A DNA stretch of 64,000 bases from positions 186,001 to 250,000 of the forward strand of contig NZ_JACOFW010000006.1 of NCBI RefSeq assembly GCF_014284305.1, read 5' to 3'. The position numbers and the translations under genes are program-made. A model generated the notes under the pieces. The model had not been told where the DNA came from. It was given only the letters and a program-made list of their open reading frames with translations, and did not search any database. Source of the DNA: Affinundibacterium seohonense. GTDB taxonomy: Bacteria > Pseudomonadota > Gammaproteobacteria > Burkholderiales > Burkholderiaceae_D. Shown piece after piece: positions 1 to 64,000 of the stretch; the stretch's first letter is position 1; each line of letters starts with the position of its first letter.

Positions 1-1
1 A

Positions 2-273
2 GAAATAAGGCTCATTGCGGCGACTAACGATGAAGCCGTAATCAGAAAAATACTGGTGTATCTAGGAGAGCCACATGATCCACCCAGATTCGCCCTCGCC
101 ATGAACCGCCTTTATGGGATACTTGTGACGAAGCGAGTAAAGACCCGTTTGATGCTCAGATAGGCGAGGTATTTGAGGGTGATCTTATTTGGGATGAGGG
201 ACATCAAAGGATTCGGACGCTAAATTTCAGACGACGAAACAGTGTCAACCAAAGACCGAAAAATTTGAGTTAA
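2..273 (+). pseudogene. IS91-family transposase C-terminal remnant, frameshifted
   Basis: Translation from base 2 gives an open stretch containing EIRLIAATNDEAVIRKIL and GEPHDPPRF. The match then moves to another frame near bases 91-100, where it continues as RHEPPLWD, then DPFDAQ, then WDEGHQRIR, up to a TAA at 271-273. The order (helix with xIRKIL, then PPR, then PPLWD, then a WD..QR ending) is that of the C-terminus of IS91-type (Y2) transposases of Betaproteobacteria. One indel is enough to explain the frame change. The left part lies outside the window, so I cannot tell whether the whole copy is dead. No terminal sequence or target duplication was recognised. It is most likely a decayed mobile-element end next to the hydrolase genes. 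Confidence 0.6.
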
Positions 274-334
274 GCTAGCCAAGGTCTGTTGGCACAGGTA
301 TCAAGCATTTCCGTCAATCTTACACCGTACACTG

Positions 335-1390
335 TCAAGGAAGCTCGTCTGCCATAGTAAGTAACTGATTCACTATCGCATCCAAACCAGGTCGCTGCAC
401 AGTGGGAATAAACATGGCGTTCGCTAACAAAATCAATGTCATCTTCTTTTGTGGCACTTGCCGATAGGCCGTAGCCATGCCGCCAGTAAATCCATATGTC
501 GCCACACCGTTCAATTCAATCAAATCCCAGCCATGAGCGAAATTTCTGGGCTTCGCATACACAAAAGGCTGGCGTAATTTAACTAAGCCGGAGGCTGAAA
601 GTAAGGCGCCCGCATCCAATTTCTTATTCCAATCGAGAAAAGCATTCATACTCAAACTCAAACCAGCCGCAGCGTAATTGTAGTGAGGAAAATGCCAATT
701 GCGCTTGGTCAACTTGTCGCCCGCATTGTTATATCCCGAAGCAAAATTAGGCATAACCGCGAGATGATTTCCTTCAAAAAATGCAGAGGTTTGTGTTCCT
801 GAAAACTGCGTTTCCATGATGTAGGCACTCAGAGTTTGACCAATTATCTTTTGAAAAATACGATTGAGTAACCAATAATTCGTTTGATTGTAATCAAACT
901 GAGCGCCGGGTTTAAATAGAATCGCCTGCGCATACACCGCTTGCTGTGCCTCGGCTTCAGGCAAATTCTCATACATGACGATATCGGGCAAACCGGATGA
1001 ATGACTGAGTAAATGTTCGATTTTTACCTCGCGCCAAGCCTCGGGCAAGTCGGTCAAAAAATCCACCAGCTTGTTATCCAACGATAATTTCCCTTGCTCT
1101 ATCAATCGATGCACTGCGACCACAGAGAAAATCTTGGTACTGGAAAATAGAGGAAACACGGTGTCATCTGAAACAGGCATAGAAAATTCTAAATTTGCCA
1201 GCCCATAATTACCTCGGTGTATAAGCTTGCCATCTCTGACTATCGCCAATGTTAGACCGGGTATGTGATGCAACTGCTGTATCTGTTTCACATAACGATC
1301 GATTTCGTTCTCGGTTTGAGAACGAGCATGAGGCATACTGAATAACAGTAAGCAGAGAAAGCAAACTCGCGCTAAACAGATCAACATCAT
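335..1390 (-). CDS. Secreted serine hydrolase, class C beta-lactamase/PBP4 fold
   Basis: 351 aa, the usual length for the beta-lactamase (PF00144) superfamily. A hydrophobic N-terminus ending near PHARS (residue 23) is a signal peptide, so the enzyme acts outside the cytoplasm. The nucleophile motif SxxK is SSTK at residues 83-86. The second motif, normally YxN, reads YNQ in YNQTNYWLL (Tyr about 167). A family-typical HLLSHSSGLP segment lies at about 126-134 and an AHGWDL block near the C-terminus. Likely activities are esterase, D-aminopeptidase or peptidoglycan-related; the substrate cannot be told. Its ATG overlaps the TGA of the upstream gene (ATGA), so the two are translationally coupled. 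Confidence 0.8.
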   Translation of the reverse strand: MMLICLARVCFLCLLLFSMPHARSQTENEIDRYVKQIQQLHHIPGLTLAIVRDGKLIHRGNYGLANLEFSMPVSDDTVFPLFSSTKIFSVVAVHRLIEQGKLSLDNKLVDFLTDLPEAWREVKIEHLLSHSSGLPDIVMYENLPEAEAQQAVYAQAILFKPGAQFDYNQTNYWLLNRIFQKIIGQTLSAYIMETQFSGTQTSAFFEGNHLAVMPNFASGYNNAGDKLTKRNWHFPHYNYAAAGLSLSMNAFLDWNKKLDAGALLSASGLVKLRQPFVYAKPRNFAHGWDLIELNGVATYGFTGGMATAYRQVPQKKMTLILLANAMFIPTVQRPGLDAIVNQLLTMADELP

Positions 1391-2541
1391 TTCTTCTCAT
1401 CGAGTAAGCGAATCACCGCTTCCGCCACTGCAACCGAAGATTCCCAATTCATCCCAGTCACCAGACGTCCATCGACCTCAATATGACTTGAACCATTTGC
1501 GCCAGAGGTGAATTTTCCTTTGCGTTGCTTAATCGTCGTTTCTAGCGAAAAAGGGTAGGCCTTGAAAATGGGCGATTGTTGATTCAGGTAGCGATCCGGA
1601 AAACTGGTCAGTACCTTATCACTCAGTAAAAATGTTCCATCACGCTGTTTCAAATTACTAATGCCTTGCGTACCCTGGCAAATCGCTGCAATCACACCGC
1701 CTTGCTGCTCATAAATCTGCATGGCAATCGCTTGTATAGCCGGATTATCGGCAATCTCAATAATGGCGGAACCGCCACCGATATAATTAATGGCAGCATA
1801 ATCCTTCGCCGCGATCTCGGTGGGATGTTTGGTATGCGCCAGCGCCCACATAAAATCACGGTCATAGAGATGCTGCCTCTGCACCGTATCTGAGGTATTG
1901 ATCATTTCCAAAGGGACAGAACCACCCTGCTGGCTGACGAAATCAACGGCATAACCCGCTTTGATAAAGGTCTGATACGCGTACGCTAGCTCGGGGAAAT
2001 TATTCCCTGTATTCACCGAGGTGCCAGGATATTGCTGCGCATTAGACACGACAAACAAAATCTTACGGCCGTGCTGTGGTGTATTTTCTCGAATCGCCGA
2101 CTTACTAATGATTTGCCAGGTACCTTGAATTTTCTTGAGTAAAAATACATCGACAAAGCGTATACCTGGCTTCAGCAGTAAGATTTCTGCTTTCGCTGTG
2201 GCGACGTCGCCCGTCACCTCCATACTAATTAAGCGGCCAATTCGCCCATTGAATTCCCCTTTCTTTTCTGCGGGGAAAAGTTGCGAGTACTCCAACGCAC
2301 CCATTTCGCGCAAGGCATCGTCTTTGCCGGGCAAATATAAACGAGCATTGAAGTAAAAAGCTTTGTTGATCTGGCTTTGATCGTTATAACTGGTTCCATT
2401 CAAATACCAGTGTATGGCTTGTTTAATGCCTTTTTCTTCCTCATTATCAGCCACTAGAGACGTAGCGAGACTCCGGTCGACTACCGAAAACCAACAACAA
2501 AACATAAAAAGAAACCGTACCAAGAAAATTTGATTCATCAC
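1387..2541 (-). CDS. NTF2-like (lumazine-binding-like) domain fused to DJ-1/PfpI domain, secreted
   Basis: 384 aa in three parts: a signal peptide (about 1-26), an NTF2/SnoaL-like 'putative lumazine-binding' domain (about 35-150, with FNGRIGRLISMEV and ending in GTWQIISK), and a DJ-1/PfpI glutamine-amidotransferase-like domain (about 158-384, starting KILFVVSNA). The nucleophile elbow is AAICQGTQG with Cys about 288. Hsp31/DJ-1 relatives usually have CHG there; here Gln follows the Cys, so the catalytic set may differ. The export signal is also unusual for DJ-1 proteins. Coupled by ATGA to the serine hydrolase, with a membrane AraC regulator upstream on the same strand. Possible roles are glyoxalase/deglycase-like, hydrolytic or a stress chaperone; the function is not determined. 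Confidence 0.75.
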   Translation of the reverse strand: MMNQIFLVRFLFMFCCWFSVVDRSLATSLVADNEEEKGIKQAIHWYLNGTSYNDQSQINKAFYFNARLYLPGKDDALREMGALEYSQLFPAEKKGEFNGRIGRLISMEVTGDVATAKAEILLLKPGIRFVDVFLLKKIQGTWQIISKSAIRENTPQHGRKILFVVSNAQQYPGTSVNTGNNFPELAYAYQTFIKAGYAVDFVSQQGGSVPLEMINTSDTVQRQHLYDRDFMWALAHTKHPTEIAAKDYAAINYIGGGSAIIEIADNPAIQAIAMQIYEQQGGVIAAICQGTQGISNLKQRDGTFLLSDKVLTSFPDRYLNQQSPIFKAYPFSLETTIKQRKGKFTSGANGSSHIEVDGRLVTGMNWESSVAVAEAVIRLLDEKK

Positions 2542-2743
2542 TTCACCTTAATCCGAAAAATATTTGTTCATTAATTATTGAAATACAAATCGGTATTCAG
2601 AGAGAACTGAAATTCGAAAACGTCAAAAGCGCAGCGGCTATGAACACCTGTTTTGCAGATGCTCAATGTAAGATAGGTAGGGAGGTTTGCGGTTCCAAAC
2701 CATGATTCAGGACTACAGAATCATAATTTCGGAGAACATTCCG

Positions 2744-3781
2744 CTATGAGACGGACGCAGCACGATAGCTGGCAGGTGTCTGTCCGGTGATTTTCTTAAA
2801 CGCAGCGAAAAAGGTGGAATTGGAATTGAAGCCACAACGCTCTGCGACCAATTCCATGTTCAAATGTGACTCGCTGAGCAACAGTTTTTTGGCATGGTCG
2901 ATACGGAACTCATTCACATAAAGATTGAAGCTTTTATTGAGTTTATCGTTCAAGACTTGTGAAACGGTGGTTTGCAAACTTCCGACTTTTTTGGCCAAGA
3001 GTGCCAGCGTTAAATTCGGATTCAAATACAATTGTTGTTCATGCATGAGCTGATTCAATGACGTCAATAATGTCAGCGCGTCGTCTTCTGCCAATTTGCG
3101 GTTTTGATACTTTTCTTTTTTACCCGTCTCGACCAGCGCTTCTTTGCGCAACATCAATACGACAACTGTGATGTGCACGGAGAAGGTGAATGATAAGGCG
3201 CCGACGATGTACGAGGTCAATGGCGTACTCAGGTATGCGATCAAAATCAAGCAGCTACTGCAATAAGCACTCAAGAGAAGCAAGGTGCTGCGAGGCATGC
3301 GTCCTACATCATCGAGCAAAATCGCACGTGATCGCCACAGCTCCCAGCCAGCCGCCACTAAATACAAGAACCAAAAAACATGTATGCCATAAGTAGAGTG
3401 GCGCCAGATAAAACGATATTCGGCATAAGGAAAAAACACACCAAGAGCAATCACAAAAAAAGACAAGCCAAGATGCCAGCGCCATTCGCGCCCCGCAGCC
3501 TCTTGTCGTGAATCCCTCAGATGATAATGCACATAAAGATAGGTCAACGGTCCGATTAACAAACAAGCCGACAAACCAAACTGCAAAAATTCAACCGCAA
3601 GATTTGGGTTAAAAAAGTAGAAAGTCGATTTGGCTGTACGCACTGAGATCGCCAGTAATAACGCGCCCAACATACTATTCGCCAAGCGATGCGGACGGCG
3701 ACTAAAAAAATAGATCGCTAAGAAAATACCGTTCATCGCGCCGAGGGCGCTAAACAAGAATAAAAATTGACCTGAGATCAT
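2744..3781 (-). CDS. AraC-family regulator with multi-pass membrane N-terminus
   Basis: 345 aa. Residues 1 to about 205 hold about seven hydrophobic helices, beginning with FLFLFSALGAMNGIFLAIYF. A C-terminal AraC/XylS double helix-turn-helix lies at about 240-345, ending in the family signature (AERCGFNSNSTFFAAFKKITG, then PASYR). This layout is known from membrane-embedded AraC regulators that sense an envelope or lipophilic signal. It lies 202 bp upstream of the NTF2/DJ-1 and serine hydrolase genes on the same strand, so it is a good candidate for their regulator (inference). The start is an ATG at 3781. Confidence 0.85.
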   Translation of the reverse strand: MISGQFLFLFSALGAMNGIFLAIYFFSRRPHRLANSMLGALLLAISVRTAKSTFYFFNPNLAVEFLQFGLSACLLIGPLTYLYVHYHLRDSRQEAAGREWRWHLGLSFFVIALGVFFPYAEYRFIWRHSTYGIHVFWFLYLVAAGWELWRSRAILLDDVGRMPRSTLLLLSAYCSSCLILIAYLSTPLTSYIVGALSFTFSVHITVVVLMLRKEALVETGKKEKYQNRKLAEDDALTLLTSLNQLMHEQQLYLNPNLTLALLAKKVGSLQTTVSQVLNDKLNKSFNLYVNEFRIDHAKKLLLSESHLNMELVAERCGFNSNSTFFAAFKKITGQTPASYRAASVS

Positions 3782-4087
3782 TGGTGAATGCTAAAGAAAT
3801 AACAGCAAATGAAATTCGCGAGTATAAACTTATTCGTTATTGCGCAGTCACTTATCAATCAGCAACAATCTCGATCCAAATAATTCTCTCACGCTTCAAA
3901 CTACCCAACAGTCAGCCCGCGTAGATATTGACGCAGCACTTGTGATCCTGTGCCAAATAGGCAATACTACGACGCTAGCAAAATGCCGAGTGCGATGTCA
4001 TTCTGCGAGGTCTGCTGATTCGCACTTGCATAAACTTACTAGTAAATCTGGCGCAATTTCGTTTTAAATTGAAGATTGGAGAACACC
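3782..4087. other. Divergent intergenic region
   Basis: About 306 bp between the AraC-type gene (minus) and the SPFH gene (plus). It must hold both promoters, but I could not pick convincing -35/-10 pairs. A 75-codon reading frame inside has no family resemblance and no ribosome binding site. I see no repeat or RNA structure here. Confidence 0.5.
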
Positions 4088-5212
4088 ATGGGACTGTGGA
4101 ACAAACTAAGTAATGAATTCATCGATATCGTCGAATGGTTAGACGATAATCCCAATGTGATGGTGCACCGCTTCGAGCGCTATCAAAACGAAATCAAAAT
4201 GGGCGCAAAACTCACTGTGCGTGAAGGTCAAGTTGCGGTCATGGTCAACGAAGGCCAGATGGGCAAAGGACAAGTCGCCGATGTATTCATGCCTGGCATG
4301 TATGAACTCAGCACCGAGAACATGCCGCTCCTAAGCACGATCAAAGGTTGGAAATATGGCTTTAACAGCCCATTCAAAGCCGAAGTCTACTTCTTCAAAA
4401 CCACACGTTTTACCAATTTAAAATGGGGCACAGCAGGGCCAGCAACCATGCGCGACCCCGAGTTTGGTGTAGTGCGCGTTACCGCATTTGGTATTTATGG
4501 TCTGCGCATTCGCGATGCAAAAACGGTGTTACTGGAATTGGTTGGCACGCAAGCTGATTTCACAATTCAAGATATCGAAGAAAATCTGCGCGGCAAAATC
4601 GGATTGCGCATCAAAGAAGTCATGCCAGAAATCGGCGTGCCAGTCATCGATTTAGAAAGCAAAGTCAGCGTCGTTGGTCAACGCATATTAGAAAAAATCG
4701 CGGGTGATTTTGAACAGTACGGCTTAGAGCTGTGCGAAGTGCAGGTACAAGATATTGGCCTGCCAGAAGAAGTCGAAAAAGCCATTGACCAACAAGGCGC
4801 GATGCGCGCTATCGGCAATATGCAACAGTTCGCCCAATATCAAGGCGCACAAGCACTGCGTGATGCCGCACAAAATCCCGGCATGGCTGGTGCGATGATG
4901 GGTGTTGGCGTGGGTGGTATGTTAAATCAAAGCATGGGAAACCTGTTTGCTGCGAACAATACAGCGCCTGCTGCTGCCGCTGGCGCGATGCCACCACCAC
5001 TACCAGGCGCGACGCCTTATTTTATCGCCGTGAATGGCGCACAAGCTGGCCCTTTCGAACGTGCCGCTTTACAAGCACAAGTCGTCAATGGCACATTGAC
5101 ACGCGACAGTCTGGTTTGGCGTCAAGGGATGGCAGCTTGGGCGAAAGCTAGCGATCAGGCAGATTTACAAGACCTGTTTTCCGCAATGCCTCCACCGTTG
5201 CCACCGCAATAA
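4088..5212 (+). CDS. SPFH/band-7 protein with C-terminal GYF_2 domain (YdjI-like)
   Basis: An in-frame TTG lies at 4076, but the ATG at 4088 is preceded by GGAG at 4078-4081 with a 6-base gap, so 4088 is the better start (374 aa). The N-terminal two thirds match the 'virion core protein-like' SPFH family (YdjI of Bacillus): GQVAVMVNEGQ, VFMPGMYEL, TRFTNLKWGT, and a helical segment around the EVEKAIDQQGAMRAIGN stretch. A Gly/Met/Ala-rich linker (about 260-305) and a proline stretch PPPLPG follow, then a GYF_2 domain (YFIAVNGAQAGPF to VWRQGMAAWAKA). No TM segment is obvious. SPFH proteins organise membrane microdomains, and GYF_2 domains bind proline-rich peptides. Paired with the zinc-ribbon gene downstream. 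Confidence 0.85.
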   Translation: MGLWNKLSNEFIDIVEWLDDNPNVMVHRFERYQNEIKMGAKLTVREGQVAVMVNEGQMGKGQVADVFMPGMYELSTENMPLLSTIKGWKYGFNSPFKAEVYFFKTTRFTNLKWGTAGPATMRDPEFGVVRVTAFGIYGLRIRDAKTVLLELVGTQADFTIQDIEENLRGKIGLRIKEVMPEIGVPVIDLESKVSVVGQRILEKIAGDFEQYGLELCEVQVQDIGLPEEVEKAIDQQGAMRAIGNMQQFAQYQGAQALRDAAQNPGMAGAMMGVGVGGMLNQSMGNLFAANNTAPAAAAGAMPPPLPGATPYFIAVNGAQAGPFERAALQAQVVNGTLTRDSLVWRQGMAAWAKASDQADLQDLFSAMPPPLPPQ

Positions 5213-5234
5213 TCTGACTAAATTTCGTTCACAC

Positions 5235-5272
5235 TGATCTCACTTCAAAGGATTCGCATTGAAGTGAGATCA
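5235..5272. repeat. Perfect 14-bp inverted repeat between SPFH and zinc-ribbon genes
   Basis: TGATCTCACTTCAA (5235-5248) is followed by a 10-base loop and its exact reverse complement (5259-5272). No T-tract follows, so it is not a classic intrinsic terminator. It lies 22 bp after the SPFH stop and about 23 bp before the next start, so it would form in the bicistronic mRNA. It may be an attenuator, an mRNA-stability element or a protein site. Confidence 0.75.
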
Positions 5273-5294
5273 GCATCAACTCAGCCACCGATTC

Positions 5295-6389
5295 TTGGAT
5301 ACGCTTGTGACAACCAAAACTTATCCCTGCACCCAATGCGGTGCCAAACTAGAATTCGCACCCGGTCAATTGGCACTCAAATGCCCTTACTGCGGCAATC
5401 AAAATCAAATCGAAGCCGACGCAACCGAGCAAACGATTGCCTACGAAGAATTGGATTACGACGCTTTCTTAAGCAAGCAAGCTGGCAACGAAGCGATGAT
5501 AGAACAACAAACTGTCAAATGCACAGGATGCGGCGCGCAATCGCAATTTGGACAAAACATTGTCTCTGATCGCTGCCCATTTTGCGCGGCACCGATGATC
5601 GCCACCAACGCCTACGCCAAGCGCCAGATTCAACCTAAAGCGATTGCGCCTTTCGACATCAAAGAAAGCGATGCTCGCAAAAAATTTAGTGATTGGGTAC
5701 ACGGATTATGGTTCGCTCCCAACGCCCTCAAACGCGCTTATCGCGCCGAGCGAGGATTGAAGGGTATCTATACGCCATACTGGACCTATGACGCAGATTC
5801 CGACACGACCTATCAAGGACAACGCGGCGTCGATTACACCGCCACTGAAAGCTATGTACAAGATGGCGAAACCAAAACCCGTCAAGTTACCAAAACCAAT
5901 TGGTACCCAGCCGCAGGCGAGGTGCAAGTGAGTTTCGACGACGTCTTAGTGATCGCTTCAAAAACACTACCAAAAGAATACGCTGACAATCTAGCGCCCT
6001 GGCACCTCGACAAACTACAAGGCTATCGCGATGACTATGTCTCCGGCTTCACAGTCGAGGCCTATCAGGTCGCGTTAGAACCTGGCTTTGTCGATGCCAG
6101 AGCCATCATGGAAGACGGCATACGCAGCGCGATCTGCCGCGACATCGGCGGCGACCACCAACGCATTACCGCGATGCAGCCACGCTATTCCAACATCAGC
6201 TTCAAACACATCTTGCTACCGATTTGGCTATCGTCGTACAAGTACGGCGAAAAGACTTATCGCTTTTTGGTCAATGGACAGACGGGTGAAGTACAGGGTG
6301 AGCGGCCTTATTCGTATTGGAAAATCGCCGGTGCGGTTTTATTGGCGTTTGCTGTGGTGATGATGGTGATTGCGTTGACGAAGAGGTAA
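5295..6389 (+). CDS. Double zinc-ribbon protein with C-terminal TM helix (YdjG-like)
   Basis: Up to 364 aa. The only in-frame starts before the first motif are TTG 5295 and GTG 5307; the GTG has a weak GGA about 7 bases upstream, so the start is unsure. Four CxxC knuckles are visible: CTQC and CPYC, then CTGC and CPFC, making two rubredoxin-like zinc ribbons in the first 110 residues. A long beta-rich region rich in aromatic residues follows (YTPYWTYDADSDTTY). A single TM helix sits at the end (about 341-361, GAVLLAFAVVMMVIAL) with a KR tail. Such proteins are often mislabelled as helicase or primosomal proteins, but no helicase motif is present. It is a tail-anchored partner of the SPFH protein by context; in Bacillus, YdjG/YdjI form a membrane complex. 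Confidence 0.75.
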   Translation: MDTLVTTKTYPCTQCGAKLEFAPGQLALKCPYCGNQNQIEADATEQTIAYEELDYDAFLSKQAGNEAMIEQQTVKCTGCGAQSQFGQNIVSDRCPFCAAPMIATNAYAKRQIQPKAIAPFDIKESDARKKFSDWVHGLWFAPNALKRAYRAERGLKGIYTPYWTYDADSDTTYQGQRGVDYTATESYVQDGETKTRQVTKTNWYPAAGEVQVSFDDVLVIASKTLPKEYADNLAPWHLDKLQGYRDDYVSGFTVEAYQVALEPGFVDARAIMEDGIRSAICRDIGGDHQRITAMQPRYSNISFKHILLPIWLSSYKYGEKTYRFLVNGQTGEVQGERPYSYWKIAGAVLLAFAVVMMVIALTKR

Positions 6390-6425
6390 GCTGAACTTGG
6401 ACTTTGCGCATGAAATAAATAGCAG

Positions 6426-6468
6426 GCGCTGACATCACATACAGCTTATTTTCAAGTGATGTCAGCGC
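6426..6468. terminator. Perfect 13-bp hairpin between convergent genes
   Basis: GCGCTGACATCAC (6426-6438) and its exact reverse complement (6456-6468) flank a 17-base loop. It lies between the convergent zinc-ribbon gene and hipB, and the right arm overlaps the last codons and stop of hipB. The stem is strong and GC-containing but no run of T follows on either strand. It could act as a bidirectional, factor-assisted terminator or a 3'-end stabiliser. Confidence 0.6.
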
Positions 6469-6752
6469 GAACTCGACTTAGGCACTGCGCTAAGCACCAT
6501 CCCCATAGGACGCAAAAGTTTTTCCACCGTCGCTAAACTTGGGCTTGACACCTCACGTTCGATGTCTTGCAAAGTGCGCGCCGATACGCCACACAATTTT
6601 GCATACTCGGCGATGGTAAAACGTAAGCTAGTACGAATCTTTTTGATGACTGCGGGGATAGGCATACTAGGATCAGCGGCAAGCTCTTCGGTCAAAGCAC
6701 GCCGCGCCTGTATTGCCTCGGCGGGTGACAAAGGAATAAAGCGTTTATCCAT
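6462..6752 (-). CDS. hipB: HipB-like antitoxin, XRE-family DNA-binding protein
   Basis: 96 aa. The C-terminal half is a Cro/C1 helix-turn-helix (FTIAEYAKLCGVSARTLQDIE, then SSPSLATVEKLLRPMGM), the standard HipB fold. The N-terminal 40 residues form a charged helical extension not found in short HipB. Its ATG (6752) directly follows the TAG of hipA with no spacer. The RBS GGAGGG lies inside the end of hipA, so its translation depends on hipA mRNA. It should neutralise HipA and repress the operon promoter, which must lie above hipA at 8058-8411. Confidence 0.8.
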   Translation of the reverse strand: MDKRFIPLSPAEAIQARRALTEELAADPSMPIPAVIKKIRTSLRFTIAEYAKLCGVSARTLQDIEREVSSPSLATVEKLLRPMGMVLSAVPKSSSR

Positions 6753-8057
6753 CTACAATCCCTCCAGTTGTGATCGAAGATTCGCTATCGTCTTTTCAAA
6801 TGGATTGATAAATTCTTCCTCTATCCCCAAAGACAGCGCGTCCTCGACCAGCGTTGCCAAGGGTTCAGCCATGATCTGAACGCCATTTTTGACCGCATTA
6901 AAATCCAACGCTGTCGCATCACAAGCCTGACGAATGACGCTCGCCCATTTTGGCGATCCACCGTCATCTTGTTGCCAACGGATACGCCTTGCGATGCCAT
7001 CAGGATGTAAATACATAGGAGCAAAATCGAATAAAGGCGTCAGAGAAATCGTGCCATCATCACACCGTTGTATTGCCGTGTTACGCGCATGATTATCTTT
7101 ATTTCCCAGCGCAATATTCGCAATATCACGCTTGATGTACTCAACGATATCGCGCATAGGATCACTGCTGACTTTAGCTAACTCACGACACACTTCATTA
7201 TGCGAAGGTAGCTTACCAAATCCATTGATACCACAAAGAGATGCTATGCTCTCTTGAGCGTTGCGTAACACTTTTCCGTCCCGCACTTCCCGATCGAAAC
7301 GCGGTATGAACAAAGCTCGCTCATGCAAACTCAACTCGGCATGAACATGCAAACCCAGTCGCTTTGCCAATTGCATATACGGTGCTTCCAAACGCAAAAT
7401 AGTCGCTAACGCGATGTCACGACCTCGGCCAAACTTCACGATAAAATGCGCCTCTGCCAGCTCGTCGGGTAAAGCATGATCAAGGTAGTACAGCCCATCA
7501 TGCGCACGGGTCAACAGGATCTTCGGCCACTCACCTTGTATGCCAGAAGATCCCGCTAAAAATAGTCCATGTTGGGCGAGGTATTCATTGAAATCACCAG
7601 CCCTAGATGCGATCTCTGCCATCGAAAAGCCACGGAGTTTGGCATCGACGTTTTGGCTGCTACGTGCTGCAACCCATTCATGCGCTTCCTTGATCCGGAT
7701 ATTCCCAATAGGATTACCAGCACCTGCACACAACAAGGCCCAGTCAGCCGATGGCCCTGCGGTTTCACTCCGTGCCAATTGCTTTAACAACTCAGCCCGT
7801 CCATAACCTTGAGGCAGTAAGTCAATCAAAAAAGCTGGCCAAGCCTCGCTCGGATAACTACGCAAATCAACAGGCACATTCACAGATAAGGCAGCAGCAT
7901 CCGACCTCTCCCAATAGGACAGCGCAAATTCAGACAAATAGATTAAATACGTAGACGCAGCCATACCCAGCGCCGGGTCGCCAGTCAAATCAAGCGCAGC
8001 GGCATCACGCCAAACGCCATCAATAAACAACTGTAATGTGCAGGTAGAGGGGTTCAT
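6753..8057 (-). CDS. hipA: HipA-family Ser/Thr kinase toxin
   Basis: 434 aa from ATG 8057; a GTG two codons earlier (8063) is the alternative. It has an N-terminal 'couple_hipA' domain (about 5-125) and a C-terminal kinase domain: glycine-rich loop GSSGIQGEWPK (about 171-181), IVKFGRGRD (about 208-216), catalytic loop GNKDNHARN (about 320-328) and the metal-binding DFAPM (about 346). All key residues of the HipA kinase family are present, so it is probably active. E. coli HipA phosphorylates glutamyl-tRNA synthetase; the target here is unknown. The gene order is toxin then antitoxin, the reverse of E. coli hipBA. Confidence 0.88.
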   Translation of the reverse strand: MNPSTCTLQLFIDGVWRDAAALDLTGDPALGMAASTYLIYLSEFALSYWERSDAAALSVNVPVDLRSYPSEAWPAFLIDLLPQGYGRAELLKQLARSETAGPSADWALLCAGAGNPIGNIRIKEAHEWVAARSSQNVDAKLRGFSMAEIASRAGDFNEYLAQHGLFLAGSSGIQGEWPKILLTRAHDGLYYLDHALPDELAEAHFIVKFGRGRDIALATILRLEAPYMQLAKRLGLHVHAELSLHERALFIPRFDREVRDGKVLRNAQESIASLCGINGFGKLPSHNEVCRELAKVSSDPMRDIVEYIKRDIANIALGNKDNHARNTAIQRCDDGTISLTPLFDFAPMYLHPDGIARRIRWQQDDGGSPKWASVIRQACDATALDFNAVKNGVQIMAEPLATLVEDALSLGIEEEFINPFEKTIANLRSQLEGL

Positions 8058-8411
8058 ATGCACAGAATACTAGCAGTAATATCTGCAGTTTACCGAGTAT
8101 TTATGTAGGAAAAGTGCTTAAATGTAGTAAAAAGTTAAAAGTGATGCGATTTACTACGCGAACGTGCCTTGCTGTCCTATGGTCTTGGTAAGGCGACTCT
8201 GAGCGATTGATGTTGAGAGTTGGTACCTGGATTTGCGTGGGGTGGGTTGATTGGGATGTCTGCGATGAACCAAATTAAGTCCAACGATGCACTACTCATC
8301 ACGGTCTTCGATAGCTCGCAATCTTAACTGAGATGTCTTAACCATATGCGATATTTCATGCTCCCAGAATTTACATATCTCACTCACACTGAAATGACTC
8401 TTTTCATCAAA
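8058..8411. other. Intergenic region upstream of hipA
   Basis: About 354 bp between the OLD-like gene and hipA, both on the minus strand. It should contain the hipA-hipB promoter and HipB operators. I did not see a clear palindromic operator pair, tRNA or coding sequence. The composition changes from AT-rich beside the OLD-like gene to more mixed near hipA. Confidence 0.4.
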
Positions 8412-10379
8412 TCAAATCGCTAGTATCCGCTTTAACTCATCAAAAATAAAACGAAATTTCTCCCAACTTTCCGGTGAAATATGAATGTCTTCGTTAAAAA
8501 CAAGTTCAGAAAATTTAGCTTTCGAAAGTGCTACATTGTCTCTTGTGCGGGCATCAAAAACACTCTCATCCACGATTACTTTTCTCCCCGCCTTATTAGA
8601 GTTATTAGGTTCACCCGCAATATGTAAATTCGAATCAGAATGGCAAAATTTAGAATTGCGATCGAACTCGCTCCCTAAAAATAATCGCTTTCCATCATAT
8701 TCAGTTTTAATTTCACTTTCATCAAAAAGTAACTCTGTTGAAATATCGTCAGGGCGAATTCTGAAAGAAAAAACATTTAACACATCGTCCCCATGGAGCT
8801 TAATATTGCTATCGTCAGAATCAAATATTCCGATTCTCTTGGGGAAATTTGGATTGAGTTCCTTTTTTCTGGTTTGAATGAGTTCTTTCAAATGTGCTTG
8901 TAACTGAGGGCCACTCATATCAAAATCGATCACAGTTCCACATGTCGTTAAATCTTTTTCAGAACACGAACCAAATCGTAGGAAGAATTTATCTTCGATC
9001 TCCAAATACTCATTTTTCCCATGAAAATATTTTAGCGCTCTCAGGAAATATTTCCAGTCTGTTTTGCCTTCTGTAATTATAAGTGGATGAGATGTAGCTA
9101 ATATTTTTGCACTCAATGAATCATATAGATCTTTGAAGCGATTATTCTGGGAAATCATCATTTCATATACTTCTCTATACATCTCGTTACTAACAGGATC
9201 GCAAGACCTGCCAGAATTGTCCAAATCAATTATTTGAGTACGCAATGCTTGAGTCTCTGCAAGCCCAATGCTTAAAAATGGTGAATGTGAGCTCAAAATA
9301 AACTGAACATTCGGAAATAGTCCAAAAAGAATTGGTAATATTTCCTTCTGTAAGCGGATGTGTAAATGCTTATCCACTTCATCTATTAGAACCAATCCAG
9401 TGACATCATTTAATGTACTTCGCACAGACAAATTGTCTATGTGGCGAAGAAGTTCGCCAAAAATTATCAATAAAGCAGCTTCGCCAGATGAAATATTGAA
9501 AATTGATGGATAAATTTGCTTAATGACATGTTTTGATGGTGGAGTTGCAGAATATGACGAGATGATTTCATAAGTATCCTTAACAACCTGCAAGCGCCCA
9601 CCGCCATTATTACGAAATCCTATACCAAATCGAACATCTCCAAAATTCTTCGATATCAGAATTTTTGATAAAATTAAATTGAGGTTTTGGGATATATTTT
9701 TTGAAAAATTCTCATCTTTATTGATATTCAAATCTAACAAGACATCCATAATCCAATTGATAAGCTGAGGAAGCCCAGTAACGACTTCGATCGGATTTAA
9801 AAGAAATCCAGAAAATCGGTCTTTTTTCGCAAAATCAATTTCTATTTTGTAGATATCATTTAGGTAGCTAGGTGCTTCATATCTATATGAGGGGAAATAA
9901 CACATTAGATTCTCAGAGAATATTTTTTGAATTTTCTCTTTTGTTGATGAGGCAGAAACTCTCTTCACTGGCGAACCTAAAACCGATTCGCCTTGAAAAT
10001 TGGAATAAGGAATTTTTTCTTCTAATGGAATTGTTAAATCGTATTCACTCGAATCGAGAGATCCAAGCATGTTCGCGTAATCAAATGTCTCGCCATCGTT
10101 ATTTCTGAAACGAAGATATACCAAAGAAAATTTACTGGGATCAAGCCTATCACTTGGTGTAAATATCCGATAATATTTCTGTGCTTTACCTTCGTACTCC
10201 AATTCAAAACCGAGTTTCGCGAACTCGTGAATCGAATCAACGATGTAAGACATTACTGTGGTTTTACCCCGCCCATTAACACCACTTAATATAGCTATCT
10301 CGTTCTGTCCGAATTCCAATCGCAGAGATTCGAATGGCGCTCGATTTATTAAGAATAAATCACTCAAATAAATACTCAT
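8412..10379 (-). CDS. OLD-like AAA ATPase with C-terminal TOPRIM-type domain
   Basis: 655 aa from ATG 10379, which has AGGAA eight bases upstream; the in-frame GTG at 10385 is only two bases from that site. It has ABC/SMC-type ATPase motifs: Walker A GVNGRGKTT (about 33-41), signature SSGEAALL, Walker B GLVLIDEVDKHLH, and H-loop LSSHSPF. After that come TOPRIM-like elements: ITEGKTDWKYF (acidic Glu) and RIGIFDSDD (DxD). This order is that of OLD nucleases and related anti-phage ATPases. No partner gene (for example a GajB-type UvrD helicase) is adjacent. The gene is visibly more AT-rich than its neighbours, which suggests transfer. The role as a defence nuclease is inference. Confidence 0.75.
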   Translation of the reverse strand: MSIYLSDLFLINRAPFESLRLEFGQNEIAILSGVNGRGKTTVMSYIVDSIHEFAKLGFELEYEGKAQKYYRIFTPSDRLDPSKFSLVYLRFRNNDGETFDYANMLGSLDSSEYDLTIPLEEKIPYSNFQGESVLGSPVKRVSASSTKEKIQKIFSENLMCYFPSYRYEAPSYLNDIYKIEIDFAKKDRFSGFLLNPIEVVTGLPQLINWIMDVLLDLNINKDENFSKNISQNLNLILSKILISKNFGDVRFGIGFRNNGGGRLQVVKDTYEIISSYSATPPSKHVIKQIYPSIFNISSGEAALLIIFGELLRHIDNLSVRSTLNDVTGLVLIDEVDKHLHIRLQKEILPILFGLFPNVQFILSSHSPFLSIGLAETQALRTQIIDLDNSGRSCDPVSNEMYREVYEMMISQNNRFKDLYDSLSAKILATSHPLIITEGKTDWKYFLRALKYFHGKNEYLEIEDKFFLRFGSCSEKDLTTCGTVIDFDMSGPQLQAHLKELIQTRKKELNPNFPKRIGIFDSDDSNIKLHGDDVLNVFSFRIRPDDISTELLFDESEIKTEYDGKRLFLGSEFDRNSKFCHSDSNLHIAGEPNNSNKAGRKVIVDESVFDARTRDNVALSKAKFSELVFNEDIHISPESWEKFRFIFDELKRILAI

Positions 10380-10488
10380 AATCACAATTCCTGTTGATTT
10401 CTGTAGGCCATTCGATTCAACTTCAATTCATCCATCAATCGTGTCGACTAGGTCTGCCATACACAAAATAGGCATACTATCCCACTGG

Positions 10489-10513
10489 ATTCCCGCTAAA
10501 GGCACGCGGGAAT
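10489..10513. repeat. REP-like palindrome
   Basis: ATTCCCGC and GCGGGAAT flank a 9-base loop, inside the context ggATTCCCGC...GCGGGAATgac. This resembles short extragenic palindromes scattered in many proteobacterial genomes. It lies between the OLD-like gene and the macroglobulin gene. Only one copy was noticed in this window. Confidence 0.5.
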
Positions 10514-10539
10514 GACTTAGCTCACGGTTCTTTTCAACA

Positions 10540-10574
10540 CCTCAAGGACTGCGTCAATACGCGCGTCCTTGAGG
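10540..10574 (-). terminator. Hairpin downstream of the macroglobulin gene
   Basis: CCTCAAGGAC (10540-10549) pairs with GTCCTTGAGG (10565-10574); GCGT/ACGC inside the loop can extend the stem. It sits 18 bp past the stop of the minus-strand macroglobulin gene. There is no long T-run, so termination strength is uncertain. Confidence 0.55.
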
Positions 10575-10592
10575 CATTTCCTAACAAACTAA

Positions 10593-13500
10593 CTACTTCC
10601 CACCACGCGGATCAACCACATTCACCGCTTCAGGCGAAGGTCCATTAGCGCGGATATCAGGTCGATACATATCCTCAGCATAAGTCCCTGGTACATGGAA
10701 GCGGCCTGGTGTGACGACGCGTAGCATGTAGAAGAGATTGATCGGACTGCCACTCAGCCTGACTGCGGCAACGAATCTGTCGTCGCGGTATTCCTTGTGC
10801 TTGATGCGTTCATCCGCCATCGCGGCTGCGAGGTTGACACCGTCAATGCTGAATTCACCTGCTTGTGGGCCTTGTGAGATGTTTAGATTTTCTACCTCTA
10901 AGCCTGCTGGGATATGATCGATTACCAAGGCATCTTCGATGGTTTGTTTAGACTTGGCGGTGACGCGTACGATCAGCATGTCGCCAACTTTGAGATTACC
11001 GCCACTCCATGGTTTGCCTGCAACGGTGAACCATTTGCGCTCTAAGCTAATTTTTTCTGCGCTTGGAATTGGCAATTTCAATGGATAACCACTGGCCTCA
11101 AGTTCTATCCACAATGGATTGGCACCTTTGTTTTCCAGCGTGATACCTTTGATTGCCAAGGCGGGATCGAAGCTGCGGCTCTCGCTGTTTTTGGAACTAA
11201 TCGTGTTGCTGCCATCGGCAGTTTTGAGTACCACTTCCCATGGATCAGTGACAGTGCCACCGGCTGCGCGTGCCGCTAAGAATAAAGCGATACGTTCTTG
11301 GGTGGAGAAATAACCACGAGGTTTGCCGAGGCGATCTGCCAAATTCGTCAGTATGGTTTCACGTTGTGGGTGAGCGACTTTATGACGCAACATCAAAGCA
11401 TAAGACATGGCTTGATCGCGCACTGCCGTGCCATAGTCGCCGAGATAATCCCAATCCCAGTCGGTGCGTATGCCATACGGTTTCGTCATAGCGTCATTGA
11501 AGGCAACATCAGCACGTTTTTGATCGCCCATCAATTGCAACGCTAAACCCAGATGGACCAATGCAAGCGGTGATTTCGCACGATCGCGGTAGCTGTCGTG
11601 CAGCAAACGAAGAGACGCTAACGAAGCCTTTTGATCGCGTGCCAACATATAACCGATGTGCGCTAATTCGGCAAAGCGTTGATGACTATTGCGGATCAAA
11701 TCGTAATCGCGCCAATCATACTGTCCATTTGCATTTGGTTTAACCGCGGCTGGTAATGGCGAGAATTGATTCGCTGCGCCGTTAAGTTTTTCGGTCATCC
11801 ATTTTTGCGCACGTTTGCTCATTTCTTCTGGCACATTAAAGCCTGCTTCGCGTGCATCAGCTAAGAAGCTGGTGACGTAAGGTGTCAGCCACATTTCGTA
11901 GGAACCATCGTTGCCATTCCACAAGCGGAAGCCACCTTCTGCTCCTTGCATGCCAGCGATGCGACTGATCGCGCCTTCGATAAACTTAGCCCGTTGTTCA
12001 CGCGTATGCGGTACTAGTCCAACCGCTTTTGCGCCTTCTTCATCGATGTAGACATGTGGATAAGCCGCACTGGTGGTTTGCTCTAAACAGCCATACGGAT
12101 AGTCGAGCAAACCCTTGACGATACTGCGTACATTCAATGGTGGGCGATTCGACATTACCACACTCAAAGTTGCCGAGCCGCGATAGAAACGCTCAACCAT
12201 ATTGGCATCGAGTTTTTGTGTTGCGCCTGGCTCGATACGCAGGCGACGTGCATCTTGCTCACGCGGTACTGGTGGTTGGATTTGCAGTGCGAATTCTCTG
12301 CGTATCACGACGGGTTTTGCACCTGCGGTTTTTACATCGAGAGTGATGCGTGACAAACCAAACGGTTCGGTCGGCTCCACATTAAAACGCAAGATCGTTC
12401 TTTGTTTAGGAACCAGTTTGATATTGCGTTCACCTTCGGCGATTTTCAATAATTTATCCGCAGAGAGTTTGATGTTAATACTCTGCTCGCTTGGCATCAT
12501 ATTGGTCACATCTAATGCAAATGTCGAGGTATCGCCGGGACCGATAAAGCGTGGCGTTGCGATCTCGGCGACGATAGGGGCGCTGACCACAAGCTCTTTA
12601 TCAGTGCTACCGTAAGCGTCATCGGTCGATGCGACGACCATCACGCGCAAAGTACCATTGAAGTCAGGAATATTCAGAGGCACATCGGCTTCGCCTTTGT
12701 CGTTGAGCTGCACTGGACCTGAAAAGATATCGACCAATTTCACCTTCTTAGGCATGCTCTTCGTATCACGTTTACCGGCATCACCGCCCCATTTGATTTT
12801 GCCGGGCGTGCCATCCATACGCTCAATTAATTTACCGTAAATATCGGTCAACTCGGCGCTGAAACGATGTTTTCCGAAGAAGAAATCAAACGGATCTGGC
12901 GTTTTAAAACTAGTGATATTCAGAATGCCGACATCGACAGCGGAGACCGTTACCATGGCTTTTTTACCAGCAGCATTCTCGACTTTCACTTTGGCGATCA
13001 TGCGTTTTTCTGGCTCAACTTGGGCTGGTGTTGACACACTGACTTTCAACTTACGCGGCTCACGTGCCAGGGGCAACCAAGTTAAACCGACTGCACGCGC
13101 AGGCGTGACTTTATCGCCTTGACTGCCGGGACGGAACACGACGGTCGAGATATACATATCAGAGCGGTTCCAAGCTTTGTCAATTGGAATACTCACCGTC
13201 GTTCCATCGGTGCTGACGGAAACGCGTTTACTCCACAAGACTTTATCGGCTTCGACTAAGACCAGAGCTTCACCATCATGCGGTGGAATAATTTTGAGCT
13301 TAACGTCGCGGCCAGGTTTAGCTGGTGCGCCTTCTAATTGCAGACGAACACGATCAGGACGATTGCCTACGCTTTCGCTATCCTGCGCATTCCAACCTGC
13401 GTAGAAGAAGTAGCGTGCGACTAAATTAGTTTCTGGATCGGTGATTTCTAAACGATAGCGCCCCCACTTCACTGGCACAGTTAACTTAGCGCGGTTCTTT

Positions 13501-15698
13501 AATTCCAAAGCACCGGCATGGATTGTTTCTTCACCTTCGGTATAGCCTGAATGCCAACCACGCCCGGCTTCAAAACGCCAATAGTATTCGCGTTCTTCAC
13601 GCACCAATTTAAATGGTGCTTGCTTTAGGACAGAAAATTTACCAGCAGTATTCACACGGATAATTTCAAACTCCGCCATGCTACCTTCGCGAGTAACGTC
13701 TTTTTCAAATAGTGGACGGATGCCTATCATGTGCTGCGCAGGCCACCAGACACGTTCAATTGAGCGCACGACCGGACGGCCGCCAGACTCTAATAAGCTA
13801 AATGCAGCACGTACTTTCAATGGTGATTTTGCATTCGCAACGAAAGGCACATCGACTTCGGCTTTGCCACTATCATCCAAGCTCGTTTCTTCGAGTTCAG
13901 AACGACTCTTATTCGTATCATCGGCGAAATCACCGAAGATAAAGCCCGGCCATTCTTTCGCAACAGGATTCTTGAAACGCTCTTGTGCCACGCTTCCAAG
14001 CAAGCGATTACCAGCAGCTGGCGCGCCGTACAAATAATCGCCTTGCACGTCAACACCAAAACTGGTGGTATCGGCCAATGGCGTGGTTTCCGATGTCAAA
14101 CTCAGCTTCATGCGCTCTGGTAAAAATTCTTCCACCTGAAATGTGTAGATAGAATCTGGACGTTTAGCCGTCGGATCGGCGCGGAATTCCAAACTCCATT
14201 TCCCTGTCGCGGCATCAGGTGGTAAATCGATCGTGTTCTGCAAATATCCCGGCGTCTTGGAATTAGGTTGCCAGATGCTGGAGCTGACGACATCGCCACT
14301 TGGCTTCTTCAAATCGACTTTGATCGGTGCGGGCGGTAAGGCTACGCCTTCTGCTGTGCGCGCCATTAAGGATGCAGTGAATTTTTCACCGGGACGGTAC
14401 AGATCACGCCCTGACCACGCGAACAATTTGGCATCGCGCGGCAAATGGCCACCAATATCAAATTCAGCTAAATCCAAACCTGGTTCTTGTAGTGCAATGA
14501 TTGAGGTTTCTTTACCGCGTTTGGCCAACAATAATTTGGCGCCATTCGGCAAACCCGGCAAAACACCATGACCATCGCCATCGGTTTTTCCACGCAATAA
14601 GACTTTACCGTCGGCACCCAAGACTTCTAGATCAACGCTCCCCTGCGCCGAGCCTTCTTTTAATGAAGTTGTGAAGACATCCGTTTGTTTCAATTGGCGA
14701 CGTACATGCAAACCAATATCACTGACGTAAAAATACGTAACTTGATAATCGTATTCGTAATGACCAGGACGACGCATTACTGCAACATAGATGCCTGGTT
14801 CTTTTAATTCAGTAATTTTTTCGACAGGTAAAAAGCTGACTTTGCGGCTATTTGGTACTTCATTGGTGACGAACCGATTTTGATAAACGCTGTCGGCAAT
14901 ACCTTGCAAGGCATTTAATTGCCAACCTGAGGTTAAGCCTTTGAGTTTATTGCGATTACCGTAGTAGTCATAATAATCCTCCTCACCACCCTCGCCTTCA
15001 CCTTCTTCGTCAACACTTTCACCATGTCGATTTTTACCAATCACCATATCAATAAACTTCGGGAGCTTTTCTGGCGAGACACGCAAAAATTCCACATCCA
15101 CTTCAGGAATGTTGACCGTCACAACTGGTAAGCCACCATTTAAACCTGCTGGCAATACCGTACCCTTACTCGCAAAGAAGTAAGATGGCGCCATTTCATC
15201 ACTAATGACGTCGCAACTAGCCGCGCTCTCTAATTTTTTGCCCGAGCTGGCAGCGAGCATACCACTCAGCTTAACGCTATATTTATGACCCGCTTTTACA
15301 AACGGAAAAAGTAAAACATGCGGATTATCAGAAACGATCCAACCACCTTTGACCAAATCGCTAGGTTTAGATGCGGCAGCGGCCGAGGCCTGACCGGACG
15401 ACGTTTTATTTTGCTCCGCTTTGCTATCACCTAGATCGGTAACTTCAATCAACTTGTCCAACGCTTGATCTGGATCGACGCTTTGCGAAAACATTACCGC
15501 CAAAGCTGGTTTGTCCTCATGCAAACGAGCCAAACAAGATCCCATCGTAAATGGTGCATCGGGATTCAGCACAACCGCATCACCACTCACTGGCACACGA
15601 TTCTTGCTTTTTTTCATCCACCAAATTCCTGCACCAGCAGATACCAGAGCGATGCTCAACAACCCGACGGCAAGGCTCTTTTTAGAAAATTGTGTCAT
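10593..15698 (-). CDS. Bacterial alpha-2-macroglobulin family protein, thioester type
   Basis: 1701 aa from ATG 15698, chosen because AGGGA lies 7 bases upstream; frames further upstream lack an RBS. An N-terminal hydrophobic anchor (about 8-26, LAVGLLSIALVSAGAGIWWM) followed by KKSK points to an inner-membrane-anchored periplasmic protein; no lipobox Cys is seen. An acidic Glu/Gly/Tyr insert (EEGEGEGGEED) lies at about 230-250. Macroglobulin domains follow, for example DLYRPGEKF and a long 'bait' region. The thioester motif CLEQ is at Cys about 1204 (YPYGCLEQTT). Family role: trapping of invading proteases, by analogy with E. coli YfhM. The usual partner pbpC is not adjacent. Confidence 0.88.
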   Translation of the reverse strand: MTQFSKKSLAVGLLSIALVSAGAGIWWMKKSKNRVPVSGDAVVLNPDAPFTMGSCLARLHEDKPALAVMFSQSVDPDQALDKLIEVTDLGDSKAEQNKTSSGQASAAAASKPSDLVKGGWIVSDNPHVLLFPFVKAGHKYSVKLSGMLAASSGKKLESAASCDVISDEMAPSYFFASKGTVLPAGLNGGLPVVTVNIPEVDVEFLRVSPEKLPKFIDMVIGKNRHGESVDEEGEGEGGEEDYYDYYGNRNKLKGLTSGWQLNALQGIADSVYQNRFVTNEVPNSRKVSFLPVEKITELKEPGIYVAVMRRPGHYEYDYQVTYFYVSDIGLHVRRQLKQTDVFTTSLKEGSAQGSVDLEVLGADGKVLLRGKTDGDGHGVLPGLPNGAKLLLAKRGKETSIIALQEPGLDLAEFDIGGHLPRDAKLFAWSGRDLYRPGEKFTASLMARTAEGVALPPAPIKVDLKKPSGDVVSSSIWQPNSKTPGYLQNTIDLPPDAATGKWSLEFRADPTAKRPDSIYTFQVEEFLPERMKLSLTSETTPLADTTSFGVDVQGDYLYGAPAAGNRLLGSVAQERFKNPVAKEWPGFIFGDFADDTNKSRSELEETSLDDSGKAEVDVPFVANAKSPLKVRAAFSLLESGGRPVVRSIERVWWPAQHMIGIRPLFEKDVTREGSMAEFEIIRVNTAGKFSVLKQAPFKLVREEREYYWRFEAGRGWHSGYTEGEETIHAGALELKNRAKLTVPVKWGRYRLEITDPETNLVARYFFYAGWNAQDSESVGNRPDRVRLQLEGAPAKPGRDVKLKIIPPHDGEALVLVEADKVLWSKRVSVSTDGTTVSIPIDKAWNRSDMYISTVVFRPGSQGDKVTPARAVGLTWLPLAREPRKLKVSVSTPAQVEPEKRMIAKVKVENAAGKKAMVTVSAVDVGILNITSFKTPDPFDFFFGKHRFSAELTDIYGKLIERMDGTPGKIKWGGDAGKRDTKSMPKKVKLVDIFSGPVQLNDKGEADVPLNIPDFNGTLRVMVVASTDDAYGSTDKELVVSAPIVAEIATPRFIGPGDTSTFALDVTNMMPSEQSINIKLSADKLLKIAEGERNIKLVPKQRTILRFNVEPTEPFGLSRITLDVKTAGAKPVVIRREFALQIQPPVPREQDARRLRIEPGATQKLDANMVERFYRGSATLSVVMSNRPPLNVRSIVKGLLDYPYGCLEQTTSAAYPHVYIDEEGAKAVGLVPHTREQRAKFIEGAISRIAGMQGAEGGFRLWNGNDGSYEMWLTPYVTSFLADAREAGFNVPEEMSKRAQKWMTEKLNGAANQFSPLPAAVKPNANGQYDWRDYDLIRNSHQRFAELAHIGYMLARDQKASLASLRLLHDSYRDRAKSPLALVHLGLALQLMGDQKRADVAFNDAMTKPYGIRTDWDWDYLGDYGTAVRDQAMSYALMLRHKVAHPQRETILTNLADRLGKPRGYFSTQERIALFLAARAAGGTVTDPWEVVLKTADGSNTISSKNSESRSFDPALAIKGITLENKGANPLWIELEASGYPLKLPIPSAEKISLERKWFTVAGKPWSGGNLKVGDMLIVRVTAKSKQTIEDALVIDHIPAGLEVENLNISQGPQAGEFSIDGVNLAAAMADERIKHKEYRDDRFVAAVRLSGSPINLFYMLRVVTPGRFHVPGTYAEDMYRPDIRANGPSPEAVNVVDPRGGK

Positions 15699-16025
15699 CT
15701 TCATTTCCCTAATTATCAATGATGCCAATATAGCATTGGACAGAATACAAAAGTGTAAAACTCAAGCTATTACCGGAAAGATTTTGTTAGTACATAAAAT
15801 CAATAAAAAAAGAAGCAAATACAGCAACAAGATCTAAAAAGCAATTCTCAATTGCAATAAAAACACCGAAAAACAACAAGCCCATAGATCATATTGCGCC
15901 TAACAATTCGCTCCTGTAGTATCAAACAGCCTAATTTTTGCAGGGCAGCAAGGCATACCAGTAATAAATACGCATTGAATGACACCCTGTCATTCAATAC
16001 AAATAAATCAAATGGGAGATAAGAA
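15699..16025. other. AT-rich intergenic region upstream of the TonB receptor
   Basis: About 327 bp between the divergent macroglobulin and receptor genes. It is AT-rich and contains the inverted repeat listed at 15974-15998. No open frame with family resemblance was found. It must carry both promoters. Confidence 0.5.
15974..15998. promoter_or_regulatory. Perfect 11-bp inverted repeat upstream of TonB receptor
   Basis: ATTGAATGACA, CCC, TGTCATTCAAT: an exact palindrome with a 3-base centre. It ends 15 bases before the GGGAG ribosome site of the receptor (16014-16018). It could be a repressor operator or an mRNA hairpin close to the start codon. It does not match the Fur consensus by eye. Confidence 0.6.
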
Positions 16026-18629
16026 TTGAAAAATAAATCAACAAACTCCGGCCGTTCGCCGAAACAAGAACTGTTTGCAAAAAGCGCTGTTCAGATCGCT
16101 ATTTTGATGTTGGCAACTGGTGGTATCGCCAACGCGCAAGAGGCCAGTCCAAACAAGCCCGTTGCGACACAAGAAGTGTAACAAGTCGTGGTGACATCGA
16201 CCGGTACCCGCGGCTCCAACCGAACAGTGATTGATACTCCTGTACCGGTCGATATTTTGTCTGCTAGTGAACTGACCAAAACAGCGCAAGCATCTCTGGA
16301 TAAAGCCTTAGCCTTCCGCGTGCCTTCCTTTAATACCGTACAAACACCAGTCAATGACGCCACGTCTTTGCTCGATCCTTATGAGATCCGTAACATGGGT
16401 CCAAGCCGCGCGTTGATTTTGATTAATGGAAAACGCAAAAATTCTAGCTCATTGGTCTACACTCAAACCTCACCAGGTCGTGGTGAAAGTGGTGCTGATA
16501 TCTCTGCTATTCCACAAGATGCGATTAAGCGTATCGAAGTTTTGCGTGACGGTGCTTCTGCACAATACGGTTCCGATGCAATTGCTGGTGTGGTTAATAT
16601 TATTTTGAAAGACAATCCGACTGGCGGCTCCATCACTGCGAAACTTGGAAAGACATCCCAAGGCGATGGAAAATCAGAGGGATTGACCTGGAACCAAGGT
16701 TTAGCATTGGGCGATCAAGGATTCGTGAACTTTACTGTTGACACTTCCCATAATGGCCTGGCAAATCGCTCAGCCGTTTTGAACGTACAAGATGAAGTTA
16801 ATTACTGGGAAAGTGATGTTGCAACAGTAAGCAAATTTTTGGCAAAACGTCCTGACGGTGGCCATGTAAATGGTTCACCGGATACACGCGCAAATAAATT
16901 CCTGATTAACTCTCGCTATGACATCACCGATGGCGTGAATATTTATGCGAACGCGGCATACGTCGATAAGAAAATTGATAGCTATGCCAACTACCGCACG
17001 CCATACTGGAGACCTACTGATTATGGCTTACTCCATCCAGCAGGAACACCATATGAAGGCTATGTACCAGGTTTCTTGGGCGCATTAAAAGATTACAATG
17101 CAACATTCGGTAGCAAATTTAATACAGCAGGGTGGGATTCCGATGTCAGTCTTACTTTTGGTGGCAATGAACAAGCGTACACAATCACCAATTCCGTTAA
17201 CCGTGCTGTGGAACAAAAATTCCTCGACGGCATAGTACTACCAGAACACGGGCAAACCCGCTTTGATGCTGGCGGAACAAAATTCACACACGCAGTGCTA
17301 AATGCAGACTTTTCTAAAGAGCTCACGAAAGGGATCAACGCGTATTTTGGGTCTGAGATTCGCTCAGAAAAATACACTATTGTTGCTGGTGACCGTGGTT
17401 CCTACTTGTATGCTGGTGCGGATTCCTATGCGGGTAACTCGCCTGCAACGTACCTTCAAGATGGTGTACAGAAAAAAGGACAGGCCGGATCTTGGACTCG
17501 ATCGAACTATGGTATTTACGGCGGTAGCATCATCGACGTTTCTAAAGAATTCGTCGTTGATGTGACAGGTCGCTATGAAAAATACAGTGATTTCGGCAAT
17601 GCAATGATTGGTAAGCTGAGCGGAAAATACACGGTTAACGATGAAGTTACTTTGCGTGGGTCGATTTCATCTGGCTTTAGAGCTCCATCATTAATGCAAA
17701 TTTACACTGAAAAAAATCAATATTCTTTTTCAGGTGGCAAAATTCTGGTCACAGGCATTCTCAACAACATCTCTGACGATGCTACAAAATTGGGCGTCAA
17801 CAAACTCAAAGCAGAAAAATCTACCAATATCACACTGGGTCTAGGTTATAAGCCGACTAAAGATACCAGTATCACGCTTGATTACTACAACATCTCACTG
17901 AAAGATCGAATTATCTTGGGTTCAACTTTGGGCCCAACAGGCGATGCTAAATCAGCGATTGATCAAGTCTTGGCTAAGCGCGAATGGGTCGGGTTGAGTT
18001 TCTTTGCCAACGCAATGGATAGCAAGACTTCCGGCATTGATTACGTTTTCAATCAGCGCAATATCAAATTAGGAGACGCTAAGTTAGCTTTCAATTTGTC
18101 TGGCAACTACACACTTAAGAACGAACGCGATGGCAATATTACCAATCCATCCAGCGTATCAAGCGCAGGAATGTCTGTATTTGACCATACTCAAGACGCA
18201 TTAATGTTCACCTCAAGACCAAAATTCAAGACCATCTTTGGAATCGACGCTGACTTTGATGATTTTAATCTGTCGCTTAACAACACCGTGTTTGGCCCGA
18301 CCAAATTCAGGAACGCAGATATTGATAAAAACCTAGCCGTCGTCTTCAAAACGAAAACTGTTACTGACTTTTCAATCAACTATCAGGTGACAAAAAATAT
18401 CACCCTAGCATTCAACATCAACAATATGTTTGATGTGACGCCAGCTTGGAATTTCGAGGCCGCAGGAGACAAAGCAAAGGGTGAAGCCATTCTGAAAGAT
18501 CCAGCAAAAGTTAAGACACAGATTTCGAATGCTACCTTTAACGGTCGCTATCCTATGGTCACCTACGACGGTTCACATTTCAGCCAATTAGGCCGTATGT
18601 ACAACCTCTCGTTGAACTATCGTTTCTAA
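16026..18629 (+). pseudogene. TonB-dependent outer-membrane receptor with in-frame TAA after codon 51
   Basis: A TTG at 16026 has GGGAG seven bases upstream. It opens 51 codons that read as a proper signal peptide (IAILMLATGGIANAQ), ending ...ATQEV. A TAA follows at 16179-16181, and the same frame continues QVVVTSTGTR, the usual TonB-box/plug start, with no further stop to 18629. The downstream 813 codons carry the plug (AIKRIEVLRDGASAQYGSDAIAGVVNIIL) and a 22-strand-type barrel ending in LSLNYRF. The ligand is unknown. A single CAA-to-TAA change explains the break. Without readthrough, any product starting at GTG 16188 lacks an export signal, so the gene is probably non-functional or the base is an error. 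Confidence 0.75.
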
Positions 18630-18670
18630 AGCACTTCCTGATACTTCTCTGAAGTATCAAAGTCAAACGA

Positions 18671-18702
18671 AAAAGACCGCGATGCACTCGCGGTCTTTTT
18701 TT
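18671..18702 (+). terminator. Intrinsic terminator, probably bidirectional
   Basis: AAAAGACCGCGA, loop, TCGCGGTCTTTTTTT. It lies between the convergent receptor and BtuF-like genes. The T-run on both strands suggests it serves both. A second small hairpin (TGATACTTC/GAAGTATCA, 18639-18659) precedes it. Confidence 0.9.
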
Positions 18703-18746
18703 ACGTCAGGAAATCACCTTTTCAATACAAATCAAACATACATATT

Positions 18747-19574
18747 CTAGATCTCAAGCGCAGCCAAATAGGCTAATCCAGCTATCGCTCGGCTACCGTA
18801 CCATGACAACATTTCACCATCGACCAAAATCACTGGCTTTTGAATTGTCTGCTTCAATTGCTCTACATGCAAATGCGTAAAACTATATGGTTCTGTCGAT
18901 AGTAAAACCGCGTCAATCTCTTGCAGAGAAGTATCGTCCCATTCAAAGATCGGATAGCGCTTACTAATTTGCTCAACTTGCTTTGTTTGCCAATGCTGCC
19001 AGCCGCGCAGTGCCAAAGTATGGGCAATATAAGTGTCATGACTGACCGTCATCCACGGATCTTTCCAGATGCAATACAGGATATTCTTTGGTGTGGCATC
19101 GGCGTCACGATGCACGCGAAGTAAATTCGCCTCAAATGCCGCACACAATTGTTGCGCCTTCGGTAGAACATTGAAGATAGCCCCAAGCAAACGAAAGAGC
19201 GCCAAATTATCCATTGGTGTGATTGGATGGGTAACGATCACATGCGGGATAAATTGCGCCAACTCTTCGACGGTGGGTTTTTCATTCTCATCAATATTCA
19301 CGATCAAATGCGTCGGAGCCAATTGTCGAATTTTCCCAATATTGACGTCTTTAGTTCCGCCAATTTTAGGAATATCACTTACAACCGCTTTGGGATGGAT
19401 GCAAAAGCCAGTCCGTCCAACCAGCCATGGTGCCAAACCCAAGTCGCATAGAAGCTCGGTGATCGAAGGCACCAGACAAACTATTCGTACTGGCGCATTC
19501 AATGCCACCGCCTCATGTTGTACACCGATGGCATCCGCTAACATGGAAGCTGTGAATTGCGGGTCAGAATTCAT
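18747..19574 (-). CDS. BtuF/TroA-like cobalamin-binding family protein without signal peptide
   Basis: 275 aa of the helical-backbone metal-receptor fold (periplasmic-binding PF01497). It contains RIVCLVPSITELLCDLGL (about 31-48), IGGTKDVNIGKIRQLAPTHLI (about 71-91) and ILVDGEMLSWYGSR near the end. Family members of this length are often labelled cobalamin-binding. Unlike BtuF it has no hydrophobic export signal: residues 1-30 are polar. It may therefore act in the cytoplasm. No btuC/btuD is near. It is the last gene of a minus-strand run, 2 bp behind the SDR gene. Confidence 0.7.
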   Translation of the reverse strand: MNSDPQFTASMLADAIGVQHEAVALNAPVRIVCLVPSITELLCDLGLAPWLVGRTGFCIHPKAVVSDIPKIGGTKDVNIGKIRQLAPTHLIVNIDENEKPTVEELAQFIPHVIVTHPITPMDNLALFRLLGAIFNVLPKAQQLCAAFEANLLRVHRDADATPKNILYCIWKDPWMTVSHDTYIAHTLALRGWQHWQTKQVEQISKRYPIFEWDDTSLQEIDAVLLSTEPYSFTHLHVEQLKQTIQKPVILVDGEMLSWYGSRAIAGLAYLAALEI

Positions 19575-19576
19575 TC

Positions 19577-20365
19577 CTACTCCTGCCTTGCTTTGCGTGG
19601 GGCATTTGCAAATGCTCTGTCATACACCCAATTAGGAAGCACGCGTAAAACTTTGGCGACTACGCCCATTTGCCATGGAATAACGGCATAACTAGTGCCC
19701 GCCTGAATCGTGGCGATTGCACGTTGTGCAAATAAATGTGCTGGCATCAGGAAAGGCATCGCGTACGTATTAATCTGGGTCATTGGCGTGTCAATATAGC
19801 CTGGCGCAATCGTGACCACTTGTATGCCGCTACTTCGTAATTCAACTCGCAACGATTCACAATAACTAATCACCGCTGCTTTTGAGGCGCTGTAGGCACT
19901 GGCTCCGGGTAAGCCACGAATACCGGCAACGCTGGCAATTCCCACCAGGCGGCAAGGCTCTTGCTGTGCGTGCTGCTGCATGTGGGCGATGAAGGGCGCA
20001 AAACTCGCTACGGTTGCCATCACATTCGTTTGCATTACACGTGTAAAAACGGCCAAATCTTCTGACACCTCCGTCAAGGTGCCGACGGAGATCCCTGCGC
20101 TAGCGATCACAACGTGAACCTTACCTGCGACTCGAATAAAATCCTGTGCAGCCTGCGTGAGCGCCTCCTGATCATTCACGTCCACCGCGTAGATCTGATG
20201 CCACTGCGGATTAGCTAAGCTATCGCGCAAGCTTGCTAATGCTTCAGCACGACGCCCTACCAGTGCCAAACGCGCGCCCTGAGCAGCGTATTCGCGAGCC
20301 ATGGCGGCACCTAGGCCAGAGGATGCACCAGTAATAAATACGGCAGGAGTGAATTGTGCATGCAT
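19577..20365 (-). CDS. Short-chain dehydrogenase/reductase
   Basis: 262 aa from the ATG at 20365, preceded by GAGAGA at 7 bases; an ATG at 20380 is possible but lacks an RBS. Classical SDR: cofactor motif TGASSGLG near the N-terminus, an NVMATVAS helix, catalytic Ser in IASVAGIRG, and YSASK (Tyr and Lys). A positive residue (R) after the first beta strand (VGRRAEAL) suggests NADP(H). The substrate cannot be inferred. It follows dsbA after a terminator and is tightly linked to the BtuF-like gene. Confidence 0.85.
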   Translation of the reverse strand: MHAQFTPAVFITGASSGLGAAMAREYAAQGARLALVGRRAEALASLRDSLANPQWHQIYAVDVNDQEALTQAAQDFIRVAGKVHVVIASAGISVGTLTEVSEDLAVFTRVMQTNVMATVASFAPFIAHMQQHAQQEPCRLVGIASVAGIRGLPGASAYSASKAAVISYCESLRVELRSSGIQVVTIAPGYIDTPMTQINTYAMPFLMPAHLFAQRAIATIQAGTSYAVIPWQMGVVAKVLRVLPNWVYDRAFANAPRKARQE

Positions 20366-20404
20366 GATGTTGTCTCTCATTGATATCGAGCCAAAATAGA
20401 GGCG

Positions 20405-20435
20405 AAAAAAAATCCGTCGTATTGACGGATTTTTT
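20405..20435 (-). terminator. Intrinsic terminator after dsbA
   Basis: On the minus strand AAAAAATCCGTC, loop, GACGGATTTTTTTT, 15 bp after the dsbA stop. A T-run on both sides. It separates dsbA from the SDR gene. Confidence 0.85.
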
Positions 20436-20449
20436 CCTAAACGTAATGC

Positions 20450-21145
20450 TTATTTTTTCTTCGCTGGCGCTGGAGCAGGCGCCGCAGTTGCAGCAGCGCC
20501 ATTTTTCTCTTTATACACTTTGTCTACTAACCAATCCATGACGACTAAGCCAGCGTGAGAACCATCACGCACTTTTGATTTGGCAAATAAATCTGCTGGA
20601 GACACAATAAAACGCCCATCAATCGCCACCGTTGGAACACCATTGATTTTGTAATCGCTCATCAATTGCGTTGCACGATTCACTTTAGATTGAATGGAAA
20701 ATGAGCTGTAGATATCCGCAAATTTTTTCTTGTCCAAGCCGACTTTCTCAACGTATTTCATCACTTCCGCATCGGTAGATAAACGATTGCGCTCAATGTG
20801 ATAAGCATTAAAAGTCTTCAACTGATATTCGTTAACTTTACCCATCGCTTCTAAAGTGAAATAGAGCTTTTGTTGGGTAACCAATTCATGAAAATTCACA
20901 TGTACGCGCTTGACGACAATACGATCGCCTTGCTTTTTAATCCACTCTTCAAAGTACGGTTCAAATGCATTACATGCAGGGCAAAAGTAACCGAAAAACT
21001 CGGTGATCTCGACTTTTTTTCCAGAGTCGGTCAGTTGTGGGCGTTCCAACACGGTGAATTCCTGGCCTAAGCGTGGCTCTTGCGCCACTGCGGAAAAAGA
21101 CAGAAAAGCAATACTCAATACTAGTAACTGACGAAATAAACGCAT
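20450..21145 (-). CDS. dsbA: Thiol:disulfide interchange protein DsbA
   Basis: 231 aa with a cleavable signal peptide (about 1-21, ending AVAQ). The active site is FFGYFCPACNAF, Cys 55 and Cys 58, followed by a helical insert and the cis-proline loop GVPTVAIDGRF. Periplasmic oxidase that forms disulfides in exported proteins. The dipeptide between the cysteines is Pro-Ala rather than the Pro-His of E. coli DsbA, which should change the redox potential. The C-terminus is a low-complexity Ala/Pro/Lys tail. A good RBS (GAGGAA) precedes the ATG. It lies 40 bp behind the SPOR gene in the argS transcription unit. Confidence 0.92.
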   Translation of the reverse strand: MRLFRQLLVLSIAFLSFSAVAQEPRLGQEFTVLERPQLTDSGKKVEITEFFGYFCPACNAFEPYFEEWIKKQGDRIVVKRVHVNFHELVTQQKLYFTLEAMGKVNEYQLKTFNAYHIERNRLSTDAEVMKYVEKVGLDKKKFADIYSSFSIQSKVNRATQLMSDYKINGVPTVAIDGRFIVSPADLFAKSKVRDGSHAGLVVMDWLVDKVYKEKNGAAATAAPAPAPAKKK

Positions 21146-21185
21146 GGTTTCCTCTTAAGGTTTCTTTTCAAAATAATGATTCAAC

Positions 21186-21821
21186 TTACTTGGCAGATCT
21201 GACGACAGCTGTCTCTACACTATTCTCTGACAACTTTGCACGCATTTTGTTCATAGCGTCAAAACTGTCAAAGGGACCGACTCTGACTCGATGTAACACA
21301 CCGTTGTCACTGGCTTTATCGGATACATTCGCTTCCACCCCAACCATCGCCAATTTCGCCCTCGCGCTTTCAGCATCAGCAACTTCTCTAAATGCACCTA
21401 CTTGTAAAAAATAGATGTATTTCTCGTCTGCGACCTCTGGCTTAGATGCGGTAGCGGTAGCGACCGCGGGCACAGCAGTTGAAGCGGGAGCTGGATTCGC
21501 GGCGGCCGCTGCGGCTTGCAATGCATCGACTGGCTTTACGCTTTCCGCCGTTTTACTCGCAGCCACTTCTTTCGCTGCTTGATTCACTGCATCTTTATTG
21601 CCATACAAAGGTTTATTGGGGTCTTGCATCTGCGTCGCTGGCGCGTCCGGCTTATCGCTTTTGCCATTTTTATTGGTAAACGGTGTAGCCGCTTTGTTGA
21701 TCACCAAGGCGACGATAACGGCAATACTCAAACCGATCACTAAACCAATAATGATGCCAGTCAAGGTATTCCCTGCCTGACGCGTAAATCTATGTAGGTT
21801 ATTGATTGTACTAGAACGCAT
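21186..21821 (-). CDS. SPOR-domain protein, FtsN-like membrane protein
   Basis: 211 aa: a short cytoplasmic N-terminus, one TM helix (about 19-42, GIIIGLVIGLSIAVIVALVI), a long Ala/Pro/Lys-rich periplasmic linker, and a C-terminal SPOR domain (about 133-209, YIYFLQVGAFREVADAESAR to HRVRVGPFDSF). SPOR domains bind denuded glycan at the division septum, so a divisome or cell-wall role is expected. The position directly behind argS is typical of Burkholderiales. Strong RBS AGGGGAA. Confidence 0.88.
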   Translation of the reverse strand: MRSSTINNLHRFTRQAGNTLTGIIIGLVIGLSIAVIVALVINKAATPFTNKNGKSDKPDAPATQMQDPNKPLYGNKDAVNQAAKEVAASKTAESVKPVDALQAAAAAANPAPASTAVPAVATATASKPEVADEKYIYFLQVGAFREVADAESARAKLAMVGVEANVSDKASDNGVLHRVRVGPFDSFDAMNKMRAKLSENSVETAVVRSAK

Positions 21822-21867
21822 ATTTCCCCTAAATCCTCACGACATGATTGTTATGCTGACTGATTAC

Positions 21868-23580
21868 TTACATTTGATTTGGTGCAGAGACACCGATCAA
21901 CTGTAGTCCATTACGCAAAACCTGACGGGTTGCCAGTATTAACGCCAACCGAGCCAGTTTGGTTGGCTCATCGTCCACTAATACACGCTCAGCGTTGTAA
22001 TAGCTATGCAATTCACCAGCTAAATCACGCAAATAGAATGCCACTTGATGTGGGCCCAACTCTTCTAAAGCTCTTTCCAGCATCTCAGGATATTCAGCCA
22101 GCTTTTGCAATAATGAGGCTTCACGCGCTGCCGTCAATGGCGATAAATCCACATCTTTCAATGCGGCCAAATCAGCATCTGACTCACTGTACTGCGCCAG
22201 CATACGGCAGATACGTGCATGAGCATAATGGACGTAGTACACAGGATTTTCGTCAGACTTGGCTAAAGCGACATCGACATCGAAAACAAATTCCGTGTCT
22301 GCTTTACGCGAAATCAAAAAGAAACGCACCGCATCGCGACCCTTTTGCACATCACCGCCACCTGACCACTCAATCAGATCACGCACAGTTACATACGAAC
22401 CCGCACGCTTAGAAATTTTCACTTCCTCGCCGTCTTTCATCACGGTGACCATCTTGTGCAAAACGTAGTCAGGATAGCCTTGTGGAATGCCTTGATTCAC
22501 CGCCTGCAAACCGGCACGTACCCGTGCAATCGTACCGTGATGATCACTACCTTGTACATTGATCGCTTGACTAAAACCACGCTGCCATTTCACCACGTGA
22601 TACGCGACATCCGGAACAAAATAAGTATAAGTACCGTCCGACTTTTTCATCACGCGATCTTTATCGTCGCCATATTCTGTCGTACGCAACCACAAAGCAC
22701 CGTCTTGTTCGTAAGTCTTGCCAGCAGCAATTAAGGCCGCCACCGCTGCTTCAACTTTGCCGTCTGTGTATAAGGAAGACTCAAGATAGTAATTATCAAA
22801 CTTCACACCAAAAGCGAGCAAATCGATATCTTGTTCATTACGCAGATAAGTCACACTGAATTGGCGGATAGAATCGATATCATTGACATCGCCGCTACCT
22901 GTGACAGGCTCCCCATTGCTGGCAGAAACTGTTTTTTTCCCCAAGAAATCTTGTGCAATCTCGGCAATGTATTCACCGTTATAAGCAGACTCAGGCCATT
23001 CAGCGTCACCCGGTTTAAAGCCCTTAGCACGCGCTTGCACCGATAAAGCCAAGTTACCGATCTGCACACCTGCATCGTTGTAATAGAACTCACGTGTTAC
23101 CTGATAACTCTGCGCCTCTAACAATGCGGACAGGGCATCACCAAGTGCACCTTGACGGCCGTGACCGACATGTAATGGACCCGTTGGATTGGCAGAAACG
23201 AATTCGACGATCACTTTCTTACCATCGCCTTTGCTCCCTTTACCGAACTGATCTTGTTGTTGCAAGATCGTTTTCACTACTGCTTGCTTCGCTGCCGGCG
23301 TGACGCGTAGATTGATGAATCCTGGGCCAGCCAATTCTGCACTGGCAATCAAAGGATGATTCTGTGCCAGCAAAGCATCGACAATTTGCTGTGCTAGTTC
23401 ACGTGGATTCTTCTTCAATGGCTTGGCGATTTGCATGGCGATGTTGCAAGCAATATCGCCATGGGAAGGATCACGTGGGCGCTCTAATGCAATCGTAGGT
23501 TGAAGATCGGTACCGTCAATAATAGGCGCAACCGCGTTTTTGATGGCTTCAAGTATGTCTAGTTTTTGCTGAGCTAACAT
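21868..23580 (-). CDS. argS: Arginyl-tRNA synthetase
   Basis: 570 aa, a normal length. N-terminal Add-1 domain (about 5-110), class I catalytic core with the HIGH-type motif [14 protein letters not shown] (about 138-151) and KMSKS-type motif [16 protein letters not shown], then a C-terminal DALR anticodon-binding domain (ending QLIGVSAP). It charges tRNA-Arg. It is the first gene of the argS-SPOR-dsbA group and is divergent from rdgC. Confidence 0.97.
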
Positions 23581-23858
23581 GGTGTTTGAGTAGTTTTTTG
23601 CTGTGCGAGCAATTCACAACACGCACAAATATTTGAAAGAAAATTAGTCCGCATTATAACCTTTGTCCGCCTGCGAATTTACGACAAGCGACCCCAATCC
23701 CAATAAAAACACTGAGATATCCTATCGATCCTCTTCTTAATGTTGAAGACAAGCTAGCACTGCTACATAAATTGCAGCAGGTTTTCTGCACACAAGCGTC
23801 TACAAGCAGTCACCAAAGGTGTAAAATCAGTCGCTTTTCCTCTCCTTTGGGACTGCAC

Positions 23859-24767
23859 ATGTGGTTTAAGAATTTACAAGTTTTCCGTCTTCCTGCGCCT
23901 TGGAAAGTCGATGTAGAACAATTGAATATGCAATTGGCATCGCAATCCTTTTCGAATACTGGATCTGGCGATATGCAAAGCGAAGGCTGGGCATCACCGC
24001 GCAATAACGAAAGCCTGATACACAGCGTTAATCAACAATTACTACTGCTTTTACAAACTGAAAAGAAGCTACTGCCTTCTTCAGTCGTCAATCAAGTCAC
24101 CAAAGCCCGAGCTAAAGAATTGGAAGAGCAACAAGGTTTCGCACCCGGTCGTAAAGCCATGAAGGATTTGAAAGAACGCGTTACGGATGAACTGTTACCA
24201 CGCGCTTTCTCTATCACTCGCCAAACTTGGGTCTGGATCGATCCAGTAAATGGTTGGTTGGTCATTGATAGCTCAAGCCCAAGCAAGGCGGATGAAGTGA
24301 TCAAATTACTCTTGAAATGCGACAAAATCCCCATGGAAAGTTTGCGCACGAAAATTTCACCACAGACCGCGATGACCGATTGGCTCGCCGGCAATGAAGC
24401 ACCCAAAGGTTTTACGATTGATCAAGATACAGAATTACGCGCGCATACCGAAGACAAGGCAACAGTGCGTTATGTGCGACATTCCATTGATCCAGATGAC
24501 GTGCAGCGCCACATCGCCGCGGGCAAACAATGCACAAAATTGGCCATGACCTGGGATGACAAGATTTCCTTTGTATTATCCGAAAATCTCGCGATCAAAC
24601 GCATCAAGCCTCTGGATATCCTGAACGAAGACAAAGATCAGCGCACTGCGGATGAGAACGAGCGTTTTGATGCCGATTTCTTATTAATGGCATCCGAATT
24701 AGCAAAAATGTTAGATGACATCGTCTTTTCACTAGGCGGTCAATTAGCCGATCCGTTGGCTGCATAA
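23859..24767 (+). CDS. rdgC: Recombination-associated protein RdgC
   Basis: 302 aa from ATG 23859, which starts the conserved MWFKNLQVFRLP and has GGGA upstream; codons before it read into non-conserved sequence. RdgC forms a ring-shaped dimer on double-stranded DNA and limits RecA loading. Family features visible: ARAKELEEQQG, LLPRAFS, ETDVWIDP-like WVWIDPVNGWLVID, and the C-terminal FDADFLLMASEL. Single-gene unit followed by a clear terminator. Confidence 0.95.
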   Translation: MWFKNLQVFRLPAPWKVDVEQLNMQLASQSFSNTGSGDMQSEGWASPRNNESLIHSVNQQLLLLLQTEKKLLPSSVVNQVTKARAKELEEQQGFAPGRKAMKDLKERVTDELLPRAFSITRQTWVWIDPVNGWLVIDSSSPSKADEVIKLLLKCDKIPMESLRTKISPQTAMTDWLAGNEAPKGFTIDQDTELRAHTEDKATVRYVRHSIDPDDVQRHIAAGKQCTKLAMTWDDKISFVLSENLAIKRIKPLDILNEDKDQRTADENERFDADFLLMASELAKMLDDIVFSLGGQLADPLAA

Positions 24768-24791
24768 ATCACAATCAGCGCGATGTTAACG

Positions 24792-24822
24792 AAAAATGCC
24801 AGCAAAACGCTGGCATTTTTTT
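24792..24822 (+). terminator. Intrinsic terminator of rdgC
   Basis: AAAAATGCCAGC, AAAAC loop, GCTGGCATTTTTTT; 25 bp after the rdgC stop. Confidence 0.92.
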
Positions 24823-24866
24823 ATCATCAAAATCAGCTTCACTTTTGACAGCACTTTTTATAGGCG

Positions 24867-24894
24867 AAAAAAAACGCGCCTTAGCGCGTTTTTT
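24867..24894 (-). terminator. Terminator of the tRNA operon
   Basis: AAAAAAACGCGC, short loop, GCGCGTTTTTT. It lies 10 bp beyond the 3' end of tRNA-Asp on the minus strand; T-runs on both strands. Confidence 0.85.
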
Positions 24895-24903
24895 CTTACA
24901 ACT

Positions 24904-24980
24904 TGGCGGAGCGGACGGGGCTCGAACCCGCGACCCCCGGCGTGACAGGCCGGTATTCTAACCAACTGAACTACCACTCC
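24904..24980 (-). tRNA. tRNA-Asp (GTC)
   Basis: 77 nt, read on the minus strand. Acceptor GGAGTGG pairs with CCGCTCC, discriminator G, CCA encoded. The anticodon loop CTGTCAC gives GTC, and the T-loop reads GGTTCGAG. Second gene of a two-tRNA operon. Confidence 0.97.
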
Positions 24981-25015
24981 GTTTTAGAAACGACTCTGTT
25001 TTTGCAGCTATTTGA

Positions 25016-25091
25016 TGGTGGGTGCTGAGAGGCTCGAACTCCCGACCTACGCCTTGTAAGGGCGCCGCTCTACCAACTGAGCTAAGCACCC
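25016..25091 (-). tRNA. tRNA-Val (TAC)
   Basis: 76 nt, minus strand. Acceptor GGGTGCT pairs with AGCACCC, discriminator A, CCA encoded. The anticodon loop CTTACAA gives TAC, and the T-loop reads AGTTCGAG. It is 35 bp upstream of tRNA-Asp. Confidence 0.97.
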
Positions 25092-25152
25092 ATATACAAC
25101 TTGCTTAGTTCAAATAACTGTTTGCTGTGTCATCAGCAACGACAGAAACAAG

Positions 25153-25181
25153 ATTATAGGCACAAATCTGAAACTTGTCTA
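25153..25181 (-). promoter_or_regulatory. Sigma-70 promoter of the tRNA operon
   Basis: On the minus strand TAGACA (25181-25176), a 17-base spacer, then a consensus TATAAT (25158-25153), about 60 bp upstream of tRNA-Val. Confidence 0.75.
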
Positions 25182-25223
25182 GGGGTACCAGCATTTTTTC
25201 TGCAAATCTTGCTTAAGTAGTGC

Positions 25224-27278
25224 TTATGTACTGCTCTGTGGCCCCTGTACGATGGCGATTTCCACCATACCTTGTTTGATCGCTGCAGAAAAATCCCGCT
25301 CCAGTTCTGGCAAGGCTTGCTCGTATGGTACGAGTAAGCTGAGTAAACCATAGGCGCGATTACGGCCATTCACTTTCCCCAAATATAGAGCCATATCCGC
25401 TAACTGCATCGCTTTTTCCCAGTTACAGACGGTTTCTGGGATACCAGAAAATGGCAGAGAAATATATCCCGCGCTCACCGTCACCGGAATCATATTGTTT
25501 CCGACGATGACAGGGGTTGAGCCAATCGACTTGAGAACTCTCTCAACTAATGTCATTAATTGAGGCGGTTTGGTATTTGGTGCAAAGATCAAAAATTCTT
25601 CGCCGCCCCAACGCAGGGTCATGTCAGTATCTCGCACAGCACTACGTAAACGCTTGGCAACCTCCACTAATACGGCATCACCGGCCGTGTGTCCCCACGT
25701 ATCGTTAATATGCTTGAAGTGATCGATATCCATAATCATTAAACAATCTGGACTATCACCATCTTCCTCTCGCCGCTCAGGCGACGCATTTTCGGTACGA
25801 TCCTTCATCATTTCCAAAAATGAACGACGGTTGAACAGACCCGTTAACGGGTCACGTACCGAATGAAACTCCAATTGTTGATTGACTTCTTCTAAACGTT
25901 CATTCGTCAGCTTCACTTTACGATAAAGCATATAAATAAAAATCCCGCCCATCACCGTTAAGATTGCACCAAGCAAAGTCACTATCTGTTGCAGTCGACT
26001 GTTTTTGATATCAGCATCTTTGATTTGATTTTCACGCGCTAACAGTTCAATCTGCTTCTTGCGCTGGTCAGCATCGAACTGTTCCTGCAATGCGGCGACG
26101 GTCTTTGAACGGTCTGCTCTAAATAATTCGTTACTGATTTTTTGTTGCTCGCGGGTGTATTCCAAAGCTTCTTTATACATTTTTGCATGTTCGTACATGC
26201 GGCTGATCTCACCAACAAATGCTTCGAGGTCCGCCTTATCGCCCTGATCCCGTGAATGTTGTAATGTCGGCGCGAGGTACTCCATTGCTTGCGTGACTTT
26301 GCCTTGACCACCAACGGCAAAACCAATATTTGCTTTGGCGTTCAAGATAGAGAGTTCATCCTGAATTAATTCGGCTTTCTTCAGAGCCTGTCGCGCCATA
26401 TTTTCCGCCCGCACGAAATCATGGGTGCGCAAATGCAAATCAGCGATATTACTCAAAATCAATGCTTCCATTTTGGGCAGATTGGCATCTTGTGCTGCTT
26501 TCAGCGCGCGTTCGTAGGCGACCAAGGCTTCAGGATAGCGTTTTAAGTCCCCTAATGCCATGGCCTGATTTGTTCGCAATCTGGCGATCAAACGCGGTGA
26601 ATCAACCTGTCCCGAGAGCACCATTGCCTGATTCGACACAATCAAAGTCTGTTCGGGGTTTTGCATGCTTAGATACAATGCGGCTAAGGTATCTAAACGC
26701 CGAATTTTTGATAAGGCTTTTCTATGTGTTAGTTGATCGGTTAAACGCAAAGCTTCAAGATGATGACTTAAGGCTTGTTCAAATTTACTCGCGCCATGGT
26801 AAATCACGCCATAAGTAATCTCTAAACGCATCAAGTTTTCCGGCCGGACTGAGCCTTTCAAGACCTTCGCAATTTCATCTAATTTGGCAATCGCCAAATC
26901 AAATTTTCCTGCATCGCGCAGCCTGAACGCCTCATCAATCTGCATCAAAGCAACGACTTCTTTATCATTTTTCGCTTTGGCCAATTGCAAAATTTCGGCG
27001 CGACTTCGTTCGCTGGCAGCGATATCACCGGCGTCATCATAAGCTGCAGATAACTCACGCAGAGTATCAATCCGAACTTGATAGTCTGTCTCTACGTTAA
27101 ATTGCGCATAAAATTCTTTCAGCTGTTTAAGCGCGGCTTGATTATCTTGTTCAGACAGTAGCTGTATGGCATCAAGACGTGCCAAGTCGGCTTTAACATC
27201 AGCATGCACATTCGCAGACATGCTGATAGAGAAAGCCAAAATGAGCGATGACAATATTAATTTGCGCTGAGCCACCAT
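25224..27278 (-). CDS. TPR-containing membrane diguanylate cyclase
   Basis: 684 aa. Signal peptide (about 1-26), a periplasmic array of TPR-like helical repeats (about 35-400, for example ALSHHLEALRL, ALVAYERALKAAQ), a coiled-coil segment, one TM helix (about 428-448, TLLGAILTVMGGIFIYMLY) and a GGDEF domain. The active site is GGEEF at 558-562, and the inhibitory I-site RDTD lies five residues before it. So it should make c-di-GMP and be product-inhibited. The periplasmic TPR array is the likely sensor. The last residues after the cyclase (PELERDFSAAIKQG) have no recognised domain. Confidence 0.9.
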   Translation of the reverse strand: MVAQRKLILSSLILAFSISMSANVHADVKADLARLDAIQLLSEQDNQAALKQLKEFYAQFNVETDYQVRIDTLRELSAAYDDAGDIAASERSRAEILQLAKAKNDKEVVALMQIDEAFRLRDAGKFDLAIAKLDEIAKVLKGSVRPENLMRLEITYGVIYHGASKFEQALSHHLEALRLTDQLTHRKALSKIRRLDTLAALYLSMQNPEQTLIVSNQAMVLSGQVDSPRLIARLRTNQAMALGDLKRYPEALVAYERALKAAQDANLPKMEALILSNIADLHLRTHDFVRAENMARQALKKAELIQDELSILNAKANIGFAVGGQGKVTQAMEYLAPTLQHSRDQGDKADLEAFVGEISRMYEHAKMYKEALEYTREQQKISNELFRADRSKTVAALQEQFDADQRKKQIELLARENQIKDADIKNSRLQQIVTLLGAILTVMGGIFIYMLYRKVKLTNERLEEVNQQLEFHSVRDPLTGLFNRRSFLEMMKDRTENASPERREEDGDSPDCLMIMDIDHFKHINDTWGHTAGDAVLVEVAKRLRSAVRDTDMTLRWGGEEFLIFAPNTKPPQLMTLVERVLKSIGSTPVIVGNNMIPVTVSAGYISLPFSGIPETVCNWEKAMQLADMALYLGKVNGRNRAYGLLSLLVPYEQALPELERDFSAAIKQGMVEIAIVQGPQSST

Positions 27279-27398
27279 AGATATGCCTTAAATTGAATTT
27301 ATTTAGCTAAAGGAGCTAGAAAACGGCAAAACTTACTTTATCTTAACATTGTTTAACGGCAAGTAAAGAACAAAAACACAGGAGTATCATTGCTTTTT

Positions 27399-28148
27399 TT
27401 ATCGATCTGCCAGATATATTTTTGACATAGGGACCGCACTTTCCATAACGATAGTCAGTGCTAATTTTGGCGCTATCAGATCTTTACTGGCAAACAATAT
27501 TTCTTGTATCGCGACACCGAAAATAATAGGCCAATCTGTTGGATTTGGACAAAAACTTTGTGCAAGCGGAAAGAGCTGTGGCCATAAGAAACTGACATAA
27601 TTCAAAGGTATTTCTTTCGCCTTATGCTCATCCGCGACACGAGGAACGCCAAAATCGACTGTCCCTAGGGTGGCCGTGACATGTTTAAAAATATCATGCA
27701 GATCGATCAATTCTTGCAAGCCTAATTTTTGCGTCGCGCCGGATGATAGGGACCATACCGAATAACGACTTTCAGCCAATGGTCGATTAAGCAAATCTCC
27801 AAAATAGTAGGTATCAGAATTTTGCTTGCTATGTACGAGAATAAAAACATCGTTTTCAGCTCGCCCCTGACGCACCACAAAATCTTCACGTACGCTAACC
27901 TGGCAAGCATATCCCGCTAATGCACCTAATGCACTTAGTAAAGACTCTAAGTGTATGCCCTTCTCGGTAGACATTGCCATAAACAACTTTGATGCGATTT
28001 CTTTACCCGCTTTTTTGACGGCAAACAAGGGATCGGCTTGATCTGTTGCAGTTTGTTGACTTAAGGATGAACCCGCTATAGGCGGTGGTGCGACAGCTGC
28101 AGTCGGCGTAATAGAGGTAAACAGTTTACTCAGTATTTTTGTTAACAC
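27399..28148 (-). CDS. Unrecognised protein
   Basis: About 249 aa from GTG 28148, which has GGGAG five bases upstream; the frame is open to GTG 28190 but without an RBS. I do not recognise the family. A Pro/Ala/Thr-rich segment at about 10-35 is followed by a mixed alpha/beta body (for example SDTYYFGDLLNRPL, VWSLSSGATQKLGL) and ends VPMSKIYLADR. No TM helix or signal peptide is clear. It lies between the GGDEF gene and gtrA, all on the minus strand, with about 120-140 bp gaps. Confidence 0.6.
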   Translation of the reverse strand: MLTKILSKLFTSITPTAAVAPPPIAGSSLSQQTATDQADPLFAVKKAGKEIASKLFMAMSTEKGIHLESLLSALGALAGYACQVSVREDFVVRQGRAENDVFILVHSKQNSDTYYFGDLLNRPLAESRYSVWSLSSGATQKLGLQELIDLHDIFKHVTATLGTVDFGVPRVADEHKAKEIPLNYVSFLWPQLFPLAQSFCPNPTDWPIIFGVAIQEILFASKDLIAPKLALTIVMESAVPMSKIYLADR

Positions 28149-28290
28149 CAGCACTCCCAGTGATCTCGATTCGTGCGACCAATCAAACACATCTTAACTT
28201 GCCAAGGATTTTACCTGATAGTTGAAATACTGCGCATTTCCCATCCGAGAAACCTCGTGACGATAAGGCTCTCAATCAACTACAGCAGAA

Positions 28291-28704
28291 TTACTTGTCT
28301 TTGAATGCCCACAATTTACTGCCAGCAAAATTCCAGCACAGAACCAGCCCAGTGGTAAAAACTTGCGCATACCAGTGCCAAACTCCCCATTGCTCAACTA
28401 GTAGCGTCATTAAGCCAAGATTGATACACCAACCGACTGCCAACACACTAAAATATTTGCTAGCCGCCTCAACATGTGATTTGCCACTACCAAAAGTCAA
28501 AAAATAATTCAGTATGTAATTCACTATGGAACCGAGCAGATAGCCGAGGGCTGAGCCGATCACTGCAGGAGACTTTCCGAACGCCGTAAAATGCAGCATC
28601 ACTGCCAATTGTATCGTCACATACTGGACCGCAGTACCCGACAAGCCGACGGCTGCAAATCGTAAAAACTGTTGGATTGCCGGCGATTCTAAAAATGTAA
28701 ACAT
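28291..28704 (-). CDS. GtrA-family membrane protein
   Basis: 137 aa with four TM helices typical of the GtrA/DPMS family (PF04138): FLRFAAVGLSGTAVQYVTIQ at the start, GYLLGSIVNYILNYFLTF (the NY.LN..FTF signature), and WCINLGLMTLLV. GtrA-like proteins move undecaprenyl-linked sugars or otherwise serve cell-surface polysaccharide synthesis. No glycosyltransferase lies beside it here, so the pathway is open. Confidence 0.88.
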   Translation of the reverse strand: MFTFLESPAIQQFLRFAAVGLSGTAVQYVTIQLAVMLHFTAFGKSPAVIGSALGYLLGSIVNYILNYFLTFGSGKSHVEAASKYFSVLAVGWCINLGLMTLLVEQWGVWHWYAQVFTTGLVLCWNFAGSKLWAFKDK

Positions 28705-28830
28705 TGAAGCAGTTCAAATAAGGAGGTGGCGGGAATTATACCTTTCAACATCTTCACCCGAAGTTATTCAGATGAATACGCTAAAATACGGACTCACGCC
28801 AGATCTGGCGTCATCCACACAAGGTATAGC

Positions 28831-29043
28831 ATGAGCGTAGAAGAACGATTAGTAGATTTGGAGATTCGTCTAAGCCGACAAGATGACCTCGTCGACACCT
28901 TGAACATGCAAGTGTATCAACAACAAAAAAAGATCGATGAATTAGAAAAACTTTGTCTCGCGCTGGCTGGTCGATTACGGGAAGTCGCTGTAGCTGCCAA
29001 TCAACGCCAGATACCTGTGGATGAACGGCCGCCGCATTACTAG
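28831..29043 (+). CDS. slyX: SlyX family protein
   Basis: 70 aa from ATG 28831, with AAGG seven bases upstream; the open frame extends to 28726, but that part is not conserved. Short coiled-coil with the SlyX pattern VEERLVDLEIRLSRQDDLVDTLN, ending in the PPHY motif. Function unknown in all species. Convergent with the M29-like gene. Confidence 0.9.
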   Translation: MSVEERLVDLEIRLSRQDDLVDTLNMQVYQQQKKIDELEKLCLALAGRLREVAVAANQRQIPVDERPPHY

Positions 29044-29068
29044 TTCGAAAACATCAAGCGCCGCCATC

Positions 29069-30139
29069 TCAAACAATCCAAGCGCCATCTTTGTAGACCA
29101 CCTGCTCACCCAAGCGCACAGATTCCGTCACGGCAAAGACATCAACATGGTATTTACCGTCGCCACGCTTGAAATTAGGTTTGCCATAAATGCCATGTTT
29201 AGCGCCCAAAGATAAATGTATGCCGCACATGCGTTCATAAGTACCGATATCGCTAACGGTGCGCTCTCGGTTAAAACTGCGATTTAATCCAAAACCAAGC
29301 TCACGAACCCAAACCACCTGCTCGTCTTCTTTAATTTTAGCGATGACCTCATCGAATTCTGGGGTGGAATCAAGCACACTCACCACTTGTCCGCGCTCTA
29401 TGACCAAAGTGATTGGACTGGCTGGTTGATTGACAGAAAACGAGGTGTCGCCAAATACAAAAATACGCACTTTACCGTTCACGGCTTCCAAATCTTTGGC
29501 CTCAGTAAACACTTCCCCAATCGGAAATTGCCCGCCCCAGTTTTTCATACCGCTGTAGTCGCCGATATTCAATTTGGCGTCCTCAAATGGGCAGGCATAG
29601 ACTAATTCTGCGCCTTCGCCACTGTCCAAAACGCCAAACGGTGCCTGATCAATCAACTGCTTGAGCCCACGTCCTACACCGCGATAATACTGTTCGTCAT
29701 AGGCCAGCGAATCAATATAAATCAAAGCCTGTTCTGCTGGCATACGTCCCAAATGCGGATGCTCTATGACCTTTAACTCACGCTTAAATAACTCTACCCT
29801 GACCCGATACGCATCCATACGAAAATTCGTCGTCTGCACCAGCACGACCAAATCTCCAGCCTGCAAAGCATTCAGGCTCGTCATCACGTGCTCTGGACTA
29901 TGCTGATCAAAGTCAATAAACATAGCGTCTGGCAAACATTGACGATAGGCGCTAGTCAACGCCATTGCCAAATCGCTGCGAAGGTCAAACACAACGATGG
30001 CGCGATGTTCTACCGTATGGGAAAAACAAATTTTCACCACTTGGTTTAAATGATGTGCAGCGGTCAAAACCGCGCTGTCTGGCAAAGCGGGGATTAGCCC
30101 CCCGGTAGCATCGGTGATTGTAGCGTTGGCAATTGTCAT
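29069..30139 (-). CDS. M29-like aminopeptidase-T family metalloprotein
   Basis: 356 aa. It resembles the aminopeptidase T (M29)/NicX superfamily. The C-terminal part carries the family ligands: ELGFGLN, a Glu-containing turn, CGIHLSLGAKHG and KYHVDVFA (His and Asp metal ligands). The N-terminal domain is a Rossmann-like sheet (RAIVVFDLRSD, AGDLVVLVQTTNF). Members are metallopeptidases or, as in NicX, ring-opening dioxygenases. The substrate is unknown. It is a single gene, downstream of the spy-like gene but separated by a terminator. Confidence 0.6.
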   Translation of the reverse strand: MTIANATITDATGGLIPALPDSAVLTAAHHLNQVVKICFSHTVEHRAIVVFDLRSDLAMALTSAYRQCLPDAMFIDFDQHSPEHVMTSLNALQAGDLVVLVQTTNFRMDAYRVRVELFKRELKVIEHPHLGRMPAEQALIYIDSLAYDEQYYRGVGRGLKQLIDQAPFGVLDSGEGAELVYACPFEDAKLNIGDYSGMKNWGGQFPIGEVFTEAKDLEAVNGKVRIFVFGDTSFSVNQPASPITLVIERGQVVSVLDSTPEFDEVIAKIKEDEQVVWVRELGFGLNRSFNRERTVSDIGTYERMCGIHLSLGAKHGIYGKPNFKRGDGKYHVDVFAVTESVRLGEQVVYKDGAWIV

Positions 30140-30185
30140 GTGATTACATCGAGATCCGCGTCTTAACTACGTAAAACAGCGGAAA

Positions 30186-30223
30186 AAAAGAAAATGGAGG
30201 CTGATTAACTAAGCCTCCATTTT
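30186..30223 (-). terminator. Intrinsic terminator after the Spy-like gene
   Basis: On the minus strand AAAATGGAGGCT, 9-base loop, AGCCTCCATTTT followed by CTTTTTTT. It is 56 bp past the stop. Confidence 0.9.
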
Positions 30224-30278
30224 ATCGGATAGTCTCACTATGGCTGTGAAATCAGTCATCAATTTCACATAAGTTTGA

Positions 30279-30836
30279 TTATTTCGTAGTGGGTGCCGCC
30301 ATTTGTCCTTCGTGCATATTGTGCTGCATGCGTTTTTGCATACGATTTTGCATACCTTCATGCATACGCATTTTCATACCATGATGCATACGACGATGGT
30401 TGTCATCGAGAATTTTTTGCTGCTCTGGTGTCAACGCCGCATAAAACGTTTTTAACGCATCCAGATGTTGCTGCTGACGTGCCATGCGCTCCTTAGAACG
30501 CTCCAGCATTTTCTCCATCATCGCCGGTGCGGATAGATTCGCCATGGCTTGATGATCTCCTTTAGGTTCATGCATGCCTGCGTGTTGCGGAGACGTCGCT
30601 TCGGTAAATGCCTTCCAAGCTGGTTCTTGCTGCGCGGTCAACTTCAATTTGTCATGCAATTGCATGCGGTGTTTTTCCATTCCAGCTTGCATTCGTTGCT
30701 GCATTTGTTCCATCTTTTTTGCACGCTCTGGAGAAGGGGATGAGCCAGAATTTGCTTGTTGCGCAAAAGCTCCAGCACTCGTTGCAAGGCTAAGTGCTGT
30801 CAAGCCAACAAAAAAAGTGTTCTTTAAGAATTTCAT
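30279..30836 (-). CDS. Spy/CpxP-type periplasmic protein (LTXXQ)
   Basis: 185 aa from ATG 30836 (AAGGAA at 8 bases; the ATG at 30842 is too close to it). Signal peptide to about residue 25 (SAGAFAQQ). Two LTxxQ-type motifs (LTAQQEPAW and LTPEQQKIL) in an all-helical, Met/His/Gln/Lys-rich body. The C-terminus is exceptionally rich in Met, His and Arg. Spy/CpxP proteins are periplasmic chaperones induced by envelope stress. It is divergent from a two-component system, as cpxP is from cpxRA. Metal binding by the Met/His tail is possible. Confidence 0.85.
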   Translation of the reverse strand: MKFLKNTFFVGLTALSLATSAGAFAQQANSGSSPSPERAKKMEQMQQRMQAGMEKHRMQLHDKLKLTAQQEPAWKAFTEATSPQHAGMHEPKGDHQAMANLSAPAMMEKMLERSKERMARQQQHLDALKTFYAALTPEQQKILDDNHRRMHHGMKMRMHEGMQNRMQKRMQHNMHEGQMAAPTTK

Positions 30837-31130
30837 AATCATGTTTCCTTCGTTAAGGTAAATGCGTTGGAATGAAATCCATAGAGGAATTTATCGTCCA
30901 TGAAGCTCATCGAAACTTGCTATGTGCACTGCACATGTGAGACATATTGCGCGCTTTTTGCAATCAGCAAGTGTCAAACTGTACAAAATGTGTTTCGCGT
31001 TGTAACCGTGGCAGTTCAATACCGCTGGCGTGTTTCGATTTGTTTCAATCTTGTTGGGCAGTAACAAGTCGATACAAAACTCATCAAGCAAAATCGTGCA
31101 GAGTCACAAGCCTTGATCAATAATACGGAC

Positions 31131-31853
31131 ATGGAAACGCAAAATACTCTCTTAATCGTCGACGATGATCGTGAAATCCGCAGCTTGCTGGCGGACTACC
31201 TCGAAACGCATGGCTATATCACCTTGATGGCTGGAGATGGTCAGGGCATGTGGGCTTGTCTGGAAAAGCACGCGGTTGATCTGATCGTACTTGATCTCAA
31301 TTTACCTGGTGAAGATGGCCTGACCTTATGCCGTAATTTGCGTGCCAAATCAGACTTACCCGTCATTATGCTGACCGCCCGCAGCGAGCCTTTGGACCGT
31401 ATCTTGGGTTTAGAAATGGGAGCGGATGACTATTTACCCAAACCTTTTGAACCGAGAGAATTATTAGCGCGTATTCGAAGCGTATTGCGTCGCTCCCAAA
31501 CCAATGGCGACAGCGGTGAGATTAATAAACCACAAAAACTCAAATTTGGTGAATGGATGTTAGATCTGGTCGCCCGTCACTTGATCAGCCCAGACAACCG
31601 CGTAATTGCCCTGTCAGGATCAGAATATCGATTACTAAATATCTTTTTAGATCAGCCCAACACCGTGCTCAACCGCGATCAATTGTTAAATATGACCCAA
31701 GGTCGTGATGCGGATCCCTTTGATCGCTCTATCGATATTCAAATTAGCCGCCTACGTCAAAAACTCGGGGAAGATGCGCGTTCGCCGCAAATCATTAAGA
31801 CTGTTCGCAATGGTGGCTATGTGCTGACCGTCAACGTCCACGCCGAAGTTTGA
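31131..31853 (+). CDS. OmpR-family response regulator
   Basis: 240 aa from ATG 31131 (TTG 31113 is an alternative). Receiver domain with the acidic pocket DDD at 11-13 and phospho-Asp about 55 (IVLDLNLPGEDG), Thr in MLTARSEP and Lys in YLPKPFEP. A winged-helix Trans_reg_C domain (about 140-236) ends in RTVRNGGYVL. Transcribed with the sensor kinase 9 bp downstream. The adjacent divergent spy-like gene is the most likely target. Confidence 0.92.
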   Translation: METQNTLLIVDDDREIRSLLADYLETHGYITLMAGDGQGMWACLEKHAVDLIVLDLNLPGEDGLTLCRNLRAKSDLPVIMLTARSEPLDRILGLEMGADDYLPKPFEPRELLARIRSVLRRSQTNGDSGEINKPQKLKFGEWMLDLVARHLISPDNRVIALSGSEYRLLNIFLDQPNTVLNRDQLLNMTQGRDADPFDRSIDIQISRLRQKLGEDARSPQIIKTVRNGGYVLTVNVHAEV

Positions 31854-31862
31854 GCCCCGCAC

Positions 31863-33212
31863 ATGAAACGTTTTGACACCATTTCTGTCCGTATCTTTTC
31901 TGTTCTTCTGTTTGGCATCTTGTGCTCAGCGGCGCTGACTTGGTGGTTAGCCTTTGGTGAACGGCAGCACAGCATCAGCAATGAACGTAACTCCTATCGC
32001 GCTGATCGTGCCAAGCATGCAGAACAACTGATTCATGCAATTAATAATCTGCCAGCGGCTAATCGCGAAGGACTACTCAAAGCAATTCATCGATTTGGTC
32101 TCAAAGTGGTTCCCGTTCCCACACAAATCCCCAACTATCAAGCCAGCACGCCCTATGGAATTGCCCTCAGTGAACGACTGAGCAAATCGTTCACCATCAT
32201 TCCTCTGCCACCAGCCCCTGAAAACTGCCTGATGCGACAGGATGATCGCGGCCCGGTTGATGCATGTGAAGCCTTGATTTTCGTTTTGAGCGATGGCTCG
32301 GGCTTACGTCAAACCATTTTTCCTGCAAAGCCGCCACCTAATCCGATTCAAGCAGAAACTTACTACTATCTTGGTCTGTTCCTCGCCTGTATCGCTGGAC
32401 TCGCGCTATTCGTTTCCCGTATGACGATACGCCCCTTACAACAATTGGCTCAAGCGGCAACCGATTTGGGGCAGGACATTAATCGACCTGCGCTCATAGA
32501 AAGTGGTGCGAAAGAAATTCAACAGGCAATCAAGGCATTCAACTTCATGCAATTGCGCATTCGCGATCACATCCAACAGCGGACACAAATGCTGGCGGCG
32601 ATCACGCACGATCTACAAACACCCTTGACTCGCCTGCGTTTACGCTTAGAAAAAGTCGCCGACAATGAACTACATGACAAGCTGGTCGGTGATCTGTCAA
32701 ATATGCAAATGATGGTAAAAGAAGGTCTCGATTTAGCCCGTAGTATGGACAGTAACGAAAGCTTACAAGCTTTGGATATCGACTCCTTACTCGATAGTAT
32801 ATGTACCGATGCCAGCGATGCTGGACATGATGTCAGCTTAATCGACAAATCCAAAGTCACGGTGATGGCACGTCCACAGGCGTTACGTCGTTGTCTGAAT
32901 AATTTACTCGACAATGCCATCAAATATGGCCATGGTGCGCAGATACACTTACTTCAATCCACCGAAGCCAAACAAAAATGGCTGCACATCTGCGTAAGAG
33001 ATCGTGGCAATGGGATTCCACCCGATCAGCAAAATCGCGTCTTCGAACCTTTTTACCGCATCGAGACGTCACGCTCACGAGAGACTGGTGGTACAGGTTT
33101 GGGACTCACTATCGCGATGAACATCGCGAGGCAGCATAATGGCAAAATCAGTCTGTCGAATTTGCCAGAGGCGGGCTTGGAAGTTCGTTTGAGCCTGCCA
33201 GTAAAAACCTAA
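31863..33212 (+). CDS. Sensor histidine kinase, EnvZ-like
   Basis: 449 aa. TM1 (about 9-30), a periplasmic domain of about 130 residues with a Cys pair (ENCLMR, DACEAL), TM2 (about 167-187), HAMP, then HisKA with the H-box THDLQTPLTRLRLRLE (phospho-His about 249) and a complete HATPase_c domain (N-box NLLDNAIKYG, G-boxes DRGNGIP and GGTGLGL). The H-box is closest to EnvZ-type kinases. The periplasmic domain is not one I recognise. It works with the preceding regulator. Confidence 0.92.
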   Translation: MKRFDTISVRIFSVLLFGILCSAALTWWLAFGERQHSISNERNSYRADRAKHAEQLIHAINNLPAANREGLLKAIHRFGLKVVPVPTQIPNYQASTPYGIALSERLSKSFTIIPLPPAPENCLMRQDDRGPVDACEALIFVLSDGSGLRQTIFPAKPPPNPIQAETYYYLGLFLACIAGLALFVSRMTIRPLQQLAQAATDLGQDINRPALIESGAKEIQQAIKAFNFMQLRIRDHIQQRTQMLAAITHDLQTPLTRLRLRLEKVADNELHDKLVGDLSNMQMMVKEGLDLARSMDSNESLQALDIDSLLDSICTDASDAGHDVSLIDKSKVTVMARPQALRRCLNNLLDNAIKYGHGAQIHLLQSTEAKQKWLHICVRDRGNGIPPDQQNRVFEPFYRIETSRSRETGGTGLGLTIAMNIARQHNGKISLSNLPEAGLEVRLSLPVKT

Positions 33213-33227
33213 TGTAAAACAGCTGGC

Positions 33228-33821
33228 TCAAATGAATCCAAACCATCCGCATAGCGCACCCGCGCCCAACAACCATAACAAATGAATTTGCGTACGCCAA
33301 ACAAGTAGCGCCGAGATGGCGGTCAATAAAGCGACCGCCCATAGTCTCGCGTTGTCGTGCGGCGCGCTTGCCATAATCCATCCGGTTGCCAGCAACAAGC
33401 CAATCACGATCGGTGCCATCCCTAATTTAAAACTGCGCACCACAATCAATTCCCGATTGTGATGACTCCAGTTTGCGAAACTAAAAGTCAGCGTTGCGCT
33501 GGGCAAGATGATCCCCACCATGGCGATCAACACGCCCAGTAAAGCCATCCATAAACTACCGGTATTCGCGCCAACATGCCAGCCCATTAAGGCAACAAAT
33601 AAAACATTCGGTCCTGGCGCCGCCTGCGCCAACGCGACCGATGCATTAAATTGTGCATCACTCATCCAATGTTGTTGGTTCACCAGATAACGATGCATAT
33701 CCGGCAATGTCGATACTGCACCGCCCACTGACAACAATGACAGCAACATAAAGTGCAAAAAAAAGCCCAGCCAATCAAGCCAAGTCAAATCAAGTAAAGT
33801 GATCGCCGGCGCCCCACTCAT
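33228..33821 (-). CDS. chrA: Chromate transporter, second half-protein (CHR)
   Basis: 197 aa membrane protein, a single CHR domain: LSLLSVGGAVSTLPDMHRYLV, then ALAQAAPGPNVLFVALMGW. About six TM segments. Together with the preceding gene it forms a split (short-chain) ChrA; such pairs form a heterodimer with antiparallel topology in the family. Start and stop overlap (ATGA) with the first half. Substrate could be chromate or another oxyanion; no chrB is near. Convergent with the kinase gene, 15 bp apart. Confidence 0.85.
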   Translation of the reverse strand: MSGAPAITLLDLTWLDWLGFFLHFMLLSLLSVGGAVSTLPDMHRYLVNQQHWMSDAQFNASVALAQAAPGPNVLFVALMGWHVGANTGSLWMALLGVLIAMVGIILPSATLTFSFANWSHHNRELIVVRSFKLGMAPIVIGLLLATGWIMASAPHDNARLWAVALLTAISALLVWRTQIHLLWLLGAGALCGWFGFI

Positions 33822-34414
33822 GCTTGCGCTCCAGCGATACGTTTCAACTGACGGTACACCAGAAACATCGACAGACTTCCCAGTGGTAGTAAAACGAAAG
33901 CCAAAGGCACTCGAAAGATCGCTATCGCAAAAAAACTAGTGCCAGCAATCGATGTGGAAACTAATGTGCCAAGAGGATGTGTCTTTAACACTGGCAGTAA
34001 TCGTAATCCGCTAGCGATAATCATGCCGGCCGCGACCGCACTCATACCACGCAAGGCACCAGCAACGCCGGGATGTTGCGCGATTTGTCCATACAAAAGA
34101 ACAACCAGCAATAACAGCAGCAAAGGGAAACACAACATGCCGGCCAAGGCACTCAACGCGCCCGCTAAACCGAAAAAACGATTGCCAATAATCATCGCCA
34201 GATTCACCACATTGGGACCTGGCATGACTTGCGCCACCGCCCACTCTTCGACAAATTCTTCGCGCGTCATCCAGCGTTTTTTATCGACCAATTCGCGTTG
34301 AACGATGGCCACCACACCGCCAAATCCTTGTATGGCTAAAATCGTAAACGACCAAAACAAATCGGCAAGCGAGCGTGGTTGTGCGGGGATAGGAGTCAAT
34401 TGAGGGTCTGGCAT
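33818..34414 (-). CDS. chrA: Chromate transporter, first half-protein (CHR)
   Basis: 198 aa, a single CHR domain: FWSFTILAIQGFGGVVAIVQ, then WAVAQVMPGPNVVNLAMIIG, with about six TM segments. First gene of the two-gene chromate transporter, coupled by a 4-bp overlap to the second half. The two halves share the GFGG and PGPN motifs, the mark of an ancestral duplication. Confidence 0.85.
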   Translation of the reverse strand: MPDPQLTPIPAQPRSLADLFWSFTILAIQGFGGVVAIVQRELVDKKRWMTREEFVEEWAVAQVMPGPNVVNLAMIIGNRFFGLAGALSALAGMLCFPLLLLLLVVLLYGQIAQHPGVAGALRGMSAVAAGMIIASGLRLLPVLKTHPLGTLVSTSIAGTSFFAIAIFRVPLAFVLLPLGSLSMFLVYRQLKRIAGAQA

Positions 34415-34546
34415 TTTTTAAAAAAATGACATGAAAATCATCGAAGTGATGGCCACGATAAGACAGCAAACAAGACGCGATCTACAATTTGCCGCGCCCA
34501 ACAAACATCAGACTCTATCGGATGGTTAGTAGAAATCAAGCGGCCA

Positions 34547-35032
34547 TTAAGTCGCTTTATGATGCTGGCGAATCCGCGCCCGCCATTCACCTATGGCAGC
34601 CAACGCGGCTTGAAATTCACGCTCAATCAGATCCGCTTCCATCGTCGTAATGACTCTGTCCATCATCGCTTCGGATACCGCTTCAGCGGCATTACCAACC
34701 TGACTCATGACACGACAAACCGTTTGCGATAAATCATCGTTAGTAAATTCCTGCGTTTCTGGAACAATAAAACCCGCCATGCCATGTCGTGCCAACATCG
34801 CATGCAGTGGTAACAAAGCGTCTTTCACGCCAGCATCATGACATAAACTGATAATTTCCGAGGTTTCTTCAAAGGAAGGATAATGCGTTTCTATCCCTGG
34901 AGCTAACTTATTGCGCAACACATTCACCGACATTTGCATGCGTGCCGCCAACGCATCTAAACCGCCGGGATAAGCGCGGGCAACTTTGTACAGGGCATCA
35001 TGTTGGTTCATATCGGAATAGCGACGTGTCAT
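34547..35032 (-). CDS. Phage CII-like (CP76) regulatory protein
   Basis: 161 aa from ATG 35032; the frame is open to 35056. An N-terminal helix-turn-helix region (ALYKVARAYPGGLDALAARMQMSVNVLRNKL) has the pattern of the phage regulatory CII/CP76 family (PF06892). The C-terminal half is helical with no recognised fold. Chromosomal stand-alone copies are common in Burkholderiales, and no other phage genes are nearby, so this is not evidence for a prophage. Target genes unknown. Confidence 0.7.
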   Translation of the reverse strand: MTRRYSDMNQHDALYKVARAYPGGLDALAARMQMSVNVLRNKLAPGIETHYPSFEETSEIISLCHDAGVKDALLPLHAMLARHGMAGFIVPETQEFTNDDLSQTVCRVMSQVGNAAEAVSEAMMDRVITTMEADLIEREFQAALAAIGEWRARIRQHHKAT

Positions 35033-35156
35033 GGTTTCTTTTCTTTCGAGATACATTAAAGCAATACGTTTTTACAAATAACTCATGGCATAGCGCTGAG
35101 TTCTAATTGACAGGCATTGTACCGAATCAATATTGAAATAACCATGTCCCATTTGC

Positions 35157-36068
35157 TTAGGACAAGCGCTCATGCAACAGACGCAACCATCGGTCGCTCC
35201 CCTCACCATCACTCACTACCAAGGCGAAATCTGTCACCGTTCTGGCAGCGCGTTCCAATAATTGTATGTCCGCCTCATGTTGACGAGCCACGTGTGGATC
35301 TTCCAAAAACACGATGCGCCGTATCTTTTTTTCCAAGACCAACTCAGCGATCTGCGCATCTCCGCCCATCGGCCCAGACAAAAAAGGCTGCACCCAGTGT
35401 CGTCCCAGTTCTTCACCTTTCATCCTGCACGCCAATTGATTCAGCAATGATCCGGTGGTACCAGTCGCATAACGATGGGCAAATCGATCGAGTAAGGAAA
35501 AATGCTTTTCCGCGATCTGCAACATGCTCTGTTTCAAAGCATCGTGCGCGATTAAGGCAATGCTCTCATGTTGTAAATCCAGCCCTAAACCATCGCTAAA
35601 ATGGTCACGGCCGCCAGCGGCAAGTGCTTCTAATTCCAACCATTCGCAAGCAGCAGCCAAGGTCGATAAAAAAGGTTTGCGGTGTATCACACACTGACGC
35701 TTGAGCGCCAAAGCTTCGGGGAAAATCGACGAGTGGTCAACTGGGTCGATCAAATAAATCACCGCATCAATTGAGTTATGCGGATCGCTATTGACTACGT
35801 GGGCGGCCAGCTTCATCAGACCACCATCGCGTCCGTAAGGAAAGCGCACATGCGGACTGCATAGTTCCAGTAAGCCATGCGTCTGGATCGCATCCAAGGT
35901 ACGCCCAACGACGACCCATTCAATATCCAGTGCCTGAATGGATTTTGCCGCCCGTTGAAATAGTTGAACCAGCGCCGAGTCTGGCGCATCTTGATGAGCA
36001 CGATTGGCGATCAGTCCTATACGTAAAGTAGGCGAATGTGTCTTAAGGTCTGAGGCGTCATTCATCAT
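35157..36068 (-). CDS. Tandem methylglyoxal-synthase-domain protein
   Basis: 303 aa with two MGS-like domains; bacterial MgsA is about 150 aa. The C-terminal one (about 168-300) keeps all MgsA landmarks: IALIAHD (His/Asp 175-176), phosphate loop ATGTTG (201-206), SGPMGGD (Asp 237), EDP (Asp 257) and HEAD (His 264, Asp 267). The N-terminal one (about 14-140) has the same fold signature (RIGLIANRAH, FPYGRDGG, VIYLIDPVD) but lacks the HD pair and the TGTTG loop, so it is probably regulatory. The predicted reaction is dihydroxyacetone phosphate to methylglyoxal plus phosphate. Upstream and downstream genes give no pathway clue. Confidence 0.75.
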   Translation of the reverse strand: MMNDASDLKTHSPTLRIGLIANRAHQDAPDSALVQLFQRAAKSIQALDIEWVVVGRTLDAIQTHGLLELCSPHVRFPYGRDGGLMKLAAHVVNSDPHNSIDAVIYLIDPVDHSSIFPEALALKRQCVIHRKPFLSTLAAACEWLELEALAAGGRDHFSDGLGLDLQHESIALIAHDALKQSMLQIAEKHFSLLDRFAHRYATGTTGSLLNQLACRMKGEELGRHWVQPFLSGPMGGDAQIAELVLEKKIRRIVFLEDPHVARQHEADIQLLERAARTVTDFALVVSDGEGSDRWLRLLHERLS

Positions 36069-36103
36069 AATCGGGACAATCTAAAATCGGTAAAAAGGGA
36101 CAA

Positions 36104-37399
36104 CTACAAACGTTCCATGCTGTGGCGATTAAATTCCTCGCACCAGTCAATTAACTCGCTTCCTAGCATCGGCTGTGCAAAATAAAAACCTTGAATTTCG
36201 TCGCAGCCCATTAATCGCAGTGCATTTAATCCAGATTCTTGCTCCACACCTTCCGCCACGACTGAGAGACCAAAGTTGTGCGCTAAGCCAATAATGCTTT
36301 GCACAATTTGTTTATCTTGCTTAGAGCTGATCATCCCTTGCACAAAAACCCGGTCAATTTTGAGTTCATCAATCGGAAAACGACGCAAATAGGCAAGTGA
36401 AGAATAACCTGTACCAAAATCATCAATCGATAAGCGAAAGCCTAAATCCTTCAATTCAAATAACAAGGCCGTCGTATGTTCAATATCATGAATAAAGGCA
36501 CTTTCCGTGACCTCTAAGCCTATCGATGATGCTGGCATATTCCAGACTTTGAGCATACGCTCCAACACTTTTGGTAGCTGCTCAAGTGCCAATAAACGTG
36601 CAGACAAATTGACCCAGACCACGACATGCAAACCCTGACGTTCCCAGTTTGCAGCCTCTTGTAAAACCTTATTAAACACCTGCATGGTTAGCTGTTCAAT
36701 CAAACCATATTGTTCTGCGGTATCGATCAAAATATTAGTGGCCACACTTTGTGCATGCTCTGCAGGCCAGCGTACCAAAGCTTCTACCGATTTGATGCTC
36801 TTGGATCGCAAATCCACCTTAGGCTGATAATGCATTTCCAAAGCATTGTCATCAAGTACCTGCTTGACCGCGCGCGGCAAATCATCTGGGCGATTACGCT
36901 GATCGCGTTTCACCATGGCGAATTCAAATCGCAAATTATTTGACTGCGCATTCTTCATCGCTTGATCTGCGATACGCAAGACTTCGGTTGCACTAAGTGC
37001 ATGTAAAGGCGCACAGGCGATACCTATACTGGGATGAAAAAAAATCGTATGGGATTCAATTTTTAAGGGCACGCTCAAGACATTCAATAAACGATGCCCG
37101 GCCAAGACCGCCAATGCTTCGGAAGAAAGATTGGGCAAAATAAACCAGCACTCATCCTCTGTCGCAAACACAAAGCGATCCTTGGCCCGCAAGCTGGGAT
37201 ACAAAGCTTCACAAATATGTTGCTGTACGATGTTCGCGTATTGTGAATTTAAGAGCGCCTGCAAGCGATCACTACGTTGCAAGGATACGACCAACACGGC
37301 AACTAAATTCTGTTCGGCGACATACTGAATCTCATTTTCCAACATGGACATAAATCCATCCAAATTGTCGATCAAAGCGTATTTTTGTGGTGTTGTCAT
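36104..37399 (-). CDS. c-di-GMP phosphodiesterase (EAL) with degenerate GGDEF
   Basis: 431 aa from ATG 37399; an ATG at 37435 overlaps the upstream gene but has no RBS. The N-terminal GGDEF fold lost its signature (ATEDECWF at the GGDEF place), so it cannot cyclise. The EAL domain is complete: EALVRWP, NLSARL, GLEVTES, SIDDFGTGYSSL, LKIDRVFV, VAEGVEQE. It should hydrolyse c-di-GMP. It lies 16 bp after the HD-GYP gene in the same transcription unit. Confidence 0.9.
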   Translation of the reverse strand: MTTPQKYALIDNLDGFMSMLENEIQYVAEQNLVAVLVVSLQRSDRLQALLNSQYANIVQQHICEALYPSLRAKDRFVFATEDECWFILPNLSSEALAVLAGHRLLNVLSVPLKIESHTIFFHPSIGIACAPLHALSATEVLRIADQAMKNAQSNNLRFEFAMVKRDQRNRPDDLPRAVKQVLDDNALEMHYQPKVDLRSKSIKSVEALVRWPAEHAQSVATNILIDTAEQYGLIEQLTMQVFNKVLQEAANWERQGLHVVVWVNLSARLLALEQLPKVLERMLKVWNMPASSIGLEVTESAFIHDIEHTTALLFELKDLGFRLSIDDFGTGYSSLAYLRRFPIDELKIDRVFVQGMISSKQDKQIVQSIIGLAHNFGLSVVAEGVEQESGLNALRLMGCDEIQGFYFAQPMLGSELIDWCEEFNRHSMERL

Positions 37400-37415
37400 A
37401 TGTGCTTTACTCTCT

Positions 37416-39113
37416 TTAGGCTTTGTAGAAATCATGACAAACTAAACCAAAAGCACCATCCGCCAAACCACGCAGGATGCTGATACGCTCTGTGTCACCC
37501 ACCAAATCCTGGCGCATCAGGTCAAACATCATGGGTTTCTCCAATAGACTTTTATCTGCACGGGTCAGAATCAAGACTTTCGGATCGAGCCGACGCACCT
37601 TGTTATGCTCCAAGACGATGGCAACTTCGCCGGTTGTCAATTGAATCAGACTGCCAACTGGAAAGATTCCAATCGCTTGCACAAATTCTTCCACTAAAGG
37701 CGCGTGCAATTGTCCCTCCGCCATGTAGAACAATTCTTTCATGGCCTCAAATGAGGAACGAGTATCTCCATAAGGTCGAGCGGACGTCATGGCGGCAAAG
37801 CTATCGGCAATGGCCGCCATGCGTCCAAAAATACTGATCTCAGCACCAGCCAAGCCACGCGGATATCCGCTGCCATCCATTCTTTCGTGATGCTCGTTAA
37901 TTCCCAATTTAATATTGGGACTAAGTGGTTCTTGTGCCTCGAGCAGATTAATACCAGCATTCACATGCGTTTGAATAAGACTCGCTTCCGCCGCTGATAA
38001 CTTAGTAGGTTTTTTCAGCAAGGATTCCGGCATTTCGAGTTTGCCAATATCGAGCAAGAGGCCGATAAAACCCAACTCAATCAGCTGCTGCTTAGAAAAC
38101 CCTATGTGTCGTCCTAGCGTTAGCATATACACAGAAACCTTGAGTGCATGCGATACGACGCTCATATTTTCTGAACGCATTCTCAATAGCCACATCATCG
38201 CCGAAGGATTAGCAATCACGCTGTCAGTTAAAATCTGCACCGTGGGTAACACTTCTTTCAGTTCTAGGGACTGCATATTGCGCAAGTCTTGGTGCAATTT
38301 GCTAATTAAGCCTTCCGCTTTTTCCACCACATCGCGCGCGCGCGTCAGTTCATCGACCATACTTAGCTGATCTCGGTATTGCACCAGGTGGATATCTTCA
38401 GGAATATATTCTGGCCGATGCGAACGCTTCTTGATTGACTTAGGGCGGTTCCATAAGGATCGATGCAAGTGTCGACCTTGTTCGCTCCAACGTAACCAAC
38501 GCTCCCACCAATTCAGATTTGCCTGGCTCGCATCTCGCGGCTCCATCCCCTGCATCATGGCGGCAAATCGCTTATTGCTACCGATATGGGTTTTATCTAA
38601 GGCGTGTACGATGCTTTCGTGCTCAGTCAGTGGCGCGTGCTCGAATTGAGCCAATTCGGGCGATACTTGCTTAGCTAATTTGTGATGATGTAAGGCTTTT
38701 TTGTGATGGTGATGACGCAATCGATGCGCGGTCGCGTAATCCGACTTTGTAAATTTGCTATGCAACCAACCGACGACTTTGTCCAAATGACTTTGCCGTA
38801 TATCGATCTCGCCCCGCCGCCCCCTTGTATTGCGTGAATTTGCCAAGCCTGGCACGACTTGGATCATTTCATACAAACTATCAAAAGGAAGATGAACCAA
38901 AGCATGTTCATTGCTACGACGAGGATCAATCACGACTTCTTTGACTAAGCCTTGCAGGGTCTTCAAGTCTAACGCGTCGCTGAGCAAAAAACCTTGCAGC
39001 ATAAACGGCGTTTGGGCCCAAGGTCGATCTAATTCGGTAACGAACATCCCCAGACGTAAATCATCAATTCGGATGCGTAGAGCTTCACATAATTGATGCG
39101 TCTTATTGGCCAC
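37416..39113 (-). CDS. HD-GYP domain protein with DUF3391 and altered HD motif
   Basis: 565 aa. N-terminal DUF3391 (IRIDDLRLGMFVTELDRPW), a His/Lys-rich segment at about 130-150 (RHHHHKKALHHHK), a long linker, then the HD-GYP domain (about 310-490) with SHALKVS, EHHERMDGSGYP and downstream HD-GYP features. The canonical LLHDIGK reads LLLDIGK: codon 354 is CTC (38052-38054) where CAC is expected. A metal-ligand His is therefore lost while the rest is kept. HD-GYP enzymes cleave c-di-GMP to GMP; this one may be impaired or act as a receptor. Confidence 0.85.
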   Translation of the reverse strand: MANKTHQLCEALRIRIDDLRLGMFVTELDRPWAQTPFMLQGFLLSDALDLKTLQGLVKEVVIDPRRSNEHALVHLPFDSLYEMIQVVPGLANSRNTRGRRGEIDIRQSHLDKVVGWLHSKFTKSDYATAHRLRHHHHKKALHHHKLAKQVSPELAQFEHAPLTEHESIVHALDKTHIGSNKRFAAMMQGMEPRDASQANLNWWERWLRWSEQGRHLHRSLWNRPKSIKKRSHRPEYIPEDIHLVQYRDQLSMVDELTRARDVVEKAEGLISKLHQDLRNMQSLELKEVLPTVQILTDSVIANPSAMMWLLRMRSENMSVVSHALKVSVYMLTLGRHIGFSKQQLIELGFIGLLLDIGKLEMPESLLKKPTKLSAAEASLIQTHVNAGINLLEAQEPLSPNIKLGINEHHERMDGSGYPRGLAGAEISIFGRMAAIADSFAAMTSARPYGDTRSSFEAMKELFYMAEGQLHAPLVEEFVQAIGIFPVGSLIQLTTGEVAIVLEHNKVRRLDPKVLILTRADKSLLEKPMMFDLMRQDLVGDTERISILRGLADGAFGLVCHDFYKA

Positions 39114-39219
39114 GGGTTAATCACTCTTAAAAAAATAAAACTGACGCAAGCACCTATGCGCTTATTTTGCGTATAGCCGTAATCATAACGACTTTATCGA
39201 TGCCGACGAGCAATCGACG

Positions 39220-39257
39220 AAAAAAAACCCGTCTACTGAGATGCAAGGCGGGTTTTT
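39220..39257 (-). terminator. Intrinsic terminator of the CocE gene
   Basis: On the minus strand AAAAACCCGCC, 13-base loop, GACGGGTTTTTTTT (one G-T pair). 20 bp past the stop. Confidence 0.8.
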
Positions 39258-39276
39258 CTCGACACAAATTCATAAA

Positions 39277-41241
39277 CTATTTGGAATGTTGACTGTCATC
39301 CAAAGCTGGTAACACTTGCACTTGCAAATGACTTAATTTGCCGGCACCACGATAGAGCCGATGATTAGCCTTCACAAAATCGCTATCGTTGGCCTGATAA
39401 ATATTCTCCACATACTTTTGCGGATTACGATCAATAAATGGGAACCAGGAAGATTGCACCTGGATCATGATGCGATGACCACGTTTAAACGTATGCATCA
39501 CGTCATTAATGCCAAACTTCACCTGATGGACTTCGTTCGCTTGCATCGCTTTAGGATGTTCAAAACCATCACGGAAGCGGGCACGGAATGGTTCGCCACG
39601 AACCAAAGTCTGCTGTGCGCCACGATTGACTTCGCCAGCAACGGTGTCCATTTTATTCGGATTCACATCGATCAATTTCACCACAAAATCGGCATCACTA
39701 CCGGTCGTACTAACAAACAAGGCAGCTTCCAAAGGCCCTGCAAAAGTGACGTCACGTTCCAACACGTCGGTCTGATAGGTCAACACATCTGGACGACTGC
39801 TCGCGAAACGCTGATCCATCGCAACGTATTGATTGCTCCAACGATTACCAATCTCGGTGGTGTAAGGAACAGGTTTTGCGGGATCACTCACATACTCATC
39901 AAAACTCAAAGAACTGTCTTGCGGCATACTAAAACTTAACTTGCCATCAGCTTGAAAATACAAGGACTTCGATTGGGTATTGGCTGGAGGCCAACTATCA
40001 AAACCGCGCCAACGATTGGCACCTGTTTCAAATATCCAGGCTTCTGGCAATGCAGGTTTTTCGCCGCCCTTTAAATGATGTTTAAAAAAAGCAAACTCAA
40101 TTGGTTGATAACTATACGAGGTCTTAAAACCAAAATTGGCATCACCAATTTTTTCTCCGGTTGTACTTGTCCAACCGCCGTGTACCCAAGGACCGATCAC
40201 CAGCGTATTATTAATTCCCGGATTATTTTTTTCTATGGCTTTATAGGTTTGCAATGGGCCATAGAGGTCTTCCGTGTCATACCAGCCCCCAACCGTCATC
40301 ACGGCAGCTTTAATATTTTTCAAATGCGGCAACAAATTTTTGGCTTGCCAATAACTATCGTAATTAGGATGCGCCATTAATTCATTCCAAAATGGAATTT
40401 CGTTCTTAAAATACTTGGTATTGGCATTCGCCAACGAGCCCAACTCCAAGAAAAATTGGTAGGCATCGGGAACACCCCAGTCAAAACCGCGATCATTATT
40501 GACATCGGTAGGCAGAGGACGAGGTTTTCCAAAGCCGCTAAAAAAACTGAATGCCAACTGCACATTGAACGCGCCATTTCTATGCATATCATCACCACGG
40601 AACCAATCTGCAATTGGTGCTTGTGGCGATGCGGCCTTCAGTGCAGGATGCGAATCAATCGCACCAGCGGAAGTATAGAAACCAGGGTAAGAGATGCCCC
40701 ATTGTCCGACTTTGCCATTATTGGCAGGTAAATTTTTGATCATCCAGTCGATACTGTCATAGGTATCGCTGCTTTCATCAACGTCATTTTTACCCATTTT
40801 TTTACTGATGTGAGGACGCATATTGACGAACTCGCCCTCAGACATATTCTTACCGCGCACATCTTGAAAAGCAAAGATAAATCCTTCTTTCTCATAGTCA
40901 AATGTCGGCCCCAAACGGCTCTTGTATTTGTCAGTACCATAAGGTGCAACAGTATAAGGGGTGCGCACCAACAAGATAGGATAGCGCTTACTCGCACTGG
41001 CATCATTCGGCACATACACCGACGTAAACAATAATTTGCCGTCACGGGCGGGAATACGATACTCGTACTTCGTGTAATGTTTGCGTATGTATTCAGCACG
41101 CTGTGCGGCCGTTTCTTTTTCATCCTGCACCGCTAGGCTTGTCGTATTTACTACGACCGAAGCAGAGGATGCCAGTACCGGCAACGAGAACGCAGACCAG
41201 CACAGAGCAGCCAACGCATGATGGGAAAATCGGAGTTTCAT
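39277..41241 (-). CDS. CocE/NonD-family secreted hydrolase
   Basis: 654 aa from ATG 41241; a TTG at 41256 is in frame but less likely. Signal peptide to about residue 25 (PVLASSA). X-Pro dipeptidyl-peptidase S15-type alpha/beta-hydrolase with nucleophile WGISYPGFY (GxSYxG), HMNGAF-like lid region, catalytic Asp region and the C-terminal jelly-roll of the CocE family (RGHRIMIQVQSSWFP, family end FPFIDRNPQ). Members hydrolyse acyl esters, cephalosporin side chains or peptides ending in proline; the substrate is unknown. Monocistronic with its own terminator. Confidence 0.85.
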   Translation of the reverse strand: MKLRFSHHALAALCWSAFSLPVLASSASVVVNTTSLAVQDEKETAAQRAEYIRKHYTKYEYRIPARDGKLLFTSVYVPNDASASKRYPILLVRTPYTVAPYGTDKYKSRLGPTFDYEKEGFIFAFQDVRGKNMSEGEFVNMRPHISKKMGKNDVDESSDTYDSIDWMIKNLPANNGKVGQWGISYPGFYTSAGAIDSHPALKAASPQAPIADWFRGDDMHRNGAFNVQLAFSFFSGFGKPRPLPTDVNNDRGFDWGVPDAYQFFLELGSLANANTKYFKNEIPFWNELMAHPNYDSYWQAKNLLPHLKNIKAAVMTVGGWYDTEDLYGPLQTYKAIEKNNPGINNTLVIGPWVHGGWTSTTGEKIGDANFGFKTSYSYQPIEFAFFKHHLKGGEKPALPEAWIFETGANRWRGFDSWPPANTQSKSLYFQADGKLSFSMPQDSSLSFDEYVSDPAKPVPYTTEIGNRWSNQYVAMDQRFASSRPDVLTYQTDVLERDVTFAGPLEAALFVSTTGSDADFVVKLIDVNPNKMDTVAGEVNRGAQQTLVRGEPFRARFRDGFEHPKAMQANEVHQVKFGINDVMHTFKRGHRIMIQVQSSWFPFIDRNPQKYVENIYQANDSDFVKANHRLYRGAGKLSHLQVQVLPALDDSQHSK

Positions 41242-41369
41242 ATCAAAGTCTTTCAATTTGAGGTGCGCAACTTAGCAACGATAAGGTGAAGAACAACTGT
41301 GCTTTGACCATACAGCATCGCCTAAGTTCATAGTTACTTCAGCATTGAAGTGCGTCGGCTCAATAAGTC

Positions 41370-42014
41370 CTAGAACCCGGGCAATTCAGGTTCAATTTGC
41401 ACGACTGAATTATGGCCTTGCAATCGTGCTTGCTGTAAGGCTTGCTGCGCCCTCGCTAACAATTGGTCCGCACTATCACCTGCCGCATTAGTCGTTAATC
41501 CTGTGCAGAAACTCACTTGCAGATTATCGGCCAATTCGCCCCAATTGAATTCTTGCAAGCGCACCTTCAGGCGATTAATTGCTGTCAGACTTTGGTCTAA
41601 CCACGTGGTTGGCATAATAATGGCAAATTCGGTGGCTTCAATCCGTCCGAAAGTATCCAGACTACGCAATACCAATAACGCCTCCGCCGTCAAGACTTGC
41701 AAAATACGCTTGGCAACATCTTGTCCATGTTGTTCCATCACTTCTGGGAGCGCGTCGACACCAATCATCGCCACTGTGAAAGTGTGCCCAGTTCGTTGAG
41801 ATCGTTGCAATTCACTTTCTAAACGTTCAATCAAGGTCTTGCGGTTAAATGCGCCAGTCAAATGGTCATGCGTTACCAAAGTTTGGAGCTGCGCCATCAC
41901 TGCCTCTAACTTTGGCAAAACGTCCTCACGCCCACTCCCCTCTTTAATTTGTGCGATCGCTTCCAACAACTGTTGTTGAGCGAATGGTATGGTGGTTTGA
42001 GTATGTTTTGGCAT
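41370..42014 (-). CDS. Degenerate GGDEF-domain protein
   Basis: 214 aa from ATG 42014; a TTG at 42044 has AAGGA too close to it. A helical N-terminus (about 60 residues) and a GGDEF fold (THDHLTGAFNRKTLIERLE). The signature place reads RIEATEF instead of GGDEF, and the metal site looks incomplete, so catalysis is unlikely. Probably a non-catalytic c-di-GMP or GTP receptor or a relic. Divergent from the D-cysteine desulfhydrase-like gene. Confidence 0.8.
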   Translation of the reverse strand: MPKHTQTTIPFAQQQLLEAIAQIKEGSGREDVLPKLEAVMAQLQTLVTHDHLTGAFNRKTLIERLESELQRSQRTGHTFTVAMIGVDALPEVMEQHGQDVAKRILQVLTAEALLVLRSLDTFGRIEATEFAIIMPTTWLDQSLTAINRLKVRLQEFNWGELADNLQVSFCTGLTTNAAGDSADQLLARAQQALQQARLQGHNSVVQIEPELPGF

Positions 42015-42119
42015 ACAGTGAGCACTCAATAAAAGGTTATTCAAACATCCTTTTTTTCACGAAAATGCGGATGTGATTGGGCTTACAATAGCCACTTTGA
42101 AGCTGTTGAGCAAGCATGT

Positions 42120-43034
42120 ATGAACTTTCTGTCGCATTCTTCCCCCTTGCAATACGTACACAGCGCACTTTTTCCCGGAATTAAACTGTGGGTCAAACGC
42201 GATGATTTACTTCATCCACAAGTCTCTGGAAATAAATTTCGAAAGTTAAAATATCCCCTGCTATCCCTGAAGGATGACCTCCATCGCCACACCATTGTCT
42301 CAATGGGGGGCTTTTGGTCAAACCATTTACATGCTTTAGCGCATGCAGGACGCCTGTCGGCAATACAAACCATAGGTTTAGTGCGAGGCTTGCGTGATCA
42401 CAGTAGTCCACTATCCGCCTGCTTGCGAGACTGCATGGAAGCAGGCATGCAATTACACTTTTTATCGCGCCTGGAGTATCGACAACTGCGTGATAACCCA
42501 AGTGCCTGGCAGCGCTGGGTTGACCGTAGTCCGTCCGAGTATTTGTGGCTACCGGAAGGAGGCAGCAGCAGTGCCGCTGTTCGTGGCGTATCCGAATTGG
42601 TCGCAGAAATACTGGAAGAATTGGAAGAGCCGCCCGAGCAAATCATTCTCGCTTGTGGTACAGGTGCGACTTTGGCAGGTGTGGCCGCTGGAGTGGAAAG
42701 CCGGAGCAAAGTCATCGGCATTGCCGCGGTACAAAATACCCACTATTTGCCAAATGACGTTGATAATCTTTTGTCTCTTGCGGGTTTTCCACCTGCTGAA
42801 AACTTTAGAATTCTGCACAATTTCACCCACGGCGGCTTCGCCAAAACCTCACCAGACTTACTCAAATTTTGCGATGAATTCAGCTCTGAAACTCTGATTC
42901 CCATTGAACCAGTTTACACAGGAAAAATGTTTTACGCGTTGCACCAACTGTGTCTAATGGGTGAATTCAAACCAGGTGAAAAAATTGTCGCCATTCATAC
43001 CGGGGGCTTACAGGGTAAGCGAGGCTTTATCTAA
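42120..43034 (+). CDS. PLP-dependent ACC deaminase/D-cysteine desulfhydrase family enzyme
   Basis: 304 aa, fold-type II PLP enzyme. The cofactor lysine is in SGNKFRKLKY (about 37-46), the Asn/Gly loop in SMGGFWSNHLHALA, and a phosphate-binding glycine loop in CGTGATLAG. IHTGGLQG near the end is typical of DcyD/ACC deaminase. Likely reaction: D-cysteine to pyruvate, H2S and ammonia, or a related D-amino acid or ACC. Single gene; no obvious partner. Confidence 0.85.
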   Translation: MNFLSHSSPLQYVHSALFPGIKLWVKRDDLLHPQVSGNKFRKLKYPLLSLKDDLHRHTIVSMGGFWSNHLHALAHAGRLSAIQTIGLVRGLRDHSSPLSACLRDCMEAGMQLHFLSRLEYRQLRDNPSAWQRWVDRSPSEYLWLPEGGSSSAAVRGVSELVAEILEELEEPPEQIILACGTGATLAGVAAGVESRSKVIGIAAVQNTHYLPNDVDNLLSLAGFPPAENFRILHNFTHGGFAKTSPDLLKFCDEFSSETLIPIEPVYTGKMFYALHQLCLMGEFKPGEKIVAIHTGGLQGKRGFI

Positions 43035-43078
43035 TTCAAGTAAGTATTTATACGCGAAGCCTTGCTTTCCAAGTGCCC

Positions 43079-43444
43079 TCAAAACCGATGTTCGTCTACC
43101 AGATGTTTATTGAAACTATACTTGCTTCCCCCTTCCAAAACATCGACTAACTTGCGTGAATTAGCAGCAGAAATGAACACATCAGCAACGCCATCCTTAA
43201 CCCGAAATTTAGTGGCAGGGCTGAGAATGCAATTTGGCTTTAGCATAATGTGCCGGATGACTTTTGCTTTTTCACTGCAAAGCAAAAAATGATTTTCTCT
43301 CCGAAAATTGGCTAAGGGAATATTCAACCACCACCCCTCATCACTTACATAGCGTACCAATTGTGAAAACTGCGTATTGCCCTCGTGAAGTGCATTGACA
43401 CGTAAGGACTCATTGGCGATTTGTATTGCTTCTGCTTTATTCAT
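43079..43444 (-). CDS. Unrecognised small protein
   Basis: 121 aa, start ATG 43444. No family recognised. It begins with a helix (NKAEAIQIANESLRVNAL), then a beta-rich part with WWLNIPL, FLLCSEKAKVIRHIML, and an RKLVDVL helix. No signal peptide or TM segment. It is convergent with the desulfhydrase gene; the SBP gene on the same strand lies upstream of a terminator. Confidence 0.65.
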   Translation of the reverse strand: MNKAEAIQIANESLRVNALHEGNTQFSQLVRYVSDEGWWLNIPLANFRRENHFLLCSEKAKVIRHIMLKPNCILSPATKFRVKDGVADVFISAANSRKLVDVLEGGSKYSFNKHLVDEHRF

Positions 43445-43461
43445 AATTCAGTTCTCAGAAT

Positions 43462-43489
43462 AAAAAAGGGCGAAAAATTCGCCCTTTTC
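43462..43489 (-). terminator. Intrinsic terminator of the binding-protein gene
   Basis: AAAAGGGCGAA/TTCGCCCTTTT with a 3-4 base loop and T-runs, 19 bp past the SBP stop. Confidence 0.88.
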
Positions 43490-43507
43490 TCGTTATTCGT
43501 TTTCGAT

Positions 43508-44614
43508 TTATTTCCCCCAATAGGAGAGATATTTAGCGCGAAAATCATTGGATGGATCAAACACATCTTTTGGTCCACCATCGTAGGTAATATTTTGCAA
43601 TGTTACTAAATGCAAGGGGGCATTGTAACCGCTAGGCTCCACTTTCGACATAGCACGATTTAACTCATCAACCAATTGCCAACCATGTAAAAATAATGGT
43701 TCAGGAACACTACCGATCTGCACGTCACTTTTACGAATTCGCTTATATGCAGTAGGGGAACCATCTCCTGCGGAAATACCACGCAATTTATTTGCTGCCA
43801 CTACTTTTTCAACCTCTGGCCGATCCAACATATCAAAATAAATATCATTGACCGCGATGACATGCGTCCACTTGGAGCCATGACGCTTGACCAGACCTTC
43901 GATTACCGACGGAAACTTCTTACGCGACTCCGCTAAGGGCAAATCTTCGGTACTGAGAATACGACAAGCTTCACATTGACGTAAGGCCTCAACGATGGCA
44001 CCAGACTTGGTTGCCAAGAATGGGGTTGAGGTATCGGTAAAGACCACGATACCGGCTTTATTGCTCGCCTCAGTGGCACCAAACAAGGCTGCGATTTGTG
44101 CCGCCTCTTTTGGATCTGTTGTGATATTAGTGAACAAACCAGGCACAGCGCCAGCTTTAAAACTGGCGTGCCAACCGACAACCGGCACTTTTGCTTCACT
44201 CGCGGCAGTCAGCCCTTTAGACTGGCTTGCAGCATCAACACCAGCGAGCACGATCCCTTGAGGTTTCATGTCTAGCGCTTGCTTAACAACACCGGCACCT
44301 TGATTACATTGTCCACGGCAGTCAAGTGGAAGAATTTGCCAGCCGGTACCTGCTGCCGCTTCTTTCATACCATTAAAAACACCATAGGTGCCAGCATCGC
44401 TCATATCATGCGCGATGAAGATAATTTTTTTATCTTTTTGCAGCTGTGGTCCGGCAGTTGGACCTTCCCATTTAGATTTAAGCGCCGAGGCTTTCGCGAC
44501 TTTTGCATTCGCTGCGCTAGTAAATTGCATAGAATTTTGTTGCGCTTGCGCCCCAGAGATGAAGCAAGACACAAACAACATGATGAGTAAGCTTTTACTG
44601 TGGAAAGTAGTCAT
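43508..44614 (-). CDS. Orphan periplasmic sugar-type substrate-binding protein
   Basis: 368 aa from ATG 44614; the frame upstream to 44701 is not conserved. Signal peptide (about 1-25, FISGAQAQ). Type 1 periplasmic binding fold of the ribose/galactose class (Peripla_BP_4): KKIIFIAHDMSDAGTYGVFNGMKEA, PQGIVLAGVDAASQ, AVNDIYFDMLDRP. No ABC permease or ATPase gene is near, and a terminator closes the unit. It may serve a distant transporter or present a ligand to a chemoreceptor. The ligand is unknown. Confidence 0.82.
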   Translation of the reverse strand: MTTFHSKSLLIMLFVSCFISGAQAQQNSMQFTSAANAKVAKASALKSKWEGPTAGPQLQKDKKIIFIAHDMSDAGTYGVFNGMKEAAAGTGWQILPLDCRGQCNQGAGVVKQALDMKPQGIVLAGVDAASQSKGLTAASEAKVPVVGWHASFKAGAVPGLFTNITTDPKEAAQIAALFGATEASNKAGIVVFTDTSTPFLATKSGAIVEALRQCEACRILSTEDLPLAESRKKFPSVIEGLVKRHGSKWTHVIAVNDIYFDMLDRPEVEKVVAANKLRGISAGDGSPTAYKRIRKSDVQIGSVPEPLFLHGWQLVDELNRAMSKVEPSGYNAPLHLVTLQNITYDGGPKDVFDPSNDFRAKYLSYWGK

Positions 44615-44881
44615 AAATCCAAATCGATCAGGGTGAACAATAAAGCGCAATATTTCAAATTCAATGCCGAATTGAATAGATGAAATTGTGCAAACGCTCA
44701 AAGATTATCGCAGAACGACCACGAGCGCAATTAGGACTATGAAAAGTCGATGTTCTTATGCAGCAATTGTGGATTTTTGACTGCATCGTCGGCAATTACG
44801 CATAAAATTTAAGCAATCTAGACTTGCTGACTGACCAAATTCTATTCCACAGCATCAAGGCAATACGATCACGGCGGACAT

Positions 44882-44909
44882 GAAAAAGCCCAACCAAGAT
44901 GGTCGGGCT
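44882..44909 (-). terminator. Intrinsic terminator of the DUF1700 operon
   Basis: On the minus strand AGCCCGACC, loop ATCTT, GGTTGGGCT followed by TTTTT, 24 bp after the small-protein stop. Confidence 0.82.
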
Positions 44910-44932
44910 GGACGATACGTGGAAAGTATCAG

Positions 44933-45103
44933 CTACGGTTTTTGAACTGGATTGACGGGAGACTTTTCCGCGTTGAGAGTCTCACTGGCCGTATTCATAT
45001 CGGATTTAGTAACGGCATTTGCCCGTATAAATACGGTGGTTAATAGGCTCATCACTAAACCAAAAATGATCAACACGACGCCAAATTTTAATAAGGATTT
45101 CAT
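44933..45103 (-). CDS. 56-aa single-pass membrane protein
   Basis: ATG at 45103 with GGAG six bases upstream, stop TAG at 44935-44933. MKSLLKFGVVLIIFGLVMSL begins the protein: one TM helix at about 5-27, then a polar 28-residue tail ending NPVQKP. It starts 30 bp after the DUF1700 stop and is followed directly by a terminator, so it is the second gene of that operon. No family recognised. It may be a small partner of the DUF1700 membrane protein. Confidence 0.7.
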   Translation of the reverse strand: MKSLLKFGVVLIIFGLVMSLLTTVFIRANAVTKSDMNTASETLNAEKSPVNPVQKP

Positions 45104-45133
45104 TTTTTCTCCGATGACAATGAGGTGTTCGAG

Positions 45134-45916
45134 TTAGACGCTAGCACTTGAATTTCTGAGCGTACTGCGCAGCAAGTTGAGGTTCCACATAAAGTACTTG
45201 GCGAAGCCGAGCACCGTTAGACGCGTCATCCAAATACAGAGCAAAAGTAAAGCAGTACCAACAAGCAGCAAACCTAGGCCTAAAAAGACATGCCATGCTT
45301 GCATTTTGTTTTTGATGCTAAGCGTATTCGTATGTGTTTCAAATTTTTCTAGCTTGTCGAAATCCTGCACGTTTTCAATAATTTTTCTGTGCACGCCTTT
45401 ATCAATGACGATTCCACTCTCACTCAAATTGATGGTCACCGCGCCTTCACGATGTTGATGCTGACTAATTAGATGTCCATTGAAGCGATGATGTTGATGA
45501 GGCAGCTTAAACTCCATGTCACTGACGCCGGAAATGCTGGCAGCGAACACGACAATCCCCGCACCATACAGGCAAAGTGAACTTAAGTAGGCGACGAATA
45601 AAAACGCACCGTAAATAAAAGCTGGGATCAACATAAAGAAATTGAATATTGCCACGCCAACGAGGGCAATAAATAGTGTGAAGATATTTCCTATGCTGAA
45701 GTCATTTTTGAGATTCTGAAAACGTGCATTCGCACGTTTTTGTGCCGCAACCAAACGAGGATTGGCTAGTTTCTCAGTGATCTCATGTTCACTTTTGCCT
45801 GCAGCCAGACCATCCGCAAACAATTGTTCGTATTGCGCCAAAGTTTCTACACGCAACTCTGCAGGCAAATCTTGCAGCTCATGCTGCAAGGTATTCATGT
45901 ATTCCGTCTTATTCAT
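45134..45916 (-). CDS. HAAS-domain (DUF1700) membrane protein
   Basis: 260 aa. N-terminal HAAS signalling domain with the pattern NKTEYMNTLQHELQDLP (about 2-70), then three hydrophobic helices (about 79-100, 105-128 and 225-245) with a loop rich in His between (HQHHRFNGH). HAAS proteins are normally cotranscribed with a PadR-family repressor; none is present here. A strong RBS GGGAGA precedes the ATG. First gene of a two-gene operon with the 56-aa protein. Confidence 0.8.
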   Translation of the reverse strand: MNKTEYMNTLQHELQDLPAELRVETLAQYEQLFADGLAAGKSEHEITEKLANPRLVAAQKRANARFQNLKNDFSIGNIFTLFIALVGVAIFNFFMLIPAFIYGAFLFVAYLSSLCLYGAGIVVFAASISGVSDMEFKLPHQHHRFNGHLISQHQHREGAVTINLSESGIVIDKGVHRKIIENVQDFDKLEKFETHTNTLSIKNKMQAWHVFLGLGLLLVGTALLLLCIWMTRLTVLGFAKYFMWNLNLLRSTLRNSSASV

Positions 45917-46090
45917 TTTTCTCTCCCTATTGAGCTAATTGCGCATGTCTCAAATGAATGCATGTTCACACTGTATAGCGAAGAAAAGATCCAAGACATC
46001 GAATAGCGACATATTGCAAAACCAAGGGGACAAAAGGCAAATTAGCGCGATGAATGCGACGTTTAAAATGAAACTCAGTTATTTTTCTAT

Positions 46091-47638
46091 CTAAACCGAA
46101 GGCGGAGCAAATAAGGGATGGTGTTGCGCCAACCATGCGTTCAACACCTCCTCAGAATCACGTGACAGGTGCAATCCAAGTTTGGTACGACGCCACAAAA
46201 TATCCTCAGCCGACCGGGCAAACTCATTGATGCATAAATAATTCAACTCGCAAGCAAACAATCCCGGCAAGACTTGCCCTCCCATGGATTTTGCATCTTT
46301 GCAGCCCCCCAAAATCTGATGAATTCTAGTTCCGTAGGCGTGTGCCATTCTAGTCACCGTGGATACAGCAATCCATGGATACCGCTCACAGCATTGCTGA
46401 ATAAATCTTGGAAACTCACGAACATTTTGATTAGAGGGCTGCGGCGACGAGATATCTCCTCCTGGCAAGCAGACATCTTTTGTCCACGCTTTAGCCTCAC
46501 AATGCAAATAAGGAGCGATCATATTGAGGGCGTCTTCGGCTAAACGGCGATAGGTGGTGATCTTGCCACCAAACACATGCAAGACTGGCGCCGGGTCGTC
46601 GATAAATTCAAGTTGGTAATCTCTGGTTATGGACTTCGCATCGGCACTACCATCGTCAACTAGGGGGCGGACTCCAGCATAGCTGTGTAACACATCTGCT
46701 GGCGAGATCTGCTGTTGAAAATACGCATTGCATAAGTTGCATAGATACGCCGTTTCATCCGACGAAATTGTTAAGTTCTCTAACTCGCCTTGATACTCAA
46801 AGTCTGTCGTTCCAATGAGACTAAACTCATTTTCATAAGGAATAACGAACACAATACGTCCATCTGGATGCTGAAAAATATAGGCATGCTCATGCGCGAA
46901 GAGTCGCTTTACGATGATATGACTGCCCTTAATCAATCGCAATTGTTTAGGCTTTTCCTTAGGCTCAAACAAGCCTTGCAATTGTGCTGCCCAGGCACCA
47001 GTCGCATTCACGATGCAAGCGGCATTCACTTCAATCGATTGGGAGACGCCTTGTACATGTTGACTAAGTTGCGCACGCCATCGGCCGTCATGAGACTGCA
47101 CAGCATCACAGCGGGTATGCGTCAATATCGTGGCTCCACGTTCCTGTGCATCGAGGGCGTTGACTATCACTAAACGGGCATCATCGACCCAAGCATCGGA
47201 ATATAAAAATCCTCGTTGTATGTGTTGTTTTAAATACGGTCCGGAGATGTGTTTGGAAAATCTGACACTTTGCGAGCCCGCCAACAATTCTCGCTTCGCC
47301 AATTGATCGTAAATAAAAAGTCCAGCACGCAGCAGGAAATACGGGCGTAAACCGGACACATAAGGCATGACAAAACTTAACGGAGAAATCAGGTGCGGCG
47401 CCAAACGCAACAGGGCTTCACGCTCAAGCAGTGCTTTTCTGACTAAGCCAAATTCATAGTATTCGAGATAGCGCAAACCGCCATGGATTAATTTTGATGA
47501 TGCGGACGAGGTGTGCGCGGCCAAATCATCCTTTTCACACAAAATGACAGATAGCCCTCTTCCAACGGCATCACGGGCAATGCCGACGCCATTAATGCCG
47601 CCCCCAATCACTAAAACATCACAATGCTGCTGTCTCAT
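46091..47638 (-). CDS. glpD: Aerobic glycerol-3-phosphate dehydrogenase
   Basis: 515 aa. FAD-binding motif DVLVIGGGINGVGIARDAVGRG at the start (first Gly of the GxGxxG series about 12), conserved HGGLRYLEYYEFGLVRKALLE and a C-terminal DAO_C domain. Oxidises glycerol-3-phosphate to dihydroxyacetone phosphate and feeds the quinone pool. RBS GGAGG four bases before the ATG. No glpK, glpF or glpR gene lies beside it. Divergent from the MHS transporter. Confidence 0.95.
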   Translation of the reverse strand: MRQQHCDVLVIGGGINGVGIARDAVGRGLSVILCEKDDLAAHTSSASSKLIHGGLRYLEYYEFGLVRKALLEREALLRLAPHLISPLSFVMPYVSGLRPYFLLRAGLFIYDQLAKRELLAGSQSVRFSKHISGPYLKQHIQRGFLYSDAWVDDARLVIVNALDAQERGATILTHTRCDAVQSHDGRWRAQLSQHVQGVSQSIEVNAACIVNATGAWAAQLQGLFEPKEKPKQLRLIKGSHIIVKRLFAHEHAYIFQHPDGRIVFVIPYENEFSLIGTTDFEYQGELENLTISSDETAYLCNLCNAYFQQQISPADVLHSYAGVRPLVDDGSADAKSITRDYQLEFIDDPAPVLHVFGGKITTYRRLAEDALNMIAPYLHCEAKAWTKDVCLPGGDISSPQPSNQNVREFPRFIQQCCERYPWIAVSTVTRMAHAYGTRIHQILGGCKDAKSMGGQVLPGLFACELNYLCINEFARSAEDILWRRTKLGLHLSRDSEEVLNAWLAQHHPLFAPPSV

Positions 47639-47956
47639 TTAGCCTCCATCTTAATCGCTCATTTTTTATTGATGTAAGTCAAAATTCATCACAACTGAAG
47701 AATTCCACAAATAGATTTATGGGACTATTTCACAACGACAGTAATCTATTTGAAATGCATTGTGCTTCTAAAAGCGAGATTAATTTGTTGCCTTGCAACA
47801 AGGGCGAATTATGTAAAGATTTTTCGCGTCTAAGGGAAAATATTGATTGTCATTTTTAACTAAAATTGATAGTTTATTAGGTGAGCGAATAAATATATGA
47901 GGATTTGTAGCACGTAAAATCAGTAACATAACGACAACCACAATCGGAGACAGTAT
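47639..47956. other. Divergent intergenic region of glpD and the transporter
   Basis: About 318 bp, AT-rich. It should hold both promoters; a GGAG ribosome site for the transporter is at 47946-47949. I see no clear palindromic operator or RNA gene. Confidence 0.4.
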
Positions 47957-49612
47957 ATGGGTAACCCAAATGTTGCATCAGGAAGTATGACAAAAGAGGA
48001 ACGAAAAGTCATTTTCGCATCTTCCTTAGGTACCGTTTTTGAATGGTATGACTTTTATCTCTATGGCACTTTAGCTGCCGTTATTGGTAAGAAATTCTTC
48101 ACCGCACTTGATCCAAACTCACAAATGATTTTCTCTCTGCTAGCATTTGCTGCTGGCTTTATTGTGCGTCCATTCGGTGCTTTAGTCTTTGGTCGTTTAG
48201 GCGACATGATCGGACGTAAGTACACCTTCTTGGTCACCATCGTCATCATGGGTGGCTCCACCTTTATCGTTGGTTGCTTGCCAGGGTATGAAATGATCGG
48301 CATCGCCGCACCAATTCTCCTAATCGTACTGCGCATGCTCCAAGGTTTAGCTCTGGGTGGTGAGTATGGTGGCGCTGCAACCTATGTTGCAGAACACTCT
48401 CCAGCAGGCAAGCGCGGCTTCTTTACATCTTGGATTCAAACCACCGCAACACTTGGTCTGTTTTTATCCCTGTTAGTAATTTTGGGCGCCCGTACTGCAG
48501 TAGGCGAAGAACAGTTTGCTGATTGGGGCTGGCGTATTCCATTTTGGGTTTCTGCCTTGTTGCTGATTATCTCAGTTTGGATTCGTATGTCCATGCACGA
48601 ATCACCAGCATTCGCAAAAATGAAATCCGAAGGTAAAGTTTCTAAAGCACCGTTAACAGAATCGTTCGGTAAATGGGGCAACTTGAAAATCGTTATCTTG
48701 GCATTAGTCGGCTTAACTGCTGGTCAAGCTGTCGTTTGGTACACCGGTCAATTCTATGCCTTGTTCTTCCTGACAAATACATTAAAGGTAGACAATGCGA
48801 CTGCCAACTTGATGATCGCGGCATCCTTGATTATCGGCACCCCATTCTTCGTTATTTTTGGTGCCTTGTCCGATAAGATAGGCCGTAAGCCTATCATCAT
48901 GGCCGGCTGTCTGATTGCTGCTTTAACTTATTTCCCGCTCTTTAAGGCATTAACGGAAGCGGCCAATCCGGCGCTTGCTGCAGCACAAGCGGCTAATAAA
49001 ATCGTAGTGACAGCGGATCCAAAAGAATGCTCTTTCCAATTTAATCCGACAGGCACGAAGAAATTCACCAGTTCCTGTGATATTGCAAAGCAAGTGTTAG
49101 CAGCCAATTCTGCCAGCTATGAAACCGTAGAAGGACAAGGACCGGCAACTATCGCCATCGGTACGACAGTCATTCAATCATACACTTCGAATGGTTTAGA
49201 AGCTGCTGATGCAAAAGCGAAAGACACTGCGTTCAAAAAGTCAGTAGTAGATTCGTTGCGTGCAGCAGGCTATCCTGCAAAAGCAGATCCAGCTGGTGTC
49301 AATAAACCTATGATCATTTTGATTCTGTCGATTTTAGTGGTGTACGTTACGATGGTGTATGGCCCAATTGCTGCCATGCTGGTTGAAATGTTCCCAACCC
49401 GCATCCGCTATACATCCATGTCGTTGCCTTACCACATCGGTAATGGCTGGTTCGGTGGTTTGTTGCCAGCAACAGGTGTCGCCATTGTGGCCCAAACAGG
49501 TAACATGTATAACGGCCTGTGGTACCCAATCATTGTAGCGGCAGTAACTTTTGTTATTGGTATGTTGTTTATCAAAGAAACTAAAGATGTCGATATTTAT
49601 GCTAACGACTAA
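47957..49612 (+). CDS. MHS-family MFS transporter (proton symporter)
   Basis: 551 aa, about 12 TM helices. Family signatures: FEWYDFYLYGTLA (TM1), GRLGDMIGRKYTF, a second copy GALSDKIGRKP, and LALGGEYGGAATYVAEH. These mark the metabolite:H+ symporter group (KgtP, ShiA, ProP). Between TM8 and the last helices is a large extra-cytoplasmic loop (about 330-455) holding a Cys pair (KECSFQF, SSCDIA). Long-loop members of this kind are common in Proteobacteria. Substrate (dicarboxylate or related) is not determinable. Confidence 0.9.
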   Translation: MGNPNVASGSMTKEERKVIFASSLGTVFEWYDFYLYGTLAAVIGKKFFTALDPNSQMIFSLLAFAAGFIVRPFGALVFGRLGDMIGRKYTFLVTIVIMGGSTFIVGCLPGYEMIGIAAPILLIVLRMLQGLALGGEYGGAATYVAEHSPAGKRGFFTSWIQTTATLGLFLSLLVILGARTAVGEEQFADWGWRIPFWVSALLLIISVWIRMSMHESPAFAKMKSEGKVSKAPLTESFGKWGNLKIVILALVGLTAGQAVVWYTGQFYALFFLTNTLKVDNATANLMIAASLIIGTPFFVIFGALSDKIGRKPIIMAGCLIAALTYFPLFKALTEAANPALAAAQAANKIVVTADPKECSFQFNPTGTKKFTSSCDIAKQVLAANSASYETVEGQGPATIAIGTTVIQSYTSNGLEAADAKAKDTAFKKSVVDSLRAAGYPAKADPAGVNKPMIILILSILVVYVTMVYGPIAAMLVEMFPTRIRYTSMSLPYHIGNGWFGGLLPATGVAIVAQTGNMYNGLWYPIIVAAVTFVIGMLFIKETKDVDIYAND

Positions 49613-49638
49613 CTGATCACGAGGAATTGATCACAATC

Positions 49639-49671
49639 AAACGCCCGGTCAATTTGACTGGGCGTTTTTTT
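49639..49671 (+). terminator. Intrinsic terminator of the MHS transporter
   Basis: AAACGCCCGGTCA, ATTT loop, TGACTGGGCGTTTTTTT (one mismatch/GT). Confidence 0.9.
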
Positions 49672-49770
49672 GGCAGTCAATTTTCAAACTGATCTAAAGG
49701 AATTCCCCTATTGTGTATCGATGTATTGCGACTACACTTTTTAGATAGACTTTGAATTTAGGTGATACTC

Positions 49771-50325
49771 ATGCACGATGTCTACTTTGACAAAACAGAA
49801 AAAGGGAAGGATGAGATATCCCATAGGACATATCATTTGAGTGCGAAATTGCGCCCTTTACTAGTCATTATTGACGGCAAGCGTAGTGCAACGGAGCTGC
49901 TCAAGAATGTATATGGTCTAGGCCTTACACAGTCCCATCTCGATAGCTTACTCGCAGAAGGATTTATTGCAAGGCGCACTGAAGTGGCAGGCTTACTCAC
50001 TACAGCTACGGCTACGGCTACGGCTAGCGCGATTGAAGCATCCGTAGACAATCAGCTCGAAACAACACCAACGGTAGAATCAAGCTACGCTCGGTTAATT
50101 GCAGTAAGAAATTTTTTCAATGAAACTGTCAAACAGACTTTAGGACTCAGAGGGTTTGGCCTGCAATTGAAAGTTGAAAGGGCAGCGTCCTTGGATGATT
50201 TTATAGAATTACGCGGCGTATTTCTGGAAGCAGTCGAAAAACACAAGGGGCCAGAAACGGCACATGACCTAGCGGTTCGCCTAGATCACGTGCTGTATCA
50301 GCGCGACACAACAACTACAATGTAG
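49771..50325 (+). CDS. Winged-helix-like protein of unknown function
   Basis: 184 aa from ATG 49771, with AGGTGA five to six bases upstream; GTG 49762 is out of range. The N-terminal part (about 12-70: HLSAKLRPLLVIIDGKRSATELL, then LTQSHLDSLLAEGFIARR) looks like a winged-helix domain seen in Burkholderiales proteins of unknown role. An Ala/Thr repeat linker follows (about 77-85) and a C-terminal helical part (about 105-184, RNFFNETVKQTLGLRGFGLQLK). Promoter sensing or binding is possible but not shown. Confidence 0.6.
   Translation: MHDVYFDKTEKGKDEISHRTYHLSAKLRPLLVIIDGKRSATELLKNVYGLGLTQSHLDSLLAEGFIARRTEVAGLLTTATATATASAIEASVDNQLETTPTVESSYARLIAVRNFFNETVKQTLGLRGFGLQLKVERAASLDDFIELRGVFLEAVEKHKGPETAHDLAVRLDHVLYQRDTTTTM
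50000..50026 (+). repeat. Hexanucleotide tandem repeat inside a coding gene
   Basis: CTACAG followed by three CTACGG units and a partial unit, coding for alternating Thr-Ala. Slippage would add or remove two residues without a frameshift. Confidence 0.7.
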
Positions 50326-50428
50326 CCGAACTTAAGCGGTGTGCCAGCGCCCCATAAAATAGAATCAATCAAGTATCGAGACAAGACGACAATTTGACTT
50401 CTATCGATCTTGACTTACACCTCAAGTC

Positions 50429-51259
50429 TTAAGTTGTCGCCATAAATTCCATGTACAACTTCCTCGCTAGCGTCGTGAACTCACCTATCGGCATTTCATG
50501 CGTTTCATAACGAGTACATGGCATCACTTTACCAAAATTGCCCGTATTGAAAATTTCTCTTGCTGACAACAATTCCTCTGGGACAACGCTACGTTCCACA
50601 ACCTGTACACCCTGCTTGCTCAATAGCTCGATCACTCTGGCGCGAGTAATACCCGAAAGGAAGCTGCCATTCGGGATTGGTGTCACCAATTGTCCAACCT
50701 CGCTCTGAAAAAATAAATTGGCTGTCGCAAATTCAGCCACATGACCATCTGCATCACATACAACAGCATTTTCAAAACCGCGATTTTTAGCGTCACGTAA
50801 TGCTCGTGTTGTATTTGGATATAAACAAGAAGCTTTAGCGTCAGTCGGTGCCATCAACGGGCTGGGACGTTGCTGCGTTGCGAGGCATGCAGAAAATCCG
50901 GAAAAAGCAGGCAAGGGAGCATCAAACAAAGTCAAAGCAAATCCTGACTGACTTGGAATCAATAAACCTTCAGTACCAAAAATCAAAGGCCTGATATACA
51001 ACTCAGCATCTGCTGAAAATTTCTTGGCGCCTGAACGACAAAGCTGTTCCAATTCATCTAAGGAATATGGACAGTCCAAGCCTAAATATTCCGCTGAACG
51101 AATCGCTCTTGCTAAATGTAAACGCAGATCTGGGAAGTGCCCATGAATCGCGCGGGCACCATCGAAAACTGAAGAGCCTAACCAAACACCATGATCCATG
51201 GCCCCCATGACTGCAGTATTTCCTTGATGCCATTCACCATTTATAAAAGTTAAATACAT
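50429..51259 (-). CDS. Class IV aminotransferase (BCAT/D-amino-acid type)
   Basis: 276 aa, fold-type IV PLP enzyme. Visible: MDHGVWLGSSVFDGARAI near the start, the PLP lysine in DAKASCLYPNTTRAL (about 140-145), EFATANLFF, and GSFLSGITRARVIELL. This matches the branched-chain aminotransferase-like subfamily of about 280 aa; the aminated substrate may be a branched-chain or a D-amino acid. A GAGG ribosome site precedes the ATG. Upstream are three AACTTA repeats. Gene order gives no pathway. Confidence 0.85.
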   Translation of the reverse strand: MYLTFINGEWHQGNTAVMGAMDHGVWLGSSVFDGARAIHGHFPDLRLHLARAIRSAEYLGLDCPYSLDELEQLCRSGAKKFSADAELYIRPLIFGTEGLLIPSQSGFALTLFDAPLPAFSGFSACLATQQRPSPLMAPTDAKASCLYPNTTRALRDAKNRGFENAVVCDADGHVAEFATANLFFQSEVGQLVTPIPNGSFLSGITRARVIELLSKQGVQVVERSVVPEELLSAREIFNTGNFGKVMPCTRYETHEMPIGEFTTLARKLYMEFMATT

Positions 51260-51276
51260 ACAAAATACCTCATGTA

Positions 51277-51306
51277 AACTTAGTTGAACTTACCTAGTAG
51301 AACTTA
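51277..51306. promoter_or_regulatory. Three AACTTA repeats upstream of the aminotransferase
   Basis: AACTTA at 51277-51282, 51287-51292 and 51301-51306, spaced 10 and 14 bases. The flanking ACTTAGT and ACTAAGT are an inverted pair. They lie 18-47 bp above the aminotransferase start (minus strand), a plausible binding site for a regulator. Confidence 0.4.
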
Positions 51307-51355
51307 CTAAGTCAATCGTTTTAAAAAAATAGCCACTCACGCTTTACGCCAATCT

Positions 51356-51386
51356 AAAAAAAAACCCGCCAATACAATGACGGGTC
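51356..51386 (-). terminator. Terminator after the mini-TonB pair
   Basis: On the minus strand ACCCGTC, loop, GCGGGTTTTTTTT, 23 bp after the stop of the second mini-TonB gene. Confidence 0.75.
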
Positions 51387-51408
51387 ATTTTGAACTAGCG
51401 ATATCGTT

Positions 51409-51753
51409 TTATTCAAGCTTCCAGACAAAATCGACTTTTGCCCATAATTGATCTGGCTTTCCATCTTTTGAACCAGGTTTAAATTTGCATAGACTCAAAG
51501 CAGACAATGCGGCTTTGTCTAAGCTTTTAGAACCACTGGATTTTTCCACTTTAGATTCGACAACTTTACCATCTGGTGAAACCAAGAAACCCATTGATAC
51601 AGTACCAGTCTCTTCGTTCATCAAAGCCGCTTTGGGATACTTTGGCGAATCACATGATTTGCTATCCATAACTGGAGCAACTTCAGCAGCGTGACTAAAG
51701 CTGGAAATTGCCAAATAAAAGCCAATCGCGATCAAGGAAAATTTAACGTTCAT
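51409..51753 (-). CDS. Small exported TonB C-terminal-domain protein, paralogue A
   Basis: 114 aa from ATG 51753 (ATG 51765 is also possible). Signal peptide (SSFSHA), then only a TonB_C domain: SPKYPKAALMNEETGTVSM, GKVVESKVEKSSGSKSLDKAALSALSLCKFKPG, ending VDFVWKL. Two Cys residues may form a disulfide. It lacks the N-terminal membrane helix and proline-rich arm of TonB, so it cannot bridge ExbBD. It is a near copy of the next gene. Confidence 0.8.
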   Translation of the reverse strand: MNVKFSLIAIGFYLAISSFSHAAEVAPVMDSKSCDSPKYPKAALMNEETGTVSMGFLVSPDGKVVESKVEKSSGSKSLDKAALSALSLCKFKPGSKDGKPDQLWAKVDFVWKLE

Positions 51754-51812
51754 AAACAAACTCATTTAAATTAATTGGTTAAGAGCCACCTAGAAACCAG
51801 AATTCAGAGATT

Positions 51813-52154
51813 CTAGAATTTCCAGACGTAATCTATTTTGGCCCACATTTGTTCAACTTTACCATCTTTTGTACCAGCTTTGAATTTACACAAAACAAAT
51901 GCTGCCAGCGCCGCCTTGTCTAAACTCTTAGAGCCACTCGAATTCTCAATCTTAGATTCTATCAGCTTACCATCAGTTCCCACTAAAAACGCCATCGTCA
52001 CAGTGCCTGTTTCTTCATTCATTAAAGATGCCTTAGGATACTTTGGCAAGTCACATGATTTTGTATCTGCAACGGGTAAAACGACCGCTGCGTTGGCATG
52101 AAAACTAAAAAAAACACCAAAAATGATACTTATTGCCACTAGATGGAATCGCAT
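51813..52154 (-). CDS. Small exported TonB C-terminal-domain protein, paralogue B
   Basis: 113 aa, ATG with AGAGG seven bases upstream. Signal peptide (FFSFHANA), then a lone TonB_C domain with the same motifs as paralogue A (SCDLPKYPKASLMNEETGTVTM, GSKSLDKAALAAFVLCKF). About 70-80% identical by eye, so a recent tandem duplication. Possible role: periplasmic binding of TonB-box peptides or peptidoglycan. Confidence 0.8.
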   Translation of the reverse strand: MRFHLVAISIIFGVFFSFHANAAVVLPVADTKSCDLPKYPKASLMNEETGTVTMAFLVGTDGKLIESKIENSSGSKSLDKAALAAFVLCKFKAGTKDGKVEQMWAKIDYVWKF

Positions 52155-52233
52155 ATCTTCGCCTCTTTTGTTAATGATGTCTCACTAAATCTCCAGCAAA
52201 TTCAATATTGATTGATATACCAAATACTAGCTC

Positions 52234-53967
52234 TTAAAATTCTTCCCAATCTGCATCATCGTTTTTTGCTGGAGCTGCTTTTCGTGGAGCGGGTTTCGCC
52301 GCAGGAAGAGACTTAACCGCTGGCTTTGGTTTTGGGACTGGCGCAGTGTCGACTCGACGTGCAGGCGTTGGAATTGACCGATTCGCAAAGGTATTTTCGC
52401 CAGGGTTTAATTTGAAGATACTGACGACCTTTGCCAACTCACCAGCCTGGTCTTGCAAACTTTGTGCAGCGGCAGCGGCTTCTTCAACTAAAGCAGCATT
52501 TTGTTGTGTCATCCCATCCATTTCGATAATTGCGAGGTTGACTGCTTCAATGCCAGAACTTTGCTCTTGGCTAGCAGCACTAATCTCAGCAATGATATCT
52601 GTCACATGACGGACACTTGAGACGACCTCATCAATTGTCGCTCCTGCTTGCCCTACTAACTTACTACCAATTTCGACTTTTTCAACGGAATCTCCGATCA
52701 AAGTCTTAATCTCCTTAGCGGCAGCAGCACTTCGCTGCGCTAAACTTCGCACTTCTGAGGCAACCACAGCAAATCCTCGACCTTGCTCACCAGCACGCGC
52801 TGCTTCTACAGCAGCATTCAGTGCCAAAATATTCGTTTGGAACGCGATGCCGTCAATCACACTAATAATGTCGACGATTTTCTTAGCGGATTCGTTGATC
52901 GAACTCATGGTATCGACCACCTCGGCAACAACCACACCGCCTTGACGCGCGACATCGGATGCAGACGCTGCTAATTTATTCGCTTCCCGCGCATTATCTG
53001 CATTTTGCTTCACTGTCGTCGTTAATTCCTTCATGGAAGCGGTAGTTTTTTCTAATGAGCTCGCTTGCTGTTCCGTACGAGAAGACAAGTCTAAATTGCC
53101 AGTGGCGATTTCACGGGACGCCGTTGCGATCGTATCGGTACCGACACGTACCTGGCCGACAATATTCACTAGGCTATCACGCATCGTTTTCATCTCAGCC
53201 AATAAACTTTCAGTGTCGCCGTTATCGGTATCGATAATGCCGGACAAGTCACCAGCTGCGATTTGACTCGCAATATCGGCTGCATAGTCTGGTTCACCGC
53301 CAAGTTGCTTGAGTAAGCTACGTGTAATAATAACTGCCGCAATAATACCTAAAATTAAAGCCAGTCCACCGAGCATCAGCAATACGTTTCTTGCATTACC
53401 AAAAGCAGATTTCGCTTCTTCCGCGACCAAGGCATTTTGTTTATCTTCCAAGTTCACTAATTCATCTAAGACTTTGAACCATTCGTCTTGCACTGGACGA
53501 ATTTTCTTGATCAATGCGATTGTTGCACTTTCTGGATTATTCGCAAGACCAAGATCGCGTGCCATGTTTGGCAAGGAAGCCGCAGCTTTCTCTTTATCTT
53601 TTAACTTGGTAAATAAGGTGTTCTCTTCTGAAGTTCCATGCTCATTCTTTAGCATTTCAGCCAGTTTAGTTTCTTTTTCATTATAAGACTTCGACTGTTC
53701 ATCAATCTTTTTAAGATCTTTAGACATGTCATCAATGTCGGTCAACAATGTGAGATTACGCAGCGACACCTGACGATCATAAACGATCGCGCGCATATCA
53801 ATAATCAATCGGCTTTTGACATTGCTCACATTCACAATATCTTCAAGCCGATCTTGAATCAACGCCATTCTAGAAATACCAAGACTGGTCACCGCGATCA
53901 ATAAGATCAAAACAAGTGCGAAACCGAGCCCGAGGCGCTTACCCACTTTCATTGTAGTTAAGTTCAT
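52234..53967 (-). CDS. Methyl-accepting chemotaxis protein with CheR tether
   Basis: 577 aa: TM1 (about 11-31), a four-helix-bundle periplasmic sensor (4HB_MCP, about 33-185), TM2 (about 191-211), HAMP, and a complete signalling domain with the hairpin tip [38 protein letters not shown] long proline/alanine/lysine linker ends in DWEEF, the pentapeptide that docks CheR. It is therefore a self-sufficient high-abundance-type receptor. Ligand unknown. Confidence 0.93.
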
Positions 53968-54303
53968 GTCTTTTCAGCCAAGTAAGGAGGTTCAAAAATT
54001 CTCAATATTCATCTTTGGGCAAAACCAAATACCGACAAATTTGAGTCTTATAATATTAGACAATCAGGGTAAAAAGGAATCTTACAGAGCCTGTCAGTCT
54101 TGAAGCAAACGGCAAGTCCACTGTTTGGTTAGAATATACTCCATTTTTGCCTGTTGGCAAGTCATCTAGTGGCAAAAAACCACTAGATTTGTTGATCTCA
54201 GAGTAAATAATTTCGTCAGGAAAAATTTCTCGATAGAAATTTCACATTACAAGCGATCTGCGAAGAAAAGAAATATTGAGCTAAAGCTAACACATCAAAA
54301 CCT
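53968..54303. other. Intergenic region with two inverted repeats
   Basis: About 336 bp between ptsI and the chemoreceptor gene, both on the minus strand. It holds a 9-bp inverted repeat (54164-54172/54180-54188, ATCTAGTGG with CCACTAGAT) and an 8-bp one (54223-54230/54235-54242, AAATTTCT with AGAAATTT). Neither has a T-run. The chemoreceptor promoter is expected outside this stretch, so these may be ptsI 3'-end structures. Confidence 0.5.
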
Positions 54304-56067
54304 TCATTTGTTAAACGCTTGATCCCGTACGCTGGACAATAGCTCTTGCAATGAATGCGGGTCATAGGTACGCAAAATCTTTTTAATACTTGGTTCAAGT
54401 TCTGCAATATTAGTACCAAGAATTTCTTGCTTAATCTCAGGCAACAATGCCGCTGGCATTGATAATTCACGAAAGCCCATGCCAATTAATAAACGAGTTA
54501 ATTTGATATCCCCAGCCATACCGCCACAAATCGCGACAGGAATTTCTGCTTTTTGCGCAGCGCTGACGGTCATATGCAATAACTGCAAAATGGCAGGATG
54601 GGTATCGTTATAGAGATGTGCCACCTCGTGATCCGCGCGATCAATTGCCAGGGTGTATTGAATTAAATCATTTGTACCAATAGATAAAAAGTCGAGCTTC
54701 TTGACGAACATGGGCAAGCTAAGTGCCGCCGCCGGAATCTCAATCATAGCGCCAACCTGTATATCTTCATCAAACGCAATGGCTTCATTCCGCAATTCGG
54801 CTTTGGCTTGCTCTATCATCGCCAGCGATTGTTCGATTTCAAACGCATGCGCAATCATCGGAATCAAAATATGCAAGGTGCCGAAAGCCGATGCCCTTAG
54901 TATTGCACGTAACTGTGTCCGAAATATTTGCGGTTCCTTCAAACAATAACGGATGGCACGCAACCCCAGTGCCGGATTCAAGATGTTATGTTCACTGTGA
55001 TCAAGTGGTTTATCCGCACCAACGTCCAAGGTCCGAATCGTAACAGGCTTGCCCTTCATGACTTGGACCACCTGCTTATAGGCAGCAAATTGCTCCTCTT
55101 CGCTTGGCAATTGATGCTCTACTCCCGTTCTCCCCATAAACAAAAATTCGGAACGAAAGAGTCCAACGCCGCTAGCACCAGCGTCAACGGCAACTTGTGC
55201 ATCCTGTGGCAATTCAATGTTCGCAAGTAAAGTAATCTCAATACCGTCGAGGCTTATCGCTGGCGTTTTCTTTAATTTTCCGAGCTTTTTTTTCGCTTTC
55301 AGCAAAATAGCTTGTTGATTGCGATACTGCGCGATCAATAGCGGCGATGGCGCTACAATCACGACGCCCGCATCACTATCGATAATTAACCAATCGTCTT
55401 GTGCAATTAATTGAGATGCATTGCCGAGACCAACGACAGCTGGGATTCCCAAACTGCGAGACACAATGGCGGTGTGAGAATTGGTACCACCTTCGTCGGT
55501 GACAAAGCCTGTAAAAGCGACATCGCGAAACTGCATCATATCGGCGGGAGAAATGTCCCTCGCCACCACAATCATATTTGCATTTTGCTCATCAACGCCT
55601 AAGGCGCGCGGGAGTTGATGAGCAGTACCTGTCAATAGTTTTAGCACACGCTCGGCAACTTGCTGAATATCCGCTTTGCGCTCGCGAAGATACTCATCTT
55701 CAATTTCATCGAACTGGGCAGACAACACGTCTACTTGCGTGACTAGCGCCCACTCCGCGTTATAGTGTCTGGCACGAATAATGTCTAAGGGCGCTTCCGA
55801 CAACATAGGGTCGGACAAAATTAACGCGTGAACATCCAAAAAAGCGCCCAACTCGGTTGGGGCATCGGTTGGTAATTCTGCCCAAATCGATTGCAGATCC
55901 AAATGCACACGCGCGATCGCTTGCTGTAAGCGTGCAACTTCAGCCTCCACTTGCTCTTGTGAGACGAGATAATGTTTCACATCCATTGCCGCTGGTCGCA
56001 ACAAATGGGCACGACCAATCGTGATGCCGCGTGAAACTGGAATGCCTTGAAGGGAAAAGGATGCCAC
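54304..56067 (-). CDS. ptsI: Enzyme I of the phosphotransferase system
   Basis: 587 aa. Active His in GGTNSHTAIVSRSLGIPAVVG, PEP-binding domain with GVGLFRSEFLFM and the C-terminal IPVAICGGMAGD. Transfers phosphate from PEP to HPr. Last gene of the gshA-gshB-EIIA-HPr-EI cluster. No PTS permease is in the window, so it may have a regulatory job. Confidence 0.96.
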   Translation of the reverse strand: MASFSLQGIPVSRGITIGRAHLLRPAAMDVKHYLVSQEQVEAEVARLQQAIARVHLDLQSIWAELPTDAPTELGAFLDVHALILSDPMLSEAPLDIIRARHYNAEWALVTQVDVLSAQFDEIEDEYLRERKADIQQVAERVLKLLTGTAHQLPRALGVDEQNANMIVVARDISPADMMQFRDVAFTGFVTDEGGTNSHTAIVSRSLGIPAVVGLGNASQLIAQDDWLIIDSDAGVVIVAPSPLLIAQYRNQQAILLKAKKKLGKLKKTPAISLDGIEITLLANIELPQDAQVAVDAGASGVGLFRSEFLFMGRTGVEHQLPSEEEQFAAYKQVVQVMKGKPVTIRTLDVGADKPLDHSEHNILNPALGLRAIRYCLKEPQIFRTQLRAILRASAFGTLHILIPMIAHAFEIEQSLAMIEQAKAELRNEAIAFDEDIQVGAMIEIPAAALSLPMFVKKLDFLSIGTNDLIQYTLAIDRADHEVAHLYNDTHPAILQLLHMTVSAAQKAEIPVAICGGMAGDIKLTRLLIGMGFRELSMPAALLPEIKQEILGTNIAELEPSIKKILRTYDPHSLQELLSSVRDQAFNK

Positions 56068-56139
56068 GTGGCCTCGCTATATGTTATGGGTCAATGATGA
56101 AGGATGGGGCGACTAATGACACCTCAAACCCAGAAAGAC

Positions 56140-56409
56140 TTATTCGCCTTCGCCAAAACGATCGTTGATTAATGCAGCAATAGCGTCAAAGCAAGCTTGT
56201 TCGTCCTCGCCATTGGTCTCCAACAAGACTTTTGTACCTTTGCCTGCGGCGAGCATCATGACGCCCATGATGGATTTACCATTCACGCGGCGATTATTGC
56301 GGGTTAACCAAACTTCACATTTAAACTTTCCACCTAATTGTGTCAACTTGGCGGAGGCTCTTGCATGCAAACCGAGTTTATTTATAATTTCAATTTCTTG
56401 TTGAATCAT
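56140..56409 (-). CDS. ptsH: HPr phosphocarrier protein
   Basis: 89 aa. Phospho-His 15 in LGLHARASAKL and regulatory Ser 46 in NGKSIMGVMML. The Ser site is the target of HprK in other bacteria; hprK is not in the window. AGAGA precedes the ATG by about 7 bases. Confidence 0.96.
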   Translation of the reverse strand: MIQQEIEIINKLGLHARASAKLTQLGGKFKCEVWLTRNNRRVNGKSIMGVMMLAAGKGTKVLLETNGEDEQACFDAIAALINDRFGEGE

Positions 56410-56463
56410 TTTGGAATCTCTTTACATCCAGATATTCGGTTTTAACAATTTCTCATCACGACT

Positions 56464-56871
56464 CTAGCTTTGTCCGATACGAATTCTACTTTCTACTCTG
56501 GTCGCACCATTCTGCCCACCAGCCAACGCCATCTCGACCACCACATCTAATTGATCCTGGCGATATGTGATGGCACGTAACAACATTGGCAGGCTGATAC
56601 CCGCTATTACCGCGATCTGATTAGCATCGGCAATCTGAGGGCAACAATTGGATGGTGTACCTCCAAGAATATCCGTCATAATCAAAACGCCAGAGCCATC
56701 GTCTAAACGCGCTACAGCCTCACGCGCTAAACGACGAACATCATCGACATTTTGATCCGCCACCACGTCAATCGCTTCGAGTCGTTCTGGCTTACTTCGA
56801 AATACATGGGCTGCAGCCTGTATGAAAGCACTTCCCAATGGCGCATGCGTCAATAACAGTAAACCTACCAT
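56464..56871 (-). CDS. PTS EIIA component, mannose family
   Basis: 135 aa from ATG 56871, with GGGA six bases upstream; a TTG at 56883 is the other choice. PTS_EIIA-Man fold: VGLLLLTHAPLGSAF (phospho-His about 9), MTDILGGTPSNCC. Receives phosphate from HPr. Without EIIB/EIIC genes it looks like a signalling EIIA, as in other Burkholderiales. Confidence 0.9.
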   Translation of the reverse strand: MVGLLLLTHAPLGSAFIQAAAHVFRSKPERLEAIDVVADQNVDDVRRLAREAVARLDDGSGVLIMTDILGGTPSNCCPQIADANQIAVIAGISLPMLLRAITYRQDQLDVVVEMALAGGQNGATRVESRIRIGQS

Positions 56872-56906
56872 GCCATATCCCAATCAATTTGCAGCGATGC
56901 TGCGAG

Positions 56907-57866
56907 CTACTTTTTCTGTTTGAACTTCTCAACTTGTTTTTCTAAAGCATTGATAAAAATCGCTGCCACATTCACGCCAGTCTGTTGATGAATCTCTTGG
57001 AAACAGGTCGGACTTGTGACGTTGACTTCTGTCAAATAGTTACCAATTACATCTAATCCTACCAGCAACAAGCCACGTTCGGAAAGTATTGGCGCTAAGC
57101 TTTGTGCGATTTCGAGATCTCGCTCGGTTAATTTTTGTGCGACACCGATGCCACCAGCAGCCAAATTCCCACGCACTTCGCCGTTCTGCGGAATCCTTGC
57201 CAAAGCAAAAGGCACCACCGTGCCACCGATCAGCAAAATACGTTTATCTCCTTGCACAATCTCGGGAATATATCTCTGCACCATGATGGTTCGTTGCTGA
57301 TTGTTCGTCAGCGTCTCGATGACCGAGCCGAGATTCATACCATCTTCGCGCACCCGAAAGATCCCTGCACCACCCATGCCATCCAACGGTTTAAGAATAA
57401 TGTCCCGATGCTGGTCGAAAAAGGTGCGAATCTTGGCTTCATTACGAGTGACCAAGGTTGGCGTCGTGAACTGCGGAAATTGCGCGATGCTGAGTTTTTC
57501 GTTGTGATCCCGTATCGCTGAAGGTTTATTAAAAACCAAAGCCCCTTGTTGCTCAGCGAGATCTAGTAAATAGGTCGCATAAATATACTCCATATCAAAC
57601 GGCGGATCTTTGCGCTGCAAGACCGCATCAAATTCCTGCAATTCACACTCACGCACGTCCCCCAACCGGTACCAGTCCTTAGGATCCCCAGTCAGATGAA
57701 TTTCTTGAACCGACGCACTCACCATCCCGGATGACAATGCCATATCGGCAGGGCCGAAAGCAAAAATTTGATGTCCGCGACTCACCGCCTCGGCCATCAT
57801 CGCGTAGGTTGAGTCCTTGTAAATCTTAAATTGTGCCAATGGATCGGTGAGGAATACAATTTTCAT
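56907..57866 (-). CDS. gshB: Glutathione synthase
   Basis: 319 aa, ATP-grasp fold. MKIVFLTDPLAQFKIYKDST start, LVTRNEAKIRTFF, ILKPLDGMGGAGIFRV (ATP loop), VTSPTCFQEI near the end. Adds glycine to gamma-glutamylcysteine. 11 bp after gshA. Confidence 0.96.
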   Translation of the reverse strand: MKIVFLTDPLAQFKIYKDSTYAMMAEAVSRGHQIFAFGPADMALSSGMVSASVQEIHLTGDPKDWYRLGDVRECELQEFDAVLQRKDPPFDMEYIYATYLLDLAEQQGALVFNKPSAIRDHNEKLSIAQFPQFTTPTLVTRNEAKIRTFFDQHRDIILKPLDGMGGAGIFRVREDGMNLGSVIETLTNNQQRTIMVQRYIPEIVQGDKRILLIGGTVVPFALARIPQNGEVRGNLAAGGIGVAQKLTERDLEIAQSLAPILSERGLLLVGLDVIGNYLTEVNVTSPTCFQEIHQQTGVNVAAIFINALEKQVEKFKQKK

Positions 57867-57877
57867 GTTGTTTGAAC

Positions 57878-59176
57878 TCAGTAAATTTCTGGATTAGGGT
57901 CAGTTTTTTCTAATTCAAGCGAAGCCGCTAACAGTGCTAAACGGGCGACTACGCCGTACATATAAAAACGATTTGGCGCTGCCGTTCCTGGCTTGGCGCG
58001 CACATCAGGCACAGCGTGTTGCTGCGCAAATGCCAATGGCACAAATTCCATCCCTGGCGCATTCAAATTTTCATCAACGCCACGATCTTGATGCACACGA
58101 TAAAATCCTCCGACTACATATCGGTCGATCATATACACGACCGGCTCCGCTACACTTTCATCGATTTGTTCAAAGGTATACACACCTTCTTGCACAATGT
58201 AATCATGAACTTCTCGACCGTCTTTGACCACCGTCATTTTGTTTCGCTGCTTGGAACTGAGGTCTCTCACTTCGCGCGAATCGCGTACCGTCATGATGCC
58301 CATTCCGCAAGTACCCGCATCGGCCTTCACGATCACAAAAGGCTTATCTTTGATGCCGTATTCTTTATATTTTTTACGAATCTTCGCCAAGATCGTATCG
58401 ACGCTAGCCATTAGTCCGTCTAAGCCCGTTCCGGCTTCGAAATCGACATCGCCACATTTGGCGTGAAAAGGATTGATCAACCATGGATCAATCTCCACCA
58501 TCTTTGCGAATTTCTTAACAACCTCGTCGTAACTAGCGAAGTGGTTCGTTTTACGTCGCATCGCCCAGCCAGCATGCAATGGCGGCAACAGCGTCTGCTC
58601 GTGAATGTTTTCTAAAATAGCGGGGATGCGTGTCGACAGATCATTGTTTAATAAAATGGTACATGGATCAAAGTTCTTCAATCCCAATCGACGGCCATTT
58701 GCCGATCTTTGCAAAGGCTCCACCAGCAATTCAGCACCATCCGCCAATACAATAGTCTTCACCTCAGTCGCATTTTCATCCAAATTTCCCAGACGAACAT
58801 TCAACCCAGTTTGACGATAAATTTGCATCTGACGTGCAATGTTTTGCCAATACGATGCGTTACACGGACGGTCTTCCGGAATCAATAAAAGGTTGCGGGC
58901 ATCCGGACAGTATTTCTCAATTGCCGCCATCGACGCCTGTACCGCCAAGGGCAACATCTCAGAGCCTAAGTGATTGAATCCCCCTGGAAATAAATTGGTG
59001 TCAACCGGCGCCAATTTAAAACCAGAATTACGCATATCAACCGAACAATAGAACGGCGGTGTGTGCTCTTGCCATTCAAGGCGAAACCAGCGCTCGATGG
59101 AAGGGGTCGCTTCTAAAATCTTCTTTTCGAAATCCAATAGCGGACCGTTCAAAGCGGTGGCGAGGTGAGGAACCAT
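57878..59176 (-). CDS. gshA: Glutamate-cysteine ligase (ferrooxidans-type)
   Basis: 432 aa from ATG 59176 (AAAGG at about 5 bases); a TTG at 59194 is less likely. Family TIGR02049-like GshA: LEWQEHTPPFYCSVD, ILNNDLSTRIP, DKPFVIVKADAGTCGMGIMTVRD. Makes gamma-glutamylcysteine, first step of glutathione synthesis. Starts the gsh-pts cluster. Confidence 0.9.
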   Translation of the reverse strand: MVPHLATALNGPLLDFEKKILEATPSIERWFRLEWQEHTPPFYCSVDMRNSGFKLAPVDTNLFPGGFNHLGSEMLPLAVQASMAAIEKYCPDARNLLLIPEDRPCNASYWQNIARQMQIYRQTGLNVRLGNLDENATEVKTIVLADGAELLVEPLQRSANGRRLGLKNFDPCTILLNNDLSTRIPAILENIHEQTLLPPLHAGWAMRRKTNHFASYDEVVKKFAKMVEIDPWLINPFHAKCGDVDFEAGTGLDGLMASVDTILAKIRKKYKEYGIKDKPFVIVKADAGTCGMGIMTVRDSREVRDLSSKQRNKMTVVKDGREVHDYIVQEGVYTFEQIDESVAEPVVYMIDRYVVGGFYRVHQDRGVDENLNAPGMEFVPLAFAQQHAVPDVRAKPGTAAPNRFYMYGVVARLALLAASLELEKTDPNPEIY

Positions 59177-59340
59177 AATTACCTTTGCAAACAAAAAATC
59201 AATAGGACTTTACAGAAGATCGATATTAGCGAGCAATCAACCAGTCAAGTTTGACCAATGGATACAGCTTGGGGCAAATCAAATTTTTACAAGCGAACAT
59301 TCCCTTGTAAATCATAAGTGATTTATTCACTTGTCTGAAT

Positions 59341-59643
59341 TTATGCTGACTTCGCTAATAGATCAAAATGCTCGACTACCGGTGGCGCTGCAAAATAGGG
59401 ACCAACGATATTGCGCCATGCTAGAAATGCTGGAGACTCACGAAAGTCCACCGTATGGTTTTCCAGAGTATCCCAAAAAATCATTAATACATAACGTTCA
59501 GGAGACTCAATTCCCTTGTTCACTTTAAAGCCGCGAAACCCTTTTGCATGCACAATAACTTCATTGAGGCCGGATTGAATTGCCACATCAAATGCGGCCT
59601 GTTTCCCAGGATGGATGCGTATGTCTGCTAATTCTAAAATCAT
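59341..59643 (-). CDS. ABM-domain monooxygenase-like protein
   Basis: 100 aa, an antibiotic biosynthesis monooxygenase (ABM) ferredoxin-like fold: ELADIRIHPGKQAAF, then KGIESPERYVLMIFWDTLENHT. Small enzymes of this kind act on quinone-like substrates or are detoxifying. AGAAAG ribosome site. It is followed after 43 bp by the AI-2E gene upstream on the same strand; spacing suggests two units or a loose operon. Confidence 0.8.
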   Translation of the reverse strand: MILELADIRIHPGKQAAFDVAIQSGLNEVIVHAKGFRGFKVNKGIESPERYVLMIFWDTLENHTVDFRESPAFLAWRNIVGPYFAAPPVVEHFDLLAKSA

Positions 59644-59686
59644 GATTTTGCTTTCTATCTAATACCCAAATTTTTTTCACAAAAAT

Positions 59687-60700
59687 TTATACCAATCCAA
59701 GTTCAACCAATTCTTTCTTCACATAAGAATAAAACACGGGTGCCGCCACCACGCCTGGCAATCCGAACAGCGTCTCCATCACCAGTATAGCTGTCAATAA
59801 CTCCCATGCCTTCGCATTCACTTGAGAACCGATTATTTTGGCGTTAAGAAAATACTCCAACTTATGAATTATGATCATAAATGCCAATGAACTCGCCGCC
59901 ATTTGCAATGAATGTGAAAGACTCACGATCACGATGACGGTATTCGATATGATATTTCCAACCACAGGTATTAAGCCAGCTACAAAAGTAATCGCGATCA
60001 TACTTTTCACCAGTGGTAAATGCACACCAGCCAAAGGCAAAATCACCGCTAGAAATAAGCCCGTAAAGACAGTGTTAATTAAGGAAATTCGTACTTGTGC
60101 GAAAACCACGCGATGAAACATGTCCGCTAAGTTGGCGACTCTTTGGTGTAGAGCCCCTGAGAACGGTCGATATTGATGCGCGCTACTGACATCTTGCAAG
60201 GCAACCATGCTGCCAATGATCATCCCAAGTAAGAGATGCACAATCAGATGCCCGGCCTCTTGCCCCAATACCTTGGCCTCACTGGCGTGTTCGTGTAACG
60301 CCGTAGTTAACATTCGTTTGAGCGCGTCAACATCCTCAGGAAGATAGGTGCTGACCCAAATTGGCAACTGTTGCCTTGATGTCTCAAGCAATTCTGCTAA
60401 TTTTTGCAACAACGATTGTAAATTGCCAGAATCACTGCGCAAGAAGATCACCACACCCCAAATACCGAGGCTAATCATCAATATGATGATGCAGGATAAA
60501 AAGATCACAGCGATCATTCTGGCTTGCTGATTACTGAATTTTCTCTGTATTGTCGGCACCATTAAGCGCACCAAAGAATATAGCAATAGGCCAGAAAACA
60601 AGGCAACCAATAAGCCAGCTTTAAGCACTAAAAAAAGTCCCAAAGCTGCACAGCAATAGGACGCAATAACCGGGGCTGATATTTTAGAGATAGGTGGCAT
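59687..60700 (-). CDS. AI-2E/PerM-family transporter
   Basis: 337 aa, about 7-8 TM helices. PF01594 pattern: AALGLFLVLKAGLLVALFSGLLLYSL at the N-terminus, LLLGMIIGSMVALQDV, and the pore-lining HLPLVKSMIAITFVAGLIPVVGNIISNTVIVI. Related proteins export AI-2 or move Na+/H+. Function here not inferable. GGAA before the ATG. Confidence 0.9.
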   Translation of the reverse strand: MPPISKISAPVIASYCCAALGLFLVLKAGLLVALFSGLLLYSLVRLMVPTIQRKFSNQQARMIAVIFLSCIIILMISLGIWGVVIFLRSDSGNLQSLLQKLAELLETSRQQLPIWVSTYLPEDVDALKRMLTTALHEHASEAKVLGQEAGHLIVHLLLGMIIGSMVALQDVSSAHQYRPFSGALHQRVANLADMFHRVVFAQVRISLINTVFTGLFLAVILPLAGVHLPLVKSMIAITFVAGLIPVVGNIISNTVIVIVSLSHSLQMAASSLAFMIIIHKLEYFLNAKIIGSQVNAKAWELLTAILVMETLFGLPGVVAAPVFYSYVKKELVELGLV

Positions 60701-61004
60701 AGGTTTCCAATTCAGGTAAATTGATTGCTTAGCTGGGGGTCACTGCTTTGCTTCTCAGTGCGTCACAGCAAAATATGAACTCTCGACATGCTAGCGTCAT
60801 TTGTGCAGAAAATCATTGTTATCATGAAAATAAGCTGTTTCATTTTACGCAGAAATAATCGCTCCTAAGGTTTGAATTACATCGACTATCGGCAATTGAG
60901 CTTAATTATGGAAAAGTTTATAGTATGATCTTGGCACTTAATCTGTCTACGTTTGACACCACTTCCCGCTCTAAACAACTATAAAATCGCGCTGCAATCG
61001 GCCT
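60701..61004. other. Divergent intergenic region of AI-2E and cyclase genes
   Basis: About 304 bp. It holds the cyclase promoter listed at 60896-60924 and presumably the AI-2E promoter. No further structure seen. Confidence 0.5.
60896..60924 (+). promoter_or_regulatory. Sigma-70-like promoter of the sensor cyclase
   Basis: TTGAGC (60896-60901), a 17-base spacer, then TATAGT (60919-60924), 80 bp above the start codon. Confidence 0.5.
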
Positions 61005-62474
61005 ATGAGTAAATCACTAAAACAATACAGTCTGTTGATTTGGATTTCATTAATTCTCATTCTTGGCTTTGTGGCGGTTCTCGCAACCAGCTATCTCGTT
61101 TCAAAAGATGCTTTACGTCGCGGTTTATCCGAAAATACCTTGCCAATTACAGGTGATAATATTTATTCGGAAATCCAGAAAGATATCCTCCGGCCCGTTT
61201 TTGTCTCTGCGCAAATGGCCAACGACACCTTTGTGCGCGATTGGATTATAGAAGGCGAACAAGACAGCACACAGATATCGAAGTATCTCAAAGAAATCAA
61301 AGTAAAAAACAATGCGATTTCGAGCTTTCTTGTGAGTGATCTCAGTAAAAATTATTATTTTCCCGATGGTCTGCTCAAAAGCATTAACGAAAGCGAAGCA
61401 CGCGATCAATGGTTTTTCCGCGTGAAAAATCTCAAAGTGCCCTACGAGACCAATGTTGACATCGACATGGCAAATCAAGACAACATGACGATTTTTACTA
61501 ACCATCGTGTACTTGATTACCACGGAAAATTTCTAGGTGCCGTTGGCATTGGCCTAACTTTGGACACGATGAAAAATCTCATCGATAGTTACCAAACACG
61601 CTTTCAACGGAAAATTTTTTTCATCGACAAAAAAGGCACATTGGTTCTTTCCGGTAGTTCCTTCAAACAAAAGAAAATCAATATCACGAGTATCCTCGGT
61701 ATTAATCAGGTCGCCAAGTCGATACTGGCAAACACAAAAAATGAGTCATTGCATTTGGAATATAGCTTGGAAGGGGAGTCGATTTATGTGAACTCGCGCT
61801 TTATTCCCGAGCTAGGCTGGCATTTATTGGTTGAACAAAATCTCGACGCCGAACTTAGGCCTCTTCAAAAACTACTCCTAGTGAATGCGGCGATTGGTTT
61901 TGCAATCACGATCGCCGTTTTATTGATCGTCTTGCTTTCAGTCAGACGCTACCAAATGCGTATCGAAAAATCGGCTGCCACCGACTCCCTGACCAAGCTA
62001 TTAAACCGTCAGGCTTTTGATTTCGTATTTCAACAAGCCTTATTAGACAGCGAACGTTCACGTCAACCACTTTGTGTGGCCTTAATGGACATCGATCACT
62101 TTAAAAAAATCAATGACAAACACGGTCACTTAATCGGCGATCACGTATTAAAAGAGATCGCTGCAATTTCTCGCCGCTCCTTACGTGAGAGCGATGTAAT
62201 TTGTCGTTGGGGTGGCGAAGAATTTTTGCTGTTACTCAAAAACTGTTCGCTGGAAAAGGCCACATCGATCGCAGAAAATTTACGCAGTACGATTGCTGCC
62301 AATGATTTTTCAAGAACAACCGATCTCGCTAAAGGACGTTTGTCGCTAACCGTTAGCATGGGTGTGGCGGAATGTAAGTCACAAGAAACTGAGGATAGTG
62401 TCTTTGAGCGTGCGGATGTTGCGCTATATCAGGCTAAAGAAAATGGCCGTAACAGCGTCTATTTTTCTGAATAG
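61005..62474 (+). CDS. Sensor diguanylate cyclase, dCache-like
   Basis: 489 aa: TM1 (about 11-33), a periplasmic Cache-type sensor (about 35-285, with WGFRVKN-like RDQWFFRVKN and VGIGLTLDTMKNLI), TM2 (about 292-312), and a GGDEF domain with GGEEF at 403-407. The I-site RESD precedes it by five residues, so product inhibition is expected. Makes c-di-GMP in response to a small periplasmic ligand. Confidence 0.92.
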   Translation: MSKSLKQYSLLIWISLILILGFVAVLATSYLVSKDALRRGLSENTLPITGDNIYSEIQKDILRPVFVSAQMANDTFVRDWIIEGEQDSTQISKYLKEIKVKNNAISSFLVSDLSKNYYFPDGLLKSINESEARDQWFFRVKNLKVPYETNVDIDMANQDNMTIFTNHRVLDYHGKFLGAVGIGLTLDTMKNLIDSYQTRFQRKIFFIDKKGTLVLSGSSFKQKKINITSILGINQVAKSILANTKNESLHLEYSLEGESIYVNSRFIPELGWHLLVEQNLDAELRPLQKLLLVNAAIGFAITIAVLLIVLLSVRRYQMRIEKSAATDSLTKLLNRQAFDFVFQQALLDSERSRQPLCVALMDIDHFKKINDKHGHLIGDHVLKEIAAISRRSLRESDVICRWGGEEFLLLLKNCSLEKATSIAENLRSTIAANDFSRTTDLAKGRLSLTVSMGVAECKSQETEDSVFERADVALYQAKENGRNSVYFSE

Positions 62475-62488
62475 CTAGGAATTGGTGA

Positions 62489-63325
62489 CTAGCGTTTTGC
62501 CAATTTTATAGTTGGTTGAATAAAGGCTTGGTACAAGGCTCCTTGGTCTGCATCCCAAGTTTGCACTGTGGCGGCTTGTTCTTGCACAGTCTGTTGATCA
62601 CCGCGCTTAATGGGTCCAGTCAGTGCTTTGCTTGTGCCAAACTTAAACACGTTTTCAAGCGTTTTACTTGCCAGAGATTGCGCCATTTGCTGCGCTAATT
62701 TTTCTTCAACCCCAGCCGCAACGTAAGTCGCGATTGCGGTATCCATTAAAGTTACAAGATAATTGCTAGCGAATACTGATGCTGCATGGTAAAGCAGTTT
62801 ATTCTCCGAATCGATATTCACTAGCCTTGCACCAATCGATGTAAACGCCGGATTTAAGATCGCCAGTGCCTGCGGGCTGCCCTCGACGCTACAAATCGTC
62901 CCAGCAAAATCGGAACAGACTTCATCAGGATCAGCGAAGCTACGCACCGGATGAATACTCGCTAACTGGATTTGTAGATGTTCTAAATTCGGGCAAAGCC
63001 GCAGCAAGTCCTTAGATGATTTGGAACCACTACAATGAAATAGAATCGTTTGTGGCTTGAGTGCACCAGCCGTAATTAGCTGCGCTATGGCCAAAGCAAA
63101 AGCATCATCTGGTACGGCTAGCAAAGTGATGTCAGACGAGTTGACTTTAGCGATGTCGTTAACAGCTTGCCCCTCACCAATGAAGGCTAAAGCGGCTTGG
63201 TTACTCGCACTTGAAAGGTTAAAGACTTGTGCAATCTGAAATACGTGATGATGGCAAAATAATCGACCGAGGCTTTTCCCCACTCGTCCTGCGCCAATGA
63301 TATTCAAACTCAGCATACTTGCCAT
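62489..63325 (-). CDS. Rossmann-like/DUF2520 family protein
   Basis: 278 aa. N-terminal NAD(P)-binding IIGAGRVGKSLG (about 9-20), IAQVFNLSS, LAVPDDAF, and the C-terminal DUF2520 (ASVFASNYLVTLMDTAI). The fold is that of ketopantoate or pyrroline-5-carboxylate reductases, but the reaction is unknown. Start at ATG 63325 or 63316; neither has a strong RBS. Convergent with the cyclase gene, 14 bp apart. Confidence 0.8.
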   Translation of the reverse strand: MASMLSLNIIGAGRVGKSLGRLFCHHHVFQIAQVFNLSSASNQAALAFIGEGQAVNDIAKVNSSDITLLAVPDDAFALAIAQLITAGALKPQTILFHCSGSKSSKDLLRLCPNLEHLQIQLASIHPVRSFADPDEVCSDFAGTICSVEGSPQALAILNPAFTSIGARLVNIDSENKLLYHAASVFASNYLVTLMDTAIATYVAAGVEEKLAQQMAQSLASKTLENVFKFGTSKALTGPIKRGDQQTVQEQAATVQTWDADQGALYQAFIQPTIKLAKR

Positions 63326-63361
63326 TCAAGTTTTCTGTTTAAGGAACCTTTGTTGGGGATT

Positions 63362-64000
63362 TTATAAAGATTCTTTGATAATTCGTCCACCAGTTTTTTG
63401 AATCGGTCTAGCATTGTTTGGATACAGGCGCGCAAAGATTGCTGACTGCTCCGCTGATATTTGCACAGGCTCTTTCAACACGAACCACAACACCCCCTCG
63501 CTGCACGGAGGCGTGGTCAGTGAGCCCATGTAAGTATAGTAATCATGACGTTTCGGTAGTAGCTGAATGATATCTAAGTTCTTTAGCGCCTTTACCGTTT
63601 CATTTTTTTCTAACGGTAGATTATTCCAAATTGCCTGGACTATTGAGTGAGGTTCACCAATCTCCAACAATATAGCAAGTACAGCCAATTTACCCTCACG
63701 ATCCTTATGTACGAGATGCGCTACCATCTCAAAGCCTTTGCCGTTAATACGCTCCTCTGATGGGCGATGAAAGTGCAACTGACTTAACTCGAAATTTTTA
63801 CCTGACACATTAAGATAATTTCCAGAGCCGAAATTGGCCTGTATCGTATGACCGTTATCGATCACTTGAAACTGGCTGGGCTTATAGTCAAAATTAATAG
63901 TATCAAGCTCGACCCGAATGCCATCACGGATATCGATCGGAGATTGACGCTCTCCAAGGTCACATTTGGTATTGGCAGCATTCAGTTTCCCCCAAGCAAG
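63362..64000 (-). CDS. Alpha-carbonic anhydrase, 5'-truncated by the window
   Basis: The frame is open from 63362 to the window edge (at least 212 codons), so the start and signal peptide lie outside. Zinc ligands visible: QLHFHRPSEE (two His) and EMVAHLVH (third His). Other family marks: ERQSPIDIRDG, YYTYMGSLTTPPCSEGVLWFVL. The Cys in TKCDLGERQSP and in PPCSEG are the usual disulfide pair. It hydrates CO2 in the periplasm. Confidence 0.92.
   Translation of the reverse strand, partial: LAWGKLNAANTKCDLGERQSPIDIRDGIRVELDTINFDYKPSQFQVIDNGHTIQANFGSGNYLNVSGKNFELSQLHFHRPSEERINGKGFEMVAHLVHKDREGKLAVLAILLEIGEPHSIVQAIWNNLPLEKNETVKALKNLDIIQLLPKRHDYYTYMGSLTTPPCSEGVLWFVLKEPVQISAEQSAIFARLYPNNARPIQKTGGRIIKESL

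Follow-up and report, generated by a model that had tools for sequence, protein, structure and literature searches.

The DNA analyzed here, a window of 64 kb (64,000 nucleotides) from Affinundibacterium seohonense, contains an intact gene (hereafter the window gene; Table 1) whose product joins an N-terminal ABC ATPase, by sequence and predicted fold of the PtuA/AriA type, to a C-terminal TOPRIM domain that on the same grounds belongs with retron Eco2. We regard it as probable, with moderate confidence, that the gene was acquired horizontally and that its product acts by itself in abortive infection, a PtuA/AriA-type sensor controlling an Eco2-type RNase. The likelier start is the ATG at 10379, giving 655 aa, and it is also the start of the open reading frame at 8412–10379 that an earlier note on this DNA had pointed out; the frame is real. 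The note's claim of a distinct base composition is borne out as well: the gene has a G+C content of 35.4% (GC3 30.7%) against 45.7% for the whole window, and the minimum of the 64 kb lies in the 1974-base sliding window at 8401 (steps of 100; mean 0.457, sd 0.025), a foreign composition that points to horizontal acquisition. A scan for promoter-like sites returned 8 where 9.9 are expected, which is no excess, and placed none upstream of the window gene.

Table 1. Features of the window gene and of the variable site that holds it (positions in the window).
Feature	Position	Strand	Basis or remark
ATPase-TOPRIM gene (window gene)	8412..10385	-	intact ORF; GTG 10385, 657 codons
N-terminal PtuA/AriA-type ABC ATPase (predicted)	9102..10385	-	residues 1-428 of 657
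Walker A, GVNGRGKTT	10257..10283	-	read from translation; NG.GK invariant in family
ABC signature, SSGE	9480..9491	-	read from translation
Walker B, LVLIDE	9378..9395	-	read from translation
H-loop, SSHSP	9279..9293	-	read from translation
C-terminal retron-Eco2/Ec67-type TOPRIM domain (predicted)	8415..9101	-	residues 429-657
TOPRIM motif EGKTD (E439, D443)	9057..9071	-	translation and family alignment
TOPRIM DxD, DSD (D522, D524)	8814..8822	-	translation and family alignment
STE (S549-x-E551), putative metal-B ligands	8733..8741	-	conservation; Eco2 S513/E515 (PMC12405507)
K622, putative catalytic lysine	8520..8522	-	invariant; cf. K562 of class 2 OLD (PMC6755086)
Segment specific to the window relative to sister genome G030; only the window gene inside	8257..10481	.	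blastn breakpoints
Decayed 3' end of Fic-family gene	8148..8256	+	84% identity to L132:6103-6213; frames broken
30-base REP-like repeat, right edge of specific segment	10487..10516	+	7 genome copies, <=3 mismatches
hipA	6753..8063	-	PF07804 E 3e-28; PF13657 E 9e-7
hipB	6462..6752	-	HTH_3 E 7e-10
Alpha-2-macroglobulin-like gene (YfhM type), conserved wall of variable site	10593..15728	-	
364-aa zinc-ribbon gene, other conserved wall	5295..6389	+	DZR E 1e-4, under its cut-off

The ATPase motifs, which the earlier note had listed as complete, are all present (Walker A, signature, Walker B, and H-loop). The PADLOC model for PtuA matches the window protein with E 9e-31, a search of PDB sequences with the family profile finds the Ec83 ATPase at E 3e-34, and in the fold search the predicted ATPase resembles PtuA (Z 27.4) and AriA (Z 19.4). 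Models for AriA match 53 of 54 family members at E<=1e-5. PtuA, known from Septu and from the type I-A retrons Ec78 and Ec83, acts together with the separate HNH nuclease PtuB. Here, in contrast, a TOPRIM nuclease is fused to the ATPase, and no PtuB was found next door, the neighbors of the window gene being hipA, hipB, and the alpha-2-macroglobulin-like gene.

The C-terminus, previously noted as TOPRIM-like from its EG.TD and DxD motifs, contains six residues (E439, D443, D522, D524, E551, and K622) that are identical in all 60 rows of the family alignment, window included; because of this invariance the motif match is not due to chance. S549 is identical in 52 of these 60 rows and is ambiguous in the Eco2-like RT-TOPRIM rows, where a serine occurs in one of the five rows bearing that label (one of the five, L088, was later relabeled 'other'). 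Since the ATPase filled the fold search of the whole model, a model of the TOPRIM domain alone was made. It has a pLDDT of 92.8 and shows a predicted TOPRIM fold, the very prediction whose failure the earlier note had named as a refutation. Its best match is Eco2 (Z 11.2–11.5, rmsd 2.8–2.9, 167–171 residues), followed by class 2 OLD (Z 6.5–6.7), AriB (Z 6.1), and Eco8 (Z 5.0). Sequence comparisons lead to the same assignment: PADLOC RT-Toprim_I-C matches both the window protein and its TOPRIM part (E 1.6e-18 and 2.7e-18, respectively) and 52 of 54 family members at E<=1e-5, and the Retron Ec67 protein is the sole hit of the TOPRIM profile among all PDB sequences at E<0.01 (E 2.9e-5). The TOPRIM of Eco2 (type I-C, as Ec67) is an RNase with the catalytic set E/D, DxD, SxE, and K (PMC12405507), which recurs in the same order in the window protein; the two differ in that Eco2 has a reverse transcriptase (RT) and msDNA where the window protein has an ABC ATPase.

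The label "OLD-like" given in the earlier note holds for the combination of ATPase and TOPRIM in one gene, and the window gene falls under the contextual definition of class 1 OLD (ABC ATPase and TOPRIM encoded by one gene; PMC10568477). It is too narrow with respect to kinship, the ATPase being nearest to PtuA/AriA and the TOPRIM to Eco2. A stand-alone OLD-type DNA nuclease, whose TOPRIM would nick or degrade phage or host DNA in response to DNA ends or a recombination inhibitor, is the foremost alternative and still an unlikely one. Such an enzyme would agree with the single-gene context and with the two-metal residues and lysine held in common with class 2 OLD (PMC6755086), as well as with the resemblance of the model to that class; moreover, the TOPRIMs of class 2 OLD/GajA cut DNA (PMC10568477, PMC6755086), and the Eco8 complex is described as cutting double-stranded DNA (PMC12887533). 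However, Eco2 outscores the OLD domains by a wide margin in the fold comparison (11.5 vs. 6.7), the search of PDB sequences with the TOPRIM profile brings up no OLD or GajA chain at E<=1, and the best OLD-named PDB match of the whole-family profile, TsOLD 6p74, is confined to the ATPase part with just E 3.4e-9. Even P2 Old, itself a one-gene ATPase-TOPRIM protein, is now said to cleave host tRNA (PMC13261556, citing Govande et al. 2025). Class 1 OLD is absent from the 50 matches listed in the fold searches of the whole model and of the TOPRIM domain, and TsOLD from those listed for the TOPRIM part in profile and fold searches, neither of which amounts to an exclusion. Compared with OLD proteins of class 1, class 2 (GajA), and class 3 (Eco8), the window protein has the same order of ABC ATPase and TOPRIM in one chain and the same two-metal residues, but both domains are less similar to theirs than to PtuA and Eco2, and it is accompanied by neither GajB nor RT. 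Gabija was rejected for lack of the helicase GajB beside the window gene; the 25 commonest of the 149 families in 114 neighbors of relatives likewise include no UvrD family. It should be borne in mind that an Eco2-type fold is no proof of RNase activity, considering the DNA-cutting enzymes among the class 2 OLD/GajA proteins and the Eco8 complex.

A single-gene variant of PARIS, that is, an AriA-AriB fusion in which Ocr-like proteins free the TOPRIM to cut tRNA, is a further unlikely reading, ranked after the DNA nuclease. PARIS also combines an ATPase sensor with a TOPRIM, AriB being a tRNase (PMC12409363), it is known to sense Ocr and thereby has a tie to anti-restriction, and single-gene fusions of AAA_15/AAA_21 with DUF4435 exist (PMC9122126); the AriA matches of the ATPase fit this well. 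The TOPRIM of PARIS is, however, of the DUF4435 type, and a search for DUF4435 at E<=1 was negative for the window protein, for the TOPRIM part taken alone, and for five relatives, on which ground a PARIS fusion was rejected. The 7 families listed for the TOPRIM part likewise include no AriB model, and the fold similarity to AriB is low.

Considering the type I-C TOPRIM, the protein could also be a retron effector, either a remnant after loss of the RT or working in trans with an RT elsewhere in the genome. The window genome has one RT match, and a sister genome contains an intact-looking Ec67-type RT-TOPRIM gene. This reading appears very improbable nonetheless: the RT match lies on a different contig (C86), the combination of ATPase and TOPRIM recurs as such in 66 full-length relatives, and no RT family is among the 25 most frequent of the 149 families beside 59 relatives, so that at most one neighbor could carry an RT. 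Many retron RNAs are missing from Rfam. In the window no Rfam retron RNA reaches its gathering score, two tRNAs alone doing so, and a retron with the RT next door was rejected on these grounds.

The window gene lies in a variable site between two conserved wall genes, of which the alpha-2-macroglobulin-like gene is matched in its C-terminal part in 19 of 43 genomes of the genus and the zinc-ribbon gene is found in 16 of 43. The stretch between them differs among the six sister genomes examined, all of which lack the window gene at this site, in agreement with the accessory block proposed earlier. In sister genome G030 the site holds Fic together with further genes recognized by PADLOC models, whereas in G061 it spans only about 0.6 kb; the Fic-family fragment in the window, intact in G030, is a remnant of earlier cargo. 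The adjacent hipA and hipB, recognized before, were confirmed by their Pfam families and lie on the same strand as the window gene. As partners of the window gene they are not likely and were rejected, the pair being present without it at the same site in G030; G023 keeps the pair too, with the site split over two contigs and the alpha-2-macroglobulin gene on the separate one. Counting the genome of the window itself, just 3 of 43 genomes of the genus have a full-length member, and in the two others its identity is about 31%; with the low G+C content, this is the opposite of the ubiquitous gene of ordinary composition that the earlier note had set as a counter-indication. Within the order, the TOPRIM profile matches 5 of 399 genomes, one match being an RT-TOPRIM retron, and the loci recovered by that search were already in the family set (G169 and G346, corresponding to L069 and L038) or had other architectures. 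A housekeeping or chromosome-related ATPase-nuclease outside defense is conceivable from the archaeal Cran1, an OLD-family protein with a non-defense role (PMC12796447), and the authors of the IbfA study also allow that distant homologues may serve different functions (PMC12111858). It is nevertheless highly unlikely given this patchy distribution, the foreign composition, the plasmid and viral-contig copies, and the linkage of some relatives to restriction-modification (R-M) genes. The window gene, an ATPase-TOPRIM fusion in one gene with foreign composition and patchy distribution, is a good candidate for the single-gene anti-phage system that the earlier note had suggested.

For the family as a whole, 91 loci were examined and 66 full-length relatives kept (length >=595 aa and an EG[KR].D motif; L012 and L013 were added manually), with L082, L087, and L088 left out as other architectures. 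Of 37 viral loci, 30 matched the ATPase stretch alone and were likewise left out. The 66 include copies (L002 equals L059; L017, L093, and L094 are identical); 13 of them, near-copies among others, were dropped from alignment A2, and 7 of 67 rows, all near-copies, from the 60-row sets. No general partner family emerges from the 114 nearest-neighbor proteins of 59 relatives, which, together with the presence of the hip pair without the window gene in G030, supports the earlier view that the window gene has no partner. The commonest neighbor families are those of R-M, with 7 to 8 proteins each. R-M matches were found at 19 of 66 loci, 18 of which were labeled (14 operonic, 4 near) and one, L079, left out on account of its short HsdM segment (E 1e-8). 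Thus, 14 of 66 relatives are in or beside R-M operons, corresponding to 10 lineages once near-identical rows are merged (L017/L019/L093/L094; L056/L058), and 8 of 66 sit between hsdM/hsdS and hsdR, the hsdR of L019 being partial. On the family tree, the R-M label changes at least 9 times. The window copy is outside any R-M operon, a type I R-M system being on another contig of its genome, and 47 of 66 relatives have no R-M match in the DNA taken per locus, which is short for some.

A nuclease tied to both an ABC ATPase and R-M is familiar from PrrC/RloC, although the nuclease of PrrC is not of the TOPRIM type. PrrC is silenced by the type I R-M enzyme to which it is linked (PMC2610378), and R-M linkage is thus common to it and the 14 relatives, while the TOPRIM nuclease and the location of the window copy set the latter apart. 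In the mechanism that we favor, the PtuA/AriA-type ATPase of the abortive-infection protein would assemble and sense a phage cue, most likely an anti-restriction activity, because relatives reside inside type I operons and the related PARIS answers to Ocr. The ATPase would then free the TOPRIM nuclease, until then restrained, which would cut RNA by means of two metals and the lysine and so stop the infected cell. RNA cleavage is the better guess since the Eco2 TOPRIM is a published RNase.

Domain exchange in the evolution of the family is strongly supported by tree conflicts with AU tests: the window ATPase groups with Methylobacter, and the window TOPRIM with Flavobacterium. The groups tested were named after the trees had been seen, and these were 'quick' trees without bootstrap; the ATPase-tree grouping of the window with L014, L095, and L096 has a support of 84 and is not starred. 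L041 and L026 have ATPases that are 70% identical and TOPRIM domains that are 29% identical, and the nearest row differs by domain in 33 of 60 rows. Pairwise identities of ATPase and TOPRIM correlate with r 0.43, as against 0.91 for the two halves of the ATPase. This family-wide correlation, considered as proof of exchange, was weakened by the halves control: it does not discriminate, because the TOPRIM halves reach just 0.56 and ATPase vs. TOPRIM 0.52 with five outlier rows dropped. Reciprocal conflicts of >=0.10 affect 53 of 60 rows, a count not used here since the fast-evolving rows L039 and L078 cause many of them.

Phage defense by one-gene ATPase-TOPRIM proteins is already known from HEC-04/IbfA and P2 Old. 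A 2023 review names no bacterial class 1 OLD protein with broad defense (PMC10568477); HEC-04/IbfA and YbjD have been reported since (PMC12111858, PMC13261556). In the case of YbjD, mutants of the TOPRIM still protect. HEC-04 and IbfA defend against phage, and HEC genes sit inside another defense system, Hma (PMC12111858), much as some relatives of the window gene sit in R-M operons. Membership in the same family was rejected for IbfA of plasmid R64 (518 aa), which shares a generic ATPase core alone: BLASTP gives E 0.11, the profile match covers 67 columns at E 4e-7, and the TOPRIM profile yields a probability of 0.2%. No HEC-04 model is among the 25 of 81 PADLOC families listed for the window protein. 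The R-M linkage and the ATPase/TOPRIM exchange of the present family were not found in the part of the open-licence PMC literature that was covered.

More tentatively, the family might constitute a one-gene guard platform, in which a conserved PtuA/AriA-type ATPase, repeatedly found in R-M operons, would serve as a PrrC-like guard and respond to a block of restriction, and in which the Eco2-type TOPRIM RNase would be exchanged at a constant breakpoint immediately upstream of EGKTD, probably so that other RNAs can be targeted and phages be kept from catching up with counter-defenses. The gene in the window would be one such chimera. ATPase-plus-TOPRIM proteins make up a large share of bacterial immunity and the testing of one-gene forms is just beginning; the family offers compact candidates of another lineage and joins Septu/PtuA, PARIS, and retron Eco2, which were studied separately, via shared recombining domains. 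The L041/L026 pair makes it testable whether the trigger goes with the ATPase and the target with the TOPRIM.

The ATPase-TOPRIM protein of the window pairs an ATPase of the PtuA type, known from Septu, with a TOPRIM domain of the type found in Eco2 and Ec67, the type I-C retrons in which it is joined to a reverse transcriptase (RT). Pfam detects AAA_21 (E 7e-9) and yields no match at E<=1 in the C-terminal third, PADLOC reports PtuA for the protein (E 9e-31) and RT-Toprim_I-C for residues 399-655 (E 1.6e-18), and two NCBIfam models, Ec78 PtuA and the Ec67 fusion, match under their cut-offs. In the PDB the family profile hits PtuA and the ATPases of retrons Ec83 and Ec78 best (E 3e-34 to 5e-24), followed by AriA of PARIS (E 2e-17) and then TsOLD (E 3e-9). 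A profile of the TOPRIM part retrieves from the whole PDB a sole molecule at E <0.01, the Retron Ec67 protein (E 2.9e-5). The predicted full-length model (mean pLDDT 86.8, pTM 0.71) superposes on PtuA (Z 27.4, rmsd 3.1, 316 residues) and on AriA (Z 19.4, rmsd 4.0, 269 residues). The model predicted for the TOPRIM part alone (pLDDT 92.8, pTM 0.89) is closest to Eco2 (Z 11.2-11.5, rmsd 2.8-2.9, 167-171 residues, 22-23% identity), the single Foldseek match at E<=0.001; next come class 2 OLD (Z 6.5-6.7, rmsd 4.0-4.5, 151-158 residues), AriB (Z 6.1, rmsd 5.4, 161 residues) and Eco8 (Z 5.0, rmsd 4.5, 159 residues). Translation more likely starts at the ATG at 10379 than at the GTG, from which residues are numbered here.

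The two parts have different closest relatives. Residues 1-400 share 53% identity with a Methylobacter protein (L014) and 17-18% with four proteins of a Flavobacterium group (L045, L047, L048, L053), whereas for residues 431-657 the values are 32% and 43-47%, respectively. The switch lies about 20 residues or less from position 430, directly ahead of EGKTD. Forcing the window protein together with the Flavobacterium group is rejected for the ATPase tree (delta lnL 118, p-AU 1e-37), as is forcing it with L014, L095, and L096 for the TOPRIM tree (delta lnL 86.5, p-AU 8e-45), in which it forms a single clade with the Flavobacterium group (support 99). These conflicts point to domain exchange, as does another case, L041, whose ATPase is 70% and whose TOPRIM is 29% identical to those of L026, the TOPRIM sharing 63% identity with that of L051; neither reciprocal grouping survives the AU test (p-AU 1e-38, 1e-42). 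A correlation test of ATPase against TOPRIM over the whole family was non-discriminating. This TOPRIM type is also fused to RTs, and an intact-looking Ec67/Eco2-type gene of this kind in another genome of the genus (G010) encodes a 616-aa protein with YADD; the genus therefore has one TOPRIM type in two architectures.

Scans from a three-sequence seed yielded 79 loci in genomes and 37 on viral contigs, and 66 of the 91 loci examined encode full-length ATPase-TOPRIM proteins (three from plasmids, seven from viral contigs), distributed over Bacteroidota, Pseudomonadota, Bacillota, Spirochaetota, Elusimicrobiota, Synergistota, Fusobacteriota, Melainabacteria, and others. The window protein matched 29 plasmid and five phage records, all with query coverage below 80%. 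Over 60 rows without near-copies, window row included, E439, D443, D522, D524, E551, and K622 are identical throughout and S549 is kept in 52. In a 54-row alignment NG.GK, the signature S.G, and the Walker B DE are invariant, and the E of the ABC signature is present in at least 90%. Four proteins of up to 1608 aa (L088 and L089 from Campylobacterales, L091, L092) carry the same TOPRIM type and are further architectures of this effector; a script found no Walker A motif in them.

Single-gene ATPase-TOPRIM defence is already known from PARIS fusions (PMC9122126), P2 Old (PMC10568477), HEC-04 and its homologue IbfA (PMC12111858), and YbjD (PMC13261556). HEC genes sit within a further defence system, Hma, much as some family members are nested in restriction-modification (R-M) loci. 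IbfA of plasmid R64, recognised by its 1557-base length and ProQ neighbour, was ruled out as a close relative by BLASTP against the window protein (E 0.11), the TOPRIM profile (0.2% probability), and the full family profile (a 67-column ATPase-core match, E 4e-7); R64 was in the plasmid collection searched and is absent from the 29 matching records. In the open-licence PMC literature, as far as its text was available, we found no description of a PtuA-type ATPase combined with an Eco2-type TOPRIM, and no account of the family's effector exchange or placement in R-M operons. The family may be one of the 11 uncharacterised OLD-family clades of a 2025 phylogeny (PMC12796447).

The isolated TOPRIM domain of Eco2 is reported to have RNase activity and to be toxic alone, which the full protein is not, with E374/D460/D462, D378/S513/E515, and a lysine given as K562 as catalytic set (PMC12405507). 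The window protein has like kinds of residues in identical order. The catalytic lysine of class 2 OLD is likewise numbered K562 (PMC6755086), and the Eco2 lysine facing K622 in the TOPRIM profile alignment is by counting about residue 541, so that K622 is equated by motif, not by published number. The AriB TOPRIM is a tRNase (PMC12409363) and P2 Old is said to cut a host tRNA (cited in PMC13261556). However, the TOPRIMs of class 2 OLD and GajA cleave DNA (PMC10568477), and the Eco8 complex cleaves dsDNA (PMC12887533). If the window protein is a defence nuclease, we lean slightly toward RNA as its substrate.

Eight of the 66 family members, from three lineages, have hsdM/hsdS on one side and hsdR on the other, all on one strand; six more directly adjoin such genes, and four are near other R-M genes (see table). 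Placing the 14 operonic rows, the eight and the six, on the tree takes at least nine state changes, against a mean of 12.8 after shuffling, with 2 of 500 shuffles giving so low a number; the link was therefore gained, or lost, many times. Among 114 nearest-neighbor proteins the commonest Pfam families are those of type I R and S subunits (seven each; ResIII eight), where a rough estimate for randomly drawn neighbors is well under one, and neither reverse transcriptase nor UvrD is among the 25 most frequent families listed. A known precedent is PrrC, an anticodon nuclease kept silent by its linked type I enzyme and switched on by a phage anti-restriction factor (PMC2610378); PARIS responds to Ocr (PMC9122126). 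The window copy is without R-M linkage. On contig C66 of its genome tblastn finds HsdM and HsdR, and an ORF there looks HsdS-like by eye. Inside this type I locus lies a protein that by eye resembles the Schlafen/AlbA_2 proteins occurring in R-M loci of relatives.

Coordinates of the features (window positions unless a locus is named)
Feature	Position	Strand	Remark
ATPase-TOPRIM gene	8412-10385	-	GTG at 10385
Alpha-2-macroglobulin gene, YfhM type	10593-15728	-	upstream; E 9e-285 vs YfhM structure
hipA-hipB pair	6462-8063	-	downstream, same strand
Stretch unshared with G030	8257-10481		contains only the ATPase-TOPRIM gene
Decayed copy of the Fic gene of G030, final 34 codons	8148-8256		trace of earlier cargo
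REP-like 30-mer	10487-10516		other edge of unshared stretch
Fic, cll-like, 315-aa, RES-domain genes	L132:5014-9257		G030, same site; alternative cargo
Ec67/Eco2-type RT-TOPRIM gene	L151:8532-10382		G010; E 1e-133 to Retron Ec67 protein
Schlafen/AlbA_2-like protein	L152:4709-6118		C66
IbfA, plasmid R64	L155:12654-14210
Between hsdM/hsdS and hsdR	L017, L019, L021, L093, L094; L056, L058; L069
Directly adjoining such genes	L018, L023, L028, L038, L070, L078		six rows
Near other R-M genes	L036, L073 (MmeI-type); L039, L062 (type I genes)		four rows

The genus is taken to be Undibacterium, since the window's genome shares its genus with G030 and G003, in which the family proteins are identical to those of Undibacterium amnicola (L059) and U. 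squillarum (L071). The cargo in the interval bounded by the alpha-2-macroglobulin gene and a 364-aa zinc-ribbon gene differs genome by genome. In G008, whose macroglobulin is 98% identical to the window's, the interval spans 1.1 kb and contains a single ORF, of 278 aa; hipAB and an ATPase-TOPRIM gene are both absent. G061 has about 0.6 kb between these walls. G032 holds two genes, of 210 and 398 aa, the longer one similar by eye to G030's DJ-1/PfpI gene, and G002 has a 193-aa gene and a gene of 199 aa related to the 210-aa one. G030 carries hipAB and the DJ-1/PfpI gene along with four genes in a row: Fic (PADLOC SoFic, E 8e-49), a PADLOC 'cll' match (E 4e-18), one of 315 aa, and one with a RES domain; the three after Fic may form one system. 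No PADLOC model matched the 278-aa ORF or the 193-aa gene. G023 keeps hipAB, its site being divided between two contigs. The REP-like 30-mer has seven copies in the genome at <=3 mismatches (reversed-pattern control: 0). From the differing cargo and the edge traces we conclude that cargo, part of it defence-like, is swapped at one spot. Three of the 43 genus genomes, counting the window's own, encode full-length family proteins; those of the other two are about 31% identical to the window protein and located elsewhere. ARAGORN calls an 85-base tRNA-Lys at 21632-21716, unsupported by Rfam at gathering score. In the window's hip pair hipA stands upstream of hipB, the opposite of the customary order. 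Relatives of the 364-aa gene at 5295 in G030, G032, and G061 have one TAG within the match, and its listed TTG start is therefore probably too early; the GTG start, as used in L132/L133, is likelier.
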